A program made the position numbers and the translations under genes. Shown here piece after piece: positions 1-37,719 of a stretch of DNA of 37,719 nt. The stretch is from a virus, in IMG/VR virus record IMGVR_UViG_3300033148_003075, positions 1 through 37,719 of that record; one strand, written 5' to 3'. Numbering within the stretch: position 1 is the stretch's first letter; every line of letters begins with the position of its first letter. The notes under the pieces are model-generated. The model was given only the letters and a program-made list of their open reading frames with translations, was not told the origin of the DNA and did not search any database.

Positions 1-203
1 TATGAGAAATTTGAACAGAAAAATGAGGTAAACTGGTCTTCAAACTCTGGTGCGAATGGTCGCCAATCCTTTGGGGTTTCGCCACGATAACCGAAAATAG
101 ACCCGTAATCGTAAGAATTGGGGTCTTCTTGCTTGTGAAATAACACACTTCCACCACGCTTGATATATTTATTTAATTGTTGTTTGCGTTGTTGTAGTTT
201 CAT
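1..203 (-). CDS. Papain-like cysteine peptidase, N-terminal part (runs off left edge)
   Basis: The gene starts at the ATG at 203 and continues past position 1, so only 67 residues are visible. Near the edge the sequence reads APEFEDQFTSFFCSNFS. The Gln (residue 57) sits six residues before a Cys (residue 63) that is followed by xxFS. This is the same spacing as the oxyanion-hole Gln and catalytic Cys of papain (Q-x5-C-x-x-F-S). The catalytic His and Asn would lie outside the window. Some phages carry papain-like proteins among their late genes, but its role here is unknown. No strong ribosome binding site is visible; GAGG lies about 12 nt upstream. The assignment rests on one motif only. Confidence 0.55.
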   Translation of the reverse strand, partial: MKLQQRKQQLNKYIKRGGSVLFHKQEDPNSYDYGSIFGYRGETPKDWRPFAPEFEDQFTSFFCSNFS

Positions 204-274
204 TGGCTATTATCGCCTCACAGGGCGTGTTTTAAGAGGTTTATATGTAGAAGTTGATATAGACCACCAGTCCG

Positions 275-742
275 CTATTTTTTACCTCCTACTGCTTGGT
301 CGCTTTTCGCTTTATCTATAAGATTACCAAGTTTAGCTAATATATCCATTACCTTACCCCAGCCTTCTACTAACGGAAATTTTTCTTCTTCTAAATCGTT
401 TATTCGTTTAGTTGCTTTGGTTAGTTGTCGTTCTAAAATTTTAACTTGTTCGCCTAATTGGTCGGCATTTTCTATCCGCATTATTCTTTGCGGGACATAA
501 TCAAGCATTGGGCTATTCAAACTTTCAGGAGTGATACCTTCAACTAAATACGAAAGTATAACAATAGATGTTGAGCAATTCATATCTTTTTGATACCATT
601 TTGCCAGTTCTAATGCTCTATCAAAACTCATCTGAAAATAAGGATTATCTCGTTCATCGTTTTGGTCCATAGCAGTTATTGGGACTGGACATCCGTGAAC
701 CCCTAAAACCATATATTCTGTCGGATATTTTTCTGCTGTCAT
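275..742 (-). CDS. Hypothetical protein, 155 aa, C-terminal coiled coil
   Basis: I do not recognise this protein. The N-terminal half is compact and mixed in composition. Residues about 92-125 are charged and heptad-like (LGEQVKILERQLTKATKRI), predicting a coiled coil, so it may oligomerise. It starts at an ATG at 742, preceded by AGAAAGGAAATAAA, a plausible ribosome binding site. Its immediate 5' leader is the GC-rich inverted-repeat element at 759-830. No signal peptide or membrane segment is seen. Confidence 0.7.
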   Translation of the reverse strand: MTAEKYPTEYMVLGVHGCPVPITAMDQNDERDNPYFQMSFDRALELAKWYQKDMNCSTSIVILSYLVEGITPESLNSPMLDYVPQRIMRIENADQLGEQVKILERQLTKATKRINDLEEEKFPLVEGWGKVMDILAKLGNLIDKAKSDQAVGGKK

Positions 743-758
743 TTTATTTCCTTTCTAA

Positions 759-830
759 CCCCACCCTACAATGCGTTTATTGCCCGTTTTACACGCACAG
801 GGGCTTGCTCACGGCATTTATAGGGTGGGG
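759..830 (-). ncRNA. Structured RNA candidate E1, closed by a 10-bp helix
   Basis: The arms CCCCACCCTA (759-768) and TAGGGTGGGG (821-830) are perfectly complementary and enclose about 52 nt that is GC-richer than the surroundings. On the minus strand the interior contains GAGCAAGCCCC followed 12 nt later by ACGGGCAATAA, a pattern shared with elements E2 (6409-6572) and E3 (33148-33244). It sits directly upstream of the 155-aa gene, so it could be a 5' leader element or an independent RNA. I cannot match it to a named RNA family. Confidence 0.45.
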
Positions 831-867
831 GTGCTACCTTACTATTACTTTTATTATTCTTTCTTTA

Positions 868-1119
868 TTAAAGTTTTTGTTTTCTAATTATTGCTTTTTT
901 AGGTATTTCCATTATAGCGTCAATATTATGACCATTATCGTATTCTTTTAAGCCGTATGATTGAATTACAACGATTGAGTATTTTGTTTCTTTTAGAAAA
1001 TATCCAATAGTTTTATGCTGAATATCCGCATATTCTGTTTTGTGGTCTTTATCAAAAATCCAACCGCTTTAATGTTGGCTGTCTTCCCACTCTATTTCTA
1101 TTTTATCAAATTTTTTCAT
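868..1119 (-). pseudogene. Small phage protein interrupted by an in-frame TAA
   Basis: From the ATG at 1119 the frame reads MKKFDKIEIEWEDSQH, then TAA at 1069-1071, then 66 more in-frame codons (SGWIFDKDHKTEYADIQ ... IPKKAIIRKQKL) to a TAA at 868-870. The whole reads as one protein of a small phage family that I recognise by its WED-x(3-5)-GW start, a central GY-x-x-KETK-x-SI-x-x-x-QS and an IPKxAI-K end. In relatives an aromatic residue often precedes SGW, so the stop is most simply a Tyr codon changed to TAA. Other genes here end properly at TAA, so general recoding is unlikely. Readthrough or a sequencing error remains possible. Confidence 0.6.
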
Positions 1120-1120
1120 A

Positions 1121-1144
1121 GTTCCCTAATATGTGAAGTCCAAA
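1121..1144. repeat. Inverted repeat arm, partner at 1529-1552
   Basis: GTTCCCTAATATGTGAAGTCCAAA here is the reverse complement of 1529-1552 with two mismatches. The inner 16 bp (1129-1144 against 1529-1544) are perfect. The arms enclose the 120-aa gene at 1151-1513, and this arm abuts the start codon of the nonsense-bearing gene. I see no obvious target-site duplication outside the arms. Confidence 0.8.
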
Positions 1145-1150
1145 TCACTT

Positions 1151-1513
1151 TTATTTACTTTGTGTTGGTTGAGCAATATGTTTTTGCTGTTTATCGTATT
1201 CTTGCGGTGTCAAGTCCCGATGTTCTTTAATGGCTTTTTCCCACCAAGCGTCTGATAAAAGAAAATCAGACATTGCTCCCTCCAATTCTCTTTTTGCCCT
1301 AACAATATACTCTCTAAACATTGTATCTGATAAAAAGTCAAATCTAATGTTTTCAAGTATTGTATAGGCATTAGTAATCTGGTTTTTAAGAACACTTGCT
1401 CGCATTCTTTTAATTTTATACTCTCGTGTTCTTTGTTTGTATGCTCTATCTATTAACTCTATCTCGGAAAGTTTTGTTATTTTTCCAATAGTTTTTTTAG
1501 TCATAATTTTCAT
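1151..1513 (-). CDS. Hypothetical protein, 120 aa, flanked by inverted repeats
   Basis: The protein starts MKIMTKKTIGKITKLSEIEL at the ATG at 1513, which has GGAAGA just upstream. A longer frame begins at 1540, but that start lies inside the inverted repeat. The protein is charged and probably all-helical, rich in Arg/Lys up to about residue 45, with a C-terminal Q-rich tail. I do not recognise a family. It is the only gene between the 24-bp inverted repeat arms at 1121-1144 and 1529-1552, which raises the possibility that gene plus arms form a small mobile cassette. No transposase motif is present. Confidence 0.55.
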   Translation of the reverse strand: MKIMTKKTIGKITKLSEIELIDRAYKQRTREYKIKRMRASVLKNQITNAYTILENIRFDFLSDTMFREYIVRAKRELEGAMSDFLLSDAWWEKAIKEHRDLTPQEYDKQQKHIAQPTQSK

Positions 1514-1528
1514 TTCTTCCAAATGAAC

Positions 1529-1552
1529 TTTGGACTTCACATATCAAGGAAC
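1529..1552. repeat. Inverted repeat arm, partner at 1121-1144
   Basis: This is the second arm of the 24-bp inverted repeat around the 120-aa gene. It contains the untranslated leader of that gene on the minus strand. In RNA the two arms could close a stem around the whole coding region. Confidence 0.8.
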
Positions 1553-1663
1553 TCCCTTACAGGAGAGAGAATTATGGAAAGCCACCAATCGAGTGATACA
1601 AACCCCAACAATTCTCTTCCCCCACAGCGAGAGTGGGCTGATAGTTACCTCCAGACCACTCCC

Positions 1664-1754
1664 CTTGTGGAGAGGTAGGGATTTGCACCCTACATTTAGG
1701 GCAAGGATATAAATTGTATCAGACGCGTCCACCTATTCCACCACTCTCCACAAG
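1664..1754 (-). other. Degenerate tRNA-Leu-like fold inside an 11-bp inverted repeat
   Basis: On the minus strand, GTGGAATAGGTGGAC resembles the D-arm of bacterial tRNA-Leu. TAGGG-TGCAAAT-CCCTA resembles a T-arm with a 7-nt loop. GGAGAG and CTCTCC can pair as an acceptor. The acceptor pairing extends outward to 11 bp (CTTGTGGAGAG/CTCTCCACAAG). The anticodon arm is poor: only GATA/TATC pair, around a loop without U33. I therefore read it as a tRNA relic or tRNA-like structure, not a working tRNA. Confidence 0.4.
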
Positions 1755-1785
1755 AAAAAAGGAATAATCCCGTTCTCTTGTAGAG

Positions 1786-1813
1786 GGGGAACGACATTTT
1801 TTAGCCGTTCCCC
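1786..1813 (-). terminator. Hairpin after the zinc protein gene
   Basis: GGGGAACG (1786-1793) pairs with CGTTCCCC (1806-1813) around a 12-nt loop. It begins 5 nt past the stop codon of the gene at 1818-2012. No long T-run follows on the minus strand, so it may be an imperfect terminator or a processing/stability hairpin. Confidence 0.4.
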
Positions 1814-1817
1814 GTTG

Positions 1818-2012
1818 TTAAGCATAGGTTTTTCCTTTCGTAGCACATTCTCGGCATAGACCATTTACGCTCTCCTCCTCATAATCGTAGTTTATAGCGA
1901 GGGTACAGAAGGAGTAGTCGCTGCAACCATCAAGACACATTTTAGTTTCGTTGGTTTCTTTGGAAATACAGCCCATAACCGCCCCACAATCCGTGCATAC
2001 AATTACTACCAT
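1818..2012 (-). CDS. Small zinc-binding protein, 64 aa
   Basis: Cysteine-rich: CTDCG near the N-terminus and LCRECA near the C-terminus form two CxxC pairs, as in a zinc ribbon. Three further cysteines lie between, at 30-40. GGAGG lies 5 nt before the ATG at 2012. No family name can be given. It belongs to a run of tiny Cys-rich proteins between about 1.8 and 5.5 kb, which may act as adaptors or inhibitors of host proteins; that is only inference. Confidence 0.7.
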   Translation of the reverse strand: MVVIVCTDCGAVMGCISKETNETKMCLDGCSDYSFCTLAINYDYEEESVNGLCRECATKGKTYA

Positions 2013-2022
2013 AATAACCTCC

Positions 2023-2187
2023 TTATATCAATCCTTGTGCTTCCAGTTCTTCCACCAAAGCCAGTTCATCTTCTATCTCCCCGTCAAAGTAAATCGTTTC
2101 GTTTTTAATTCTTACTTTACAATTATACTTCATTGCGAGGAGATTAACCTTAGTCAATGTTTCAGCAATCACTTCTAAACTTGGCAT
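2023..2187 (-). CDS. Hypothetical small acidic protein, 54 aa
   Basis: From the ATG at 2187 the frame reads MPSLEVIAETLTKVNLLAMK and ends QGLI. GGAGG precedes the start by 4 nt. It overlaps the end of the preceding gene (2162-2341) in another frame, consistent with translational coupling. A central basic strand is followed by a strongly acidic C-terminal helix. No known family recognised. Confidence 0.65.
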   Translation of the reverse strand: MPSLEVIAETLTKVNLLAMKYNCKVRIKNETIYFDGEIEDELALVEELEAQGLI

Positions 2188-2341
2188 TTTGCCTCCTTAC
2201 CTCATAGGTAGGGCATAATTTTCCATATCGGAAAGGATGTCTTATACGCTTATCCCTTACTTCACAGATGATATGCCCATTTCCGATTGGTCTGTTGAAA
2301 TGTTTGCAGGTAATACACCTGTGGAAGTATTTTGTGTTCAT
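2162..2341 (-). CDS. Small Cys-rich protein, 59 aa
   Basis: The frame reads MNTKYFHRCITCKHFNRPIG and ends FRSDC. CxxC at 9-12 plus Cys 26 and Cys 43 suggest one zinc site. The motif CxxCKHF resembles small phage proteins whose Cys pair is followed by an aromatic patch. GGAGGGG lies 3 nt upstream of the ATG at 2341. It starts 9 nt after the stop of the split phosphoesterase gene, so it is probably co-transcribed with it. Confidence 0.65.
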   Translation of the reverse strand: MNTKYFHRCITCKHFNRPIGNGHIICEVRDKRIRHPFRYGKLCPTYEVRRQNAKFRSDC

Positions 2342-2350
2342 ACACCCCTC

Positions 2351-4301
2351 CTAAAATGAAAAATAAACTCTCTTCTTTGTTGACATCAACTTAGCTTTTG
2401 GCGAACCAAGTTTTGTGGGTGGATAACCATAATCTTCTGCATAGGTTTTATTCCAAGCAATATACGAACCAGTAATACAGACATATTGTTTTTTTTCAAC
2501 TATCCGATTAAGGGTTCTGTTATATGACTGCTTGATTATAACCTCCGACACAAGAGAATGTAAATGCGACATTGTAATTATATCGCTATCTATCCACGCC
2601 GCCATATCCATAACCTTTTTCAATTTGGTGTGTTTGAAACGCTAATTTATTATCACTAACTTTTACTGTTAGTTTCTCGTGTTTTCACACAAGTTTGGAC
2701 TATATCTTCTATTGTATGTTTATTTTTAACAACTTTCCTAATTTTTTTATGGATGTGCCAATGGCAATTTGAGCAAACAATTATACAATTTTTAATCTCA
2801 TCTTTACCGCCAAATTGTTTAGGAAGTTTATGGTGACCAATTAAAGCTTCTTTATATTTATCATAATCGCAATACTCACACTTATATCCAATTTCCTTTT
2901 TTCTTTCCGCAACTATCGTGTCCCAACCACCCTTGTAAAATCTACTATTAAATCCTACTCCAAATACTTCTGTCCGATAACACCACTTCCTAACTTCTTC
3001 ACATTCATTTTGAGCATTTGGATATATTTTCTTGTATTCTTCCCAAGACAATTTATGTGCTTTCTTAATATGTGTGCTTAATCGTCTTCTTGCTAATTGA
3101 CCGCAAATCTCACATTTTACAAATAAATCAGAATTATTAAGTATTGTATCTCTATTTCTTAATTTGTCGTAGAATGGACTTCGTTCATCCATAAAACTAT
3201 GAAACTCTTGCCGACATCTAATACAACAAAACTTCTGTTTATCCCAACCCCTTTGTCTTTTAAGTATTTTCTTTTTACTACACCACAGGCACTTAATTTT
3301 TCTTTTATTTTTCATAGTAATTATATTTAGTATATTACATACGAAGTATAACATATCTATAAAAACATACAATAGTCAGGCGTGTAGTCTCTGAGGGTTC
3401 TTCGTATCCTTTCGGACTTAGAAGTCTTCCCTGCTGATTGCCCATATATCCTATAAATTTTCAAACCATTCAGCTCATCCTTTCGGATTACTGTTTAGGT
3501 TTTATAGGCTTTAGGGTGTTCCAGCATATAGCCTGAGAGTTTTAGGTGTGTCCCGTTTCATCAAGACCCACCACTTCCGTGAGTGGAATAAAGGGAATAT
3601 CTTATACCACCCACCGACAGGATTGTCCAACCAGCATATCCGAGATATGGAATTTTCAACTGCCGACAGATAATCTTGGAAATATCAATACTGGTTGCTT
3701 TGGTTATTCTTGCTGAGTGGTTTCCTGTAAGGTATCCAATTATAAGCCCTGCTTTTGCCAAAGGTTCAAGTAGGTCAATCACCGCTTCCATTTGGCGTTG
3801 AGGATTAAGGGTCTGCATATAAACACTATCCCCAACTGATGTATTCAACCCCGCTTCAATCATATCCCCGCCACAAAATACATAAATCCTTTTCTTAAGA
3901 GCATAATCCAACATTGCTCTCGCCTTTTCTAACTGGCATTGGGGATGTCCATAATGTAGCTATTGTTACTTGTATGGGTCATTTCTGCCCATATCTATAT
4001 GTTTCCATACAGTTCGGACTATATCTTCATCCTCCACTTTAAAGTGGAGGAGCTCGGCGTATAGTCTCTACGGGGTCAATTACGACTTCCCTCGGGATTA
4101 ACCTTTCGGCATTCCCCGATACAGCCAAGTTTTTTAATTACGATTACTCGTAATAGTGACCTACTATTAATCACTGAAAAAGATAAGTTCGGCATAACCT
4201 TTCCTACTTTTAACTTCCAGTTTTTGGCGGTTTATTTCTATTGGTCTGCCAAGTATCTTATCTTTTCCCGCATTTTCCGCAACAAATTCTTTTTTCAGCA
4301 T
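2351..4301 (-). CDS. Metallophosphoesterase split by two group I introns
   Basis: Proposed join on the minus strand: exon 1 4301-4170 (44 codons), exon 2 3959-3564 (132 codons), exon 3 2641-2351 (96 codons plus stop), giving 272 aa. Spliced, it carries the calcineurin-like phosphoesterase motifs in order: SDLH (D44, H46; the codons flanking the first intron), GGD (D76), GNH (N124, H125), STHGSGG (H171) and SHLH (H202, H204). No single exon has them all. Exon 1 starts after GGAGGAG and overlaps the zinc-protein gene at 4258-4476 by 44 nt. Members hydrolyse phosphoesters with two metal ions; phage versions may act on nucleic acids or nucleotides. Both junctions are in phase, and each 5' exon ends in U with a U-G pair to an internal guide. 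Confidence 0.85.
2642..3563 (-). other. Group I intron B (922 nt) with HNH gene
   Basis: The core elements are seen on the minus strand. The P7 5' strand contains CTCAGAGACTACACG (about 3381-3396), and its partner GAAGATATAGTCC lies at 2697-2710. The 5' exon end GGTGGGTCT pairs with GGACACACC in the intron, with one mismatch and a U-G pair at the splice site after 3564. The intron ends in G (2642), followed by exon 3. The HNH gene lies between the two P7 strands and its last codons run through the 3' P7 strand. Confidence 0.85.
2656..3315 (-). CDS. Intron-encoded HNH homing endonuclease
   Basis: 219 aa from the internal ATG at 3315 (MKNKRKIKCLWCSKKK). A longer open frame to 3372 exists, but it approaches the P7 element. 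An N-terminal zinc-finger-like segment has CLWC and a later CCIRC. A middle CEICG/LSTHIKKAH finger is typical of DNA-binding regions in these enzymes. The C-terminal HNH domain has CEYCD, then ALIGHHKLPKQFGGKDEIKN and VCSNCHWHIH. The final TIEDIVQT is read from the intron's own P7 sequence, a feature known for intron HNH proteins. It would cut intronless alleles of the phosphoesterase gene. Confidence 0.9.
   Translation of the reverse strand: MKNKRKIKCLWCSKKKILKRQRGWDKQKFCCIRCRQEFHSFMDERSPFYDKLRNRDTILNNSDLFVKCEICGQLARRRLSTHIKKAHKLSWEEYKKIYPNAQNECEEVRKWCYRTEVFGVGFNSRFYKGGWDTIVAERKKEIGYKCEYCDYDKYKEALIGHHKLPKQFGGKDEIKNCIIVCSNCHWHIHKKIRKVVKNKHTIEDIVQTCVKTRETNSKS
3960..4169 (-). other. Minimal group I intron A (210 nt, no ORF)
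   Basis: Exon 1 ends AGTGAT, which pairs with GTCACT in the intron (P1, six pairs, U-G at the splice site after 4170). The P7 strands are GTAGAGACTATACG (around 4059-4071) and AAGATATAGTCC (4016-4027), separated by a P8 hairpin of ten perfect pairs, CCTCCACTTT/AAAGTGGAGG (4031-4050). The intron ends AACAATAG, and exon 2 begins CTACATTATGG. Removing it fuses ...LIFFSD to LHYGHPQC, restoring motif I of the phosphoesterase. Confidence 0.9.
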
Positions 4302-4476
4302 TACTCTCCTCCTCGCATTTCTTACAAAGTCCCTTAATAACGATAGCCAGTCCTTCTTTTGAACATATTGTTTTAAAAAGACAAGTATCGCAATGGGTTA
4401 AAGCTGATATTCTGCCAACTGTCTGGCAACCATATTGGGAGCCGCATTTTTCGCATTTATGTAATTGGATTAACAT
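4258..4476 (-). CDS. Zinc-ribbon protein, 72 aa
   Basis: Four Cys pairs are present: CEKCG (near 8), HCDTC (near 29), CKKCE (near 51) and a terminal CCGKCGKR. Together they suggest two zinc ribbons and no catalytic domain. It overlaps the upstream zinc protein by 7 nt and the first phosphoesterase exon by 44 nt, so the three genes form one translation-coupled unit. Function unknown. Confidence 0.75.
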   Translation of the reverse strand: MLIQLHKCEKCGSQYGCQTVGRISALTHCDTCLFKTICSKEGLAIVIKGLCKKCEEESNAEKRICCGKCGKR

Positions 4477-4694
4477 TTCCGCCTCCGCTTAAAATGGTAA
4501 GTGTGGTCACTACAAGGAATTTTTATAATATTACATTTTTCACAGATAATCCTTTTCCAAAGACTTCCCTTAATTTCATATAATGTTCCACAATCGCATT
4601 TGAAATAAAGTTTGCCCTTTTTACAGTGACTACAAGTAAGAGATTTATTTTCATCGCAGAAACATTCAAAATTATCACAATGTATTTCAAGCAT
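4470..4694 (-). CDS. Zinc-ribbon protein, 74 aa
   Basis: The sequence has CFCDE, CSHCKKG, a CDCG turn and CEKC, then a basic C-terminus HFKRRRKC. The last part could contact nucleic acid. It starts at 4694, two nt after the stop of the HExxH protein gene, with AGGAGG upstream. No family recognised beyond a zinc ribbon. Confidence 0.75.
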   Translation of the reverse strand: MLEIHCDNFECFCDENKSLTCSHCKKGKLYFKCDCGTLYEIKGSLWKRIICEKCNIIKIPCSDHTYHFKRRRKC

Positions 4695-4696
4695 TT

Positions 4697-4978
4697 TTAC
4701 CTCCTTATCAGTGTTCCGATAATGTCCACCATTTCCTGAATTTCAGCGATACTTGACCTGTTTATTTTCTTGGTGGTCTTTGCGATTATCGCATTTTCGG
4801 ACAATGATGGATATTTACTATGCATAAACTCGTGGACTATTGCCTCAACAACTAACAGAGAAGCATTTAAAATAATCACTTCCTGCTCTTCGTTAATTTC
4901 AGCAACAGTGTTCTTGTTAATCCACTTGTTTATAATAAAGTATTTCTGTTCTTTTATCTGTTCTATTATTTCTTGCAT
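4697..4978 (-). CDS. HExxH small zinc metallopeptidase-like protein, 93 aa
   Basis: Residues near 50-60 read EAIVHEFMHSKYPSLSE. HEFMH matches the HExxH zinc-binding motif of metallopeptidases, with the catalytic Glu between two His ligands and a downstream Glu as possible third ligand. The start is the ATG at 4978 (MQEIIEQIKEQK), preceded by AGGAGGATTT. The longer frame to 4996 would use a weaker TTG. The size is small for an active peptidase, though compact phage members of this kind exist. The substrate is unknown. Confidence 0.65.
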   Translation of the reverse strand: MQEIIEQIKEQKYFIINKWINKNTVAEINEEQEVIILNASLLVVEAIVHEFMHSKYPSLSENAIIAKTTKKINRSSIAEIQEMVDIIGTLIRR

Positions 4979-5063
4979 AAATCCTCCTAACAACAATAAT
5001 AATAAATAGTAATACTATGGATAATACTATAGTAATACCCAAAGCGATTAGTAGATATTTCAT
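4917..5063 (-). CDS. Small single-pass membrane protein, 48 aa
   Basis: MKYLLIALGITIVLSIVLLF is followed by more hydrophobic residues, then RRIYARNNRTDKR. This gives one N-terminal membrane helix of about 25 residues and a basic cytoplasmic tail. The ATG at 5063 follows the preceding stop with GGAGG in range. Its last 62 nt overlap the HExxH gene in another frame, so the tail length is less certain than the helix. Confidence 0.5.
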   Translation of the reverse strand: MKYLLIALGITIVLSIVLLFIIIVVRRIYARNNRTDKRTEILYYKQVD

Positions 5064-5066
5064 TTT

Positions 5067-5189
5067 CTACCTCCAAGTAATCTTTTCTTTGTGAAGTTTC
5101 TCGCACGACATACAAACATAATATCTCGTATCTCCCTCTATGTGGTGGAAGTGTAGAAACCCTCCACATTCACATCGCAAGCAAATCAT
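5067..5189 (-). CDS. Zinc-ribbon microprotein, 40 aa
   Basis: MICLRCECGGFLHFHHIEGD is followed by VCMSCEKLH: CxxCxC at 3-8 and CxxC at 26-29, one zinc site. AGGAGG lies 6-7 nt before the ATG and overlaps the stop region of the previous microgene, which couples the two. Function unknown. Confidence 0.6.
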   Translation of the reverse strand: MICLRCECGGFLHFHHIEGDTRYYVCMSCEKLHKEKITWR

Positions 5190-5191
5190 TT

Positions 5192-5290
5192 TTACCTCCT
5201 TGTCAATTTATTCCAAACAACAACTACAATCAAGAATAATGCTGTAATTGCTATAATTACAACACTCAAATAAATCATTATACTTCTCAT
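5192..5290 (-). CDS. Single-pass membrane microprotein, 32 aa
   Basis: MRSIMIYLSVVIIAITALFL continues as IVVVVWNKLTRR, one membrane helix with a short basic end. The start at 5290 lies 3 nt after the stop of the HNH-like gene, with GAGGTG upstream. It could be a lysis accessory or a host-membrane effector; only the topology is supported. Confidence 0.5.
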   Translation of the reverse strand: MRSIMIYLSVVIIAITALFLIVVVVWNKLTRR

Positions 5291-5292
5291 AA

Positions 5293-5514
5293 TCACACCT
5301 CATAAATAAAGTTAAAGATTATCCTGAAATACTTATCAGGAGTTTTTTGGTGTCCCTCTGTTAGTCGGTCTGCTTCTGCGTGGCACTCCTCGCACAACTT
5401 AACCTTGAATGGGTTGCCTTTATAGAAGCGGTAGGGTAAAAAATGATGATTTTGAACAGCGTCATTCCGACAACTCATTTTCGCACAGCGTTTACTCTTT
5501 CGTCTCTTTCCCAT
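5293..5514 (-). CDS. Small HNH-like zinc protein, 73 aa
   Basis: CAKMSC near the start, QNHHFLPYRFY in the middle and KLCEECHAEADRL later fit the Cys pair - HH - CxxCH skeleton of compact HNH folds. The usual Asn between H and H is not obvious, so nuclease activity is uncertain. Its ATG overlaps the stop of the 55-aa gene (TAATG). Confidence 0.6.
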   Translation of the reverse strand: MGKRRKSKRCAKMSCRNDAVQNHHFLPYRFYKGNPFKVKLCEECHAEADRLTEGHQKTPDKYFRIIFNFIYEV

Positions 5515-5681
5515 TAGAAATCCTCCTCGCTAATCCATATTGTGGTTTGATAACCATCCTCCTGTCTCTTGATGTCCACTATGAGCCGTTTAGGTCGCCT
5601 ATAAGTCATATTGCGGACAATTTCGTTGTGAATTTGTTTCAGCGTCATCTTTCCAACACAAACATCTGTCATTCCTTTCAT
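5514..5681 (-). CDS. Hypothetical protein, 55 aa
   Basis: The frame MKGMTDVCVGKMTLKQIHNE ends TTIWISEEDF. GGAGGAAGTT immediately precedes the ATG at 5681, a strong ribosome binding site. It overlaps the next gene by one base. A basic centre (RRPKRLIVDIKR) and acidic end are seen; no family recognised. Confidence 0.65.
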   Translation of the reverse strand: MKGMTDVCVGKMTLKQIHNEIVRNMTYRRPKRLIVDIKRQEDGYQTTIWISEEDF

Positions 5682-5750
5682 AACTTCCTCCTATACTTAT
5701 TTTGACCCATTAGGGTCTTTGTAAAGAACTGTCCTCTTCCAGTAATGCTT

Positions 5751-6155
5751 CTATCCAGCTGGTTCTCCTCTTTTACAAGCATTGTATCCGTCAAAATATC
5801 CTTTTTCATAACTTTTCTGATGGACAGATATTTTTTGAACATCTTTATCTTCATCTAATAGTGCTTCTAAAATTATTGCGTAATTTATAATATCCGTAAT
5901 CCTCTCCTCTAATGGTTCGCTTTCAACTTGGGGTTTTTCAGGGCTTCGCTTGATAGAGTTGAGAACGCTGTGAATGTGTTTTTGAAAAAAAATAGCCCAG
6001 ACCTGATATTTTGACATACCTAAATCTCGGGCTGTTTGTTTGAAGTTATTGAGGCAGTCGCCTTCCCCGCTATAATCGCGACCCTTTGCCATAAGGACTT
6101 CTAAACATTTTTTGAAACGGGCTGACGCTAATTTATTGCGGTTGTTTATAGTCAT
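5751..6155 (-). CDS. DUF1599-like (nucleotide-modification-associated) protein
   Basis: 134 aa. The segment KGRDYSGEGDCLNNFK, then a helical stretch and ERITDIINYAIILEALL, matches what I know of the DUF1599/Nmad1 family: Lys-x-x-DY-x(4-6)-D-x-x-x-NF, and a later D-x-x-NY. Members are often near phage nucleotide metabolism genes and resemble MazG-type all-alpha folds. The start overlaps the upstream gene by 4 nt (ATGA). No partner nucleotide enzymes are in the window, so the substrate is unknown. Confidence 0.6.
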   Translation of the reverse strand: MTINNRNKLASARFKKCLEVLMAKGRDYSGEGDCLNNFKQTARDLGMSKYQVWAIFFQKHIHSVLNSIKRSPEKPQVESEPLEERITDIINYAIILEALLDEDKDVQKISVHQKSYEKGYFDGYNACKRGEPAG

Positions 6156-6397
6156 AAATCTTTTGAAACAAAATCATAAACCGATGGGTGGATATACCCA
6201 TCTCCAAATCCAATTATTTTACACTTAAAATCTCCTTCGGGTAGGGTGAAATTATGGAAAGTTTTTTTTGTGTCCGCTTCTGCCATATAGGTTGTTGTTC
6301 CGTCTTGGCACATAAGCCGTCCCCAACAAAAATCGTTGGTTAAAAATCCAACTTGTCCGTTAAATAAAATTGAGAAAACTATCGCAAGTGTAAACAT
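6152..6397 (-). CDS. Hypothetical protein with hydrophobic N-terminus, 81 aa
   Basis: MFTLAIVFSILFNGQVGF looks like a signal peptide or membrane anchor, followed by a short domain with two Cys (CWGRLMC) and an aromatic, beta-rich tail. The gene lies just downstream of the structured RNA E2 and the promoter/switch at 6583-6679, so it is probably the first protein made from that promoter. No family recognised. Confidence 0.65.
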   Translation of the reverse strand: MFTLAIVFSILFNGQVGFLTNDFCWGRLMCQDGTTTYMAEADTKKTFHNFTLPEGDFKCKIIGFGDGYIHPSVYDFVSKDL

Positions 6398-6408
6398 ATA
6401 TTCCCTTA

Positions 6409-6572
6409 ATGCTGGCGGCGAAAGTAAATTGTATATCGCGAATAAAACTCTCGCATCTCGCCACTCTACTAATTTATGTTATTGTGTAAGACGAGAACAC
6501 CCGCTGGTCGTTTAGCAACCTTGGGCTACCTTATCCCCGTAGAGTGGGGGACTTACTCGGTCACGCCAGCAT
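6409..6572 (-). ncRNA. Structured RNA candidate E2, 164 nt
   Basis: Closed by the 9-bp perfect helix ATGCTGGCG/CGCCAGCAT (6409-6417 with 6564-6572). A second perfect 9-bp helix pairs CCACTCTAC (6461-6469) with GTAGAGTGG (6539-6547). On the minus strand ACTCTAC is also the loop of a CCCC/GGGG hairpin, so a pseudoknot is possible. Inside, GGTTG/CGACC pairs through a U-G that exists only on the minus strand. The core GAGTAAGTCCCC, then ACGGGGATAA, is shared with E1 and E3. It lies in a 299-bp gap between the attenuated promoter and the first gene, so transcription as a leader or stable RNA is likely. Confidence 0.6.
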
Positions 6573-6582
6573 AAAAAGAATA

Positions 6583-6645
6583 TAAAAGCCAACCGAAAGG
6601 GATAGAGGGTTGGCTGTATTAAAACGCTTACTATGTCCTATCCCT
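6583..6645 (-). promoter_or_regulatory. Transcription switch (attenuator), copy 2
   Basis: On the minus strand, starting at the predicted transcript 5' end: a = AGGGATAG (6638-6645), b = AGCCAACC (6608-6615), a' = CTATCCCT (6598-6605), b' = GGTTGGCT (6587-6594), then TTTTATATTCTTTTT. a pairs a' (8 bp) and b pairs b' (8 bp). The order a-b-a'-b' with only 3 nt between a' and b' makes the two helices mutually exclusive. b:b' plus the T-run is an intrinsic terminator, and a:a' would be the antiterminator. The same plan occurs at 35283-35364. Confidence 0.7.
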
Positions 6646-6651
6646 AATTTA

Positions 6652-6679
6652 ATTATAGACAACTGGTTAAGTTTGTCAA
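6652..6679 (-). promoter_or_regulatory. Consensus sigma70-type promoter
   Basis: -35 TTGACA (6674-6679), 16-bp spacer, -10 TATAAT (6652-6657), reading leftwards. The expected start is about 6645, exactly where arm a of the switch begins. It would drive E2 and the accessory genes below 6.4 kb. Confidence 0.85.
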
Positions 6680-6685
6680 TAGGAG

Positions 6686-6694
6686 TTATCCACA
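6686..6694. promoter_or_regulatory. Perfect DnaA-box sequence
   Basis: TTATCCACA (plus strand), the DnaA-box consensus, ends 6 bp upstream of the -35 box. The identical sequence occupies the identical position at 35413-35421. The spacing suggests a regulator, DnaA or another protein, contacting polymerase at both promoters. Confidence 0.6.
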
Positions 6695-6696
6695 AT

Positions 6697-6894
6697 TTAT
6701 CTATCTAAAAACATCTTAATTACTAACGGAATTAGAATTATATTTATAATAGCCGAAGCTCCCAAAGTAAAAGACCGCCAGTTTTCTAACTTGCCTATGC
6801 GACCATTTTGTTTTTTGAGATGTTTTTCTATGTTGTCTAACTTTCCTTCCATTCGTATTTGAATTTCGTGGAGAGTTTCGTTTGAAAATTCCAT
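6697..6894 (-). CDS. XhlA-like holin-associated protein, 65 aa
   Basis: The N-terminal 45 residues form a charged helix (KLDNIEKHLKKQNGRIGKLE), then comes a C-terminal membrane helix (IINIILIPLVIKMFL). This is the layout of the haemolysin XhlA family of phage proteins, which act with a holin and endolysin in lysis. It sits directly after the fibre gene. The endolysin candidate is far away at 30.4 kb, and a second holin-like gene is at 37.3 kb, so its lysis role is plausible but unproven. Confidence 0.6.
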   Translation of the reverse strand: MEFSNETLHEIQIRMEGKLDNIEKHLKKQNGRIGKLENWRSFTLGASAIINIILIPLVIKMFLDR

Positions 6895-6903
6895 AATGTT
6901 TCC

Positions 6904-9417
6904 TTATTTAAATAAACTCCTAAACCATTCTATAAATTTCAAAACAGCACTTTGATTTTGTTCCAGTTCCGCAATTCTTGCTTCTAAATCTCCGCCAACT
7001 AATATCTTTTTTTCCACTTCTAACTCCTCAATTCTTTTAATTAACTGTTGGATTGCCCTTGTGTTTAATTGGACGCTTGCCCCTAAATCTCTACCGACAA
7101 AAGTATATGATGTTTCTTCAATAATTGGGACTTCTTTCGTTCTCGCCTCATTGACTAATACTGTGGTCGTGGCTTGCCCGTCCCAAACATCTTCATATTC
7201 CGCTTCGTATTTAATTATCTCTACGCCAACCTGACTGGTTGAAATGGCTGATGTTTCTACTCTTACTCCTGCTGGTAGTGTGGCGTGGTCAATTTTCGCC
7301 CAATCACCTTTTTCTGTTCCTTGTTCGTGTTTAATGTTTTTAATAGCAGACACAGCGTCTCCGATATATTTAGGTGAATACTCAATATATTGGTCAGCTA
7401 AAACACTGCCAGCTACTGATAATTTATGAGATGGTGTTGTTGTGCCGATGCCGACATTGCCGCCAGACAAATCCCCGAATATTATCCCCCCTATATTTAA
7501 ATGATTATTTGTTGTCGCTGTTGGTGGGTCAGCATTATATCCAAGAATAATATTATCAACTCCTGTTGTGATTAAATCCCCTGCTTGATAGCCAATTAAA
7601 ATATTTCTCCTGTCTGCTGATGTGTCAATATTATAACCTGCTTGATAACCTATTGATATTCCTTGTCTCGGTCCTCTTGACTTGTAGCCAATCGCAACTC
7701 CATAATCCCACCCAGTGCTTCCTGTCCCAACCGCAACTCCATAATTCTTTGCATTGGCAAGTCTCCCAAAAGCCATCCCATCATTATAACCAGATGCAGA
7801 AATTCCAATCGCCACGCCTGATGCAAAAGCAGCAGTGTTCGCTCCGATTGCCACACCTTGATCATAAGCCCTTGATTTATATCCTATTTGAATATTGTTT
7901 GTATCTACAACTCCAATATCATTCCCCACCCAATCTGTCCCATTAAAAACAAATGTCTTAATACACTGGCTGTAAATATCTTCTTTCAAAACTGCTCCCT
8001 GATAAACTCTTAAATAATTATCAGAATTATAAGTATCAGTATTTTTAATAATAAATATATCCCCTGCTGTTGCCGTCGATGTTGCCAGAGTAATTGTCCT
8101 GTTCCCGTTATTAGAATTTAGGTGCTGATACATTTCATCAGTTCCAACAGTCAAAGTTTTATCTCCTGTTAATGTTTCAACATTTATTCCAGCGTTATAA
8201 TTATTAGCACTAACACTACCTGCCACTGTTAAACTGTCTGAAATATGAAGAATTGTAGATGTCGCATAGGTGGTCGTTGCTCTGTTAAAGTCAATGTTTC
8301 CCAAACTGTTTATGTAGCCAACCTCTGTATTTGAGTAATTTCTATAAGAATTTTTATTTGCTCCCGCGTCATCACCCATTCTTACGAATAAATCTTTATC
8401 GGCTGCTGTTGCTCTATGTTTGGTATGTCTGATATGAATTAAAACATCGCCTAAACTTGCGTGAGCATATTCTACATCGCCAATATGTTTTAAGGCTCCT
8501 GTTGCTGGAGTTGTTGTCACCATACTGCCTCCAGTTGAAAGATATAGATTATCACCATCAGCCCAAGCCGAAGTATCAAAATTATCTAATTGTCCAGCGA
8601 CTCTAACAAGCATTGTTTGACCAGATGTCTTACTTTCAGCCGCCAATCCAATCACATCACCCATTCCCCAAATTGTATTGTCAGCAAGTGCGAATTGGAC
8701 ATTAGTTCCTACCGCACCTGAAACATAAACTGCCTGCCCTTTTGTTATAGTTTCAGTCGCTTTACCAGAAATAGTCAAAGCGGAAGCAGCCGCCGCTCCT
8801 ATATCAGTTAAATTAGAGCCATCGCCATAAATAGTGACACCTGTAATATCGCCTGCTCCTGTGATACTTCCATCCACCGTTAATGCCCCGCCAATGTGTC
8901 CGTCATCTTGAACAAAAAGCTCTGTCGTTGAAGCGGTTCCGCCGATGTAAAATGAACCTGTTGTTGTGGTGTTGCCGTCTATTCGGAAGTCAGCCCCTAT
9001 TGAAGATGAGGCGGTGATCATAATTCCTTTTGTGGAGGTGGGAACCATAGCGTCTGCGGCACTATCGTATTCCCAAGCGGAAGCACCTGCTCCGCCTGTG
9101 TCAGCGTCTGCCTGCCAAGTTAAAGCCCCAGATCCGTCTGTTTTTAGGATTTGATTGGCAGAGCCGTCTTCCATTGGGATAGTCCAAGTTGAGGTCACCA
9201 TTGGGTTGCTGTCGTGTCCTATTAAAATAGTGCTACTGGCAATAGTGCTTATTCCTGTGCAACCTTGATATGGATAGCAGACCGTCGCTCCTACTTGAGG
9301 TTCTTCTACTTCTGTCGTCTTAAAACTAAAAAGGTCTAAAACATCGCCTAAAAATCCAGCGTGGGCTGTTCCTACTAAACCAAGTAATAAAATTGTGATG
9401 ATAAGTATTTTTTTCAT
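6904..9417 (-). CDS. Large fibre/adhesin, 837 aa, Sec signal, YadA-like repeats, S74-like end
   Basis: Residues 1-20 form a clear signal peptide with an AHA cleavage site. Residues about 85-150 (ANQILKTDGSGALTWQ...) are shared with the 371-aa protein at 17069. Residues about 508-630 contain GVAIG / GISIGYQAG repeats like the head of YadA-type trimeric adhesins. GNVGIGTTTPSHKLSVAG (653-670) precedes a region ending in GRDLGASVQLNTRAIQQLIK and a coiled coil, as in the self-cleaving/trimerisation end domains of fibres (S74-like). The likely role is host adsorption as a trimeric fibre. A secretion signal is odd for a cytoplasmically assembled virion protein. AGGAAATAAT precedes the ATG at 9417. 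Confidence 0.75.
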   Translation of the reverse strand: MKKILIITILLLGLVGTAHAGFLGDVLDLFSFKTTEVEEPQVGATVCYPYQGCTGISTIASSTILIGHDSNPMVTSTWTIPMEDGSANQILKTDGSGALTWQADADTGGAGASAWEYDSAADAMVPTSTKGIMITASSSIGADFRIDGNTTTTGSFYIGGTASTTELFVQDDGHIGGALTVDGSITGAGDITGVTIYGDGSNLTDIGAAAASALTISGKATETITKGQAVYVSGAVGTNVQFALADNTIWGMGDVIGLAAESKTSGQTMLVRVAGQLDNFDTSAWADGDNLYLSTGGSMVTTTPATGALKHIGDVEYAHASLGDVLIHIRHTKHRATAADKDLFVRMGDDAGANKNSYRNYSNTEVGYINSLGNIDFNRATTTYATSTILHISDSLTVAGSVSANNYNAGINVETLTGDKTLTVGTDEMYQHLNSNNGNRTITLATSTATAGDIFIIKNTDTYNSDNYLRVYQGAVLKEDIYSQCIKTFVFNGTDWVGNDIGVVDTNNIQIGYKSRAYDQGVAIGANTAAFASGVAIGISASGYNDGMAFGRLANAKNYGVAVGTGSTGWDYGVAIGYKSRGPRQGISIGYQAGYNIDTSADRRNILIGYQAGDLITTGVDNIILGYNADPPTATTNNHLNIGGIIFGDLSGGNVGIGTTTPSHKLSVAGSVLADQYIEYSPKYIGDAVSAIKNIKHEQGTEKGDWAKIDHATLPAGVRVETSAISTSQVGVEIIKYEAEYEDVWDGQATTTVLVNEARTKEVPIIEETSYTFVGRDLGASVQLNTRAIQQLIKRIEELEVEKKILVGGDLEARIAELEQNQSAVLKFIEWFRSLFK

Positions 9418-9418
9418 A

Positions 9419-10225
9419 TTATTTCCTACATTTGTATCTTATCTTAGCCGTATTTGGCGGAGCTGTTATAAAAGAAACCACTCTGCCTGATAAAGTCCAA
9501 TCATCCGTTACAAATAATTCACCGCCACCAACTTTTAATTGTAATGAGCTAGTTGGGTTGGGGGTTACTGGTAGTGTAAAATCAGTCGTAGTTCCGTCAC
9601 CAGTTCCCAATAATGTCCAATCAATAATACGAGCTTCCAACGCCAGCTTTCCTACGCCTGCTCCTGTTGCCCCTACTGGTCTTGCTTCTAATCCTTTGAG
9701 GGTTTTCTTTAATCCTCTGATAGCAGAGATTTTGAGTTTGTCTTTTCCTTTAAGTTCTTCAAGTTTGTCGGCTATTTGTTCGGGAGTGTCTGGCGAGCCG
9801 TCTTTGCCATCTTGCCCACTAACTCCGTCTATCCCATTTATTCCATCAACTCCATCTCTTGCCTGCTTAAACTGACTAACCCGTTTAATTGCCTCGCTAA
9901 CTTCGTTTAGTTTTTCGCTCAATTTCTGATTAACCCGATTACTTGTAAAGAGAGAGTTTATCGCTTCCATTGTTCTCGCCTTGAACCCGCCGAGTGTGCT
10001 ATCGCTTTCCTTCTTTGCTTCTGTGATAATTTCGGTGAAATCTTTTTGAAGTTTCTTTAACTTTTCTTTTTCCGTATCAGAAGTTGCCCTTATCTCTCGT
10101 TCTAATTTATCAAACCTTTTTTTAACAATCTTAATAACCTTTCTAAAACTATTTTGAAAGTCCTTTACTGAAACACTGTCATTTAATGTTTCTAATATCT
10201 TTTTTAATTTTTCTGTTTTGGTCAT
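9419..10225 (-). CDS. Tail fibre with coiled coil and short collagen-like stretch, 268 aa
   Basis: The chosen start is the ATG at 10225 (MTKTEKLKKILETL). A longer frame to 10240 would need TTG. Residues about 1-120 are long charged helices (coiled coil). Next comes a collagen-like run of Gly-x-x triplets (GVDGINGIDGVSGQDGKDG), common in phage fibres as a trimeric spacer. The C-terminus is Thr/Gly-rich beta (GTGDGTTTDFTLPVT ... RYKCRK), probably a receptor-facing knob. It is followed immediately by the 837-aa fibre, so both may form one fibre assembly. Confidence 0.75.
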   Translation of the reverse strand: MTKTEKLKKILETLNDSVSVKDFQNSFRKVIKIVKKRFDKLEREIRATSDTEKEKLKKLQKDFTEIITEAKKESDSTLGGFKARTMEAINSLFTSNRVNQKLSEKLNEVSEAIKRVSQFKQARDGVDGINGIDGVSGQDGKDGSPDTPEQIADKLEELKGKDKLKISAIRGLKKTLKGLEARPVGATGAGVGKLALEARIIDWTLLGTGDGTTTDFTLPVTPNPTSSLQLKVGGGELFVTDDWTLSGRVVSFITAPPNTAKIRYKCRK

Positions 10226-10291
10226 AATTTTACTTGACAAGGGGTTTATTTTGTGATAGGTTGACTAAACTATTTTAACTTATAAAGAACT

Positions 10292-10447
10292 ATGGAATTT
10301 CTAACAATCATATTCTCATTCTTTATAATTTTTGTTGGGTTTGCTATTTTTAGCGACCTACAAGATAATAAAAATATCGGTTCGGGGAAGGTGCTTTTAG
10401 GAGTTATATTCTTCCTAATCTTTATCTTTATTCTTTTTATTTCTTAG
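10292..10447 (+). CDS. Two-helix membrane protein on plus strand, 51 aa
   Basis: MEFLTIIFSFFIIFVGFAIF then SDLQDNKNIGSG then VLLGVIFFLIFIFILF: two membrane helices joined by a polar loop, a holin-like shape. It is on the opposite strand to its neighbours and its last 11 nt overlap the 3' end of the 1043-aa gene tail to tail. A weak promoter-like TTGACA (10234-10239), 17 bp, TAGGTT lies upstream. There is no clear ribosome binding site. The hydrophobic pattern is convincing; expression is not. Confidence 0.45.
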   Translation: MEFLTIIFSFFIIFVGFAIFSDLQDNKNIGSGKVLLGVIFFLIFIFILFIS

Positions 10448-13400
10448 GGATATAAGATATTCCAAATTCCTTGATAACACCTTTTTCTTCTAATAGGGCT
10501 TTTAACGCCTTTTTTTTATTCCATTCTTGATACCTTTCTTGTATATCAGCGTCTATGGGCTGAACCTTTGCACCGACATTTCTTAACATTTCTTGCATTA
10601 AGGTTCGTTGTTGGTTTTCAGCACTCGCTCCACTTACTCCTAACACGCCTTTTTGTCGTCTTGTCCCGTCTGACTTATAACCACCTGGAATTTGGTCTGA
10701 TACTAATGGCGGAAGATATGTTTTGGTTGTGTGCCGCATTAAATCTTGAAGTTGCTTGTCCATCGTATCGCTATCGTTCCAAATTTTATCTCCGTAGAAA
10801 TCTTGGTTTCTGCTTATCTCTTTAATAAATCCAAATAAAGGCGACTTACTTAACACTGCTGACGGGATTGACTCTCGTAGTCCTGTTTCTCTCATTGTTT
10901 GCCGTTCAAAGAAGTTCCCCGCAACTAAATCACCAAAAGGGATAATATAAGTTAAATCAAAATAAGCTGACCTTCCATACTTATCTTTAATTGGAAGTTT
11001 GATATAAAAGTTATCTTTAATCCAAGGGGCTTCAGCGGCTCTTTCCCGTTCAGTTGTTTCAATGTCCGATTGGCTTTCAATGGCTTGTTTAACTTTACCA
11101 AACACAGATATTCTTTGAGGGGCTTTAAGAGCTGTTTCAATAGCAAGAGGAGTTGCCTTAGCTGTGAAAGTTACAAAAGGAACTCCCCATAAAGCAGTTC
11201 TTAGTTTTCTAATAAAAGGAGTTACTTGGGCGTAGTTAAATGTTGCCGACTCTGCCGCCTTCCAAGCGTCTTCAATCCCTAACCCTCTGTGTTTGCGATT
11301 AAAAATAAACGCTGAAAGTTTAGCAAGGTTTTCTTCTCCCTGATAAATATCACCTAATTTATTCTTGACTTTATGCCAACCAGTTCCAAGTTTTTTCCCT
11401 ACTCCCAATGCTTCAGGACTGTCAAGAATAGACCTTAGTTCGTTAGCGGCAAATGTGTCTATATTGTATCCTGCTTTTTTTGCCTGTTTGATATACTTAC
11501 CAGTTCCTCTCGCTACTTCTTTAACCGCTCTTGCGTTGGCTTTAATTACTCTTGGGTCAAGCGGGTTCATTCCAAGTTTCCAATAATTCAGTATCTGGTT
11601 AGATACCATATTCCTTGCGTGGGTGGCTGGGTTCATTACAACTTTAAAAAACTTAAAGTTCCCCATTATCTTTTGTCCCGCAAAATCTTTCATTGGTTCT
11701 GCGACTTCTTGGATAGCGTTGTAGATATTTTTAGGAACCCACTTACCTTTTAACGCTCCAACTCTTATTCCTTTTGGAAGTTGTTTAAATCCTGCTTGGG
11801 CAACATCGCTACCAAAATGTTTAGCAGTTGCTTTAAATAGTTTGGCATTTTCTACATCTTTTGTTAAATCAAACACACTCTTAAAAAGCAAATAAGCGGG
11901 ATTATCTATCTGTCCAAGTTCTGCCATTTTTTCTGGGGTTAGCCCTACTTTTCGTTTCTTAATACCCTTAATCCCCACTTTCATAAAACTAAAAAGACCC
12001 TTGCTTTTGGCTTGTTCAAATTCTGTATAAGCGTTTTTAATATATTCCCCAAGGTTTTCTTCAAACTTCGCTTTGCTTAAAAGTCCCAAATCCACCGCTT
12101 CTTGCCCTAAATCATCAATCTTTTTCCAAGCGGGCTTGACTAACTTAAACTCTTCTGGGGTTAAAATTTTTTTAAGTTGCTTAATCCCAACCCTCATCAT
12201 TCTACCTGTTTTATCTTTGGTTAAAAGTTTAGCTGATACTTCGGGTGTTAGACCTCCAATCCCTCTTGATATTTTAGCGATATTTTGTGTTCCAACTGCT
12301 ATATTTCTAACACTCTTTTGATATGCTTGCTTATAAATCGGGTCAGCTCCAAACATCCATACAAACTTGTCAGCTAAATACTTGCCTGCTTTTGTTCCGC
12401 CTTCTATTGTTTTGTAAGTTCTCGGCAACACTTTCTTAACCCCCTTAACCACTTGGGTAATTTGCTTGCCAAAATATCCGAACTCATTTATATCATCACC
12501 AGCGAAAAATACATCCTTTGCTTTTACCTTAAATGAGCTTACTTTAACGCCTTCGGCTAATGCTTCTTTTTCTGCGTATTTTTTTGAAAGAGACACCCAA
12601 TCACCTGTTCTTAATTCATTTATAGGAGTAGCACGATAAATTGTAATATTTGCGTTAGGTTTATTTTTTATTTTTTCTAACGCTTTGAATGACTGTTGGT
12701 AGGTTTCATCGGTCATATCCGCATAAAGTTGTGGACGAGTATAAACATCTTTTGTAATAATTCCTTTTCTTGAAATATCATAAGACGGCGATACTTTTCT
12801 TGGTCTGTGTGCCATAGCGTATGGAAGTTTTTCTGCCTCTCTTGGTATTATATTCCTGTTAAACCAGTTTTTTATTGCTTCTTGTGATTTAATTCCTTGT
12901 TTTCTTAATTCTTCTCTACTTACCCTACTTTTTAAGAAAAACTCCTCCGCACTCTTATACTTCCTTGCTTCTTTGGCGAGGGGTGCGAGGTCTGGGGATA
13001 TTTTAGAAACATCAGGAGCAATATCAGATACTCCTTTTATTGTTTTTACAACTCTTCTCCCAAACAAAGCACCTTTGATGGCTTTTAATCCTTTCATAAC
13101 TCCTGGCACTTTTTTAGCAATAGTCCACGGGGCTACATAGGTTAAGGGGTCAACGGCTATATCTAAAGCAATCCCGCCTATCATTCCAGGAATACCATTA
13201 TCACCTAATGCGTCTTTATCTGAAAACGATTGTCTTGTCCTTACTCCTTCAATAAAACTTCTGCCCTTTAATATACCAGTTACTCCATATTGTAGGGCAT
13301 TGAGAGTATCAAAAATATCTGAAATAAAACCACCACTGAATATCTTTTTAGTTTGTTCGCCTGATTGGGCTGTAAGTATTCTGTCAGCGTCTTTTTGGTA

Positions 13401-13568
13401 TCCTTTACTAACTGCTAAATTATAAAGTTCGCTTGAGTCGTCTAATTTACCTTTGCCTTGTCTTTGTGTAGTTGGATATTTTTCTGATAGAAATTTACTA
13501 ACATTAAATCCGCCAGTTTTTACGGCTGGTTTGTATCCCTCTAAAAATTTATTAACATCAAAAGTCAT
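10437..13568 (-). CDS. Large internal virion protein, 1043 aa, with ART-like segment
   Basis: The N-terminus has two similar short motifs (FDVNKFLEGY, FNVSKFLSEKY). Residues about 308-366 (ITIYRATP, GDWVSLS, then DDINEFGY) match the order of R, S-x-S and late Glu seen in ADP-ribosyltransferase-like domains of phage polyvalent proteins: R312, S326/S328, E362. The C-terminal half (FNYAQVTPFIRKLRTALWG) resembles a large polyvalent protein-associated region and has amphipathic helices. Podovirus-like ejection proteins are of this size and position. I infer an injected protein that may modify a host target on entry. Catalysis is unproven. Confidence 0.6.
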   Translation of the reverse strand: MTFDVNKFLEGYKPAVKTGGFNVSKFLSEKYPTTQRQGKGKLDDSSELYNLAVSKGYQKDADRILTAQSGEQTKKIFSGGFISDIFDTLNALQYGVTGILKGRSFIEGVRTRQSFSDKDALGDNGIPGMIGGIALDIAVDPLTYVAPWTIAKKVPGVMKGLKAIKGALFGRRVVKTIKGVSDIAPDVSKISPDLAPLAKEARKYKSAEEFFLKSRVSREELRKQGIKSQEAIKNWFNRNIIPREAEKLPYAMAHRPRKVSPSYDISRKGIITKDVYTRPQLYADMTDETYQQSFKALEKIKNKPNANITIYRATPINELRTGDWVSLSKKYAEKEALAEGVKVSSFKVKAKDVFFAGDDINEFGYFGKQITQVVKGVKKVLPRTYKTIEGGTKAGKYLADKFVWMFGADPIYKQAYQKSVRNIAVGTQNIAKISRGIGGLTPEVSAKLLTKDKTGRMMRVGIKQLKKILTPEEFKLVKPAWKKIDDLGQEAVDLGLLSKAKFEENLGEYIKNAYTEFEQAKSKGLFSFMKVGIKGIKKRKVGLTPEKMAELGQIDNPAYLLFKSVFDLTKDVENAKLFKATAKHFGSDVAQAGFKQLPKGIRVGALKGKWVPKNIYNAIQEVAEPMKDFAGQKIMGNFKFFKVVMNPATHARNMVSNQILNYWKLGMNPLDPRVIKANARAVKEVARGTGKYIKQAKKAGYNIDTFAANELRSILDSPEALGVGKKLGTGWHKVKNKLGDIYQGEENLAKLSAFIFNRKHRGLGIEDAWKAAESATFNYAQVTPFIRKLRTALWGVPFVTFTAKATPLAIETALKAPQRISVFGKVKQAIESQSDIETTERERAAEAPWIKDNFYIKLPIKDKYGRSAYFDLTYIIPFGDLVAGNFFERQTMRETGLRESIPSAVLSKSPLFGFIKEISRNQDFYGDKIWNDSDTMDKQLQDLMRHTTKTYLPPLVSDQIPGGYKSDGTRRQKGVLGVSGASAENQQRTLMQEMLRNVGAKVQPIDADIQERYQEWNKKKALKALLEEKGVIKEFGISYIPKK

Positions 13569-13570
13569 AT

Positions 13571-15172
13571 TTATTCACCAAATAAATCACCGAAAAATGA
13601 GCCGATTGTGCCGCCAGTAGTAGATACAATCTTGCCAGTGATTGGGTCAAGATAAGAAGTTAATCCTTTGTCTATTGCCGATTGTTTTGCTTTTTCTCTT
13701 TTAATATCATCAGGGGATTTTGTTATATATTCTGTTTCAGGAGATATTTCGCCAAAAGTTAATACTTCACCAGTTCCCACTCTTATATCCTTACCTGGTT
13801 CTGTGGTCGGTGTCATATTATTTGCTCTGTCGGATAAAGCCGCTCTTTCTTCTTTTGTTAGTGATATTCCATTATTAGTTGCATATTGAGCAGCAGCCAA
13901 TGCCGCATCGGACGGAGAAGCACCATTATTTATAGCGTCTTGCATTATAGTATCAAAGAGCGTTGTATCTCCTTTATCGTCAAACTTACCACTCCACTCG
14001 CCAAAACTCTTCGGAGTTCTGCCTTCCATTACCTCTTGACTGTAATAGAATTGATAGTTTTTCATTTCTGATGTTAAATCATTATCAACCCCCGTATCCT
14101 TATAAGCAGCTCCTAAATCTCTAATAGTTTCACCTGTTTGTTTATTCACCAATAATTGTCTGCCTCCTGCTGTTACTATTTGGGTGTCTATTTCTGCCTC
14201 TTCTGCGAGATACGGCGAAGCCAGTTGTGTTGCCTCTAAAACCGATGTAGCGTTAGAAATCTGGGCTAAAACATCACTTGGGGCTTTACCTGCCAAACTT
14301 AACATAATTGCTTGTATTTGTGCGTCTTCCGCTTTCTGCTCTTCCATTATCTGCTCCTCACGGGCTAACTGGGCTTGTTGTAAGTCCCATTGTTCTTTTT
14401 CGGCTGCGGTTAGGTCTTCGCTAATAAGGTCTAATAGGAATTTTTGGGTTTCTATCTTCTGGCGGATAGCGTCGTATTTAAGGTCTATTGCCCGATTTAC
14501 TGAACTTTGAGCGGCAGACATCTTTCCTTGAACCGCTAAACCTTGTGCTTGTAAAATCCCTATCTCACTCGCTAATGCGTTCTTTTTAATTCTTAACTGG
14601 TCTTGGGCTTTGGCTCGCAGTCCCCTAAAATGCCCCATCAGCATTCCTGGTTGTTCTTTGAGTTCTTGTTCAATTTTATCATAGTCAGATTGTAGGACAT
14701 TGTATTCCGCCATTTTAACGCCTATTTGTCCTTGAATGTCCGCTTGCTGTTGGGCAAACTCTGGAAGACCTGCTTCTTTTTCAGCGGCAAGTTGTTCTGT
14801 TCCCTCGCCTTCAAGCTGCGTTAAAAGCCCTGTAATGTCTTCTGTGGCTTCGGTCTTTTTAAGTCGGGCTTCTTCCTCTTTCTTGCGGGCAGCGTCCATT
14901 TTCGCCTGTTCCTCCGTCCCAGCGATAATAAGCCCCGCTTCCGTGTCGTCAGGTTGGGGTTGTCCTGAAAGGTCAATCGGGATTGTAGTGGTTAAACTTT
15001 CAGGAGTGATAGTGGTCACATTTTCCCAGTAATTATCCGTTCCTCTAACACCGCCTGCTTTAATAAAATCTTCTTCTGTCCCAAAAGTTTCCTCACGGGT
15101 TATTTTGTTCCCAGTAGGAGTTCCCTCAAATATCTCACCTTGTTTTGTTTCTAATTCATAAAATTTGTTCAT
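13571..15172 (-). CDS. Virion-associated coiled-coil protein, 533 aa
   Basis: Residues about 85-300 are long Ala/Glu/Gln-rich helices (EEQAKMDAARKKEEEARLKK), a strong coiled coil. The C-terminus is glycine-rich and ends GGTIGSFFGDLFGE. There is no membrane segment or enzymatic motif. Its place between the propeller-like protein and the 1043-aa protein suggests a tail or ejection component. A tape-measure-like role is possible, but it is short and lacks the usual hydrophobic segments. Confidence 0.6.
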   Translation of the reverse strand: MNKFYELETKQGEIFEGTPTGNKITREETFGTEEDFIKAGGVRGTDNYWENVTTITPESLTTTIPIDLSGQPQPDDTEAGLIIAGTEEQAKMDAARKKEEEARLKKTEATEDITGLLTQLEGEGTEQLAAEKEAGLPEFAQQQADIQGQIGVKMAEYNVLQSDYDKIEQELKEQPGMLMGHFRGLRAKAQDQLRIKKNALASEIGILQAQGLAVQGKMSAAQSSVNRAIDLKYDAIRQKIETQKFLLDLISEDLTAAEKEQWDLQQAQLAREEQIMEEQKAEDAQIQAIMLSLAGKAPSDVLAQISNATSVLEATQLASPYLAEEAEIDTQIVTAGGRQLLVNKQTGETIRDLGAAYKDTGVDNDLTSEMKNYQFYYSQEVMEGRTPKSFGEWSGKFDDKGDTTLFDTIMQDAINNGASPSDAALAAAQYATNNGISLTKEERAALSDRANNMTPTTEPGKDIRVGTGEVLTFGEISPETEYITKSPDDIKREKAKQSAIDKGLTSYLDPITGKIVSTTGGTIGSFFGDLFGE

Positions 15173-15174
15173 AA

Positions 15175-15624
15175 TTATTGTCCTCGATAACTACCTTTTA
15201 ATTTATATTCTATGTAAAGTAAGACCTCTCCTGTGCCTGTTTTTCCACCTGCTGAATATAGGGTCACTGTATCGCCTTTGGCTATGTCTTTTTTTAATAG
15301 GGTTAAATCTTTTGTGTAATAAATTGCTTTTGACGCTTCAGAAGTTCCCGAATAATAATAATCATTATCGCTCTCTTTGCCGACCCTAATCCCTACTCCT
15401 GCGTCTGATGAACTTGCTTCTGTGTAGAGTAGAAAAGCCCTAACAAGTTCCGCTTCCAGTTCCGTGTGAAGACAAACTTCTGTTGTTGCCGAACCTGATA
15501 AATCAACCGAAATTGACTTGGATATAAAACTTGGTTTGGTGGTCAACTGCTCGTAATCAATCTCTTCTACCTTTTTTTCGGTGGGGACTTTGGGATATAC
15601 AATTTTTCCTTTTTTAATATCCAT
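15175..15624 (-). CDS. Beta-rich structural protein, 149 aa
   Basis: MDIKKGKIVYPKVPTEKKVE is followed by an alternating, Ser/Thr-rich sequence typical of a beta-sandwich (ISVDLSGSATTEVCLHTELE). It overlaps the upstream 481-aa gene by one base (TAATG). It is probably a virion or tail accessory protein by position; no family recognised. Confidence 0.6.
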   Translation of the reverse strand: MDIKKGKIVYPKVPTEKKVEEIDYEQLTTKPSFISKSISVDLSGSATTEVCLHTELEAELVRAFLLYTEASSSDAGVGIRVGKESDNDYYYSGTSEASKAIYYTKDLTLLKKDIAKGDTVTLYSAGGKTGTGEVLLYIEYKLKGSYRGQ

Positions 15625-17069
15625 TATTTTAGTGCTTGCTTATATGGTGTTCCAAATACTTCTACTCTTTTAATTTTCACATTTCCAGCGTTGAAGTTAA
15701 ATTTAAGTTGGACATCTTCTACATCAAAAGTGCTGTGTAGGGTTATCCGCCTAACTGCTCCGTGGTCTGCGAAAGATGCTGTCCCAAACACCGTAGGAGC
15801 ATCTCCACTGTCTGAATTTATATCTACTCTCAAACTATCCCCCGAAGCAAGGTCTGTCCCTAAAATAATTTTAATCTGTTCAATTTTCGTCTTTTCTCGT
15901 AATGAAATAAAATTTGTTGTGGCGGATAGACCTGTTGCTCCACCTGTCACCACATCTTGACGATATAATTTACTATCATTTGTTCCAAAGTAAATAGTTC
16001 CTCTTTTTGCTGTAGTGGCAAGTAAGTGAACCCCCTGTGCCGCAGCCCAGCCAGTAAAGGGATTAAAAACGGCTTTGGGGTATCCTGGAAGCGGTGAGCC
16101 GTAAGATGAGATATAGTTAGTCCTTCTCCCCACCAAGAGTTGTGTCCCTTCTAAAACATCGCAGGCGGCGTGTTGTCCGTAAAGGCAGTCCACACCTTCT
16201 ACTACTTTAACTGGCGGAGAGCCATAAGAGAATTTATAAATCCCTCCGCTTGTAATGGCGTAATTCCAACCGCCCATTTTCTTAATTGAAGAAATGTGTG
16301 GCTCTGGAATGAACCACTCTTTTGAATAATAGTCATCAAAAGTATTCCAAAAACAAACCTTGCTCCTACCCATTATTGAAACATCACCCAAGTTTTGAGT
16401 TACCCCTATCACTAAGTTAAAACCATCATCACTAAAACAAAGTATCCTGTAATCCGCTTCTAAACTTGTCATTACATTTTGAGTAAAAACTGGGTTGATA
16501 CCGCCAGATATATCGTGGAGTTCGTTATCATCCCCGACAAAAATCCTTCCGCCGAAAGGATACATCGGGTGATAGACAGAATCGTTTAATTTATTTGCCC
16601 CCGACCAGTCGTTGTCCCAACCCGAACTCGTATCAAAGGGTTTTGTTCCTGTTTCGGTACACATTCCTATTTGAGTAGTCTGGGCGTAAAACAGGTTAGT
16701 ATTGCCATAAATCACCATTCCATTCGCGGGGTTTGTAATCTTATTCGCTCCGCTTCTTTCGTTGGTGATAGTGTTGTCTGATAAATCAACAACATAAAAA
16801 TTACCAGCGTTTCCGAATATATAAAGATAACCTGTGTTGGCAGCGGTTGCTTCTGATACCCAAACCCTTGGGACATCTACGACTACTGCTCCTGTCATAT
16901 CTACGGGTGCTGCGGATGTTTGTAAAAGCCCGAAATCATTACTTGACCTGCGTGGGTTGATTAAAGGCGATACTCCTGTGGCTGAAAAGAAAAGTCCTCT
17001 CAATCCGTGAGATACTTCACTCACTCCGCTTAAAAAATCTTTTGTTGTTAGTTCAAATAGTTTCTTCAT
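15624..17069 (-). CDS. Beta-propeller-like tail protein, 481 aa
   Basis: Repeated blade-like segments such as GYLYIFGNAGNFYVVDLSDN, GGRIFVGDDNELHDISGG and RGTIYFGTNDSKLYRQD, spaced about 60-100 residues apart, suggest a beta-propeller. A C-terminal beta-sandwich (KIEQIKIILGTDLASGD) follows. Proteins of this type occur as stabilisation or hub proteins in podovirus-like tails. It overlaps the upstream 371-aa gene by one base. Confidence 0.6.
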   Translation of the reverse strand: MKKLFELTTKDFLSGVSEVSHGLRGLFFSATGVSPLINPRRSSNDFGLLQTSAAPVDMTGAVVVDVPRVWVSEATAANTGYLYIFGNAGNFYVVDLSDNTITNERSGANKITNPANGMVIYGNTNLFYAQTTQIGMCTETGTKPFDTSSGWDNDWSGANKLNDSVYHPMYPFGGRIFVGDDNELHDISGGINPVFTQNVMTSLEADYRILCFSDDGFNLVIGVTQNLGDVSIMGRSKVCFWNTFDDYYSKEWFIPEPHISSIKKMGGWNYAITSGGIYKFSYGSPPVKVVEGVDCLYGQHAACDVLEGTQLLVGRRTNYISSYGSPLPGYPKAVFNPFTGWAAAQGVHLLATTAKRGTIYFGTNDSKLYRQDVVTGGATGLSATTNFISLREKTKIEQIKIILGTDLASGDSLRVDINSDSGDAPTVFGTASFADHGAVRRITLHSTFDVEDVQLKFNFNAGNVKIKRVEVFGTPYKQALK

Positions 17070-18184
17070 TAGTCCTTTCTAAATATCTGAACATCCGCTG
17101 CTCTTAATGATGTATCTGTTGTTGAATCGGCTTTAGCTTTAATGTCTATTACTTGGTCAACCGAAGTATCAATATGTAATTCTGTTGATGTTGAAAGATA
17201 TGTTTGGTCGCCCGTAGAACCATATTCGTGCCATATATTCATAACTGCCCATTGTAGATTTTCACTTCCTCTATTATAAATATTTACTGTTCCGTGCCAA
17301 TATCTATTTTCCTGAGAACCTGTTTTTATATGAGTTGTTGTCGCAATCGTTTCTCCGCCAAACAAAGCACTAATATAATGCGTATCGTTTGTAAAACTTA
17401 ATCCACTCATAGTTAATCTTACTAATCCATTTGCCCCCATATCTCCACCCTTAATAGTAAAACTTCCAATAGTTGCCTCAGCACCTGTTGATGTTGCTGT
17501 TGTGTTATCAACAAGATAAGATGTCATTATTTCGTGGGAGTGCCAATAATCCGCAAGAGATGTTTTGCCGAAAGTTAGGGCAGTAAATGCTGTTCCTGTT
17601 GCGGTCGCTCCTAACCCTGAAATAGTCACTCCGTCAATGTTAAGTCCTCCACCAAACGAAGAAGACGCTGTGATATAAATTCCAAGAGTTGATGTAGTAA
17701 CCATAGCGTCCGTTCCGCTATTATATTCCCAAGCAGACGAACCACCAACTTCCGACTGCCAAGTCACAGCACCCGAGCCGTCTGTTTTTAATATCTGATT
17801 AGCGTTTCCGTCTGTGTTAGGCAGATAATAAGCCCCTATTGTTAAACTATCCGAAATATAAAGAAATGTTGTAGAAGCATTACCAATAACATTCAAATCG
17901 TCTGAAATTTTTAATTTTCCAATCGTTGAAGAAGAAGTATCGCCGAGTATCAGCCCAAATGTCGGGCTTGATGAAGTATAGAGATAGTCAGACCCAGCCG
18001 ACCAGTGAATAGCGTTGTTGAGAGAAGCCAAATCAGCGTTATAAATCGCTGGCAAATCAGAAACTTGGTCAGTTGTTAAAAGAGTGGTAATAGTCGCCCC
18101 GAAATGGTCTTCTTGGATAGCGATAACTCCAAGAACCAATCCGACTGTTAATGTGATAATACTTAAATATGTTATTAGTTTCAT
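17069..18184 (-). CDS. Fibre-like protein, 371 aa, N-terminal membrane anchor
   Basis: Residues 4-22 are hydrophobic (LITYLSIITLTVGLVLGVI), a signal or anchor. Residues about 122-185 (GNANQILKTDGSGAVTWQ, SAWEYNSGTDAMV) are clearly homologous to residues 85-150 of the 837-aa fibre. The C-terminus is a beta-rich domain ending ADVQIFRKD. It may be a second adhesin built from the same cassette. The start overlaps the stop of the 63-aa gene (ATGA). Confidence 0.65.
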   Translation of the reverse strand: MKLITYLSIITLTVGLVLGVIAIQEDHFGATITTLLTTDQVSDLPAIYNADLASLNNAIHWSAGSDYLYTSSSPTFGLILGDTSSSTIGKLKISDDLNVIGNASTTFLYISDSLTIGAYYLPNTDGNANQILKTDGSGAVTWQSEVGGSSAWEYNSGTDAMVTTSTLGIYITASSSFGGGLNIDGVTISGLGATATGTAFTALTFGKTSLADYWHSHEIMTSYLVDNTTATSTGAEATIGSFTIKGGDMGANGLVRLTMSGLSFTNDTHYISALFGGETIATTTHIKTGSQENRYWHGTVNIYNRGSENLQWAVMNIWHEYGSTGDQTYLSTSTELHIDTSVDQVIDIKAKADSTTDTSLRAADVQIFRKD

Positions 18185-18372
18185 TGTTTTCCTTGATTAG
18201 TCCATTCCAACACTTTTTCTAATTCTTCAAATGTTTCCGTAGTGTCTTCAAAAGTTTTAGGGGCTTCTTTCCAAGTCAAACCAGACCCGCTTTTATGTGG
18301 AGTGTCAAAATCAGTGCCTTCAACTTTTGTGGCGTTAGTGACTGTGGTTATGTTTTTTGTTGCGTTTGTCAT
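18181..18372 (-). CDS. Small Thr-rich protein, 63 aa
   Basis: MTNATKNITTVTNATKVEGT, then a Trp-containing C-terminus (KVLEWTNQGKQ). The near-repeat TNATK-x(4-5)-TNATK is visible. Both ends overlap neighbouring genes by 4 nt. It is probably a virion accessory such as a linker. No family recognised. Confidence 0.6.
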   Translation of the reverse strand: MTNATKNITTVTNATKVEGTDFDTPHKSGSGLTWKEAPKTFEDTTETFEELEKVLEWTNQGKQ

Positions 18373-19091
18373 CTCGGATATATTTTTTTACCTTTAAGGA
18401 CTTTTTTCTCATCATTATCTCTTTTGGCGAGATAACCTTTGATAAGTTCTTCGTCCCTTTCAATTATTCTCGCTATATCTCCTCTCGCTGGCATATTATT
18501 TTCAATTAAATAAGGCAACGACATCATACGGGCGATGTATGGGTGGAAGATTGAGGGTATTCCACATTCAGTTGATAAATCATCTGAACTATCTAAATCA
18601 GTTTCTGTAATTTTAACTACATTTCTTTTGAAGACAACTTTTAGTCCTGCGGTTGAAGCGTAGTTTGGAATTGGGTCAAGCAGGATTGAATGGGCGAACT
18701 TCTGATAACGAACAGGCGAACCAGTATTAGTTGAGGGAAGCGTCCAAATGTATTCAGCGTCTTTATCTTTCATATCAACTGGGTCAAGTTCAATCCAATC
18801 GCCAACGGAGTTTTTAGCAAGGACTTTCTCAACAACCAAAATCTCATCAGCGAACTCATAGTCCTGTTGTCCTGAAACAATGTCTGCTGTTCCGATAGGT
18901 AGGTCGCCTTTATTGAGGTCGTCAAAAGTCCAAGTTCCATCGTTTATCAAGGCAATAGAACAAAACCTATCCAAAGCACCGTTGTATCTGGCTATTTTAG
19001 ATAAAATAGGATAGTTATTATCATCTGTCCCGCAAATGCGGTCAGCTTCTTGAAATATTGCATCTTTTAATGTGTGGTCGCTAATTATCAT
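18369..19091 (-). CDS. Head-tail adaptor-like protein, 240 aa
   Basis: The pattern is an N-terminal helix, a central beta domain (FADEILVVEKVLAKNSVGDW, then VRYQKFAHSILLDPIPN) and a C-terminal helical tail rich in charges. It resembles phage adaptor proteins that bind the portal in podovirus-like particles. The position fits: after capsid and before the tail proteins. The sequence evidence alone is modest. Confidence 0.5.
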   Translation of the reverse strand: MIISDHTLKDAIFQEADRICGTDDNNYPILSKIARYNGALDRFCSIALINDGTWTFDDLNKGDLPIGTADIVSGQQDYEFADEILVVEKVLAKNSVGDWIELDPVDMKDKDAEYIWTLPSTNTGSPVRYQKFAHSILLDPIPNYASTAGLKVVFKRNVVKITETDLDSSDDLSTECGIPSIFHPYIARMMSLPYLIENNMPARGDIARIIERDEELIKGYLAKRDNDEKKVLKGKKIYPR

Positions 19092-19103
19092 ATATTTCCT
19101 TTC

Positions 19104-19898
19104 TTAAAAATCCATTTCCCCAATGTGATTTATTGAAATTCTTGGTTCTATCCAACACTCTAATCCCGCCTCGTTGACCTTTTTGCTGAAATAAATATCT
19201 TGGCTCATAAGCATTTTGCCTTTCTTGTCATATTCAAAGAAGAAATACGGTTTCTCTATTTTGTCAAATACACTCATTTTAATAAGGGTGCAGCCAGTCG
19301 GAACTCCATAAACCTTTGTCGGTTTGTCAAGGAAAATATCATAATCCATCATATAAAGCTCCCCGTTTGGTTTTTTGTCATAAACAAGCGGTTGTCTTGG
19401 CAAAGCCCTGCCTGAATATGGAGCAGCCACAACATCTTTATCCAGTTTAAGCAGTTTTTCTAATGTGTCTGGCTCAAAGACCATATCGTGTTCGATTAGA
19501 AATAAATGGGACGCTTTTTTCTCTCTCGCCATTTCAACTAACTTGTTCTGGTTTTCGTGGACAAACACTCCGCTCATAAACCCGAAATCTGTGTGATGTT
19601 TGAGCAAGGTCATCACAACAGAGTCCATTGTCCTGATATGGATTGTCTTGTAGCAAGGGATACCGATGAATACGAATGGTTTGTCTGACGGAGTTTCTTC
19701 AGGCTCTTCCTGTATCGGTTCTTCTTTCAATGGTTTCTGTTCTTCCTCTTCTTTAACCTTTGCTCTTTTCGCCTCAATCTCTTTTCTTATTTTTTCTATT
19801 TGAGCGGGCGAAGCGGGTTTGGTTTTTGGTCTTTCGCTTCTTTTCATTAACTCATCAGTAGCACTGCCAAGATTATAAATTTTAGGATAATAAGCCAT
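19104..19898 (-). CDS. GT-A-type glycosyltransferase-like protein, 264 aa
   Basis: The N-terminal 75 residues are a Lys/Glu-rich disordered or coiled region. Then FVFIGIPCYKTIHIRTMDSV starts a Rossmann-like GT-A fold. SHLFLIEHDMVFEPDTLEKL carries an acidic metal-binding site like DxD, and SQDIYFSKKVNEAG followed by INHIG resembles the acceptor-side Asp and final His of family 2 enzymes. It could glycosylate a virion or host-surface component. The gene starts 2 nt after the tRNA-Thr 3' end. Confidence 0.7.
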   Translation of the reverse strand: MAYYPKIYNLGSATDELMKRSERPKTKPASPAQIEKIRKEIEAKRAKVKEEEEQKPLKEEPIQEEPEETPSDKPFVFIGIPCYKTIHIRTMDSVVMTLLKHHTDFGFMSGVFVHENQNKLVEMAREKKASHLFLIEHDMVFEPDTLEKLLKLDKDVVAAPYSGRALPRQPLVYDKKPNGELYMMDYDIFLDKPTKVYGVPTGCTLIKMSVFDKIEKPYFFFEYDKKGKMLMSQDIYFSKKVNEAGLECWIEPRISINHIGEMDF

Positions 19899-19899
19899 G

Positions 19900-19970
19900 A
19901 GCCGATTGATGGAATTGAACCACCTCCTCCAGCTTACAAAGCTGGCGAGCTACCGTAGCTCCTAATCGGC
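19900..19970 (-). tRNA. tRNA-Thr (anticodon UGU)
   Basis: A 71-nt cloverleaf: acceptor GCCGATT/AATCGGC (7 bp), D-arm GAGC/GCTC with loop TACGGTA, anticodon arm CCAGC-TTTGTAA-GCTGG giving TGT, 4-nt variable loop, T-arm GGTGG-TTCAATT-CCATC (one G-U), discriminator U. CCA is not encoded. Position 8 is A instead of the usual U. It lies between the capsid gene and the glycosyltransferase gene, in the same direction, so it must be cut out of the structural mRNA. Confidence 0.92.
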
Positions 19971-19973
19971 TTA

Positions 19974-19995
19974 CTCTACCCAAAAGAGGGTAGAG
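19974..19995 (-). other. Hairpin between capsid gene and tRNA
   Basis: CTCTACCC/GGGTAGAG, 8 perfect pairs with a 6-nt loop, starting 7 nt after the capsid stop codon and ending 3 nt before the tRNA 5' end on the minus strand. There is no T-run, so it is more likely an RNA-processing or mRNA 3'-end stabilising hairpin than a terminator. Confidence 0.55.
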
Positions 19996-20002
19996 AACGA
20001 AA

Positions 20003-21745
20003 TTACGCTACTGTAATATCGTAGAGAACCGCTTCGTGATTGTGCCAACTGGCAAATTCCCAATCCATACGGCTAACAACACCTGTGCCTGATAAAGGAC
20101 CGTCCGCTGTGGCTGGTTCTTTATCAATTACAATCTGTCCGTTAGTCGCTGTGAGAATACCCAAGTGGAACAGGTTTCTAATTCCGCCAAACAAGTGTCC
20201 TGAAGCGTGGCTGTTGGAAACATAATGGTACATACCCATAAAGTAGTATCCATCATCTCCTACGCCATCTTTCAGGGCTTTGTCAGCAAGAACGAAGCCA
20301 TTCAAATTTGTTACTCCTCATAATGAGGGGGAAAACCGCTTCGGATTTTCCTCTCCGCCTTCTAACTTAATTAAGTATTTTTGAACCTTTATGCATATTT
20401 TCTTTTGCCCAGAGTGGTTGTAAATTTGTATAATGAAATGCTTTTTTCTGTTCTTCCGCTTTTGTTAAGTCAAAACTGGATAATGGTATTATGTGGTCTA
20501 TATGCCAACCATAAAACCCATAATTATCCCAAGTCATTCCGTCTTGAAACTGCTTTTCAAGATACACTTTTAATTCTTTAATCGTAATTCCAATCAATTT
20601 TTCTGTTCTGTCAGATTTATATCCGTGTTTTAGTGCGTCATACACTCTGGCTCTAACAACTGAAGCAAGTTTCTCATAAGGTCTTTTTCTTCTCTGTTGA
20701 TATATTTTTTTAGCATTCTTTCTGTGCCACTCTCTCATTCGTTCTCGGTGATACTTCCTAAACTTGTCTGTATTTCTGTATTCTCTCATATAGGCATTCT
20801 GATAATCCCTATACTTTTTATACTTTTCTGGGTCTTGCTTCATTTTCTCATAAGCCTTTTTTGATTGAGCTATTGCCTTTTTCGGATTTTCAGCATATTT
20901 TCTGCGTTTATATTCACGGTCATATTTTCTAATTTTCTCTTGTTTATTCATACTCTAATTATATATGAGTAAACTTCTCCAGTCAATACTTTAATTAAGT
21001 TTTTAATGTACAATTATAGCGAAGTTCAGACTGTCGCTTCTCCTTTTCGGGAGTCTCTCCACTCAGTCGTTCAGCGTCCCGTTGCCAAAATCGGCAATGG
21101 GTTCGCCCCTGTTATCCGTTGTATTCGGATGTCCAAGTCAATAAGGAAAGATTTAATCAGACCAATAGTTCTTTTACAAGCCTGACAGAATTGCTCAAGC
21201 AATTCCAAGTCAGCATACCTCCAAACAATAAACGCTCCGTGCTGTTTCATTAAATTCTTACCATTCGCTTCTCCGATTTCCCTCTTAACGCCCCTGATGA
21301 TGTCGTCAATGTTGGAGGCGGAAACTGTGATGTTTCCTGCTGCTCCGCCAATCTGACTGTTATCAAAGTCAGTCCACATAGCGTGGTTGGCTAACATATC
21401 AGTTTCGTAGTATTCATTGATTAACTGACCTTGTAAGTCAGCAATTTCCATTTGACTGGCATATGGGGTTTGGGCTTCGTCAGCCCTGTCAATGAACATT
21501 GGGATAATTTGGGATTGGTTAATGGTAATGCTGTCGGTGGTGACTGCCTGTGTTTGGTGGGTATAAGCCGTTCCTCTGGTGTGGGACTGCAAAGAAGGAG
21601 TTGTTGAACGATATGGGTTGTAGAACACCCTTGAATTGGTGTATTGAACCCTGCAAATTTCCTTCCAGCAAGTCGGATAATCAAGCCGCTCCTGAAGTTT
21701 TACACTCCACTCTTCAGGATATAAAAATGTATTCGCAACTGTAAT
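20003..21745 (-). CDS. Major capsid protein split by a group I intron
   Basis: Proposed join: exon 1 21745-21179, exon 2 20302-20003, about 288 aa. The reading frame passes through LYPEEWSVKLQERLDYP, TRGTAYTHQT, MFIDRADEAQ and EQFCQA, then after splicing NGFVLADKALKDGV, HYVSNSHASGHLFGGIRNL and GTGVVSRMDWEF, a series I recognise as an HK97-fold capsid protein. No ATG, GTG or in-frame usable TTG lies upstream of a GTG at 21628, yet the conserved sequence clearly extends to about 21745. I place the start provisionally at ATT 21745. An in-frame TTG at 21778 is followed by TAG at 21764-21766. Confidence 0.85.
20367..20951 (-). CDS. Intron-encoded HNH homing endonuclease, 194 aa
   Basis: A very basic, helical N-terminus (DREYKRRKYAENPKKAIA and similar RExY repeats to about residue 90) is followed by KLIGITIKELKVYLEKQF, then the HNH domain WHIDHIIPLSSFDL ... 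YTNLQPLWAKENMHKGSK. This is the usual layout of phage intron HNH enzymes. It has its own promoter (20958-20986), and the ATG lies 6 bp after the -10 box, so its mRNA would be leaderless. Confidence 0.9.
   Translation of the reverse strand: MNKQEKIRKYDREYKRRKYAENPKKAIAQSKKAYEKMKQDPEKYKKYRDYQNAYMREYRNTDKFRKYHRERMREWHRKNAKKIYQQRRKRPYEKLASVVRARVYDALKHGYKSDRTEKLIGITIKELKVYLEKQFQDGMTWDNYGFYGWHIDHIIPLSSFDLTKAEEQKKAFHYTNLQPLWAKENMHKGSKILN
20958..20986 (-). promoter_or_regulatory. Promoter for the capsid-intron HNH gene
   Basis: -35 TTGACT (20981-20986), 17-bp spacer, -10 TATAAT (20958-20963), then TAGAGT and the ATG of the HNH gene. The start would fall on or next to the ATG. It lets the endonuclease be expressed independently of late transcription. 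Confidence 0.75.
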
Positions 21746-21750
21746 AGTGA

Positions 21751-21778
21751 TTGATAGGTTTATCTATTCGCCTATCAA
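21751..21778 (-). other. Hairpin at the capsid start region
   Basis: TTGATAGG/CCTATCAA, 8 perfect pairs around a 12-nt loop. It overlaps the only in-frame TTG (21778) and the in-frame TAG (21764-21766), and ends 5 nt before ATT 21745. It may control initiation of the capsid protein or shield an unusual start. Confidence 0.6.
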
Positions 21779-21801
21779 TGAGTTATCTTTTGGCTACCGA
21801 C

Positions 21802-22386
21802 CTATTGAATTACAGGTTGTTCGGCATATTTAGACCCATCAGTGGCTCGTTTCTGTCTGGTGTTGACAACATCTCTGCGAAGCTTCTGATTTTCGGGCGT
21901 ATTAGGAGGCAATTCTCCTTTTTTAACCCAATAATCAACTGACGCTTTCGCTGACGCTCCAGCCCCTCTTTTTCTTCCTGTTGGGACTGCGTCTTCGGAT
22001 GCTTTGTCAGCCACTAATTTGTCCATTTCCTCCTTGACATATTTATAGCCAAGTATTTCCTTTAATTCTTTTCCAGTGGATTGGACTTCTTTAAGCAGAT
22101 AATCGTGGCATTCTTCTGACACTTTCTTTGCTTCAAGATAAGCTAATTCACCGTAGCCAAAACTATCCTTTGTTTTAGAAGTAGGATTTACTTCCTTTTT
22201 TTTAGGAGTTTTTTTAGCCGCTTTTTCGGCTTTCTCCGCTCTTATTTTTTGATTTTGAGCAACTTCCAACGCTTTAATGGTCGCCTCTCGGCTTGCGTAA
22301 AGTTTTGGAAATTTCTCTTTATCAGTTGAGGTAAGAGCGTCCTCTGCAAGTTTTAAAGCGTCTTGCCCGCTAATGTTTTTATCCAT
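21802..22386 (-). CDS. Probable scaffolding or head accessory protein, 194 aa
   Basis: Lys/Glu/Ala-rich and mainly helical, with a basic middle (KAEKAAKKTPKKKEVNP) and a second basic patch (GRKRGAGASAKASVDYW). There is no enzymatic motif. The position immediately before the capsid gene is the usual place of a scaffold, but the many basic residues and Pro-containing tail could also suit a head decoration or DNA-contact protein. Confidence 0.5.
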   Translation of the reverse strand: MDKNISGQDALKLAEDALTSTDKEKFPKLYASREATIKALEVAQNQKIRAEKAEKAAKKTPKKKEVNPTSKTKDSFGYGELAYLEAKKVSEECHDYLLKEVQSTGKELKEILGYKYVKEEMDKLVADKASEDAVPTGRKRGAGASAKASVDYWVKKGELPPNTPENQKLRRDVVNTRQKRATDGSKYAEQPVIQ

Positions 22387-22428
22387 AGGTTTAGAAGTGG
22401 TTTAAGGAGATACTTCTGCTCCAGTTAA

Positions 22429-23148
22429 TTAGTTATTGTCGTATCTATACCAACAGTTAACAAACGCTTTGCCAACTGTCGCATTACCGCCTGCTGTCGT
22501 GAACGAATCAGAGGAGGTGGCATTTGCCGCTTGGAATGTTTGGGTGATTACGAAATACTCTCCCGCTGTCATTACCCAAATTTCATCTGTTGAAGTGCCT
22601 TCGTCGTCTTCTTTGTTTAGAATATCTGTTGTGGTTGTTCCAATAGCGTTGCCATCATCTGTTTCCGTAATCAAATGAGCGTCTGAACTTGTAGCTGATG
22701 TGCTTGTGCCCATTTTTAAGTCATAAGCGAAAAGCCCATTAGCAGTTGAGATGTCAATCGCAACCGTATTACAGAGCAGGTCTTTTGTTCCGTTATATTT
22801 ATAAGACCCCACCAATAATTCAGTTGCTTGGTCTGCTACATTGTTATCCGCCGCACTGGTTGCTTGCTGGAAGTTTAGGTCAATCTGAAATGACGCTTCG
22901 CCTAAAAATCCATCGTGAAAACGCATTTCTTCATAGACATCGGGACCAGGGAATGCTCCAACTGTCAAATCTTCAAAAACAGGGACTTCCATCTTTTCCA
23001 CAATGCCAATTCCAGCGTATTGGGCTACTTTATCCCAAAACGGCAGTCCTGCTTTTACTAACCCTACTCCGCCTACTAACAACACTAATCCGATAACTGT
23101 CGCTATAATAGCGTTTTTATTTACTTTTACTAAGTTTTTTTTGTTCAT
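22429..23148 (-). CDS. Membrane-anchored beta-rich protein, 239 aa
   Basis: Residues 13-33 (AIIATVIGLVLLVGGVGLVKA) are a membrane anchor or signal after a basic N-terminus. The rest is Thr/Ser/Asp-rich with short beta strands (ATSAADNN, GTSTSATSSD), like host surface proteins. It is located within the head cluster. GGAGAAAG precedes the ATG at 23148. Possibly a minor virion or cell-surface protein; no family named. Confidence 0.6.
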   Translation of the reverse strand: MNKKNLVKVNKNAIIATVIGLVLLVGGVGLVKAGLPFWDKVAQYAGIGIVEKMEVPVFEDLTVGAFPGPDVYEEMRFHDGFLGEASFQIDLNFQQATSAADNNVADQATELLVGSYKYNGTKDLLCNTVAIDISTANGLFAYDLKMGTSTSATSSDAHLITETDDGNAIGTTTTDILNKEDDEGTSTDEIWVMTAGEYFVITQTFQAANATSSDSFTTAGGNATVGKAFVNCWYRYDNN

Positions 23149-23263
23149 TTTTCTTTCTCCTTTTTTTTACGACCTTTACTTTTTTCGGTTTTAATTTTTC
23201 TACTTTCTCTATTAGGGGATGAGAATATATCTTATCCCGAAGAGATTTCATCTTGGGTATCAT
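23117..23263 (-). CDS. Small very basic protein, 48 aa
   Basis: MIPKMKSLRDKIYSHPLIEK, then almost entirely Lys/Arg/Val to the end (VKVVKKRRKKNEQKKLSKSK). AAAGGA lies 8 nt before the ATG at 23263. It overlaps the start of the 239-aa gene by 32 nt in another frame. It could bind DNA or RNA in the head. The bias could also partly reflect the A-rich leader of the next gene. Confidence 0.5.
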   Translation of the reverse strand: MIPKMKSLRDKIYSHPLIEKVEKLKPKKVKVVKKRRKKNEQKKLSKSK

Positions 23264-23279
23264 TTTTTTATCCTTTCAA

Positions 23280-23744
23280 TTATCTACGGAAGCTTACGAC
23301 ATAATCGCCTCCGAACCCTGACGCCAAATCTAATACCAGTCCTTTATCAAGCCACACATCAAAAGTATATGTCCCTTGGGGGGCTGAAGCGGGGAAGGTT
23401 GTGATGAGTGTTCCGTCGCCATTTACAACCGCGTCTGACGAGGTGGCGTTGTAGATAGCCATCGTATTCGCTGTCGTGCTGGCGATGACTACCGACCCAA
23501 GCGTAATACCTGCTGTTGAGGAAGCGACTAAGTGGCGGGTTTGAGCCGCCTTGTAAGTCGTTCCTGTGATTAGGACTGTTGTTGTGGCTTGGTATTCGTG
23601 AGTGATTGCTACGCTTCCAGTTTGTATCGGTTTCGCAAATTCAGCTTTCATACCCTGAATAAAGAAATATCCAAACGCTCCTAATCCGCTTATAATGGAT
23701 AGTATAATTAGACCTGGAATTATTTGATTTTTTATGAAGTTCAT
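23280..23744 (-). CDS. Membrane-anchored protein, 154 aa
   Basis: Residues 8-30 form a membrane segment (IIPGLIILSIISGLGAFGYF), then a Thr/Ala-rich beta domain (HEYQATTTVLITGTTYKAAQ ... GTYTFDVWLDKG). It resembles its neighbour at 22429 in layout. AAAGGACAAAT precedes the ATG. Probably a minor virion or surface protein. Confidence 0.6.
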   Translation of the reverse strand: MNFIKNQIIPGLIILSIISGLGAFGYFFIQGMKAEFAKPIQTGSVAITHEYQATTTVLITGTTYKAAQTRHLVASSTAGITLGSVVIASTTANTMAIYNATSSDAVVNGDGTLITTFPASAPQGTYTFDVWLDKGLVLDLASGFGGDYVVSFRR

Positions 23745-23786
23745 ATTTGTCCTTTCTTATCTTACGAGATTACGACCTATATCCCG

Positions 23787-24065
23787 TTATACTGCTGGAT
23801 TTTTCTTTTCTTTTTTAGGTGTTTGTTCTTTTCCAATTTCTAATAATTTTTTAAATCCGCTCTCAAAAAGTTTCATTCCCATAAAAACAGCTCTGACATT
23901 CTCTCCTAATTCTTTGTTGTCATTACATTGGGGGACTAAATCTAAAATAAACTTTCTTATATCATCTCCCCCTATACTTGAAAGCAAAACATTCTTAACG
24001 GCTTCAACCATCTTCTTATTGCTCATAAATTGCCTTATTTTCGCTTGTTGTTGTTCGTTGTTCAT
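23787..24065 (-). CDS. Hypothetical helical protein, 92 aa
   Basis: MNNEQQQAKIRQFMSNKKMV ... GKEQTPKKEKKNPAV: mainly alpha-helical with a basic tail. It lies 2 nt after the portal stop codon and is co-oriented, so it is probably a head accessory protein. Its last five residues (KNPAV) match the end of the large terminase, by shared codons or chance. No family recognised. Confidence 0.6.
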   Translation of the reverse strand: MNNEQQQAKIRQFMSNKKMVEAVKNVLLSSIGGDDIRKFILDLVPQCNDNKELGENVRAVFMGMKLFESGFKKLLEIGKEQTPKKEKKNPAV

Positions 24066-24067
24066 AT

Positions 24068-25840
24068 TTACTTAACTTGAGCTGGAACAGGGCTTACAGG
24101 GGCTTCTGCGGGCTGTGGGGCTTGAGCCAACTGTCCTATTCCTTGGAATGAAACAGGATTTAACCCGTAATTTTCAATTACTTGGTTCATTAAATCCGCA
24201 AATCCTTCATTTTCAAGCAGAACTGGACTTGCGATTATCGCTCTCATAAAATTGACAATCTTGTCAGCTTCTTCAACTAAATTCTTTTGTTTGTTTTTGA
24301 TGTTTATCTTTACATCAATCGCAATATCTTTCATTTCATCTTTGATAATCTTGAAGAACCTCTTGTTTCCGCCTTTCATCCATAATTCCTTGAATTGAGA
24401 CCTAAATATCTCAATTTCTTCTGGGTGAACCACTTTACCGCTTAAAATAAGTTTCTTAATCCTGTCGTTTGTTTGTTTGTCGGCAATTTTTTCAGCGATG
24501 TCTTTCATTTCGTCAAGCGACAATTCCTCCATCCATTGGTCGCCCTTGTTCATTTCGGCAACTATCTGCTTTAAGAACCATTTGCGATAGAGTTTTCCGA
24601 TAAAAGTAGCCATTTTGCCTTGTCGGTATTGGTGAAGCCCCTGTCCTTGAACTGTGGTCAGTTGTTGTAAAGCGAAAGGAGTGCCTGCTTTTGGCTCTAC
24701 GCCTAATTGCGGATCGTTAGCCGAACCTTGTGTTTGGGCGGTCAGCTTCATTTGCTCCTGCCAATCATCAAACACTCCCCAGTTAATTGGTTGTAGAACC
24801 AGCTGGGAAGCGTCTTTGCCGTCTTCAAGTTCTAACATTTCGCCTTTTTCTAAATCAGTTATTCTTTGGCGTTTTGCCAGTCCTGGGTCAGTCGTCTTGA
24901 CAATCATTAAAGCGGCTGTGTCAAGCATTTCCTTTTTTTGGATAGCGGAGTAAGTATGCCAGACCTGCGGTTCAAAGAGTTCTTCCACTCCGCCTAATCC
25001 GCAAGCCCTGCCGAAGATTTTATCTCGTTTGTGGGCTTCGTAGATATTTTCTCTTTCTTCGCCCTTAAATAAGGTAATTCCTTTGTCTTTCAAATCTTCA
25101 CTTTGGTAATAACTGACAATGTGTATCTGGCGAGTATAAACATCAGGGTCTCCGTCATCATCAACCCAAGTTTCGGGGAATGTTCCGTGAAGTTCGTAGA
25201 CCTCAATATACTTGCCTGGGGTTTTCTGCTTTTTGCCCTTAACTTGCTGTTGGGCTTTTTCGGATTGAGCCATAACAATAATATCGTCTATGGCGTCAGC
25301 GTCCCACCTGCCTTTCATTTCAGTTAATTGGTCAATAGAATATGAATGTTTTTCGCAGATTGGTCCCGATAATACATCTGTCTGGTCACAAAACGCTAAT
25401 CTCTGTAATGGGACTACTTCGGGATGTCCCCCGCCCTTTTTAACGAGAACTAAACCAAAGTCTGTTTTTGACTCTTGTAAGTCGTCAAGAAACTCATCCA
25501 TCTCAAACTCTTCGCTTCTTGCCCACCTATCGTGGAACTTCTTGACAAACATTGACTTGTGTTGATTTTTGGGGTCATTCACATAAGGGATGATATCTTT
25601 AACATCTATGTTTTCCGCCCTGTAAGCAACATTGAGGATAGGGAGGATAATATTAATCACTGGGTCGTCGTCGGTTTTTGTCCGATTAGCCAATTGTCCG
25701 AACTTATAGAGGGTTGATTTTCTAATATGGTTATACATATCAAAATCCCACCCGTCCACGACAGGAACACCTACTCCTGTTTGGAATAAGGTTTCTTCGG
25801 TTTTTATAAATTGGAAGACATCGTCTATTTTACCATCCAT
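24068..25840 (-). CDS. Portal protein, 590 aa
   Basis: It has the length and composition of a tailed-phage portal. The N-terminal half has a mixed alpha/beta wing (PVINIILPILNVAYRAENID). The centre has a block ending PLQRLAFCDQTDVLSG. The C-terminal half is helical (RKWFLKQIVAEMNKG), forming the stem and crown, with a Pro/Ala-rich tail. Portals form the dodecameric DNA channel and dock the terminase. It lies downstream of terL in the usual order. It overlaps the 93-aa gene by 16 nt. Confidence 0.8.
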   Translation of the reverse strand: MDGKIDDVFQFIKTEETLFQTGVGVPVVDGWDFDMYNHIRKSTLYKFGQLANRTKTDDDPVINIILPILNVAYRAENIDVKDIIPYVNDPKNQHKSMFVKKFHDRWARSEEFEMDEFLDDLQESKTDFGLVLVKKGGGHPEVVPLQRLAFCDQTDVLSGPICEKHSYSIDQLTEMKGRWDADAIDDIIVMAQSEKAQQQVKGKKQKTPGKYIEVYELHGTFPETWVDDDGDPDVYTRQIHIVSYYQSEDLKDKGITLFKGEERENIYEAHKRDKIFGRACGLGGVEELFEPQVWHTYSAIQKKEMLDTAALMIVKTTDPGLAKRQRITDLEKGEMLELEDGKDASQLVLQPINWGVFDDWQEQMKLTAQTQGSANDPQLGVEPKAGTPFALQQLTTVQGQGLHQYRQGKMATFIGKLYRKWFLKQIVAEMNKGDQWMEELSLDEMKDIAEKIADKQTNDRIKKLILSGKVVHPEEIEIFRSQFKELWMKGGNKRFFKIIKDEMKDIAIDVKINIKNKQKNLVEEADKIVNFMRAIIASPVLLENEGFADLMNQVIENYGLNPVSFQGIGQLAQAPQPAEAPVSPVPAQVK

Positions 25841-26106
25841 AGTTGTTGTTTAATAAAAAAGTAAGCGTTTAATTCGTTATTGAAAAGCCGTCTTGATTTG
25901 AAAGAGTTGAGCGATATTTCTCTTTTTTTGTCCTCTGTTTCAAGAGTAAAAAAACACTCTTCTAACATTTTTGGAATGTTGATTGTTGTCAACTCTTTGG
26001 CTAAGCCCTTTATTGTGTCAGCTTCAAAGCGATAGACCCTTTTTTTAAGCCCTGCCGCTATTGGTTTTTTGCCTATTTGAACACGCAATTTTAGTTTTTT
26101 AGTCAT
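25825..26106 (-). CDS. Hypothetical protein, 93 aa
   Basis: Basic N-terminus MTKKLKLRVQIGKKPIAAGL and an aromatic, hydrophobic C-terminus (YFFIKQQLWMVK). It overlaps both neighbours, by 16 nt with portal and 8 nt with the GroES-like gene. No family recognised. Its place between chaperonin and portal suggests a head-morphogenesis role. Confidence 0.6.
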   Translation of the reverse strand: MTKKLKLRVQIGKKPIAAGLKKRVYRFEADTIKGLAKELTTINIPKMLEECFFTLETEDKKREISLNSFKSRRLFNNELNAYFFIKQQLWMVK

Positions 26107-26365
26107 AAGTTAAAAATACATCCTCCTCTTTAATTAAAATCCTCTTGGCGATGTTGGCGTCCAATTCCCCCTCTCCCTCAAAAAACCTCGCCTTTGCCCA
26201 ATTAAAAACTATCTTGTCGCCTGCTTTAACCTCCTTGACCTCGTGTCCTACCCCTAAAACCTCGCCCTGACTGGTTCTTTTTTGAACGCTATCAGGAATT
26301 ATTATCGTGGAACTCGCCTCTTTTCTGATAAGTTTAACTAAAATGTATTGTTTATAGGGTTTCAT
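26099..26365 (-). CDS. groES: GroES-like co-chaperonin, 88 aa
   Basis: The pattern matches chaperonin-10: KPYKQYILVKLIRKEASSTI, then IIIPDS (21-26), GEVLGVGHEVKEVKAGDKIVF and a C-terminal EEDVFL. The length is close to the usual 95-100 residues. The mobile-loop region is KEASSTIIIP, with no canonical GGI after the Thr. GroES caps GroEL and alters its capacity; phages such as T4 (gp31) supply their own version to fold capsid protein. Its position between terminase and portal supports a head-folding role here. Confidence 0.8.
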   Translation of the reverse strand: MKPYKQYILVKLIRKEASSTIIIPDSVQKRTSQGEVLGVGHEVKEVKAGDKIVFNWAKARFFEGEGELDANIAKRILIKEEDVFLTYD

Positions 26366-26381
26366 TATTATAAATTCTTTA

Positions 26382-26519
26382 TCAGGATTTTTTGTCCTGC
26401 TTTAATTCTTCAACCATATCTTTTAATAAATCTTTAATTAGTTTAGATTTGGCGTTTTGCCATTCTTCTGTCCATTCTATTGCGGTATATTTTTTACCTT
26501 GTTTTAAAATTAGTTTCAT
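26382..26519 (-). CDS. Small protein, 45 aa
   Basis: MKLILKQGKKYTAIEWTEEW, then a charged helical tail ending KQDKKS. It overlaps the stop of the preceding gene (ATGA at 26516-26519), implying translational coupling. No family recognised. Confidence 0.6.
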   Translation of the reverse strand: MKLILKQGKKYTAIEWTEEWQNAKSKLIKDLLKDMVEELKQDKKS

Positions 26520-26743
26520 TTCTTGTTAAAACTTTTAATCTTGGTCTTCTTATAGCTCATCTCAAAACTACTTCTAACAAATCCGACTAAGTTCTCAAAA
26601 TCCCCTATAGTTAAGTCCTTCTCTTTGAGCCACCCTACTAACTCATCGGATAAAGAAACCATCATATTGCGGTATTTGTTGCGTTCGGCTTCTTCTTTTT
26701 GCTTTATTTGGTGTTTGGTGTTTTTATTTAAAAATATGCTCAT
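26516..26743 (-). CDS. Small charged helical protein, 75 aa
   Basis: Start ATG overlaps the terL stop (ATGA). It has a Lys/Glu-rich N-terminal helix (HQIKQKEEAERNKYRN), then a helix with VSLSDELVGWLKEKDL. Function unknown; coupled to terminase. Confidence 0.6.
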   Translation of the reverse strand: MSIFLNKNTKHQIKQKEEAERNKYRNMMVSLSDELVGWLKEKDLTIGDFENLVGFVRSSFEMSYKKTKIKSFNKK

Positions 26744-27966
26744 ACTGCTGGGTTTTTATGTTCTTTTCTTGGAAATCTTGGGAGATTGTCTAATAAATCC
26801 CTTTTATTGATTATTGGAGCGAGTGAAGAAATTCCGTATCTAACAGCGTCCATTGAGTAATGAAACGGCTCTTCTGGAACATTCATCACCTTGCCATCTC
26901 TATCAACCTGCCATAAGTAGTTCCTATACTCCCTAATAAGATTGATTGACCTTTTTGTGATACTTATTTTCTCTTGCTGGACTGCGGCTATACTCCAATT
27001 AACAAAACTCTTTTCAGAGCCAACAACGCTTTTAACTCCGCCTGCGGATTGCTTTTTAACTCCGATTATACTTATTCCATAACTTTTAATCTCATCTATG
27101 CTCTTGGGTTCAGCACTATCCGCTACCACTAACGCTTTATTTTCGTTTTTAAGCGTATCGGCTATGTTCTGGTTGCTAATCCCTCGTCCGTAAAGTATCT
27201 CGTCTAAAATATATCCCCCGTTGTAGTAATAGATTGCTGCTAAGGCGCAAGGGTGATTGGTGTATCCAAAGTTTAATCCGTATCTCATTAGTTTGGCTTC
27301 GTGCGGTATTTCGCTAATAATCTTCCAATCTCGGAATATCTTGCCCTCTACTTCGCCTAATAATCCTAATCCGTAGACCTTCCACCAGCCTTTGCGATTC
27401 TTGCGTTGCTCTATGCTGTCTGTAATCTCTTGACTTAACGCTTCATTGTCCTTGTAGGTCAAAATAAGCCGTTCTGTGTCTGTTCTATCGTTTAGTTCCG
27501 TGAATGCCCAAAATTCGTTAGTTGGATTGTAGTCAAGATAAATAAATTCTTTGGTTCTAACTTCTAACTGCTCAAATGCGTCAAATGGGATATTATTTGC
27601 TTCATTAATGAATAGTCGGTCTCGTCTTGCTCCTCTTAATTTGTCTGGCTGGTCAACTGAAAAGAATTCAATCTTGCTTCCTGTTTCAAAATCATAAGTA
27701 AATTCTGATTTACTCCATAGTTTGTCTTTAAAATAGTTGTGCTCTTTCATTATTAGAAGAAAATCTCTCATTGCTCCTCTTCTAAGATGTGGAAAGCTCT
27801 CTGATGTTATACTTGTTAAGGTTGGGGTTTTGTCTGATTGGGCTCTATGGATTAAATCCATTACTATACTTACCGTTTTACTGGCTGATGTTCCGCCCTG
27901 TATAATTCTTATCCTTTTTTTTAACGCTCTGATTTTGTTGGTGGCGGTTGTTATAGAATAAGGCAT
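26740..27966 (-). CDS. terL: Terminase large subunit, 408 aa
   Basis: ATPase domain: Walker A-like GGTSASKT (24-31), Walker B RLFINEAN (117-124, with E122) and the motif LDYNPTNEFW (144-153). Nuclease domain: YGLNFGYTN (229-237) stands where relatives have YGLDFGYTN. The later acidic positions are present (VADS, D283; SMDAVRYG, D373). It cuts and pumps concatemeric DNA into proheads through the portal. The first catalytic Asp is replaced by Asn232, which is unusual. It lies downstream of the small subunit. Confidence 0.95.
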   Translation of the reverse strand: MPYSITTATNKIRALKKRIRIIQGGTSASKTVSIVMDLIHRAQSDKTPTLTSITSESFPHLRRGAMRDFLLIMKEHNYFKDKLWSKSEFTYDFETGSKIEFFSVDQPDKLRGARRDRLFINEANNIPFDAFEQLEVRTKEFIYLDYNPTNEFWAFTELNDRTDTERLILTYKDNEALSQEITDSIEQRKNRKGWWKVYGLGLLGEVEGKIFRDWKIISEIPHEAKLMRYGLNFGYTNHPCALAAIYYYNGGYILDEILYGRGISNQNIADTLKNENKALVVADSAEPKSIDEIKSYGISIIGVKKQSAGGVKSVVGSEKSFVNWSIAAVQQEKISITKRSINLIREYRNYLWQVDRDGKVMNVPEEPFHYSMDAVRYGISSLAPIINKRDLLDNLPRFPRKEHKNPAV

Positions 27967-28104
27967 AATTTAGTGGTTTATACTCCCCCGTGTAGCTTTA
28001 GTATATTTGGCTTATATAAAGAGTTAATTTGATACGAAAATGAGGTTTTTTCTGTTTTTTGCCATATATTACCCTTACTTTCTATTTTTAAGCTCTTAAA
28101 ACGC

Positions 28105-28440
28105 TTATTTCTTCTTGGTATTATCAAATAAAGGTATTGGTTTGCCACCTGATGTTAAATCAAGCTTGTCTTTAATTAAACCTTTTATTTTAGCCCCTAA
28201 TTCAAGTTCTGGCTTCCTATTTTGAGGTTTTAACTTGATATCTTCTGTTAAACTTGTAAGAATTAAGTTATCAGTTAAACCTGCTTCCTCGCATATCTCT
28301 TTAAAACCTTTGCTTTCTGTTAAGTTTGAAGGGTTTTTACAAGTATTTTCTTTATATCCAACCTCTTTCATACTCTTTGATATGTTTCCACGATTTTCAA
28401 TGATTCTCTCTACCGCTTGTTTTTGTTTAATTGTCGGCAT
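28105..28440 (-). CDS. terS: Terminase small subunit-like protein, 111 aa
   Basis: The N-terminal helix-turn-helix region (KQKQAVERIIENRGNISKSM, then KEVGYKENTCKNPSNL) is followed by a helical oligomerisation segment. This matches TerS-type DNA-recognition proteins, and it lies 138 bp upstream of terL in the same direction. It would bind the packaging site and load TerL. Its C-terminus (SGGKPIPLFDNTKKK) is flexible. Confidence 0.75.
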   Translation of the reverse strand: MPTIKQKQAVERIIENRGNISKSMKEVGYKENTCKNPSNLTESKGFKEICEEAGLTDNLILTSLTEDIKLKPQNRKPELELGAKIKGLIKDKLDLTSGGKPIPLFDNTKKK

Positions 28441-28493
28441 AGTTTTATACTCCTTTACTTTTTAATCTCTTCTAATGGGTTTGTGTGGCTATG

Positions 28494-28512
28494 AGTTTTA
28501 GGTCGCCATAAA
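28494..28512. repeat. 19-bp direct repeat, copy 1 (copy 2 at 31528-31546)
   Basis: AGTTTTAGGTCGCCATAAA is identical at both sites. Here it spans the end of the 77-aa gene; at 31528 it lies inside the 127-aa gene in a different reading frame, so shared protein sequence does not explain it. Confidence 0.75.
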
Positions 28513-28731
28513 TTCCCGAAGTATCTTATAATCTCTTTCATTCCAAGCAAACACCGTTCCCTTTGTCTGTAAATCTATTATTCTTTGGGCAATTTTTGAC
28601 AGGTCTTCATCTTGATTTAATGCTCCCGCCAAAAGATATTTCGCTTCCGCTTTTAACTGTTGTTGTTTAAATATATGCGGTGGTTTTATATCGTATATTA
28701 GTTTCATAATTGTGGATAACTTTTTAGTCAT
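28498..28731 (-). CDS. Hypothetical protein, 77 aa (start uncertain)
   Basis: Two ATG codons are possible, at 28731 and 28707 (MKLIYDIKPPHIFKQQQLKA). The sequence between them contains a perfect DnaA-box (TTATCCACA, minus strand). Neither start has a strong ribosome binding site. The body is helical (LLAGALNQDEDLSKIAQRII) and ends ILREFMAT. It lies just before the terminase small subunit, suggesting co-expression. No family recognised. Confidence 0.55.
   Translation of the reverse strand: MTKKLSTIMKLIYDIKPPHIFKQQQLKAEAKYLLAGALNQDEDLSKIAQRIIDLQTKGTVFAWNERDYKILREFMAT
28711..28719. promoter_or_regulatory. DnaA-box sequence
   Basis: TGTGGATAA on the plus strand (TTATCCACA on minus). The third perfect copy in the window. 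Unlike the other two it is not placed 6 bp from a -35 box; it is about 59 bp upstream of the plus-strand promoter. Confidence 0.45.
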
Positions 28732-28777
28732 TGTTTTTATCGCTTATATTAGTCAAATATTCTATGTTTATTTTCTC

Positions 28778-28806
28778 TTGACAGGGTTTTTGTCTTCTGA
28801 TAAAAT
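28778..28806 (+). promoter_or_regulatory. Plus-strand promoter
   Basis: TTGACA (28778-28783), 17-bp spacer, TAAAAT (28801-28806). It points right into the only clear plus-strand operon. The expected start is about 28813. Confidence 0.8.
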
Positions 28807-28823
28807 AGGAGTAGTTAAATAGA

Positions 28824-28883
28824 GAGGGGGTTAAAAATATGGTTAGCTCCCCCTCAAATGCTCCTAATCTATCCAGCTTTTAG
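28824..28883 (+). promoter_or_regulatory. Leader with hairpin and 14-codon ORF
   Basis: GAGGGGG (28824-28830) and CCCCCTC (28849-28855) form a 7-bp stem enclosing the start of a 14-codon open frame (28839-28883, MVSSPSNAPNLSSF). The left arm is also the leader's ribosome binding site and the right arm is inside its coding sequence. A second weaker pair, CCTAAT/ATTAGG, follows (28863-28903). This is compatible with leader-peptide control of the 73-aa gene. Confidence 0.4.
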
Positions 28884-28927
28884 CGTAAGTGATGGACATT
28901 AGGGGCAATTGAGGAGGTGTTAAACTT

Positions 28928-29149
28928 ATGAGAAAAGAACAGTTAAAAATATACAACCAAGCGAAAAAGGATTTTGATATGATGATAAAAAATTCTACTG
29001 AAAAACAGATTAAAAAAGCTGTTTCTGGATACGGGATAAGTAGTTGTGTATTCGCACACCAATATACTAAATCTGGAACTGAATTATACAAAAAGATTTA
29101 TAATATAATGTTTAACTGGTTTGAAAACTATTCTAAACTATTAAAATGA
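28928..29149 (+). CDS. Hypothetical protein, 73 aa, plus strand
   Basis: MRKEQLKIYNQAKKDFDMMI ... FNWFENYSKLLK: basic and helical, no membrane segment. GGAGGTG lies 8 nt before the ATG, and the promoter at 28778 is about 120 bp upstream. It overlaps the next gene by 4 nt (ATGA). Being the first gene of a lone opposite-strand operon, it may be a moron or regulator. No family recognised. Confidence 0.7.
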   Translation: MRKEQLKIYNQAKKDFDMMIKNSTEKQIKKAVSGYGISSCVFAHQYTKSGTELYKKIYNIMFNWFENYSKLLK

Positions 29150-29292
29150 AAACCTATATCACAATCTTACTTTTAGCGGTGGCTCTCGTTGGGGTTGCTC
29201 TTATCGGAATGGAAAGAGCATTTGATGAACGGTGCCGATATTATCTTTCGTTGCCTTCCCCAACTTCGGGGATGGTGGAAATGTGCGAATAA
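29146..29292 (+). CDS. Small membrane protein, 48 aa, plus strand
   Basis: MKTYITILLLAVALVGVALI is a signal or membrane helix, followed by GMERAFDERCRYYLSLPSPT with a Cys pair (residues 30 and 47). The start is coupled to the preceding gene by ATGA. It may be exported or membrane-anchored, for example a superinfection or envelope-acting protein; that is inference. It ends before the terminator at 29427. Confidence 0.65.
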   Translation: MKTYITILLLAVALVGVALIGMERAFDERCRYYLSLPSPTSGMVEMCE

Positions 29293-29391
29293 ACATCCAT
29301 TTCAGACCTCCCAAATGTCGCAAGAACTTATAAATATAATTGGCTTTTCGCCTTTGTTTTTAGGATTAGCTTTAGACTTTTAGGAAGTCGG

Positions 29392-29465
29392 AAATAAAAA
29401 CAGGCGAACACAAAGTCGCCTAAATGGGATACCTTACACAAATTGGGTGTCCTTTTGCTTTCATT
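29392..29465 (-). ncRNA. Possible short RNA with leaderless 14-codon ORF
   Basis: The promoter at 29472-29499 would start transcription near 29465. An ATG lies at 29464 (14 codons, MKAKGHPICVRYPI, stop at 29420-29422). Two stems follow: GGACACC/GGTATCC (29427-29452) and AGGCGA/TCGCCT (29402-29421), then GTTTTTATTT, an intrinsic terminator. The product would be about 75 nt. It converges on the plus-strand operon, whose own terminator shares the first stem. Confidence 0.45.
29427..29456 (+). terminator. Terminator of the plus-strand operon
   Basis: GGATACC (29427-29433) pairs with GGTGTCC (29446-29452), including one T-G, followed by TTTTGCTTT. It lies about 135 bp past the last plus-strand gene. 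Confidence 0.65.
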
Positions 29466-29471
29466 ACTTCC

Positions 29472-29499
29472 ATTATAGCAAAGCTGTTTTAGAAGTCAA
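29472..29499 (-). promoter_or_regulatory. Minus-strand promoter
   Basis: -35 TTGACT (29494-29499), 16-bp spacer, -10 TATAAT (29472-29477). The next ATG is 7 bp past the -10 box. A 15-bp palindrome, a possible operator, lies 13 bp upstream of the -35. Confidence 0.7.
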
Positions 29500-29657
29500 G
29501 AGCGTTTCGCTGTGGAAAGTTTCCACTTTTTTCGCAAGGCATAAATATAGGCAATATCATAGCCAGTTAGCTTGGATATAAATTTCGGGTGGTAGTGTTT
29601 GAAGAGGTCTTTGATGATAATTCTAAACCTGATCTGTTCGTAATTTGGGAATTTCAT
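29496..29657 (-). CDS. Small putative DNA-binding protein, 53 aa
   Basis: MKFPNYEQIRFRIIIKDLFK, then HYHPKFISKLTGYDIAYIYA and LRKKWKLS. The FISKLTG-YDIAYIYALRKKW segment fits a short helix-turn-helix. It is basic overall. The stop overlaps the -35 box of the promoter at 29472-29499, and a palindrome lies within the gene's end, so autoregulation is possible. No strong ribosome binding site is visible. Confidence 0.55.
   Translation of the reverse strand: MKFPNYEQIRFRIIIKDLFKHYHPKFISKLTGYDIAYIYALRKKWKLSTAKRS
29512..29526. promoter_or_regulatory. 15-bp palindrome, possible operator
   Basis: GTGGAAAGTTTCCAC is a perfect dyad (7-bp arms, 1-bp centre), located just upstream of the promoter at 29472-29499 and inside the end of the small HTH-like gene. 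Confidence 0.5.
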
Positions 29658-29711
29658 TTTTTACATTTTTTACAGCGTATCGCTTTTAATTTATTGAGAT
29701 TGCCGATTGGG

Positions 29712-29936
29712 TCATAATCCTGCTTTTTTACAAGTTATTTCTTCAGCGTCATAAAGAGCATCGTTGATTTTTTCTAATGCCTTGTAATAATCTTTTGGCA
29801 AGTCTTTGGGTTTTCCGAACCAACAAGGGATACCTTTATTCCCTCCAAGTGAACGCTCTTTCATAATATCTTTGAGGTGAGAATGGATAAGCCGTAGTTT
29901 ATCTGTTTCGTTGTCCCAGTCTATTTTTTTGATCAT
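29712..29936 (-). CDS. Hypothetical protein, 74 aa
   Basis: MIKKIDWDNETDKLRLIHSH is followed by a helical segment and a central GGNKGIPCWFGKPKDLP loop. It ends AEEITCKKAGL. No recognisable family. Confidence 0.6.
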   Translation of the reverse strand: MIKKIDWDNETDKLRLIHSHLKDIMKERSLGGNKGIPCWFGKPKDLPKDYYKALEKINDALYDAEEITCKKAGL

Positions 29937-29998
29937 TTATTTTGTTTATACTAATTATCTACTATGAACTAATATAGTGTATTTGTTTATTGCTTGGG

Positions 29999-30358
29999 TC
30001 ATAGCAACTCCTCTAATTTTTTAATCTGTTCTTTATACCAGCCTAATGTTGTTTTGACTATTTTGTTGCGTTCTCTTTTAATAAAAAAAAACCAGTGTTG
30101 CGGTTTGTTGGCAACCATTCTCTCATAAATAATAGGGTCGGCTTTTGTATGATGAGTAAAATGGCAAGAACGACAGATTGATATTCCGTTTTTTAATTCA
30201 TACCGCAAAGATGAAGCAAGAGATTTCGGGACAAAATGATGAACCTCGCTCGCAGGTTTTCCACAACATTCGCACTTTGGATTGAGTTTAAGCCCTACTT
30301 GCTGATATAAGCGGTCGGCTTTGTTGCGAGCGGTCTTGATAGGATTTCTCTTTGCCAT
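29999..30358 (-). CDS. HNH/NinG-like nuclease, 119 aa
   Basis: CECCGKPASEVHHFVPKSLA, then GISICRSCHFTHH. This is a compact treble-clef HNH: Cys pair, HH and CxxCH with a following H. It resembles phage NinG-like or packaging-associated HNH proteins. It is not in an intron: no group I elements flank it and its neighbours are intact. Possible roles are helping terminase cleavage or recombination. Confidence 0.75.
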   Translation of the reverse strand: MAKRNPIKTARNKADRLYQQVGLKLNPKCECCGKPASEVHHFVPKSLASSLRYELKNGISICRSCHFTHHTKADPIIYERMVANKPQHWFFFIKRERNKIVKTTLGWYKEQIKKLEELL

Positions 30359-30359
30359 A

Positions 30360-30818
30360 TTACTCCATCTCCTTAATTAACTTTTCAATATCTTTTAATT
30401 GGTAAAATTTCCTCACGCAACTCCAATGTTTATATTTATCTTCTTCACTCACCAATAAGAATAAATCAATCTGGTCTTCTTTGCTTTTCCAGTCGCCCGT
30501 GAAGTTGTATTTTTTGGATAGCCAGTAAAATGATTTTTGCTTGAATTGGAGTATTCCGTATTCTCCCTGCCGTCCCCAAATTCCTTCGTGTATTCCTGAA
30601 CTTTCGCACATAATAACCCAATCAAGCATTTTCTCGTCAATTACAATGGGGCTTAAAATTTCCTTAACATATTTTTCTAATTCCTCTTCCGCCTTCGTTC
30701 GCTCTTTCAAATCCTCCGCATAACTGAAATCAAAACCTTGTATCTCGTAGTATATTTGGGGGAGATACCAGCAGTAAAGTGCTGATAGGAATATACAGAT
30801 TGTGATTATGTATTTCAT
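30360..30818 (-). CDS. Lytic transglycosylase-like endolysin, 152 aa, N-terminal anchor
   Basis: Residues 3-20 are a membrane/signal-anchor segment (YIITICIFLSALYCWYLP). After a charged linker the catalytic domain reads VIMCESSGIHEGIWGRQGEYGILQFKQKSFYWL. The E72 in CESSG corresponds to the catalytic Glu of lysozyme/SLT-type folds, and GEYGILQF matches their G-x-LQ motif. It would cleave peptidoglycan. The anchor suggests export by the host Sec system (SAR-type). It overlaps the YopX gene by 4 nt. Confidence 0.75.
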   Translation of the reverse strand: MKYIITICIFLSALYCWYLPQIYYEIQGFDFSYAEDLKERTKAEEELEKYVKEILSPIVIDEKMLDWVIMCESSGIHEGIWGRQGEYGILQFKQKSFYWLSKKYNFTGDWKSKEDQIDLFLLVSEEDKYKHWSCVRKFYQLKDIEKLIKEME

Positions 30819-31156
30819 TTTAGTAAATCTTTATTTTCATATATGTTGCCGATTATTTCATCCTCATCTCCAATTAAATCTTCAAACTTTCCATCTGGAT
30901 ACATAATTAAATATCTGCCTCCAATAAACCTTACTACTCCGTTATCATTACAAATATCTCCCTCAAATATCTCTTTTCCATTTTTATCTTTTAGTCCTGT
31001 TAATTGTCCAACGGTTTTTGGATCTACTATGTGAGCAATTTCCTTTTTAAATTCTATAATTACTTCCCGACCAAATTTATCAAAAGAAAATCCTCCATAA
31101 ACCCATTCGTTAGTGGTAATATGTTTTCCTCTAAATTTTATTTCTCTTTGTTTCAT
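30815..31156 (-). CDS. yopX: YopX family protein, 113 aa
   Basis: MKQREIKFRGKHITTNEWVY, then PKTVGQLTGLKDKNGKEIFEGDIC and NGVVRF match the YopX family (opening REIKFRG and the GLKDKNGKEIFEGD motif). Phages carry it widely; the function is not established. The start is the ATG at 31156, which overlaps the previous stop by ATGA. The extra 14 codons upstream are unlikely. Confidence 0.85.
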   Translation of the reverse strand: MKQREIKFRGKHITTNEWVYGGFSFDKFGREVIIEFKKEIAHIVDPKTVGQLTGLKDKNGKEIFEGDICNDNGVVRFIGGRYLIMYPDGKFEDLIGDEDEIIGNIYENKDLLK

Positions 31157-31341
31157 ATAATTTGCCCAAAATAAAACCCCAACTTGAACATCGCCCACGA
31201 CAGGACTGATATAGCGACAACCCCGCAGATGACTGTTAAGGCATAGTTTTTGTGGTTATCTATTCCTGTTTGGCGGTAGCGGTCAAGTTGGTATTCTTGT
31301 TTGATTAGTCTTTTTTGTAGTTTTAGTGTTGGGTTTTTCAT
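31153..31341 (-). CDS. Small membrane protein, 62 aa
   Basis: The N-terminal 32 residues are basic and helical (LQKRLIKQEYQLDRYRQTG); the C-terminal helix YALTVICGVVAISVLSWAMF is membrane-spanning. Coupled by ATGA on both sides. It could be a holin accessory given the endolysin nearby. Confidence 0.6.
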   Translation of the reverse strand: MKNPTLKLQKRLIKQEYQLDRYRQTGIDNHKNYALTVICGVVAISVLSWAMFKLGFYFGQII

Positions 31342-31721
31342 TTTACTTTAATCCCCTCTTTTTTAAGGGCTTCTAATGTTGATTTTGAGATTTCAACGCT
31401 AACCATTTCATCTTTGGCTTCCTTGTCTAAAACTGGTTCTCTTGCTAAAAGTTCATAATCTCCGTTGACTTCTACTTTTTCTATTTTTTCTGATTTTTGT
31501 TTATAGTGATAAAAATATCCGCCTATAAGTTTTAGGTCGCCATAAACCCTCGCGTTGCCAGAAACCCACGCGTTGCCATTTTGCGATAGGTTATCCTCTT
31601 TTTCTATCCAACCGCCTAACTCGCCCTTTTTTACATTCCCAAAATCTTTAAGGGCTTGTATTTGGAATAGCGTTATTCCATAAACTTCTTTTTTTATTGA
31701 TGTTAGTTTATATTTTTTCAT
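31338..31721 (-). CDS. Phage protein with short beta-helix-like repeats, 127 aa
   Basis: VKKGELGGWIEKEDNLSQNG, then NAWVSGNARVYGD match a recurring phage family in which short W/V-S-G-x-A repeats form a left-handed beta-helix. Function unknown. The C-terminus is charged (KSTLEALKKEGIKVK). It overlaps the downstream 62-aa gene by 4 nt. Confidence 0.65.
   Translation of the reverse strand: MKKYKLTSIKKEVYGITLFQIQALKDFGNVKKGELGGWIEKEDNLSQNGNAWVSGNARVYGDLKLIGGYFYHYKQKSEKIEKVEVNGDYELLAREPVLDKEAKDEMVSVEISKSTLEALKKEGIKVK
31528..31546. repeat. 19-bp direct repeat, copy 2 (copy 1 at 28494-28512)
   Basis: Identical to AGTTTTAGGTCGCCATAAA at 28494-28512. It is inside the 127-aa gene and codes for part of RVYGDLKLIGG. 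Confidence 0.75.
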
Positions 31722-31725
31722 AGTT

Positions 31726-31989
31726 TTACTCCTTATTTAGTTTTTTAATGTCTTCTAATGCTTGGTGATATTTTGCCCATTTTTCTTCACAAGCCAAATC
31801 ATACTTTGCACAACACTTCCTCATCTTCTCAATCTCCTCTACTATGTATTTCCTCCAAATCCGTTTACCCTCCATTAGTCCTTTATATTCCGCTTGGCGA
31901 AGTTCTTGATAGATTATCTCCTCTATCTCCTCTGCGTGTTTTGTAGTTATTTTTCCTTTGAGGTTTAGTTTGTTTGTGTTTATCTTCAT
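31726..31989 (-). CDS. Hypothetical helical protein, 87 aa
   Basis: MKINTNKLNLKGKITTKHAE, then long charged helices with a Cys-Cys pair (KMRKCCAKYDLACEEKW). The start lies 10-20 nt past one copy of the GGCTTATGAGCC-type repeat. No family recognised. Confidence 0.6.
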   Translation of the reverse strand: MKINTNKLNLKGKITTKHAEEIEEIIYQELRQAEYKGLMEGKRIWRKYIVEEIEKMRKCCAKYDLACEEKWAKYHQALEDIKKLNKE

Positions 31990-31995
31990 ATATTT

Positions 31996-32015
31996 GGCTT
32001 ATGAGGGGTTAAGTT
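31996..32015. repeat. GGCTTATGAG-type leader repeat, copy A
   Basis: GGCTTATGAGGGGTTAAGTT. The other copies are at 32540-32557, 32719-32738 and 32903-32920. On the minus strand each copy reads about ACTAACGGCTCATAAGCC and lies 10-20 nt before an ATG. GGCT-CATA-AGCC can form a small stem-loop. This copy is the most divergent (GAGGGG for GAGCCG). Confidence 0.6.
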
Positions 32016-32121
32016 AATCGTCTTCGTCTTCTTTTTCATCGCATTCTTCTGGGTCTTCAATTAAGCAATCCCCATTTAATACGCAATTTTTACATTTTTT
32101 ATCTGTATGATAATAACTCAT
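32014..32121 (-). CDS. Cys-rich acidic microprotein, 35 aa
   Basis: MSYYHTDKKCKNCVLNGDCL then IEDPEECDEKEDEDD: four Cys in a short space and a strongly acidic tail. It starts at 32121, 2 nt downstream of the previous stop. Its acidity could mimic DNA or bind a basic protein. No family recognised. Confidence 0.55.
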   Translation of the reverse strand: MSYYHTDKKCKNCVLNGDCLIEDPEECDEKEDEDD

Positions 32122-32122
32122 C

Positions 32123-32524
32123 CTACTCCTTCCTCTGCTCAATTAAGAGCGAGTTAGTTTTGTTTTCTATTAAATAAATAAGCATTTTAGCTCTTGCGTC
32201 TGCTTCGGTTTTAGCTTCAAAATTAGAACAATGTCTTTCTTTGCCCCATTTCTTATCTAAATTCCATAAACCGACTGTTATTTCTCTATTATCTTTCATT
32301 AAAGTTATTTTATAATCTTCTGGCAACATCTCTCCTAATTCGGCTACTGAATATGCACGGTAAAATTCGTGATGCATATTAAAATCCCATTCCAAATATC
32401 TTACCAACTCCCAACCTTGATTTTTAAATGGATTAAACCAATACCAAAAACTATTTTGCTTAACTCCCAATTTCTCTAATTGTTTTGATAGCTCTAATGA
32501 ACATACTTGGTTTTTTAATTTCAT
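32123..32524 (-). CDS. Conserved phage protein of unknown function, 133 aa
   Basis: CSLELSKQLEKLGVKQNSFW, SVAELGEMLPEDYKI and FEAKTEADARAKMLIYLIEN form a pattern I recognise from many phage hypothetical proteins. The function is not known. Start at 32524, with AGGAGTAAAT upstream. Confidence 0.75.
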   Translation of the reverse strand: MKLKNQVCSLELSKQLEKLGVKQNSFWYWFNPFKNQGWELVRYLEWDFNMHHEFYRAYSVAELGEMLPEDYKITLMKDNREITVGLWNLDKKWGKERHCSNFEAKTEADARAKMLIYLIENKTNSLLIEQRKE

Positions 32525-32526
32525 AT

Positions 32527-32709
32527 TTACTCCTTTCTCGGCTTATGAGCCGTTAGTTTTGGTTTATATTCTCCACAATAATCTCTTTCAACTTTTTCAA
32601 CTCCAATTGGATATTTTTTACAAACCCCAAAAGAAATTGAATATCCGTCATCTGAATTAGTATAAGCTTGTTCCCAATATTTACAATTTTGACATCTTTT
32701 TTTCTTCAT
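32527..32709 (-). CDS. Small zinc-binding protein, 60 aa, LTAHKP tail
   Basis: CQNCKYWEQAYTNSDDGYSI, then CKKYP and DYCGEY: four Cys, likely one zinc. The last residues KLTAHKPRKE are read from a copy of the leader repeat (32540-32557), so the C-terminus is a by-product of that repeat. The start lies downstream of another copy. Confidence 0.65.
   Translation of the reverse strand: MKKKRCQNCKYWEQAYTNSDDGYSISFGVCKKYPIGVEKVERDYCGEYKPKLTAHKPRKE
32540..32557. repeat. Leader repeat, copy B
   Basis: GGCTTATGAGCCGTTAGT. It lies before the ATG of the 133-aa gene and is read in frame as LTAHKP at the end of the 60-aa protein. Confidence 0.65.
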
Positions 32710-32718
32710 AATTTGTTT

Positions 32719-32738
32719 GGCTTATGAGCTGTTAAGTT
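32719..32738. repeat. Leader repeat, copy C
   Basis: GGCTTATGAGCTGTTAAGTT, before the ATG of the 60-aa gene and immediately after the stop of the 124-aa gene. Confidence 0.65.
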
Positions 32739-33111
32739 AGTTATCTATTTGGAAAATTTTCACAGGAGGTAATTTTTCTTCCTTTATTTTTTTCGTAATT
32801 TTCCCACAACAGATACAATAATAAACAGATTGTCCTTTATTTTTAATCCATTCGTGTTTACCGTGTGTGCTTTTTTTACATTCTCTTTTCATAATATATT
32901 TTGGCTTATGAGCCGTTAGTAATTTTACTTTATTTGATATTTTCCTCGCCTCTTTCCCACTTTTCGCTAATACTCCATTAAAAAACTTTCGTCCACATTT
33001 TCCACATTTAACACAAATTTCACCATAACTTTCAGATAAATTAAGGCACTTATCAGATACTCCATAATCTAAATGAATTGGTATATTTATTTCTTTATGT
33101 TCTTTCTTCAT
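32737..33111 (-). CDS. Zinc-binding protein, 124 aa, probably two fused small genes
   Basis: The first 66 residues (MKKEHKEINIPIHLDYGVSD, then CVKCGKCGRKFFN) are one zinc-binding unit. LLTAHKP follows, read from leader-repeat copy D. Then comes a second unit beginning MKRECKKSTHGKHEWIKNKG with YYCICCGK. The internal ATG at 32892 sits just past the repeat, exactly like the other genes' starts. So the open frame may be read as a fusion or as two proteins, the second 51 aa long. Confidence 0.6.
   Translation of the reverse strand: MKKEHKEINIPIHLDYGVSDKCLNLSESYGEICVKCGKCGRKFFNGVLAKSGKEARKISNKVKLLTAHKPKYIMKRECKKSTHGKHEWIKNKGQSVYYCICCGKITKKIKEEKLPPVKIFQIDN
32903..32920. repeat. Leader repeat, copy D (inside an open frame)
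   Basis: GGCTTATGAGCCGTTAGT, identical to copy B. It lies within the 124-aa open frame just before an internal ATG at 32892. Confidence 0.65.
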
Positions 33112-33147
33112 AATATGTTTATTTATTTATCTTCTTTGGTTAAAATG

Positions 33148-33244
33148 GCTGGGGCAAGAAGCGGTCAGTTAGTTTCTTGCTCTCCTATCCCACGATGGCG
33201 GAAGTTCTTAATCCGTCTCCCAACGGGGGCTTACCGCACCCAGC
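33148..33244 (-). ncRNA. Structured RNA candidate E3, about 97 nt
   Basis: Closed by GCTGGG (33148-33153) with CCCAGC (33239-33244). Inside, GCAAGAA/TTCTTGC form a 7-bp hairpin whose loop carries GCGGT, able to pair with ACCGC (33233-33237), which makes a pseudoknot. On the minus strand the core CGGTAAGCCCCC, then ACGGATTAAGAAC, is shared with E1 and E2. It lies in the 135-bp gap between the helicase-side gene and the zinc protein gene. It is GC-rich against AT-rich surroundings. No named RNA family matched. Confidence 0.55.
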
Positions 33245-33246
33245 GA

Positions 33247-33540
33247 TTAAAATCCTATTTCTTTTGTGTTTATTTTGTTTGGAATTCCGCTCTCTCTATT
33301 TTTTTCCGTAGAGCATTCATCTTCTTGACCTGCGACTTCTGGACTGCTTGCCAAAATTTTGTTTTGAGCTTTAATTTTTTCATCTAAATCCTTTATTATT
33401 TTAATCCAATCAAGGTCGTTGGTTTCTTGATACGCCCTTAAAGCCGATAATCTAACTTCTAAAAACATTTTTTTATTTTGGAGGCGGGTTTCTTCTTCTG
33501 ATTCACCCTCCAATAAGACGCCGCTGGGTGTTCTCAACAT
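33247..33540 (-). CDS. Hypothetical helical protein, 97 aa
   Basis: MLRTPSGVLLEGESEEETRL, then a charged helix and a C-terminus rich in Glu/Asn. It overlaps the helicase 3' end by 38 nt in another frame. No family recognised. Possibly a helicase partner by position. Confidence 0.6.
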   Translation of the reverse strand: MLRTPSGVLLEGESEEETRLQNKKMFLEVRLSALRAYQETNDLDWIKIIKDLDEKIKAQNKILASSPEVAGQEDECSTEKNRESGIPNKINTKEIGF

Positions 33541-34411
33541 ATTTTTGTTCTTTAATTTCTTCGCTAAATTTATCGTTTAAGTAAATCAATGGTATCCAGC
33601 CAGTTATCCCATTCCAACGATTTTTGGCTACGAATAACATTGCCCTGTTATCCCAATTCCGTTTGTCTTCTGTTAGTTTGCGGTCAATAAATAATACATA
33701 ATCCGCTTCACAAGCAACCATTCCACTATCCCGCAATGAAGTTAGGTCTGGCATTTCTTCCTCGCTAAACCTTACTTTTTTTGTGTGGGCTATTAAGAAT
33801 ATAATTAGGTTATAGGTTATTGAAATTCTTTTTAGTTCTCGCATTATACTGCCAATAAACAATGAAGCATTGCCTGACATCTGCCCCATATCAAGCAAGT
33901 AATGGAGGTGGTCAATCATTACAACTCTTGTTTGGTATTTCGCCACGCCTTCTAAAATTCTTTGTTCAAGCCAATCCATCTTTGAAGTTTTGTGTTGTTT
34001 GGGAATATAGGCAAAATCTGGCATATCTGTTTCAAACTTTTTAAGAAATTCTTTTGGCGGGACTTCGTAGGTAAAAAATAGCGTTGGGATATTTTGTTTT
34101 GAAAATGCTTTTAAAAATGTTTGAAGCAAGGCAGTTTTTCCATTGCCCGTAGTCCCTGATACAATAACTACATTCCCATTTCTAAACCCGTCTGTTTTTT
34201 TATCTAACAATGGGATTTGGGTTTTAATCCCGTCATCGTCTTTTTGTTGGGATAATTCTTCTGCTAACTTCTTAAAACTAACAACCCTATCAACATTGTC
34301 GTAATTAGCGAAACCTGATAATAATCTTTCACGCTCGGCTACCGCTTTTTGCTCTTCGCTTGTAAGAGTAAGATTTTCTTCTGTTTTTTTTATTTCCTCC
34401 TTAATATCCAT
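33503..34411 (-). CDS. DnaB-type replicative helicase (ATPase domain), 302 aa
   Basis: RecA-like core: Walker A GTTGNGKT (86-93), the Glu motif FFTYEVPPKEF and Walker B VVMIDHLHYLL (D167). These are features of the DnaB C-terminal family. It lacks the N-terminal primase-interacting domain of cellular DnaB, having only about 70 residues before the core. As a hexamer it would unwind the replication fork. It lies directly after the initiator gene, and its ATG overlaps the region where that gene's shifted frame ends. Confidence 0.85.
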   Translation of the reverse strand: MDIKEEIKKTEENLTLTSEEQKAVAERERLLSGFANYDNVDRVVSFKKLAEELSQQKDDDGIKTQIPLLDKKTDGFRNGNVVIVSGTTGNGKTALLQTFLKAFSKQNIPTLFFTYEVPPKEFLKKFETDMPDFAYIPKQHKTSKMDWLEQRILEGVAKYQTRVVMIDHLHYLLDMGQMSGNASLFIGSIMRELKRISITYNLIIFLIAHTKKVRFSEEEMPDLTSLRDSGMVACEADYVLFIDRKLTEDKRNWDNRAMLFVAKNRWNGITGWIPLIYLNDKFSEEIKEQKYVENTQRRLIGG

Positions 34412-35115
34412 AAATTTCTTTTTTAAGGTTTAATGTTTTTGTTTCTTCATCTTCCCATTGTTGCTTATTGAGATAAGTTGCTGGATATGGAATAAATTGT
34501 CCGTTGTCCTTTTTCCAGAGAGGGGCTTGGGGAGAGTTTCTGAAATGCTTTTAAGGCAGTCCTTCCATCTTTCTTTTTTGGATAAGCAGAATAGAAACTA
34601 TTAAAATTAGGGTATTTCTTTAGTAATTCTGAAAATTCAAGTTTATCGTCCTCTTTATCTTTCTTTATCTTTCTTGTTCTTCTTATGCTTTCTTTCAGCA
34701 CCACCTCATTTGCTTTTGACACCACCTCGTTTTCTTTCAACACCACCTCGTCTTTAAGGTGGTTTCTTTCAGCACCACCTTGATAATGTTCATTATTAAG
34801 TTTCCAAATATCATTTACTTTATAACAATCAACTATTTGTTCACCTTGTTTTGTTAAAACTTTCTTCTTTCCAATATAAGTAATCCATTTTTTAGATAAA
34901 AGATATTTTTTTGATTTTTGATACGCTTTATATCCTATCTTCATTTGTTTAATAAAGTATCTATATCCTGCTTCGCAAATACCGCCATCACCAGCAATTC
35001 TTTTCATTTGAAGATATAACGATTGGTCATTTGCTGTTGAATGATTAGTGATAAAATTTGGAATAATTGTAAAGTATTTTTTATCTCCGCTTTCGTCAAA
35101 ATATTTTTGTGCCAT
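34401..35115 (-). CDS. Replication initiator/replisome organizer with apparent +1 frameshift
   Basis: The N-terminal winged-helix region (YFTIIPNFITNHSTANDQSL, then ICEAGYRYFIKQMKIGYKA) matches phage replisome-organizer proteins. The middle is KDEVVLKENEVVSKANEVVL, encoded by iteron-like repeats. The continuous frame ends at 34465 with LSPSPSLEKGQR..., but from TGG at 34515-34517 the +1 frame reads WKKDNGQFIPYPATYLNKQQ then WEDEETKTLNLKKEIYGY, stop at 34401. That is the family's conserved C-terminus. About 15-20 residues before it seem missing, so a small deletion or error broke the frame. Confidence 0.75.
34692..34782. repeat. Four iteron-like repeats, candidate replication origin
   Basis: CTTTCARCACCACCTYG-like repeats start at 34692, 34713, 34734 and 34766 (21, 21 and 32 bp apart). 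A reverse-oriented AAGGTGGT half-site lies between the last two. They sit inside the initiator gene, as the lambda O-gene iterons do. DnaA boxes are elsewhere (35413). Confidence 0.65.
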
Positions 35116-35117
35116 AG

Positions 35118-35264
35118 TTAGTTATGTTCTGAAATGTGGTCAATATAATTTATTTCAAAATAAACTACCTGTTCACACTTAACACAAATATAGAATATAA
35201 ATCCAGTATTTTCATCTATAGCAAGTGGTCGCCAGCAATGAATATGTTTTTCTCTTTTTTTCAT
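35118..35264 (-). CDS. Small zinc-knuckle-like protein, 48 aa
   Basis: MKKREKHIHCWRPLAIDENT, then FYICVKCEQVV: Cys 10 and CxxC, plus His residues. It is the first gene after the switch at 35283-35364 and precedes the initiator gene. AAAGGC lies upstream of the ATG. No family recognised. Confidence 0.6.
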   Translation of the reverse strand: MKKREKHIHCWRPLAIDENTGFIFYICVKCEQVVYFEINYIDHISEHN

Positions 35265-35282
35265 AGTTTTGCCTTTCTAATG

Positions 35283-35364
35283 GAAACAAAAGAGCCAACC
35301 GACCACGATGAAGAGGTTTTTTGGCTGGCTCATTCGTTTCAATTAAATTTACCTTCATCGTGGT
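35283..35364 (-). promoter_or_regulatory. Transcription switch (attenuator), copy 1
   Basis: On the minus strand: a = ACCACGATGAAG (35353-35364), b = GAGCCAGCC (35323-35331), a' = CTTCATCGTGGT (35302-35313), b' = GGTTGGCTC (35292-35300), then TTTTGTTT. a:a' is 12 perfect pairs; b:b' is nine pairs including a G-U that exists only in this strand. a' and b' are 1 nt apart, so both helices cannot form together. b:b' with the T-run is an intrinsic terminator placed before the replication genes. It matches the copy at 6583-6645 in order and in the b' sequence. Confidence 0.75.
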
Positions 35365-35378
35365 TTTCATTACTACTA

Positions 35379-35406
35379 ATTATAAAGGTTCTGTTTTGGG
35401 TGTCAA
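35379..35406 (-). promoter_or_regulatory. Consensus promoter of the replication operon
   Basis: -35 TTGACA (35401-35406), 16-bp spacer, -10 TATAAT (35379-35384), start near 35372. It drives the switch, the zinc protein, initiator and helicase. Confidence 0.88.
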
Positions 35407-35412
35407 GCGGGT

Positions 35413-35421
35413 TTATCCACA
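35413..35421. promoter_or_regulatory. Perfect DnaA-box sequence
   Basis: TTATCCACA on the plus strand, separated by exactly 6 bp from the -35 box, as at 6686-6694. It could tie replication-gene expression to host DnaA activity. Confidence 0.6.
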
Positions 35422-35441
35422 AGCAGATTTGGCTCTATAAC

Positions 35442-35786
35442 TCAAAAATTCTGTCCACTCATATATTCCGTGTTCAAATTAGCCAAGCGTTTTTGTATCG
35501 CTCTTATTACTTCCTCAATCGTTTTGCGGGCTATTCTCATTTGTTGCCAGAGTTTATATTCTTCGGTTTGTTTACATTTCATATCTACCATTTTATCGGT
35601 TATTTTTTCTTCCGAGAGTTTAATCTCTTCCCATTTTTTAGCGTAATCCATTTCAGCGTCAAGCTCAAAGTTTCCTGCCTCATTTAGAGAAGCCGACAAG
35701 ACGACAAGATACTCGGAGAGTTGGTTTGGGTTCTCTTTAAGTTCATCATTGCGTAGTTCTTTAATTATTTGATCTATGGTTTTCAT
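35442..35786 (-). CDS. Hypothetical helical protein, 114 aa
   Basis: MKTIDQIIKELRNDELKENP is followed by continuous charged helices (KKWEEIKLSEEKITDKMVDM, then ARKTIEEVIRAIQKRLANL). It resembles the coiled-coil hypothetical proteins often found beside phage SSB or recombination genes. Function unknown. Confidence 0.7.
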   Translation of the reverse strand: MKTIDQIIKELRNDELKENPNQLSEYLVVLSASLNEAGNFELDAEMDYAKKWEEIKLSEEKITDKMVDMKCKQTEEYKLWQQMRIARKTIEEVIRAIQKRLANLNTEYMSGQNF

Positions 35787-36137
35787 TTATTCTCCTTTGG
35801 GTATATTAGCGTTTACTTCATCTGTATTGATAGTAGGCGTTTTTTGGTCGTTAATTAGATTAAAAATTTCTCTTAAAGCATTCATAATTTCCTCGTGCTT
35901 TTCGTTTTCTTTGGCTTGCGTGGCAGAAATCTCTTTCCAGTTTTTATACTGCTGACTATATTCAAACTCACCTATCATTTGCTGTCCTTCCGCATTTACA
36001 TAATCGCCTTTGAAAGTGGTGAATTCTGACATCTCGTCATCACCTTGACACTGGACTTTGTAAATTTTCCAGTCCCTGCCGTTTGTGTTTCCTTCTTTGA
36101 TAACTGATACCGATTTTATTTGTATTTGTTTTTGCAT
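35787..36137 (-). CDS. OB-fold, possible single-stranded DNA-binding protein, 116 aa
   Basis: IKSVSVIKEGNTNGRDWKIY, then KVQCQGDD and FTTFKGDYVNAEGQ fit five short strands of an OB-fold with the GRDWKIYKV motif common in phage SSB-like proteins. It has a helical acidic tail but no DDDIPF-type end. It is located in the early replication region. I infer ssDNA binding. Confidence 0.6.
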   Translation of the reverse strand: MQKQIQIKSVSVIKEGNTNGRDWKIYKVQCQGDDEMSEFTTFKGDYVNAEGQQMIGEFEYSQQYKNWKEISATQAKENEKHEEIMNALREIFNLINDQKTPTINTDEVNANIPKGE

Positions 36138-36141
36138 AGTT

Positions 36142-36441
36142 TTAGAAAGGTGCGTTGCCTTTTATAGGTTCGCTTCCTTTTGTTATTGGTTTTTTATCCG
36201 ATGGTTCTTTACGATAAAGAACATCTTGTTTTTTATTGAGGATAAACCATTCATTGCCTATACGATAAGTTTTAGAGGGTTCGTCTTGGGCTTCTTTTTT
36301 CTTTAATTCAGCGATATATTCTTCGGCAATTTTGTCTAAATCTTTAAGTGTTTCTAACGGGTCTTTTTCGGTTTCAAGAATAGACAAATCAAAGTTTTCA
36401 TAGCGAGGTAAGCCGTATTTTCTCGTAATGTTATATTTCAT
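36142..36441 (-). CDS. Hypothetical protein, 99 aa
   Basis: A central Glu/Lys-rich helix (LKDLDKIAEEYIAELKKKEA) is followed by TYRIGNEWFILNKKQDVLYR. It overlaps the upstream 48-aa gene by 4 nt. No family recognised. Confidence 0.6.
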   Translation of the reverse strand: MKYNITRKYGLPRYENFDLSILETEKDPLETLKDLDKIAEEYIAELKKKEAQDEPSKTYRIGNEWFILNKKQDVLYRKEPSDKKPITKGSEPIKGNAPF

Positions 36442-36584
36442 TTTAACTCCTTTCTCAAACTCTCAACCTCAATCTCATCAAGCACTTCCTTGATAACTTG
36501 GGCTAACTCTTGGATAGATACATCTTCCCTTAATTGTTTAAGAGTTTCTCGGAGGGCGTTTAATGTGAATGCTTTAATTTTCAT
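36438..36584 (-). CDS. Small helical protein, 48 aa
   Basis: MKIKAFTLNALRETLKQLRE, then a leucine/valine-rich acidic helix (VIKEVLDEIEVESLRKELK). GGGG lies upstream of the ATG. It overlaps both neighbours (ATGA with the next gene, 11 nt with the previous). Possibly a small coiled-coil partner protein. Confidence 0.6.
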   Translation of the reverse strand: MKIKAFTLNALRETLKQLREDVSIQELAQVIKEVLDEIEVESLRKELK

Positions 36585-36942
36585 TTTTTCCCCTTTCCGA
36601 GCCCCAACGGAACTCTTGATTTTCCACTTCGTTCATATACCGTTCGTCCTCTAAATCCCGTTGGCTTTCGTAATCAAGGTCTTCTCTGTCTTGGGCGACA
36701 AACTTCATAGTTCTCTTTTGATAGTCGTTTATTTTGTCAATCTCTTTCGCTGGATTGAGATTTAGTATTTCTGTTAGATTTAGTATTTCTGTTAGGTGTT
36801 CGGCACTCCCGACATAAGCACGAATTATTTTACGAGTATTTTCTTCTTTGTTCATATCTTTAAAAAACATTTTCCAATCCATTTTTTCTTTAATAGATAA
36901 TTTAGTTAAAAACTTTATGAAATTATTTTGTTTTTTAGACAT
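36574..36942 (-). CDS. Hypothetical charged protein with tandem duplication, 122 aa
   Basis: A basic N-terminus and very acidic C-terminal half (DREDLDYESQRDLEDERYMN). The segment LTEILNLTEILN is encoded by two perfect 18-bp tandem copies (36759-36776, 36777-36794). It overlaps the regulator gene by 28 nt. No family recognised. Confidence 0.65.
   Translation of the reverse strand: MSKKQNNFIKFLTKLSIKEKMDWKMFFKDMNKEENTRKIIRAYVGSAEHLTEILNLTEILNLNPAKEIDKINDYQKRTMKFVAQDREDLDYESQRDLEDERYMNEVENQEFRWGSERGKNEN
36759..36794. repeat. Two perfect 18-bp tandem repeats
   Basis: GATTTAGTATTTCTGTTA twice in a row inside the 122-aa gene. It keeps the frame and doubles the hexapeptide LTEILN. Looks like a recent slippage or duplication. 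Confidence 0.9.
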
Positions 36943-37148
36943 TTTTTTCCCTCCTTTGTTAGCCCATAATTATTATGAGGCAGTTTTTCTAATAGACCTT
37001 TTTTTACAAGCCAATTAACATAGTAGTTTGCCAGTTGGCGTTTAATTTGTAGCCCGTGTGCTATCTCTGGGCAGTTAGGGGACTTTACTATGTGTTTTGT
37101 GTGTTGGTCAATATAAATAAGAACTCTTTGTCTGTTTGTATGTTTCAT
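36915..37148 (-). CDS. LexA-like winged-helix regulator, 77 aa
   Basis: MKHTNRQRVLIYIDQHTKHI, then PEIAHGLQIKRQLANYYVNW and LVKKGLLEKLPHNNYGLTKEG match the LexA-type N-terminal wing: helix, recognition helix and beta-wing. It has no LexA peptidase domain. The ATG at 37148 is chosen because an ATG five codons upstream overlaps the -10 box; the transcript would start on or next to this ATG (leaderless). It is probably an early repressor of the region. Confidence 0.75.
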   Translation of the reverse strand: MKHTNRQRVLIYIDQHTKHIVKSPNCPEIAHGLQIKRQLANYYVNWLVKKGLLEKLPHNNYGLTKEGKKCLKNKIIS

Positions 37149-37154
37149 AATTCT

Positions 37155-37182
37155 ATTATACATACTTCAACATCCCTGTCAA
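37155..37182 (-). promoter_or_regulatory. Consensus promoter, leaderless start
   Basis: -35 TTGACA (37177-37182), 16-bp spacer, -10 TATAAT (37155-37160), then AGAATT and ATG. The expected start coincides with the ATG at 37148. It has no DnaA box or switch, unlike the other two consensus promoters. Confidence 0.85.
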
Positions 37183-37248
37183 GCGAAAATCAACCCGCTA
37201 CAATGTTAATATACAAGCCAAGTTTGAGGGGGCTGGGGATAACTAAAA

Positions 37249-37283
37249 AAAGCGTGGGCACATACTCCTATGACACACGCTTT
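37249..37283. terminator. Bidirectional intrinsic terminator
   Basis: AAAGCGTG (37249-37256) pairs with CACGCTTT (37276-37283). T-runs follow on both strands (CTTTTTT on plus, CGCTTTTTTT on minus). On the minus strand it ends the holin-like gene and insulates the regulator promoter. Confidence 0.75.
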
Positions 37284-37296
37284 CTTTTTTGGGGGA

Positions 37297-37485
37297 TTAT
37301 AGTAGTCCGCCAAGAGTAATTTCGCAACGATGTTTTAGGTAATTACAAATCATTACGAGCAACCCGCCTATTGAGATGTTAGCAATTTCTGGCATCTCTT
37401 TAATGAAGATTGAAACCAACCAAGGAAGTGTAAATAATACAAATACTCTTACTCCTTTTTTAATTGTTGTTGTATAGTTATACAT
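37297..37485 (-). CDS. Holin-like two-helix membrane protein, 62 aa
   Basis: VRVFVLFTLPWLVSIFIKEM, then NISIGGLLVMICNYLKHR: two membrane helices with a short loop and a basic stretch, the shape of a small holin. It overlaps the upstream gene by 8 nt and ends before the terminator at 37249. Holin function is inference from topology; the endolysin is 7 kb away. Confidence 0.6.
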   Translation of the reverse strand: MYNYTTTIKKGVRVFVLFTLPWLVSIFIKEMPEIANISIGGLLVMICNYLKHRCEITLGGLL

Positions 37486-37639
37486 TTTTTTCCTTTCCGC
37501 GTTCAGCGAATTTCGCCAAACGCTTTTCGTGTTTAATTTTACGCTTTGCTTGGGCGTGTTTTTTTCGTCCTTCCAAGTGAAGGGCGTTCCATTTTTCTCT
37601 TTTGCGTTCTTGTGCTCTATGTGGTTTTTTTCCAGGCAT
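37478..37639 (-). CDS. Small very basic protein, 53 aa
   Basis: MPGKKPHRAQERKREKWNAL, then HLEGRKKHAQAKRKIKHEKR: almost all Lys/Arg/His with a few Ala and Leu. AAAGGA precedes the ATG at 37639. Probably binds nucleic acid. It overlaps the holin-like gene start. Confidence 0.6.
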   Translation of the reverse strand: MPGKKPHRAQERKREKWNALHLEGRKKHAQAKRKIKHEKRLAKFAERGKEKNV

Positions 37640-37652
37640 TATATTGTCCTTT

Positions 37653-37719
37653 CTATTTAGTCCGACCGAACAAAAAATCCAACAACGAAGGATTACCGAT
37701 CACTCCTCCTGTCGGAATT
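37653..37719 (-). CDS. C-terminal end of an unidentified protein (partial)
   Basis: Only about 21 residues are in the window: IPTGGVIGNPSLLDFLFGRT plus a final Lys and TAG. The Gly/Leu/Phe-rich end resembles the C-termini of virion proteins such as GSFFGDLFGE at 13571, but no assignment is possible. Confidence 0.45.
   Translation of the reverse strand, partial: IPTGGVIGNPSLLDFLFGRTK

Follow-up and report, generated by a model that had tools for sequence, protein, structure and literature searches.

What does E2 do, a structured stretch with no convincing small ORF within it that separates a strong leftward promoter from a small gene in an uncultured phage whose relatives are likewise uncultured? 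The window analyzed here is the whole 37.7-kb phage record (37,719 nt), and the majority of its genes are on the minus strand. E2 is flanked on the promoter side by a 65-aa ORF (6894-6697) and on the other side by an 81-aa ORF (6397-6152, minus strand) that matched no known family. An earlier note drew the core of E2 at 6572-6409 on the minus strand and described it as a multibranched, pseudoknotted RNA that could be a ribozyme, a riboswitch or a stable RNA of an unnamed class. The reading that we favor, with a probability of about 0.43, is that E2 serves as a folded 5' leader in a leftward phage operon transcribed from promoter 6679, where it lies behind an attenuator and gates the translation of ORF 6397-6152.

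Two general properties ascribed to E2 by the note need qualification. E2 is indeed richer in G+C (48% versus 38%), but only moderately so, because 3.4% of windows are equally rich. The motif GAGTAAGTCCCC...ACGGGGATAA, said to be common to E2 and two further elements, E1 and E3, is found once in the window, at E2, with near matches at chance level, and BLAST and nhmmer comparisons of E2 with the window yielded no second copy. Thus, no E1 or E3 carrying the motif was found.

Promoter and attenuator ahead of E2

The E2 transcript would start from a sigma70 promoter, TTGACA-16-TATAAT (6679-6652, minus strand), which matches the consensus at 12 of 12 positions and is one of three perfect promoters in the window. 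An intrinsic terminator (6615-6587, minus strand) starts 36 nt downstream of this promoter and consists of the stem AGCCAACC/GGTTGGCT with a 13-nt loop, followed by a U-rich tract. Given this perfect promoter with a terminator directly after it, the label of an attenuated promoter preceding E2 and then the first gene holds. A scan of the whole minus strand detected nine terminator-like sites, and three (35406, 29499 and 6679) of the seven minus-strand promoters with at least 11 of 12 consensus positions have a terminator directly behind them. In the 29499-29401 region (minus strand), the strong promoter and the terminator directly behind it come without a complementary 5' segment.

For the promoter at 6679, segment a (AGGGATAG, 6645-6638, minus strand), where the RNA is predicted to begin, is complementary to a segment denoted a' (CTATCCCT, 6605-6598), which sits inside the 13-nt loop of the terminator. 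As judged from the sequence, the locus thus combines a strong promoter with a helix of the antiterminator type that would be exclusive with the terminator, ahead of the first gene, as expected of a promoter-proximal attenuator. In the first stage of the proposed mechanism, pairing of a with a' would compete with formation of the terminator stem, and part of the transcripts would end at the attenuator, yielding short RNAs of about 60-65 nt. In trp-type attenuators, competing helices can decide termination just past the promoter, and the same may apply here directly after the promoter. Unlike in the trp type, the competing helix targets the loop of the terminator rather than its stem, and no leader peptide is shown.

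The fold of E2 and the ribosome site downstream

The two perfect 9-bp Watson-Crick helices reported in the note are present on the minus strand, namely, P1 (6572-6564/6417-6409) and P2 (6547-6539/6469-6461, formed by CCACTCTAC and GTAGAGTGG). Among mononucleotide-shuffled E2 sequences, 0.05% contain two helices of this kind, as do about 0.1% of the phage windows of equal length. The C4/G4 hairpin, P3 (6550-6535, minus strand; stem 6550-6547/6538-6535), was also correctly identified, and its loop, which was proposed to pair elsewhere, is the 5' strand of P2. As drawn, P2 and P3 are mutually exclusive, and when each is forced, they are iso-energetic (-54.6 and -54.9 kcal/mol), so that E2 is bistable rather than one simple pseudoknot; on the plus strand, P2 alone forms, without the C4/G4 hairpin. 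Of the original description, the multibranched, structured minus-strand RNA survives, but the pseudoknot resolves into two alternative pairings. The folding z-score of E2 is -4.1 on the minus strand, where it beats 200 of 200 dinucleotide shuffles, and -3.1 on the plus strand; its free energy is the fifth lowest among 626 window and strand combinations, near that of the group I intron in the same phage. The structure of E2 is real and among the most foldable stretches of the phage; conservation of E2 is a separate matter, addressed below.

The outer helix is longer than the 9 bp originally noticed. The extended P1 (6584-6564/6417-6397) has 20 of 21 positions paired, including two U-G pairs for which the opposite strand would offer only A-C, in agreement with the proposed preference for the minus strand, and the better boundaries of E2 are accordingly 6584-6397. 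The 5' strand of the extended helix (6584-6564, minus strand) takes in the U-rich tract immediately past the terminator along with ATGCTGGCG. The 3' strand (6417-6397, minus strand) covers the Shine-Dalgarno-like AAGGGA (6407-6402), located in the same place as the AAGGA-type sites of other genes in this phage, and reaches as far as the A with which the start codon of ORF 6397-6152 begins. Across the full leader as predicted, most P1 pairs have probabilities near 1, and the probability of being unpaired is 0.23 for the first base of AAGGGA and 0.00-0.02 for the other five. In a shuffled strand of the whole phage, about 0.9 helices with at least 19 of 20 pairs are expected at the span of P1, so the extension by itself is not rare genome-wide; its weight comes from the position flush with both the terminator and the start codon, together with the perfect, GC-rich 9-bp inner part. 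The predicted placement of P1 over the ribosome-binding site argues for gating at the level of translation. Because the outer helix is predicted to hide this site ahead of the following gene, E2 is probably a control leader and not a known ribozyme or riboswitch.

Under the favored reading, E2 is presumably transcribed as part of the read-through RNA and would constitute the second stage of a two-stage gate. The promoter, the terminator, the complementarities, the helices and the predicted burial of the ribosome site can be read from the DNA itself. If that burial matters, the 20-bp outer helix would connect the tract past the terminator with both the start codon and the Shine-Dalgarno region, and ORF 6397-6152 would remain untranslated until something opens or cuts the helix, perhaps the short terminated RNA, a protein of the phage, a ligand or RNase III. 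The inner part of E2 could meanwhile flip between P2 and P3.

The simplest alternative is that E2 has no function at the RNA level and is a GC-richer gap between the terminator and the gene that folds well by chance. Other stretches of the window that are non-functional or coding reach similar z-scores, and no homologues of E2 were found, as would be expected under this explanation. The co-occurrence of two perfect 9-bp helices in only about 0.05-0.1% of the controls and the flush placement of the outer helix against the terminator and the start codon speak against it, and we consider a chance fold unlikely.

Somewhat less likely still is a processing cassette, in which RNase III would cut the 20-bp outer helix, releasing a stable noncoding E2 RNA and freeing the ribosome site. 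The precedent is the lambda N leader, where a strong early promoter is followed by a long RNase III hairpin before the first gene, with control of translation. E2 similarly places a long hairpin between a strong promoter and the first gene. The near-perfect outer helix has a length preferred by RNase III and suitable for a leader hairpin of the lambda type, which makes it a candidate for cleavage, and the interior is compact and structured. The differences from the lambda N leader are that no nut-like site or N-like gene was identified and that the interior of E2 is multibranched and bistable.

Known RNA families, homologues and parallel systems

The Rfam 15 scan of E2 yielded no match at either gathering or permissive thresholds, and none to the ribozyme families. 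The sub-threshold matches (MIR478, HOTTIP, SpR18, mir-278 and BSR0709) are at chance level. The group I intron and the tRNA of the window were recovered, which indicates that the scan works. The intron, at 4179-3995, is the only one reported by Rfam. A probable second group I intron is located at 3560-2650 (minus strand), with a P7 of GACTA/TAGTC and a 10-bp P8, CTATTGTATG/CATACAATAG, flanking an HNH endonuclease ORF (3372-2656) in the P8 loop. Another stretch, 1900-1600 (minus strand; z-score -5.4), is very structured and includes a tRNA-like shape (arms GTGGAGA...TCTCCAC, about 1755-1668) that was not called by ARAGORN.

Searches for homologues of E2 started from 80 phage loci identified by terminase. 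A DNA search in 50 records from these loci, nhmmer over 1.3 Mb of the loci and a covariance model built from E2 alone, run over 1.1 Mb, yielded nothing credible, so no pair of E2 is supported by covariation. A covariance match with an apparent 9-bp P2 (L139, E 2.5) was dismissed as chance because it is antisense inside a tail gene; the gap in L010, which carries a homologue of the neighboring gene, is not E2-like; and the pattern GAGTAAGTCCC..GGGATAA was found in 8 IMG/VR contigs, none of which resembles E2 beyond the pattern, a chance result as well. The contig of the closest relative (G001), with structural genes at about 32-78% identity, ends before the E2 region, and another contig (L155), 99% identical, breaks off within the tail gene, short of that region. 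Alignments of the capsid-like, tail and 481-aa proteins yielded little apart from a related tail gene in a single MAG with a genome of about 0.8 Mb. DNA searches of 379 genomes from the phylum of this MAG and model searches of 192 detected no E2, an empty result that shows little because these searches were run without a positive control.

The functional class proposed in the note (ribozyme, riboswitch or unnamed stable RNA) is not supported, as there was no Rfam match, no homologue in which pair conservation could be assessed, and no E1 or E3 found. E2 is an orphan structured leader, real as a structure, for which a role as a ribozyme, a riboswitch or a member of a conserved class lacks support. 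A bistable interior beside a gated ribosome site, with a platform-like predicted burial of the Shine-Dalgarno sequence, is what a ligand-binding riboswitch might look like. No conserved core, including that of an aptamer, emerges because no homologues are known for comparison, and with the terminator located upstream of E2, its control by E2 in the usual riboswitch manner is impossible. Combined with the empty Rfam scan, this makes a ribozyme or riboswitch improbable.

Two phage systems offer parallels to the locus. In the Salmonella prophage Gifsy-1, the short terminated IsrK RNA activates a read-through RNA that is translationally closed, whereas in P4, a leader segment is complementary to a hairpin loop in its own transcript, the CI RNA, and premature termination controls the operon (PMC4825925). 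The locus shares with IsrK a phage promoter, an early terminator that would yield a short RNA, and a read-through RNA predicted to be translationally closed, and with the P4 CI or C4 antisense RNA, the complementarity between a leader segment and a loop in the same transcript along with a possible control of the operon by premature termination. Unlike these systems, the leader matches neither the isrK (RF01394) nor the C4 (RF01695) covariance model, although P4, the positive control, matches both. It further differs from IsrK by the extra 190-nt structured leader, E2 itself, and from the C4 arrangement in that the complementary loop is the own loop of the intrinsic terminator.

By analogy, the short terminated RNA could act in trans on the read-through RNA, its loop pairing with the nascent 5' segment or the Shine-Dalgarno sequence, a role that is only hypothetical here. 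The loop CTATCCCTT can pair with GGGATA in E2 (6537) and with the AAGGGA site (6407), over 6 bp in both cases, but a best match of equal length occurs in about 26% of shuffles, and the downstream complements of the loop are not above chance. Given also the lack of isrK and C4 matches, trans action appears marginally less probable even than a ribozyme or riboswitch. Finally, it is very improbable that the inverted repeats, long ones being visible on the plus strand too, work as DNA, as a protein-binding or replication site, given that the two U-G pairs favor a minus-strand RNA and that there is no skew switch near 6.5 kb, for which reason a replication origin at E2 was rejected.

A family of interlocked attenuators

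The attenuator that precedes E2 in the favored leader reading has a counterpart of the same design in the same phage, where a second promoter with an interlocked attenuator spans 35406-35292 (minus strand; a/a', ACCACGATGAAG/CTTCATCGTGGT; terminator, 35331-35292). The terminator stems of both share GGTTGGCT, and in each, the terminator loop is perfectly complementary to the early transcript, over 12 bp at 35406 and 8 bp at 6679, with entirely different paired sequences. We searched the window and the relatives for the signature a - b - a' - b' - U tract, initially blind to promoters, and obtained 20 hits versus 2 per shuffle; with a/a' of at least 9 bp, there were 9 hits (four sites) versus 0 in shuffles. 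A promoter-anchored scan gave 8 hits with a/a' of at least 8 bp, where 0.17 are expected per shuffle. These 8 hits represent six distinct sites, five of them clear, given that L108 and L109 overlap and that an AT-rich site in L140 was counted twice.

Altogether, six clear sites, located 27-62 nt behind promoters with 10-12 of 12 consensus positions, are present in this phage and four terminase-related relatives. In addition to the two described above, these are site 190 of L094 (127-205, plus strand), site 3422 of L104 (3502-3380, minus strand), site 12313 of L118 (about 12404-12250, minus strand), which is outside the distance limit of the promoter-anchored scan, and site 19686 of L108 (19631-19740, plus strand). 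A possible further site in L172 (6184-6310, plus strand) has a promoter of only 9/12, and three other sites from the promoter-blind scan, with no good promoter, were judged to be chance. None of four reference phages (lambda, P4, TP901-1 and Fpv5) has the arrangement. Segments a' and b' are separated by 0-3 nt, with the exception of the L118 site (15 nt). At three sites, the competing stems are near balance (-12.5/-13.0, -17.3/-18.2 and -21.8/-24.2 kcal/mol), which fits the expectation for a switch. Because complementarity was the search criterion, the evidence lies in how far the hits exceed the shuffles and in the independent match to promoters rather than in covariation counts.

The attenuators apparently comprise a small, so far undescribed family common to related phages, and this family is a more general result than E2 itself. 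There is a small chance that these phages share an undescribed mode of gene control, in which interlocked attenuators at strong promoters would release the 5' ends of operons as short RNAs, with one operon adding the bistable leader E2 as a translational gate that is closed by the tract behind the terminator, coupling the two controls. If so, several strong promoters in these phages would be run by competing RNA helices, and one of them also by a leader that hides the Shine-Dalgarno sequence. The signature behind a strong promoter is simple and can be searched for elsewhere.

Several other features of the window were observed along the way. Strong structure is predicted on both strands at 21039-21218 (z-scores -5.8 and -5.1), at the downstream end of a capsid-like gene. 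Repeats of the form GGCTTATGAGC(C/T)GTTA are located shortly before several small genes at 31974-32933 and are perhaps regulatory sites, and the segments 9002-9169 and 17658-17813 are paralogous coding blocks of two tail-fibre-like genes with 72-75% identity.

Follow-up and report, generated by a model that had tools for sequence, protein, structure and literature searches.

The virus genome studied here carries two copies of a small module, each of which is probably (judging from the sequence, with about three chances in four) a promoter joined to a short, bistable attenuator of transcription that lets the polymerase read through by default and switches off when its first arm, a, is sequestered. 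The window, by which we mean the whole stretch of DNA analysed (37,719 nt, a 37.7-kb virus record whose main genes lie on the minus strand), holds both modules on the minus strand, at 6694-6583 (module 1) and 35421-35284 (module 2), 28.7 kb apart. They have in common the order TGTGGATAA, N6, TTGACA, N16, TATAAT, four arms a-b-a'-b' and a T-run; a pairs with a', and b with b'.

Module 1 begins with a perfect DnaA box, TGTGGATAA (6686-6694), 6 nt upstream of the -35 element of a 12/12 promoter, TTGACA-N16-TATAAT (6652-6679; -35 at 6679-6674, -10 at 6657-6652). Arm a, AGGGATAG (6638-6645), starts 6 nt past the -10, close to where transcription is predicted to begin. The 5' side of the predicted terminator is arm b, AGCCAACC (6608-6615); arm a', CTATCCCT (6598-6605), lies in the predicted terminator loop, 3 nt before b', and b', GGTTGGCT (6587-6594), together with the T-rich tract TTTATATTCTTTTT covers 6578-6594. 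The DnaA box of module 2, again a perfect TGTGGATAA (35413-35421), is also placed 6 nt upstream of the -35 of a 12/12 promoter of the same form (35379-35406; -35 at 35406-35401, -10 at 35384-35379). It is followed by arm a, ACCACGATGAAG (35353-35364), arm b, GAGCCAGCC (35323-35331), which makes one G-U pair to b', arm a', CTTCATCGTGGT (35302-35313), 1 nt before b', and b', GGTTGGCTC (35292-35300), with the T-run TTTTGTTT (35284-35300 for both). All these features are read on the minus strand, and every element named in the earlier note was present in both copies. That note had stated that order and spacing repeat exactly, which holds for the arm order and for the 6 and 16 bp of the promoter part; the spacings in the RNA differ between modules 1 and 2 (-10 to a, 6 vs 14 nt; a to b, 22 vs 21; b to a', 2 vs 9; a' to b', 3 vs 1), as does the length of the a:a' helix (8 vs 12 bp). 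The sequence bears out that a and a' are different in the two copies and that b' is common; GGTTGGCT is the only arm sequence that the two modules share, and this sharing has no counterpart in other pairs of modules within one genome.

The promoter parts are unusual in the window. TTGACA-N15-18-TATAAT occurred three times against 0.07 expected, TTATCCACA occurred three times against 0.40 expected, and TGTGGATAA was found 4-10 nt before TTGACA at only two places in the record, namely the two modules. The third perfect promoter, TTGACA-N16-TATAAT at 37155-37182 (minus strand), has no module attached, so a module does not come with every strong promoter in this phage. We also noticed that the next ATG lies about 6 nt past the -10 of this third promoter, as in a leaderless mRNA of a small ORF. 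When the whole window was shuffled (n=300; E<=-34, promoter at least 9/12), 0.0033 modules per strand were obtained, compared with the two observed, and no shuffle gave a module with a promoter of 11/12 or better. When the shuffle was confined to the leader, leaving promoter and terminator intact, the result was P=0.011 for module 1 and P<0.0005 for module 2. Module 1 by itself is weak to modest evidence, and the strength of its case derives from module 2 and the relatives.

The search for relatives began with the box-promoter pattern in viral contigs, which led to L064, a distant phage whose DnaB is 37% identical; immediately ahead of rep and dnaB it carries the same order of arms, unrelated in sequence. 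A DnaB profile search gave 53 loci. Modules were identified by an energy-based scanner for a-b-a'-b' and a T-run behind a sigma-70-like promoter; the T-run is obligatory, so the terminator reading is partly built into these counts. A covariance model was unsuitable, as no single model can represent alternative helices that cross and whose sequences are unrelated; the dedicated two-helix scanner was used instead, controlled by shuffles and by strand. A separate covariation count was omitted as circular, since the modules had been picked by their pairing.

Upstream of the dnaB relatives (E<=-35, promoter at least 9/12) 16 modules were found against 0.0 per shuffle replicate; the reverse strand of the same regions gave two, both representing one real divergent module of L077. 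A scan of 1.18 Mb on both strands (E<=-35, promoter at least 10/12) yielded 16 modules against 0.0 in shuffled sequence, and ten fetched contigs (E<=-33, promoter at least 9/12) yielded 15 against 0.0; both sets overlap the dnaB-upstream loci and are not independent of them. A second profile search supplied 36 new loci, none of which had been used in tuning. With fixed criteria (E<=-33, promoter at least 9/12), three modules were detected in them, against none on the reverse strand, one downstream and 0.0 in shuffles, so that the module is rarer there than in the discovery loci. Other clear cases fall a little short of the promoter cut-off, among them L236 with CTCTCGCTA/ATCCGCCT/TAGCGAGAG/AGGCGGAT-T6. 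This locus seems to hold three modules (at 2571, 4959 and 5716), with a'-b' linkers of 0, 0 and 2 nt and lower-scoring promoters. At the strict cut-off, 16 of the 87 dnaB loci with enough upstream sequence carry a module (13 distinct). As only these and 3 of the 36 new loci pass, the device is common yet not universal among phages with a related DnaB; in lambda, P4, two Marinitoga phages and a Geobacillus phage (154 kb) the scanner found no module.

Leader-only shuffles rejected chance singly for most modules, with G010 and L089 failing, and a few modules (L086) have weak tails. L019 was left out of the counts, its arms being AT-rich and in a different order; at 4506-4960 this locus has a DnaA-box promoter and a terminator, and then about 270 nt of structured-looking non-coding sequence. 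Two modules per genome were seen in the window, G002 (a divergent pair), G003, G005 and G006, and in every one of these genomes a and a' differ between the copies. Site-specific inversion between a and a' was rejected by reasoning, as the arms differ even within one genome. The close homologues of L070 that we sought for covariation within a module were all identical copies, and no close homologues with a compensatory change within one module were found. The earlier note had named a lack of further phage examples as a refutation, and many relatives do carry the module. Two results support the view that the architecture rather than the sequence has been selected: distant phages keep the order of the arms while the sequences differ, and the predicted energies of the two helices are balanced.

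Across the tabulated modules, a starts 5-29 nt past the -10, in half of them within 5-12 nt, that is at about +1, the transcription starts being predictions from the -10. The a'-b' linker measures 0-7 nt. Two size classes occur for the b-a' linker, 0-4 and about 6-25 nt, and those of the longer class often seem, by eye, to contain a small hairpin of their own. The whole leader is about 50-120 nt long. The most compact case is G005_2, where helices of 11 and 9 bp are combined with a b-a' linker of 1 nt and an a'-b' linker of 0 nt. Such linkers are too short for a pseudoknot, therefore a:a' and b:b' cannot coexist and a two-state switch results; two compatible helices forming a pseudoknot RNA are ruled out wherever both linkers are 0-3 nt. 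The helices are also close in predicted energy: the median difference |E(a:a')-E(b:b')| was 3.1 kcal/mol (permutation P=0.008, 22 modules), and the values for a:a'/b:b' in the window were -12.1/-12.7 and -16.7/-17.9. When folding of the growing transcript was simulated with 12 nt hidden in the polymerase, 19 of 24 modules, including both window modules, showed a:a' without b:b' at the end of the T-run. Since a:a' is favoured at this point, read-through is predicted unless a is occupied. For the other five (G003_1, L084, G010, L145 and L143), which have long b:b' helices or strong tails, the prediction is a change to b:b' by the time the T-run is complete.

In the bistable attenuator that we propose, RNA polymerase would start at or just before arm a, and the emerging a' would pair with a as an antiterminator, enclosing b in the loop. 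The a:a' helix would keep b' off b, no terminator would form and the polymerase would read into the operon. If a were sequestered, b and b' would pair into an intrinsic terminator and transcription would end at the T-run, which in most relatives would be just before the first start codon. Arm a might be sequestered by other molecules of the same leader RNA, or by a ribosome translating a leader ORF in some of the replication modules. Module 2 would meter the replication operon (rep, dnaB) and module 1 a separate unit headed by a structured-looking non-coding stretch. We infer that both termination and read-through take place and are subject to regulation.

The position of the modules is consistent with this proposal. 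In most relatives the gene next to the T-run looks like an initiator of the winged-helix type (assigned with weak Pfam support, mainly by position and by eye), and DnaB follows. From the end of b' to the first start codon there are about 9-40 nt in most replication modules, and in G005_1, G003_1, L079 and L083 b' ends 11-22 nt before the initiator-like ORF. Behind module 2 of the window the first conventional ORF (48 aa, 35118-35264, minus strand, with AAAGG upstream) stands between the module and the initiator-like gene, a replication initiation protein-like gene (phrog_270, 34465-35115, minus strand); the next gene downstream encodes a DnaB-like replicative helicase (33503-34411, minus strand). 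In G001 and G003 a module precedes an HNH-endonuclease-like gene, recognised by eye from the translation; G001 is the closest relative when structural proteins are compared, several of them giving 69-78%. No convincing ORF was seen for about 190 nt or more after module 1, G005_2, L084, L145 and L143.

The ORF-free stretch of about 180 nt downstream of module 1 (6400-6575, minus strand) is predicted to form a long-range closed RNA, with z=-2.8 for the folded part. It had no Rfam match and no similar sequence in the fetched loci, and near module 1 Rfam gave nothing at E<=5 except one sub-threshold chance match. Behind the second module of the L064 phage, some 400 nt (L171 12960-13408, minus strand) look structured, with many hairpins and no Rfam match at the gathering score. 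L143, a terminase-related phage locus, has a match to the abiF RNA at 50-86 (Rfam RF03085, 42.7 bits) near two tRNA genes.

The same positions could suit an element of translation or mRNA stability, in which b:b' beside the start codon would block ribosomes and a:a' at +1 would shield the 5' terminus of the mRNA; many modules have 9-22 nt between the end of b' and the start codon, and in half of the modules a starts at about +1. However, Shine-Dalgarno-like sites, where present, come after b' and thus outside the hairpin, and a T-run follows b' in most modules (a requirement of the scanner, yet often 4-7 T). Moreover, in five modules the downstream sequence is free of ORFs for about 190 nt or more, and we regard this reading as rather improbable.

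Some modules may be attenuated through a leader peptide, a ribosome on an arm-spanning ORF near the 5' end covering a so that the terminator forms. In 8 of the 24 modules, against 1.9 expected from shuffles, an ORF begins with an ATG between +1 and +23 and stays open beyond a', although the start-site positions are predictions. Module 2 is one of the eight: its ORF of 52 aa (35212-35370, minus strand) has its ATG at about +3, spans all four arms and may possibly encode a near-leaderless leader peptide, and in G004 the stop codon of the ORF overlaps the next start codon. No such ORF exists, however, in module 1 or in any module before endonuclease genes or non-coding stretches, and the peptides have no common run of residues beyond the Phe encoded by the T-run. 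As a general explanation it seems unlikely. Attenuators of the trp type are alike in having mutually exclusive helices before an operon and, for some modules, a spanning ORF, but most modules are without such an ORF. The segments of trp-type leaders share strands between the alternative hairpins.

A few plasmids and P4-like phages are known to meter a replication initiator through an attenuator. The closest likeness is to the leaders of pT181 repC and pIP501 repR, where a terminator-like stem-loop lies just upstream of the start of a replication initiator gene and an upstream segment prevents the terminator (PMC5703833, PMC4981023). If the window modules were driven in the same way, a counter-transcript from the same locus would cover a and trigger termination; the placement just upstream of the initiator start codon and the logic of terminator prevention, both as in pT181 (PMC5703833), speak for this. 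Against it, the best antisense promoter score averaged 4.3 in the 24 modules and 5.1 in shuffles (a sequence test, from a to 40 nt past b'), so there was no excess and no antisense promoter was detected. In addition, the pre-emptor of the plasmids pairs with the 5' arm of the terminator, whereas a pairs here with the separate loop stretch a' and no base is shared. The leaders are also shorter, only about 50-120 nt, and the modules occur in several copies per genome and also before endonuclease genes and non-coding stretches. Antisense RNA, which normally controls attenuators of this sort, is therefore an improbable driver.

Control by the leader RNA itself is conceivable, with the odds against it. 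The terminated leader would expose a and a' and pair in trans with leaders still being transcribed from the same module, and termination would rise with the concentration of the RNA, and so of the genome, as with P4 CI RNA. In P4 immunity (CI RNA, seqA, seqC) the replication genes are restrained by premature termination in the leader, caused by pairing of a leader-derived RNA (PMC4825925). The negative search for antisense promoters fits such feedback, as does the finding that the arms differ within a genome, which self-specific control would predict. The arm words were searched in the contigs of 16 modules, available in full or large part (L079, L083, L084, L086, L089, L122, L143 and L145 were left out), and in 11 of the 16 they did not occur outside their own module, apart from b words in the window and G008. 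Isolated matches of 8-10(11) nt were seen for G005_1 (a, b), G003_1 (b), G002_1 (a), G002_2 (a) and G010 (a, b), and could be due to chance. On the other side, CI RNA has two targets while each arm here has one, and some termination would be required before the RNA accumulates. The P4 RNA is moreover processed and its two targets, seqA and seqC, flank it, whereas the modules have two one-to-one arm pairs and an intrinsic terminator; the P4 genome is among those without a module. The figures behind our wording for antisense, leader-peptide and self-RNA control are sub-cases of the bistable attenuator and are not to be added to its own.

The module would thus work by a logic like that of pT181/pIP501 and P4, yet is no member of either, because the tested features (an antisense RNA, a pre-emptor on the terminator arm, two flanking targets) were not found in it. 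A more far-reaching proposal, which we put forward as speculative and rather unlikely, is a class of RNA-only, self-specific attenuators of uncultured phages. Here a released leader would act in trans by pairing with newly made leaders from its own module, thereby raising termination, each operon would sense its own transcript or genome copy number without a protein or an antisense gene, and phages could fit several insulated devices with private arm codes.

The arm words also bear on the claim of the earlier note that one trans-acting control governs the two phage operons. At the RNA level this was not borne out, as a and a' differ between the copies and the arms are mostly confined to their module. 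A separate regulatory RNA carrying an arm is likewise unlikely, because no convincing arm copies were found elsewhere in the searched contigs. One DNA-level factor for both promoters is possible, since the DnaA box is identically placed in both window modules. A box near the -35, in either orientation, was also found in four modules of three relatives (both modules of G005, G003_1 and G009), which resemble DnaA-box promoters in this respect; it is absent from most other modules, and orientation and spacing vary where it is present. Across IMG/VR, TGTGGATAA lies 4-8 nt upstream of consensus sigma-70 promoters in 49 unique cases, compared with 5 for a scrambled box (one scramble). A DnaA input at the promoter level is plausible for this phage and a few relatives only. 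It would plausibly be the only shared trans control, yet it is not part of the module elsewhere.

The nut sites of lambda and put sites of HK022 are promoter-proximal RNA elements that set read-through of early phage operons. They modify the polymerase for distant terminators, whereas the modules described here have one local terminator and competing base pairing, and lambda has no module. The module, about 50-120 nt long, recurs with freely changing sequence across diverse uncultured phages, sometimes twice per genome. If the proposed mechanism is correct, it would supply a natural set of mutually insulated RNA switches and offer a handle on the timing of replication in these phages. It would also be a case of structure kept while the sequence turns over completely, of a kind missed by searches with sequence or covariance models.

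At the gathering score, Rfam found only a group I intron (RF00028, 75 bits, 3995-4179, minus strand) and a tRNA in the whole window. HNH-like ORFs were recognised by eye at 2656-3372, 20367-20951 and 29999-30358. The window rep protein found no relatives as a query. Concerning the host, matches of DnaB to named phages or plasmids were below 30% identity, and the four hits among genome contigs belonged to MAGs from unrelated groups. Predicted secreted or tail proteins at 6904-9417 and 17069-18184 (minus strand) contain GIGTTTPS-like stretches, which we take to be of a kind seen in Patescibacteria and which may be a lead on the host of the phage.
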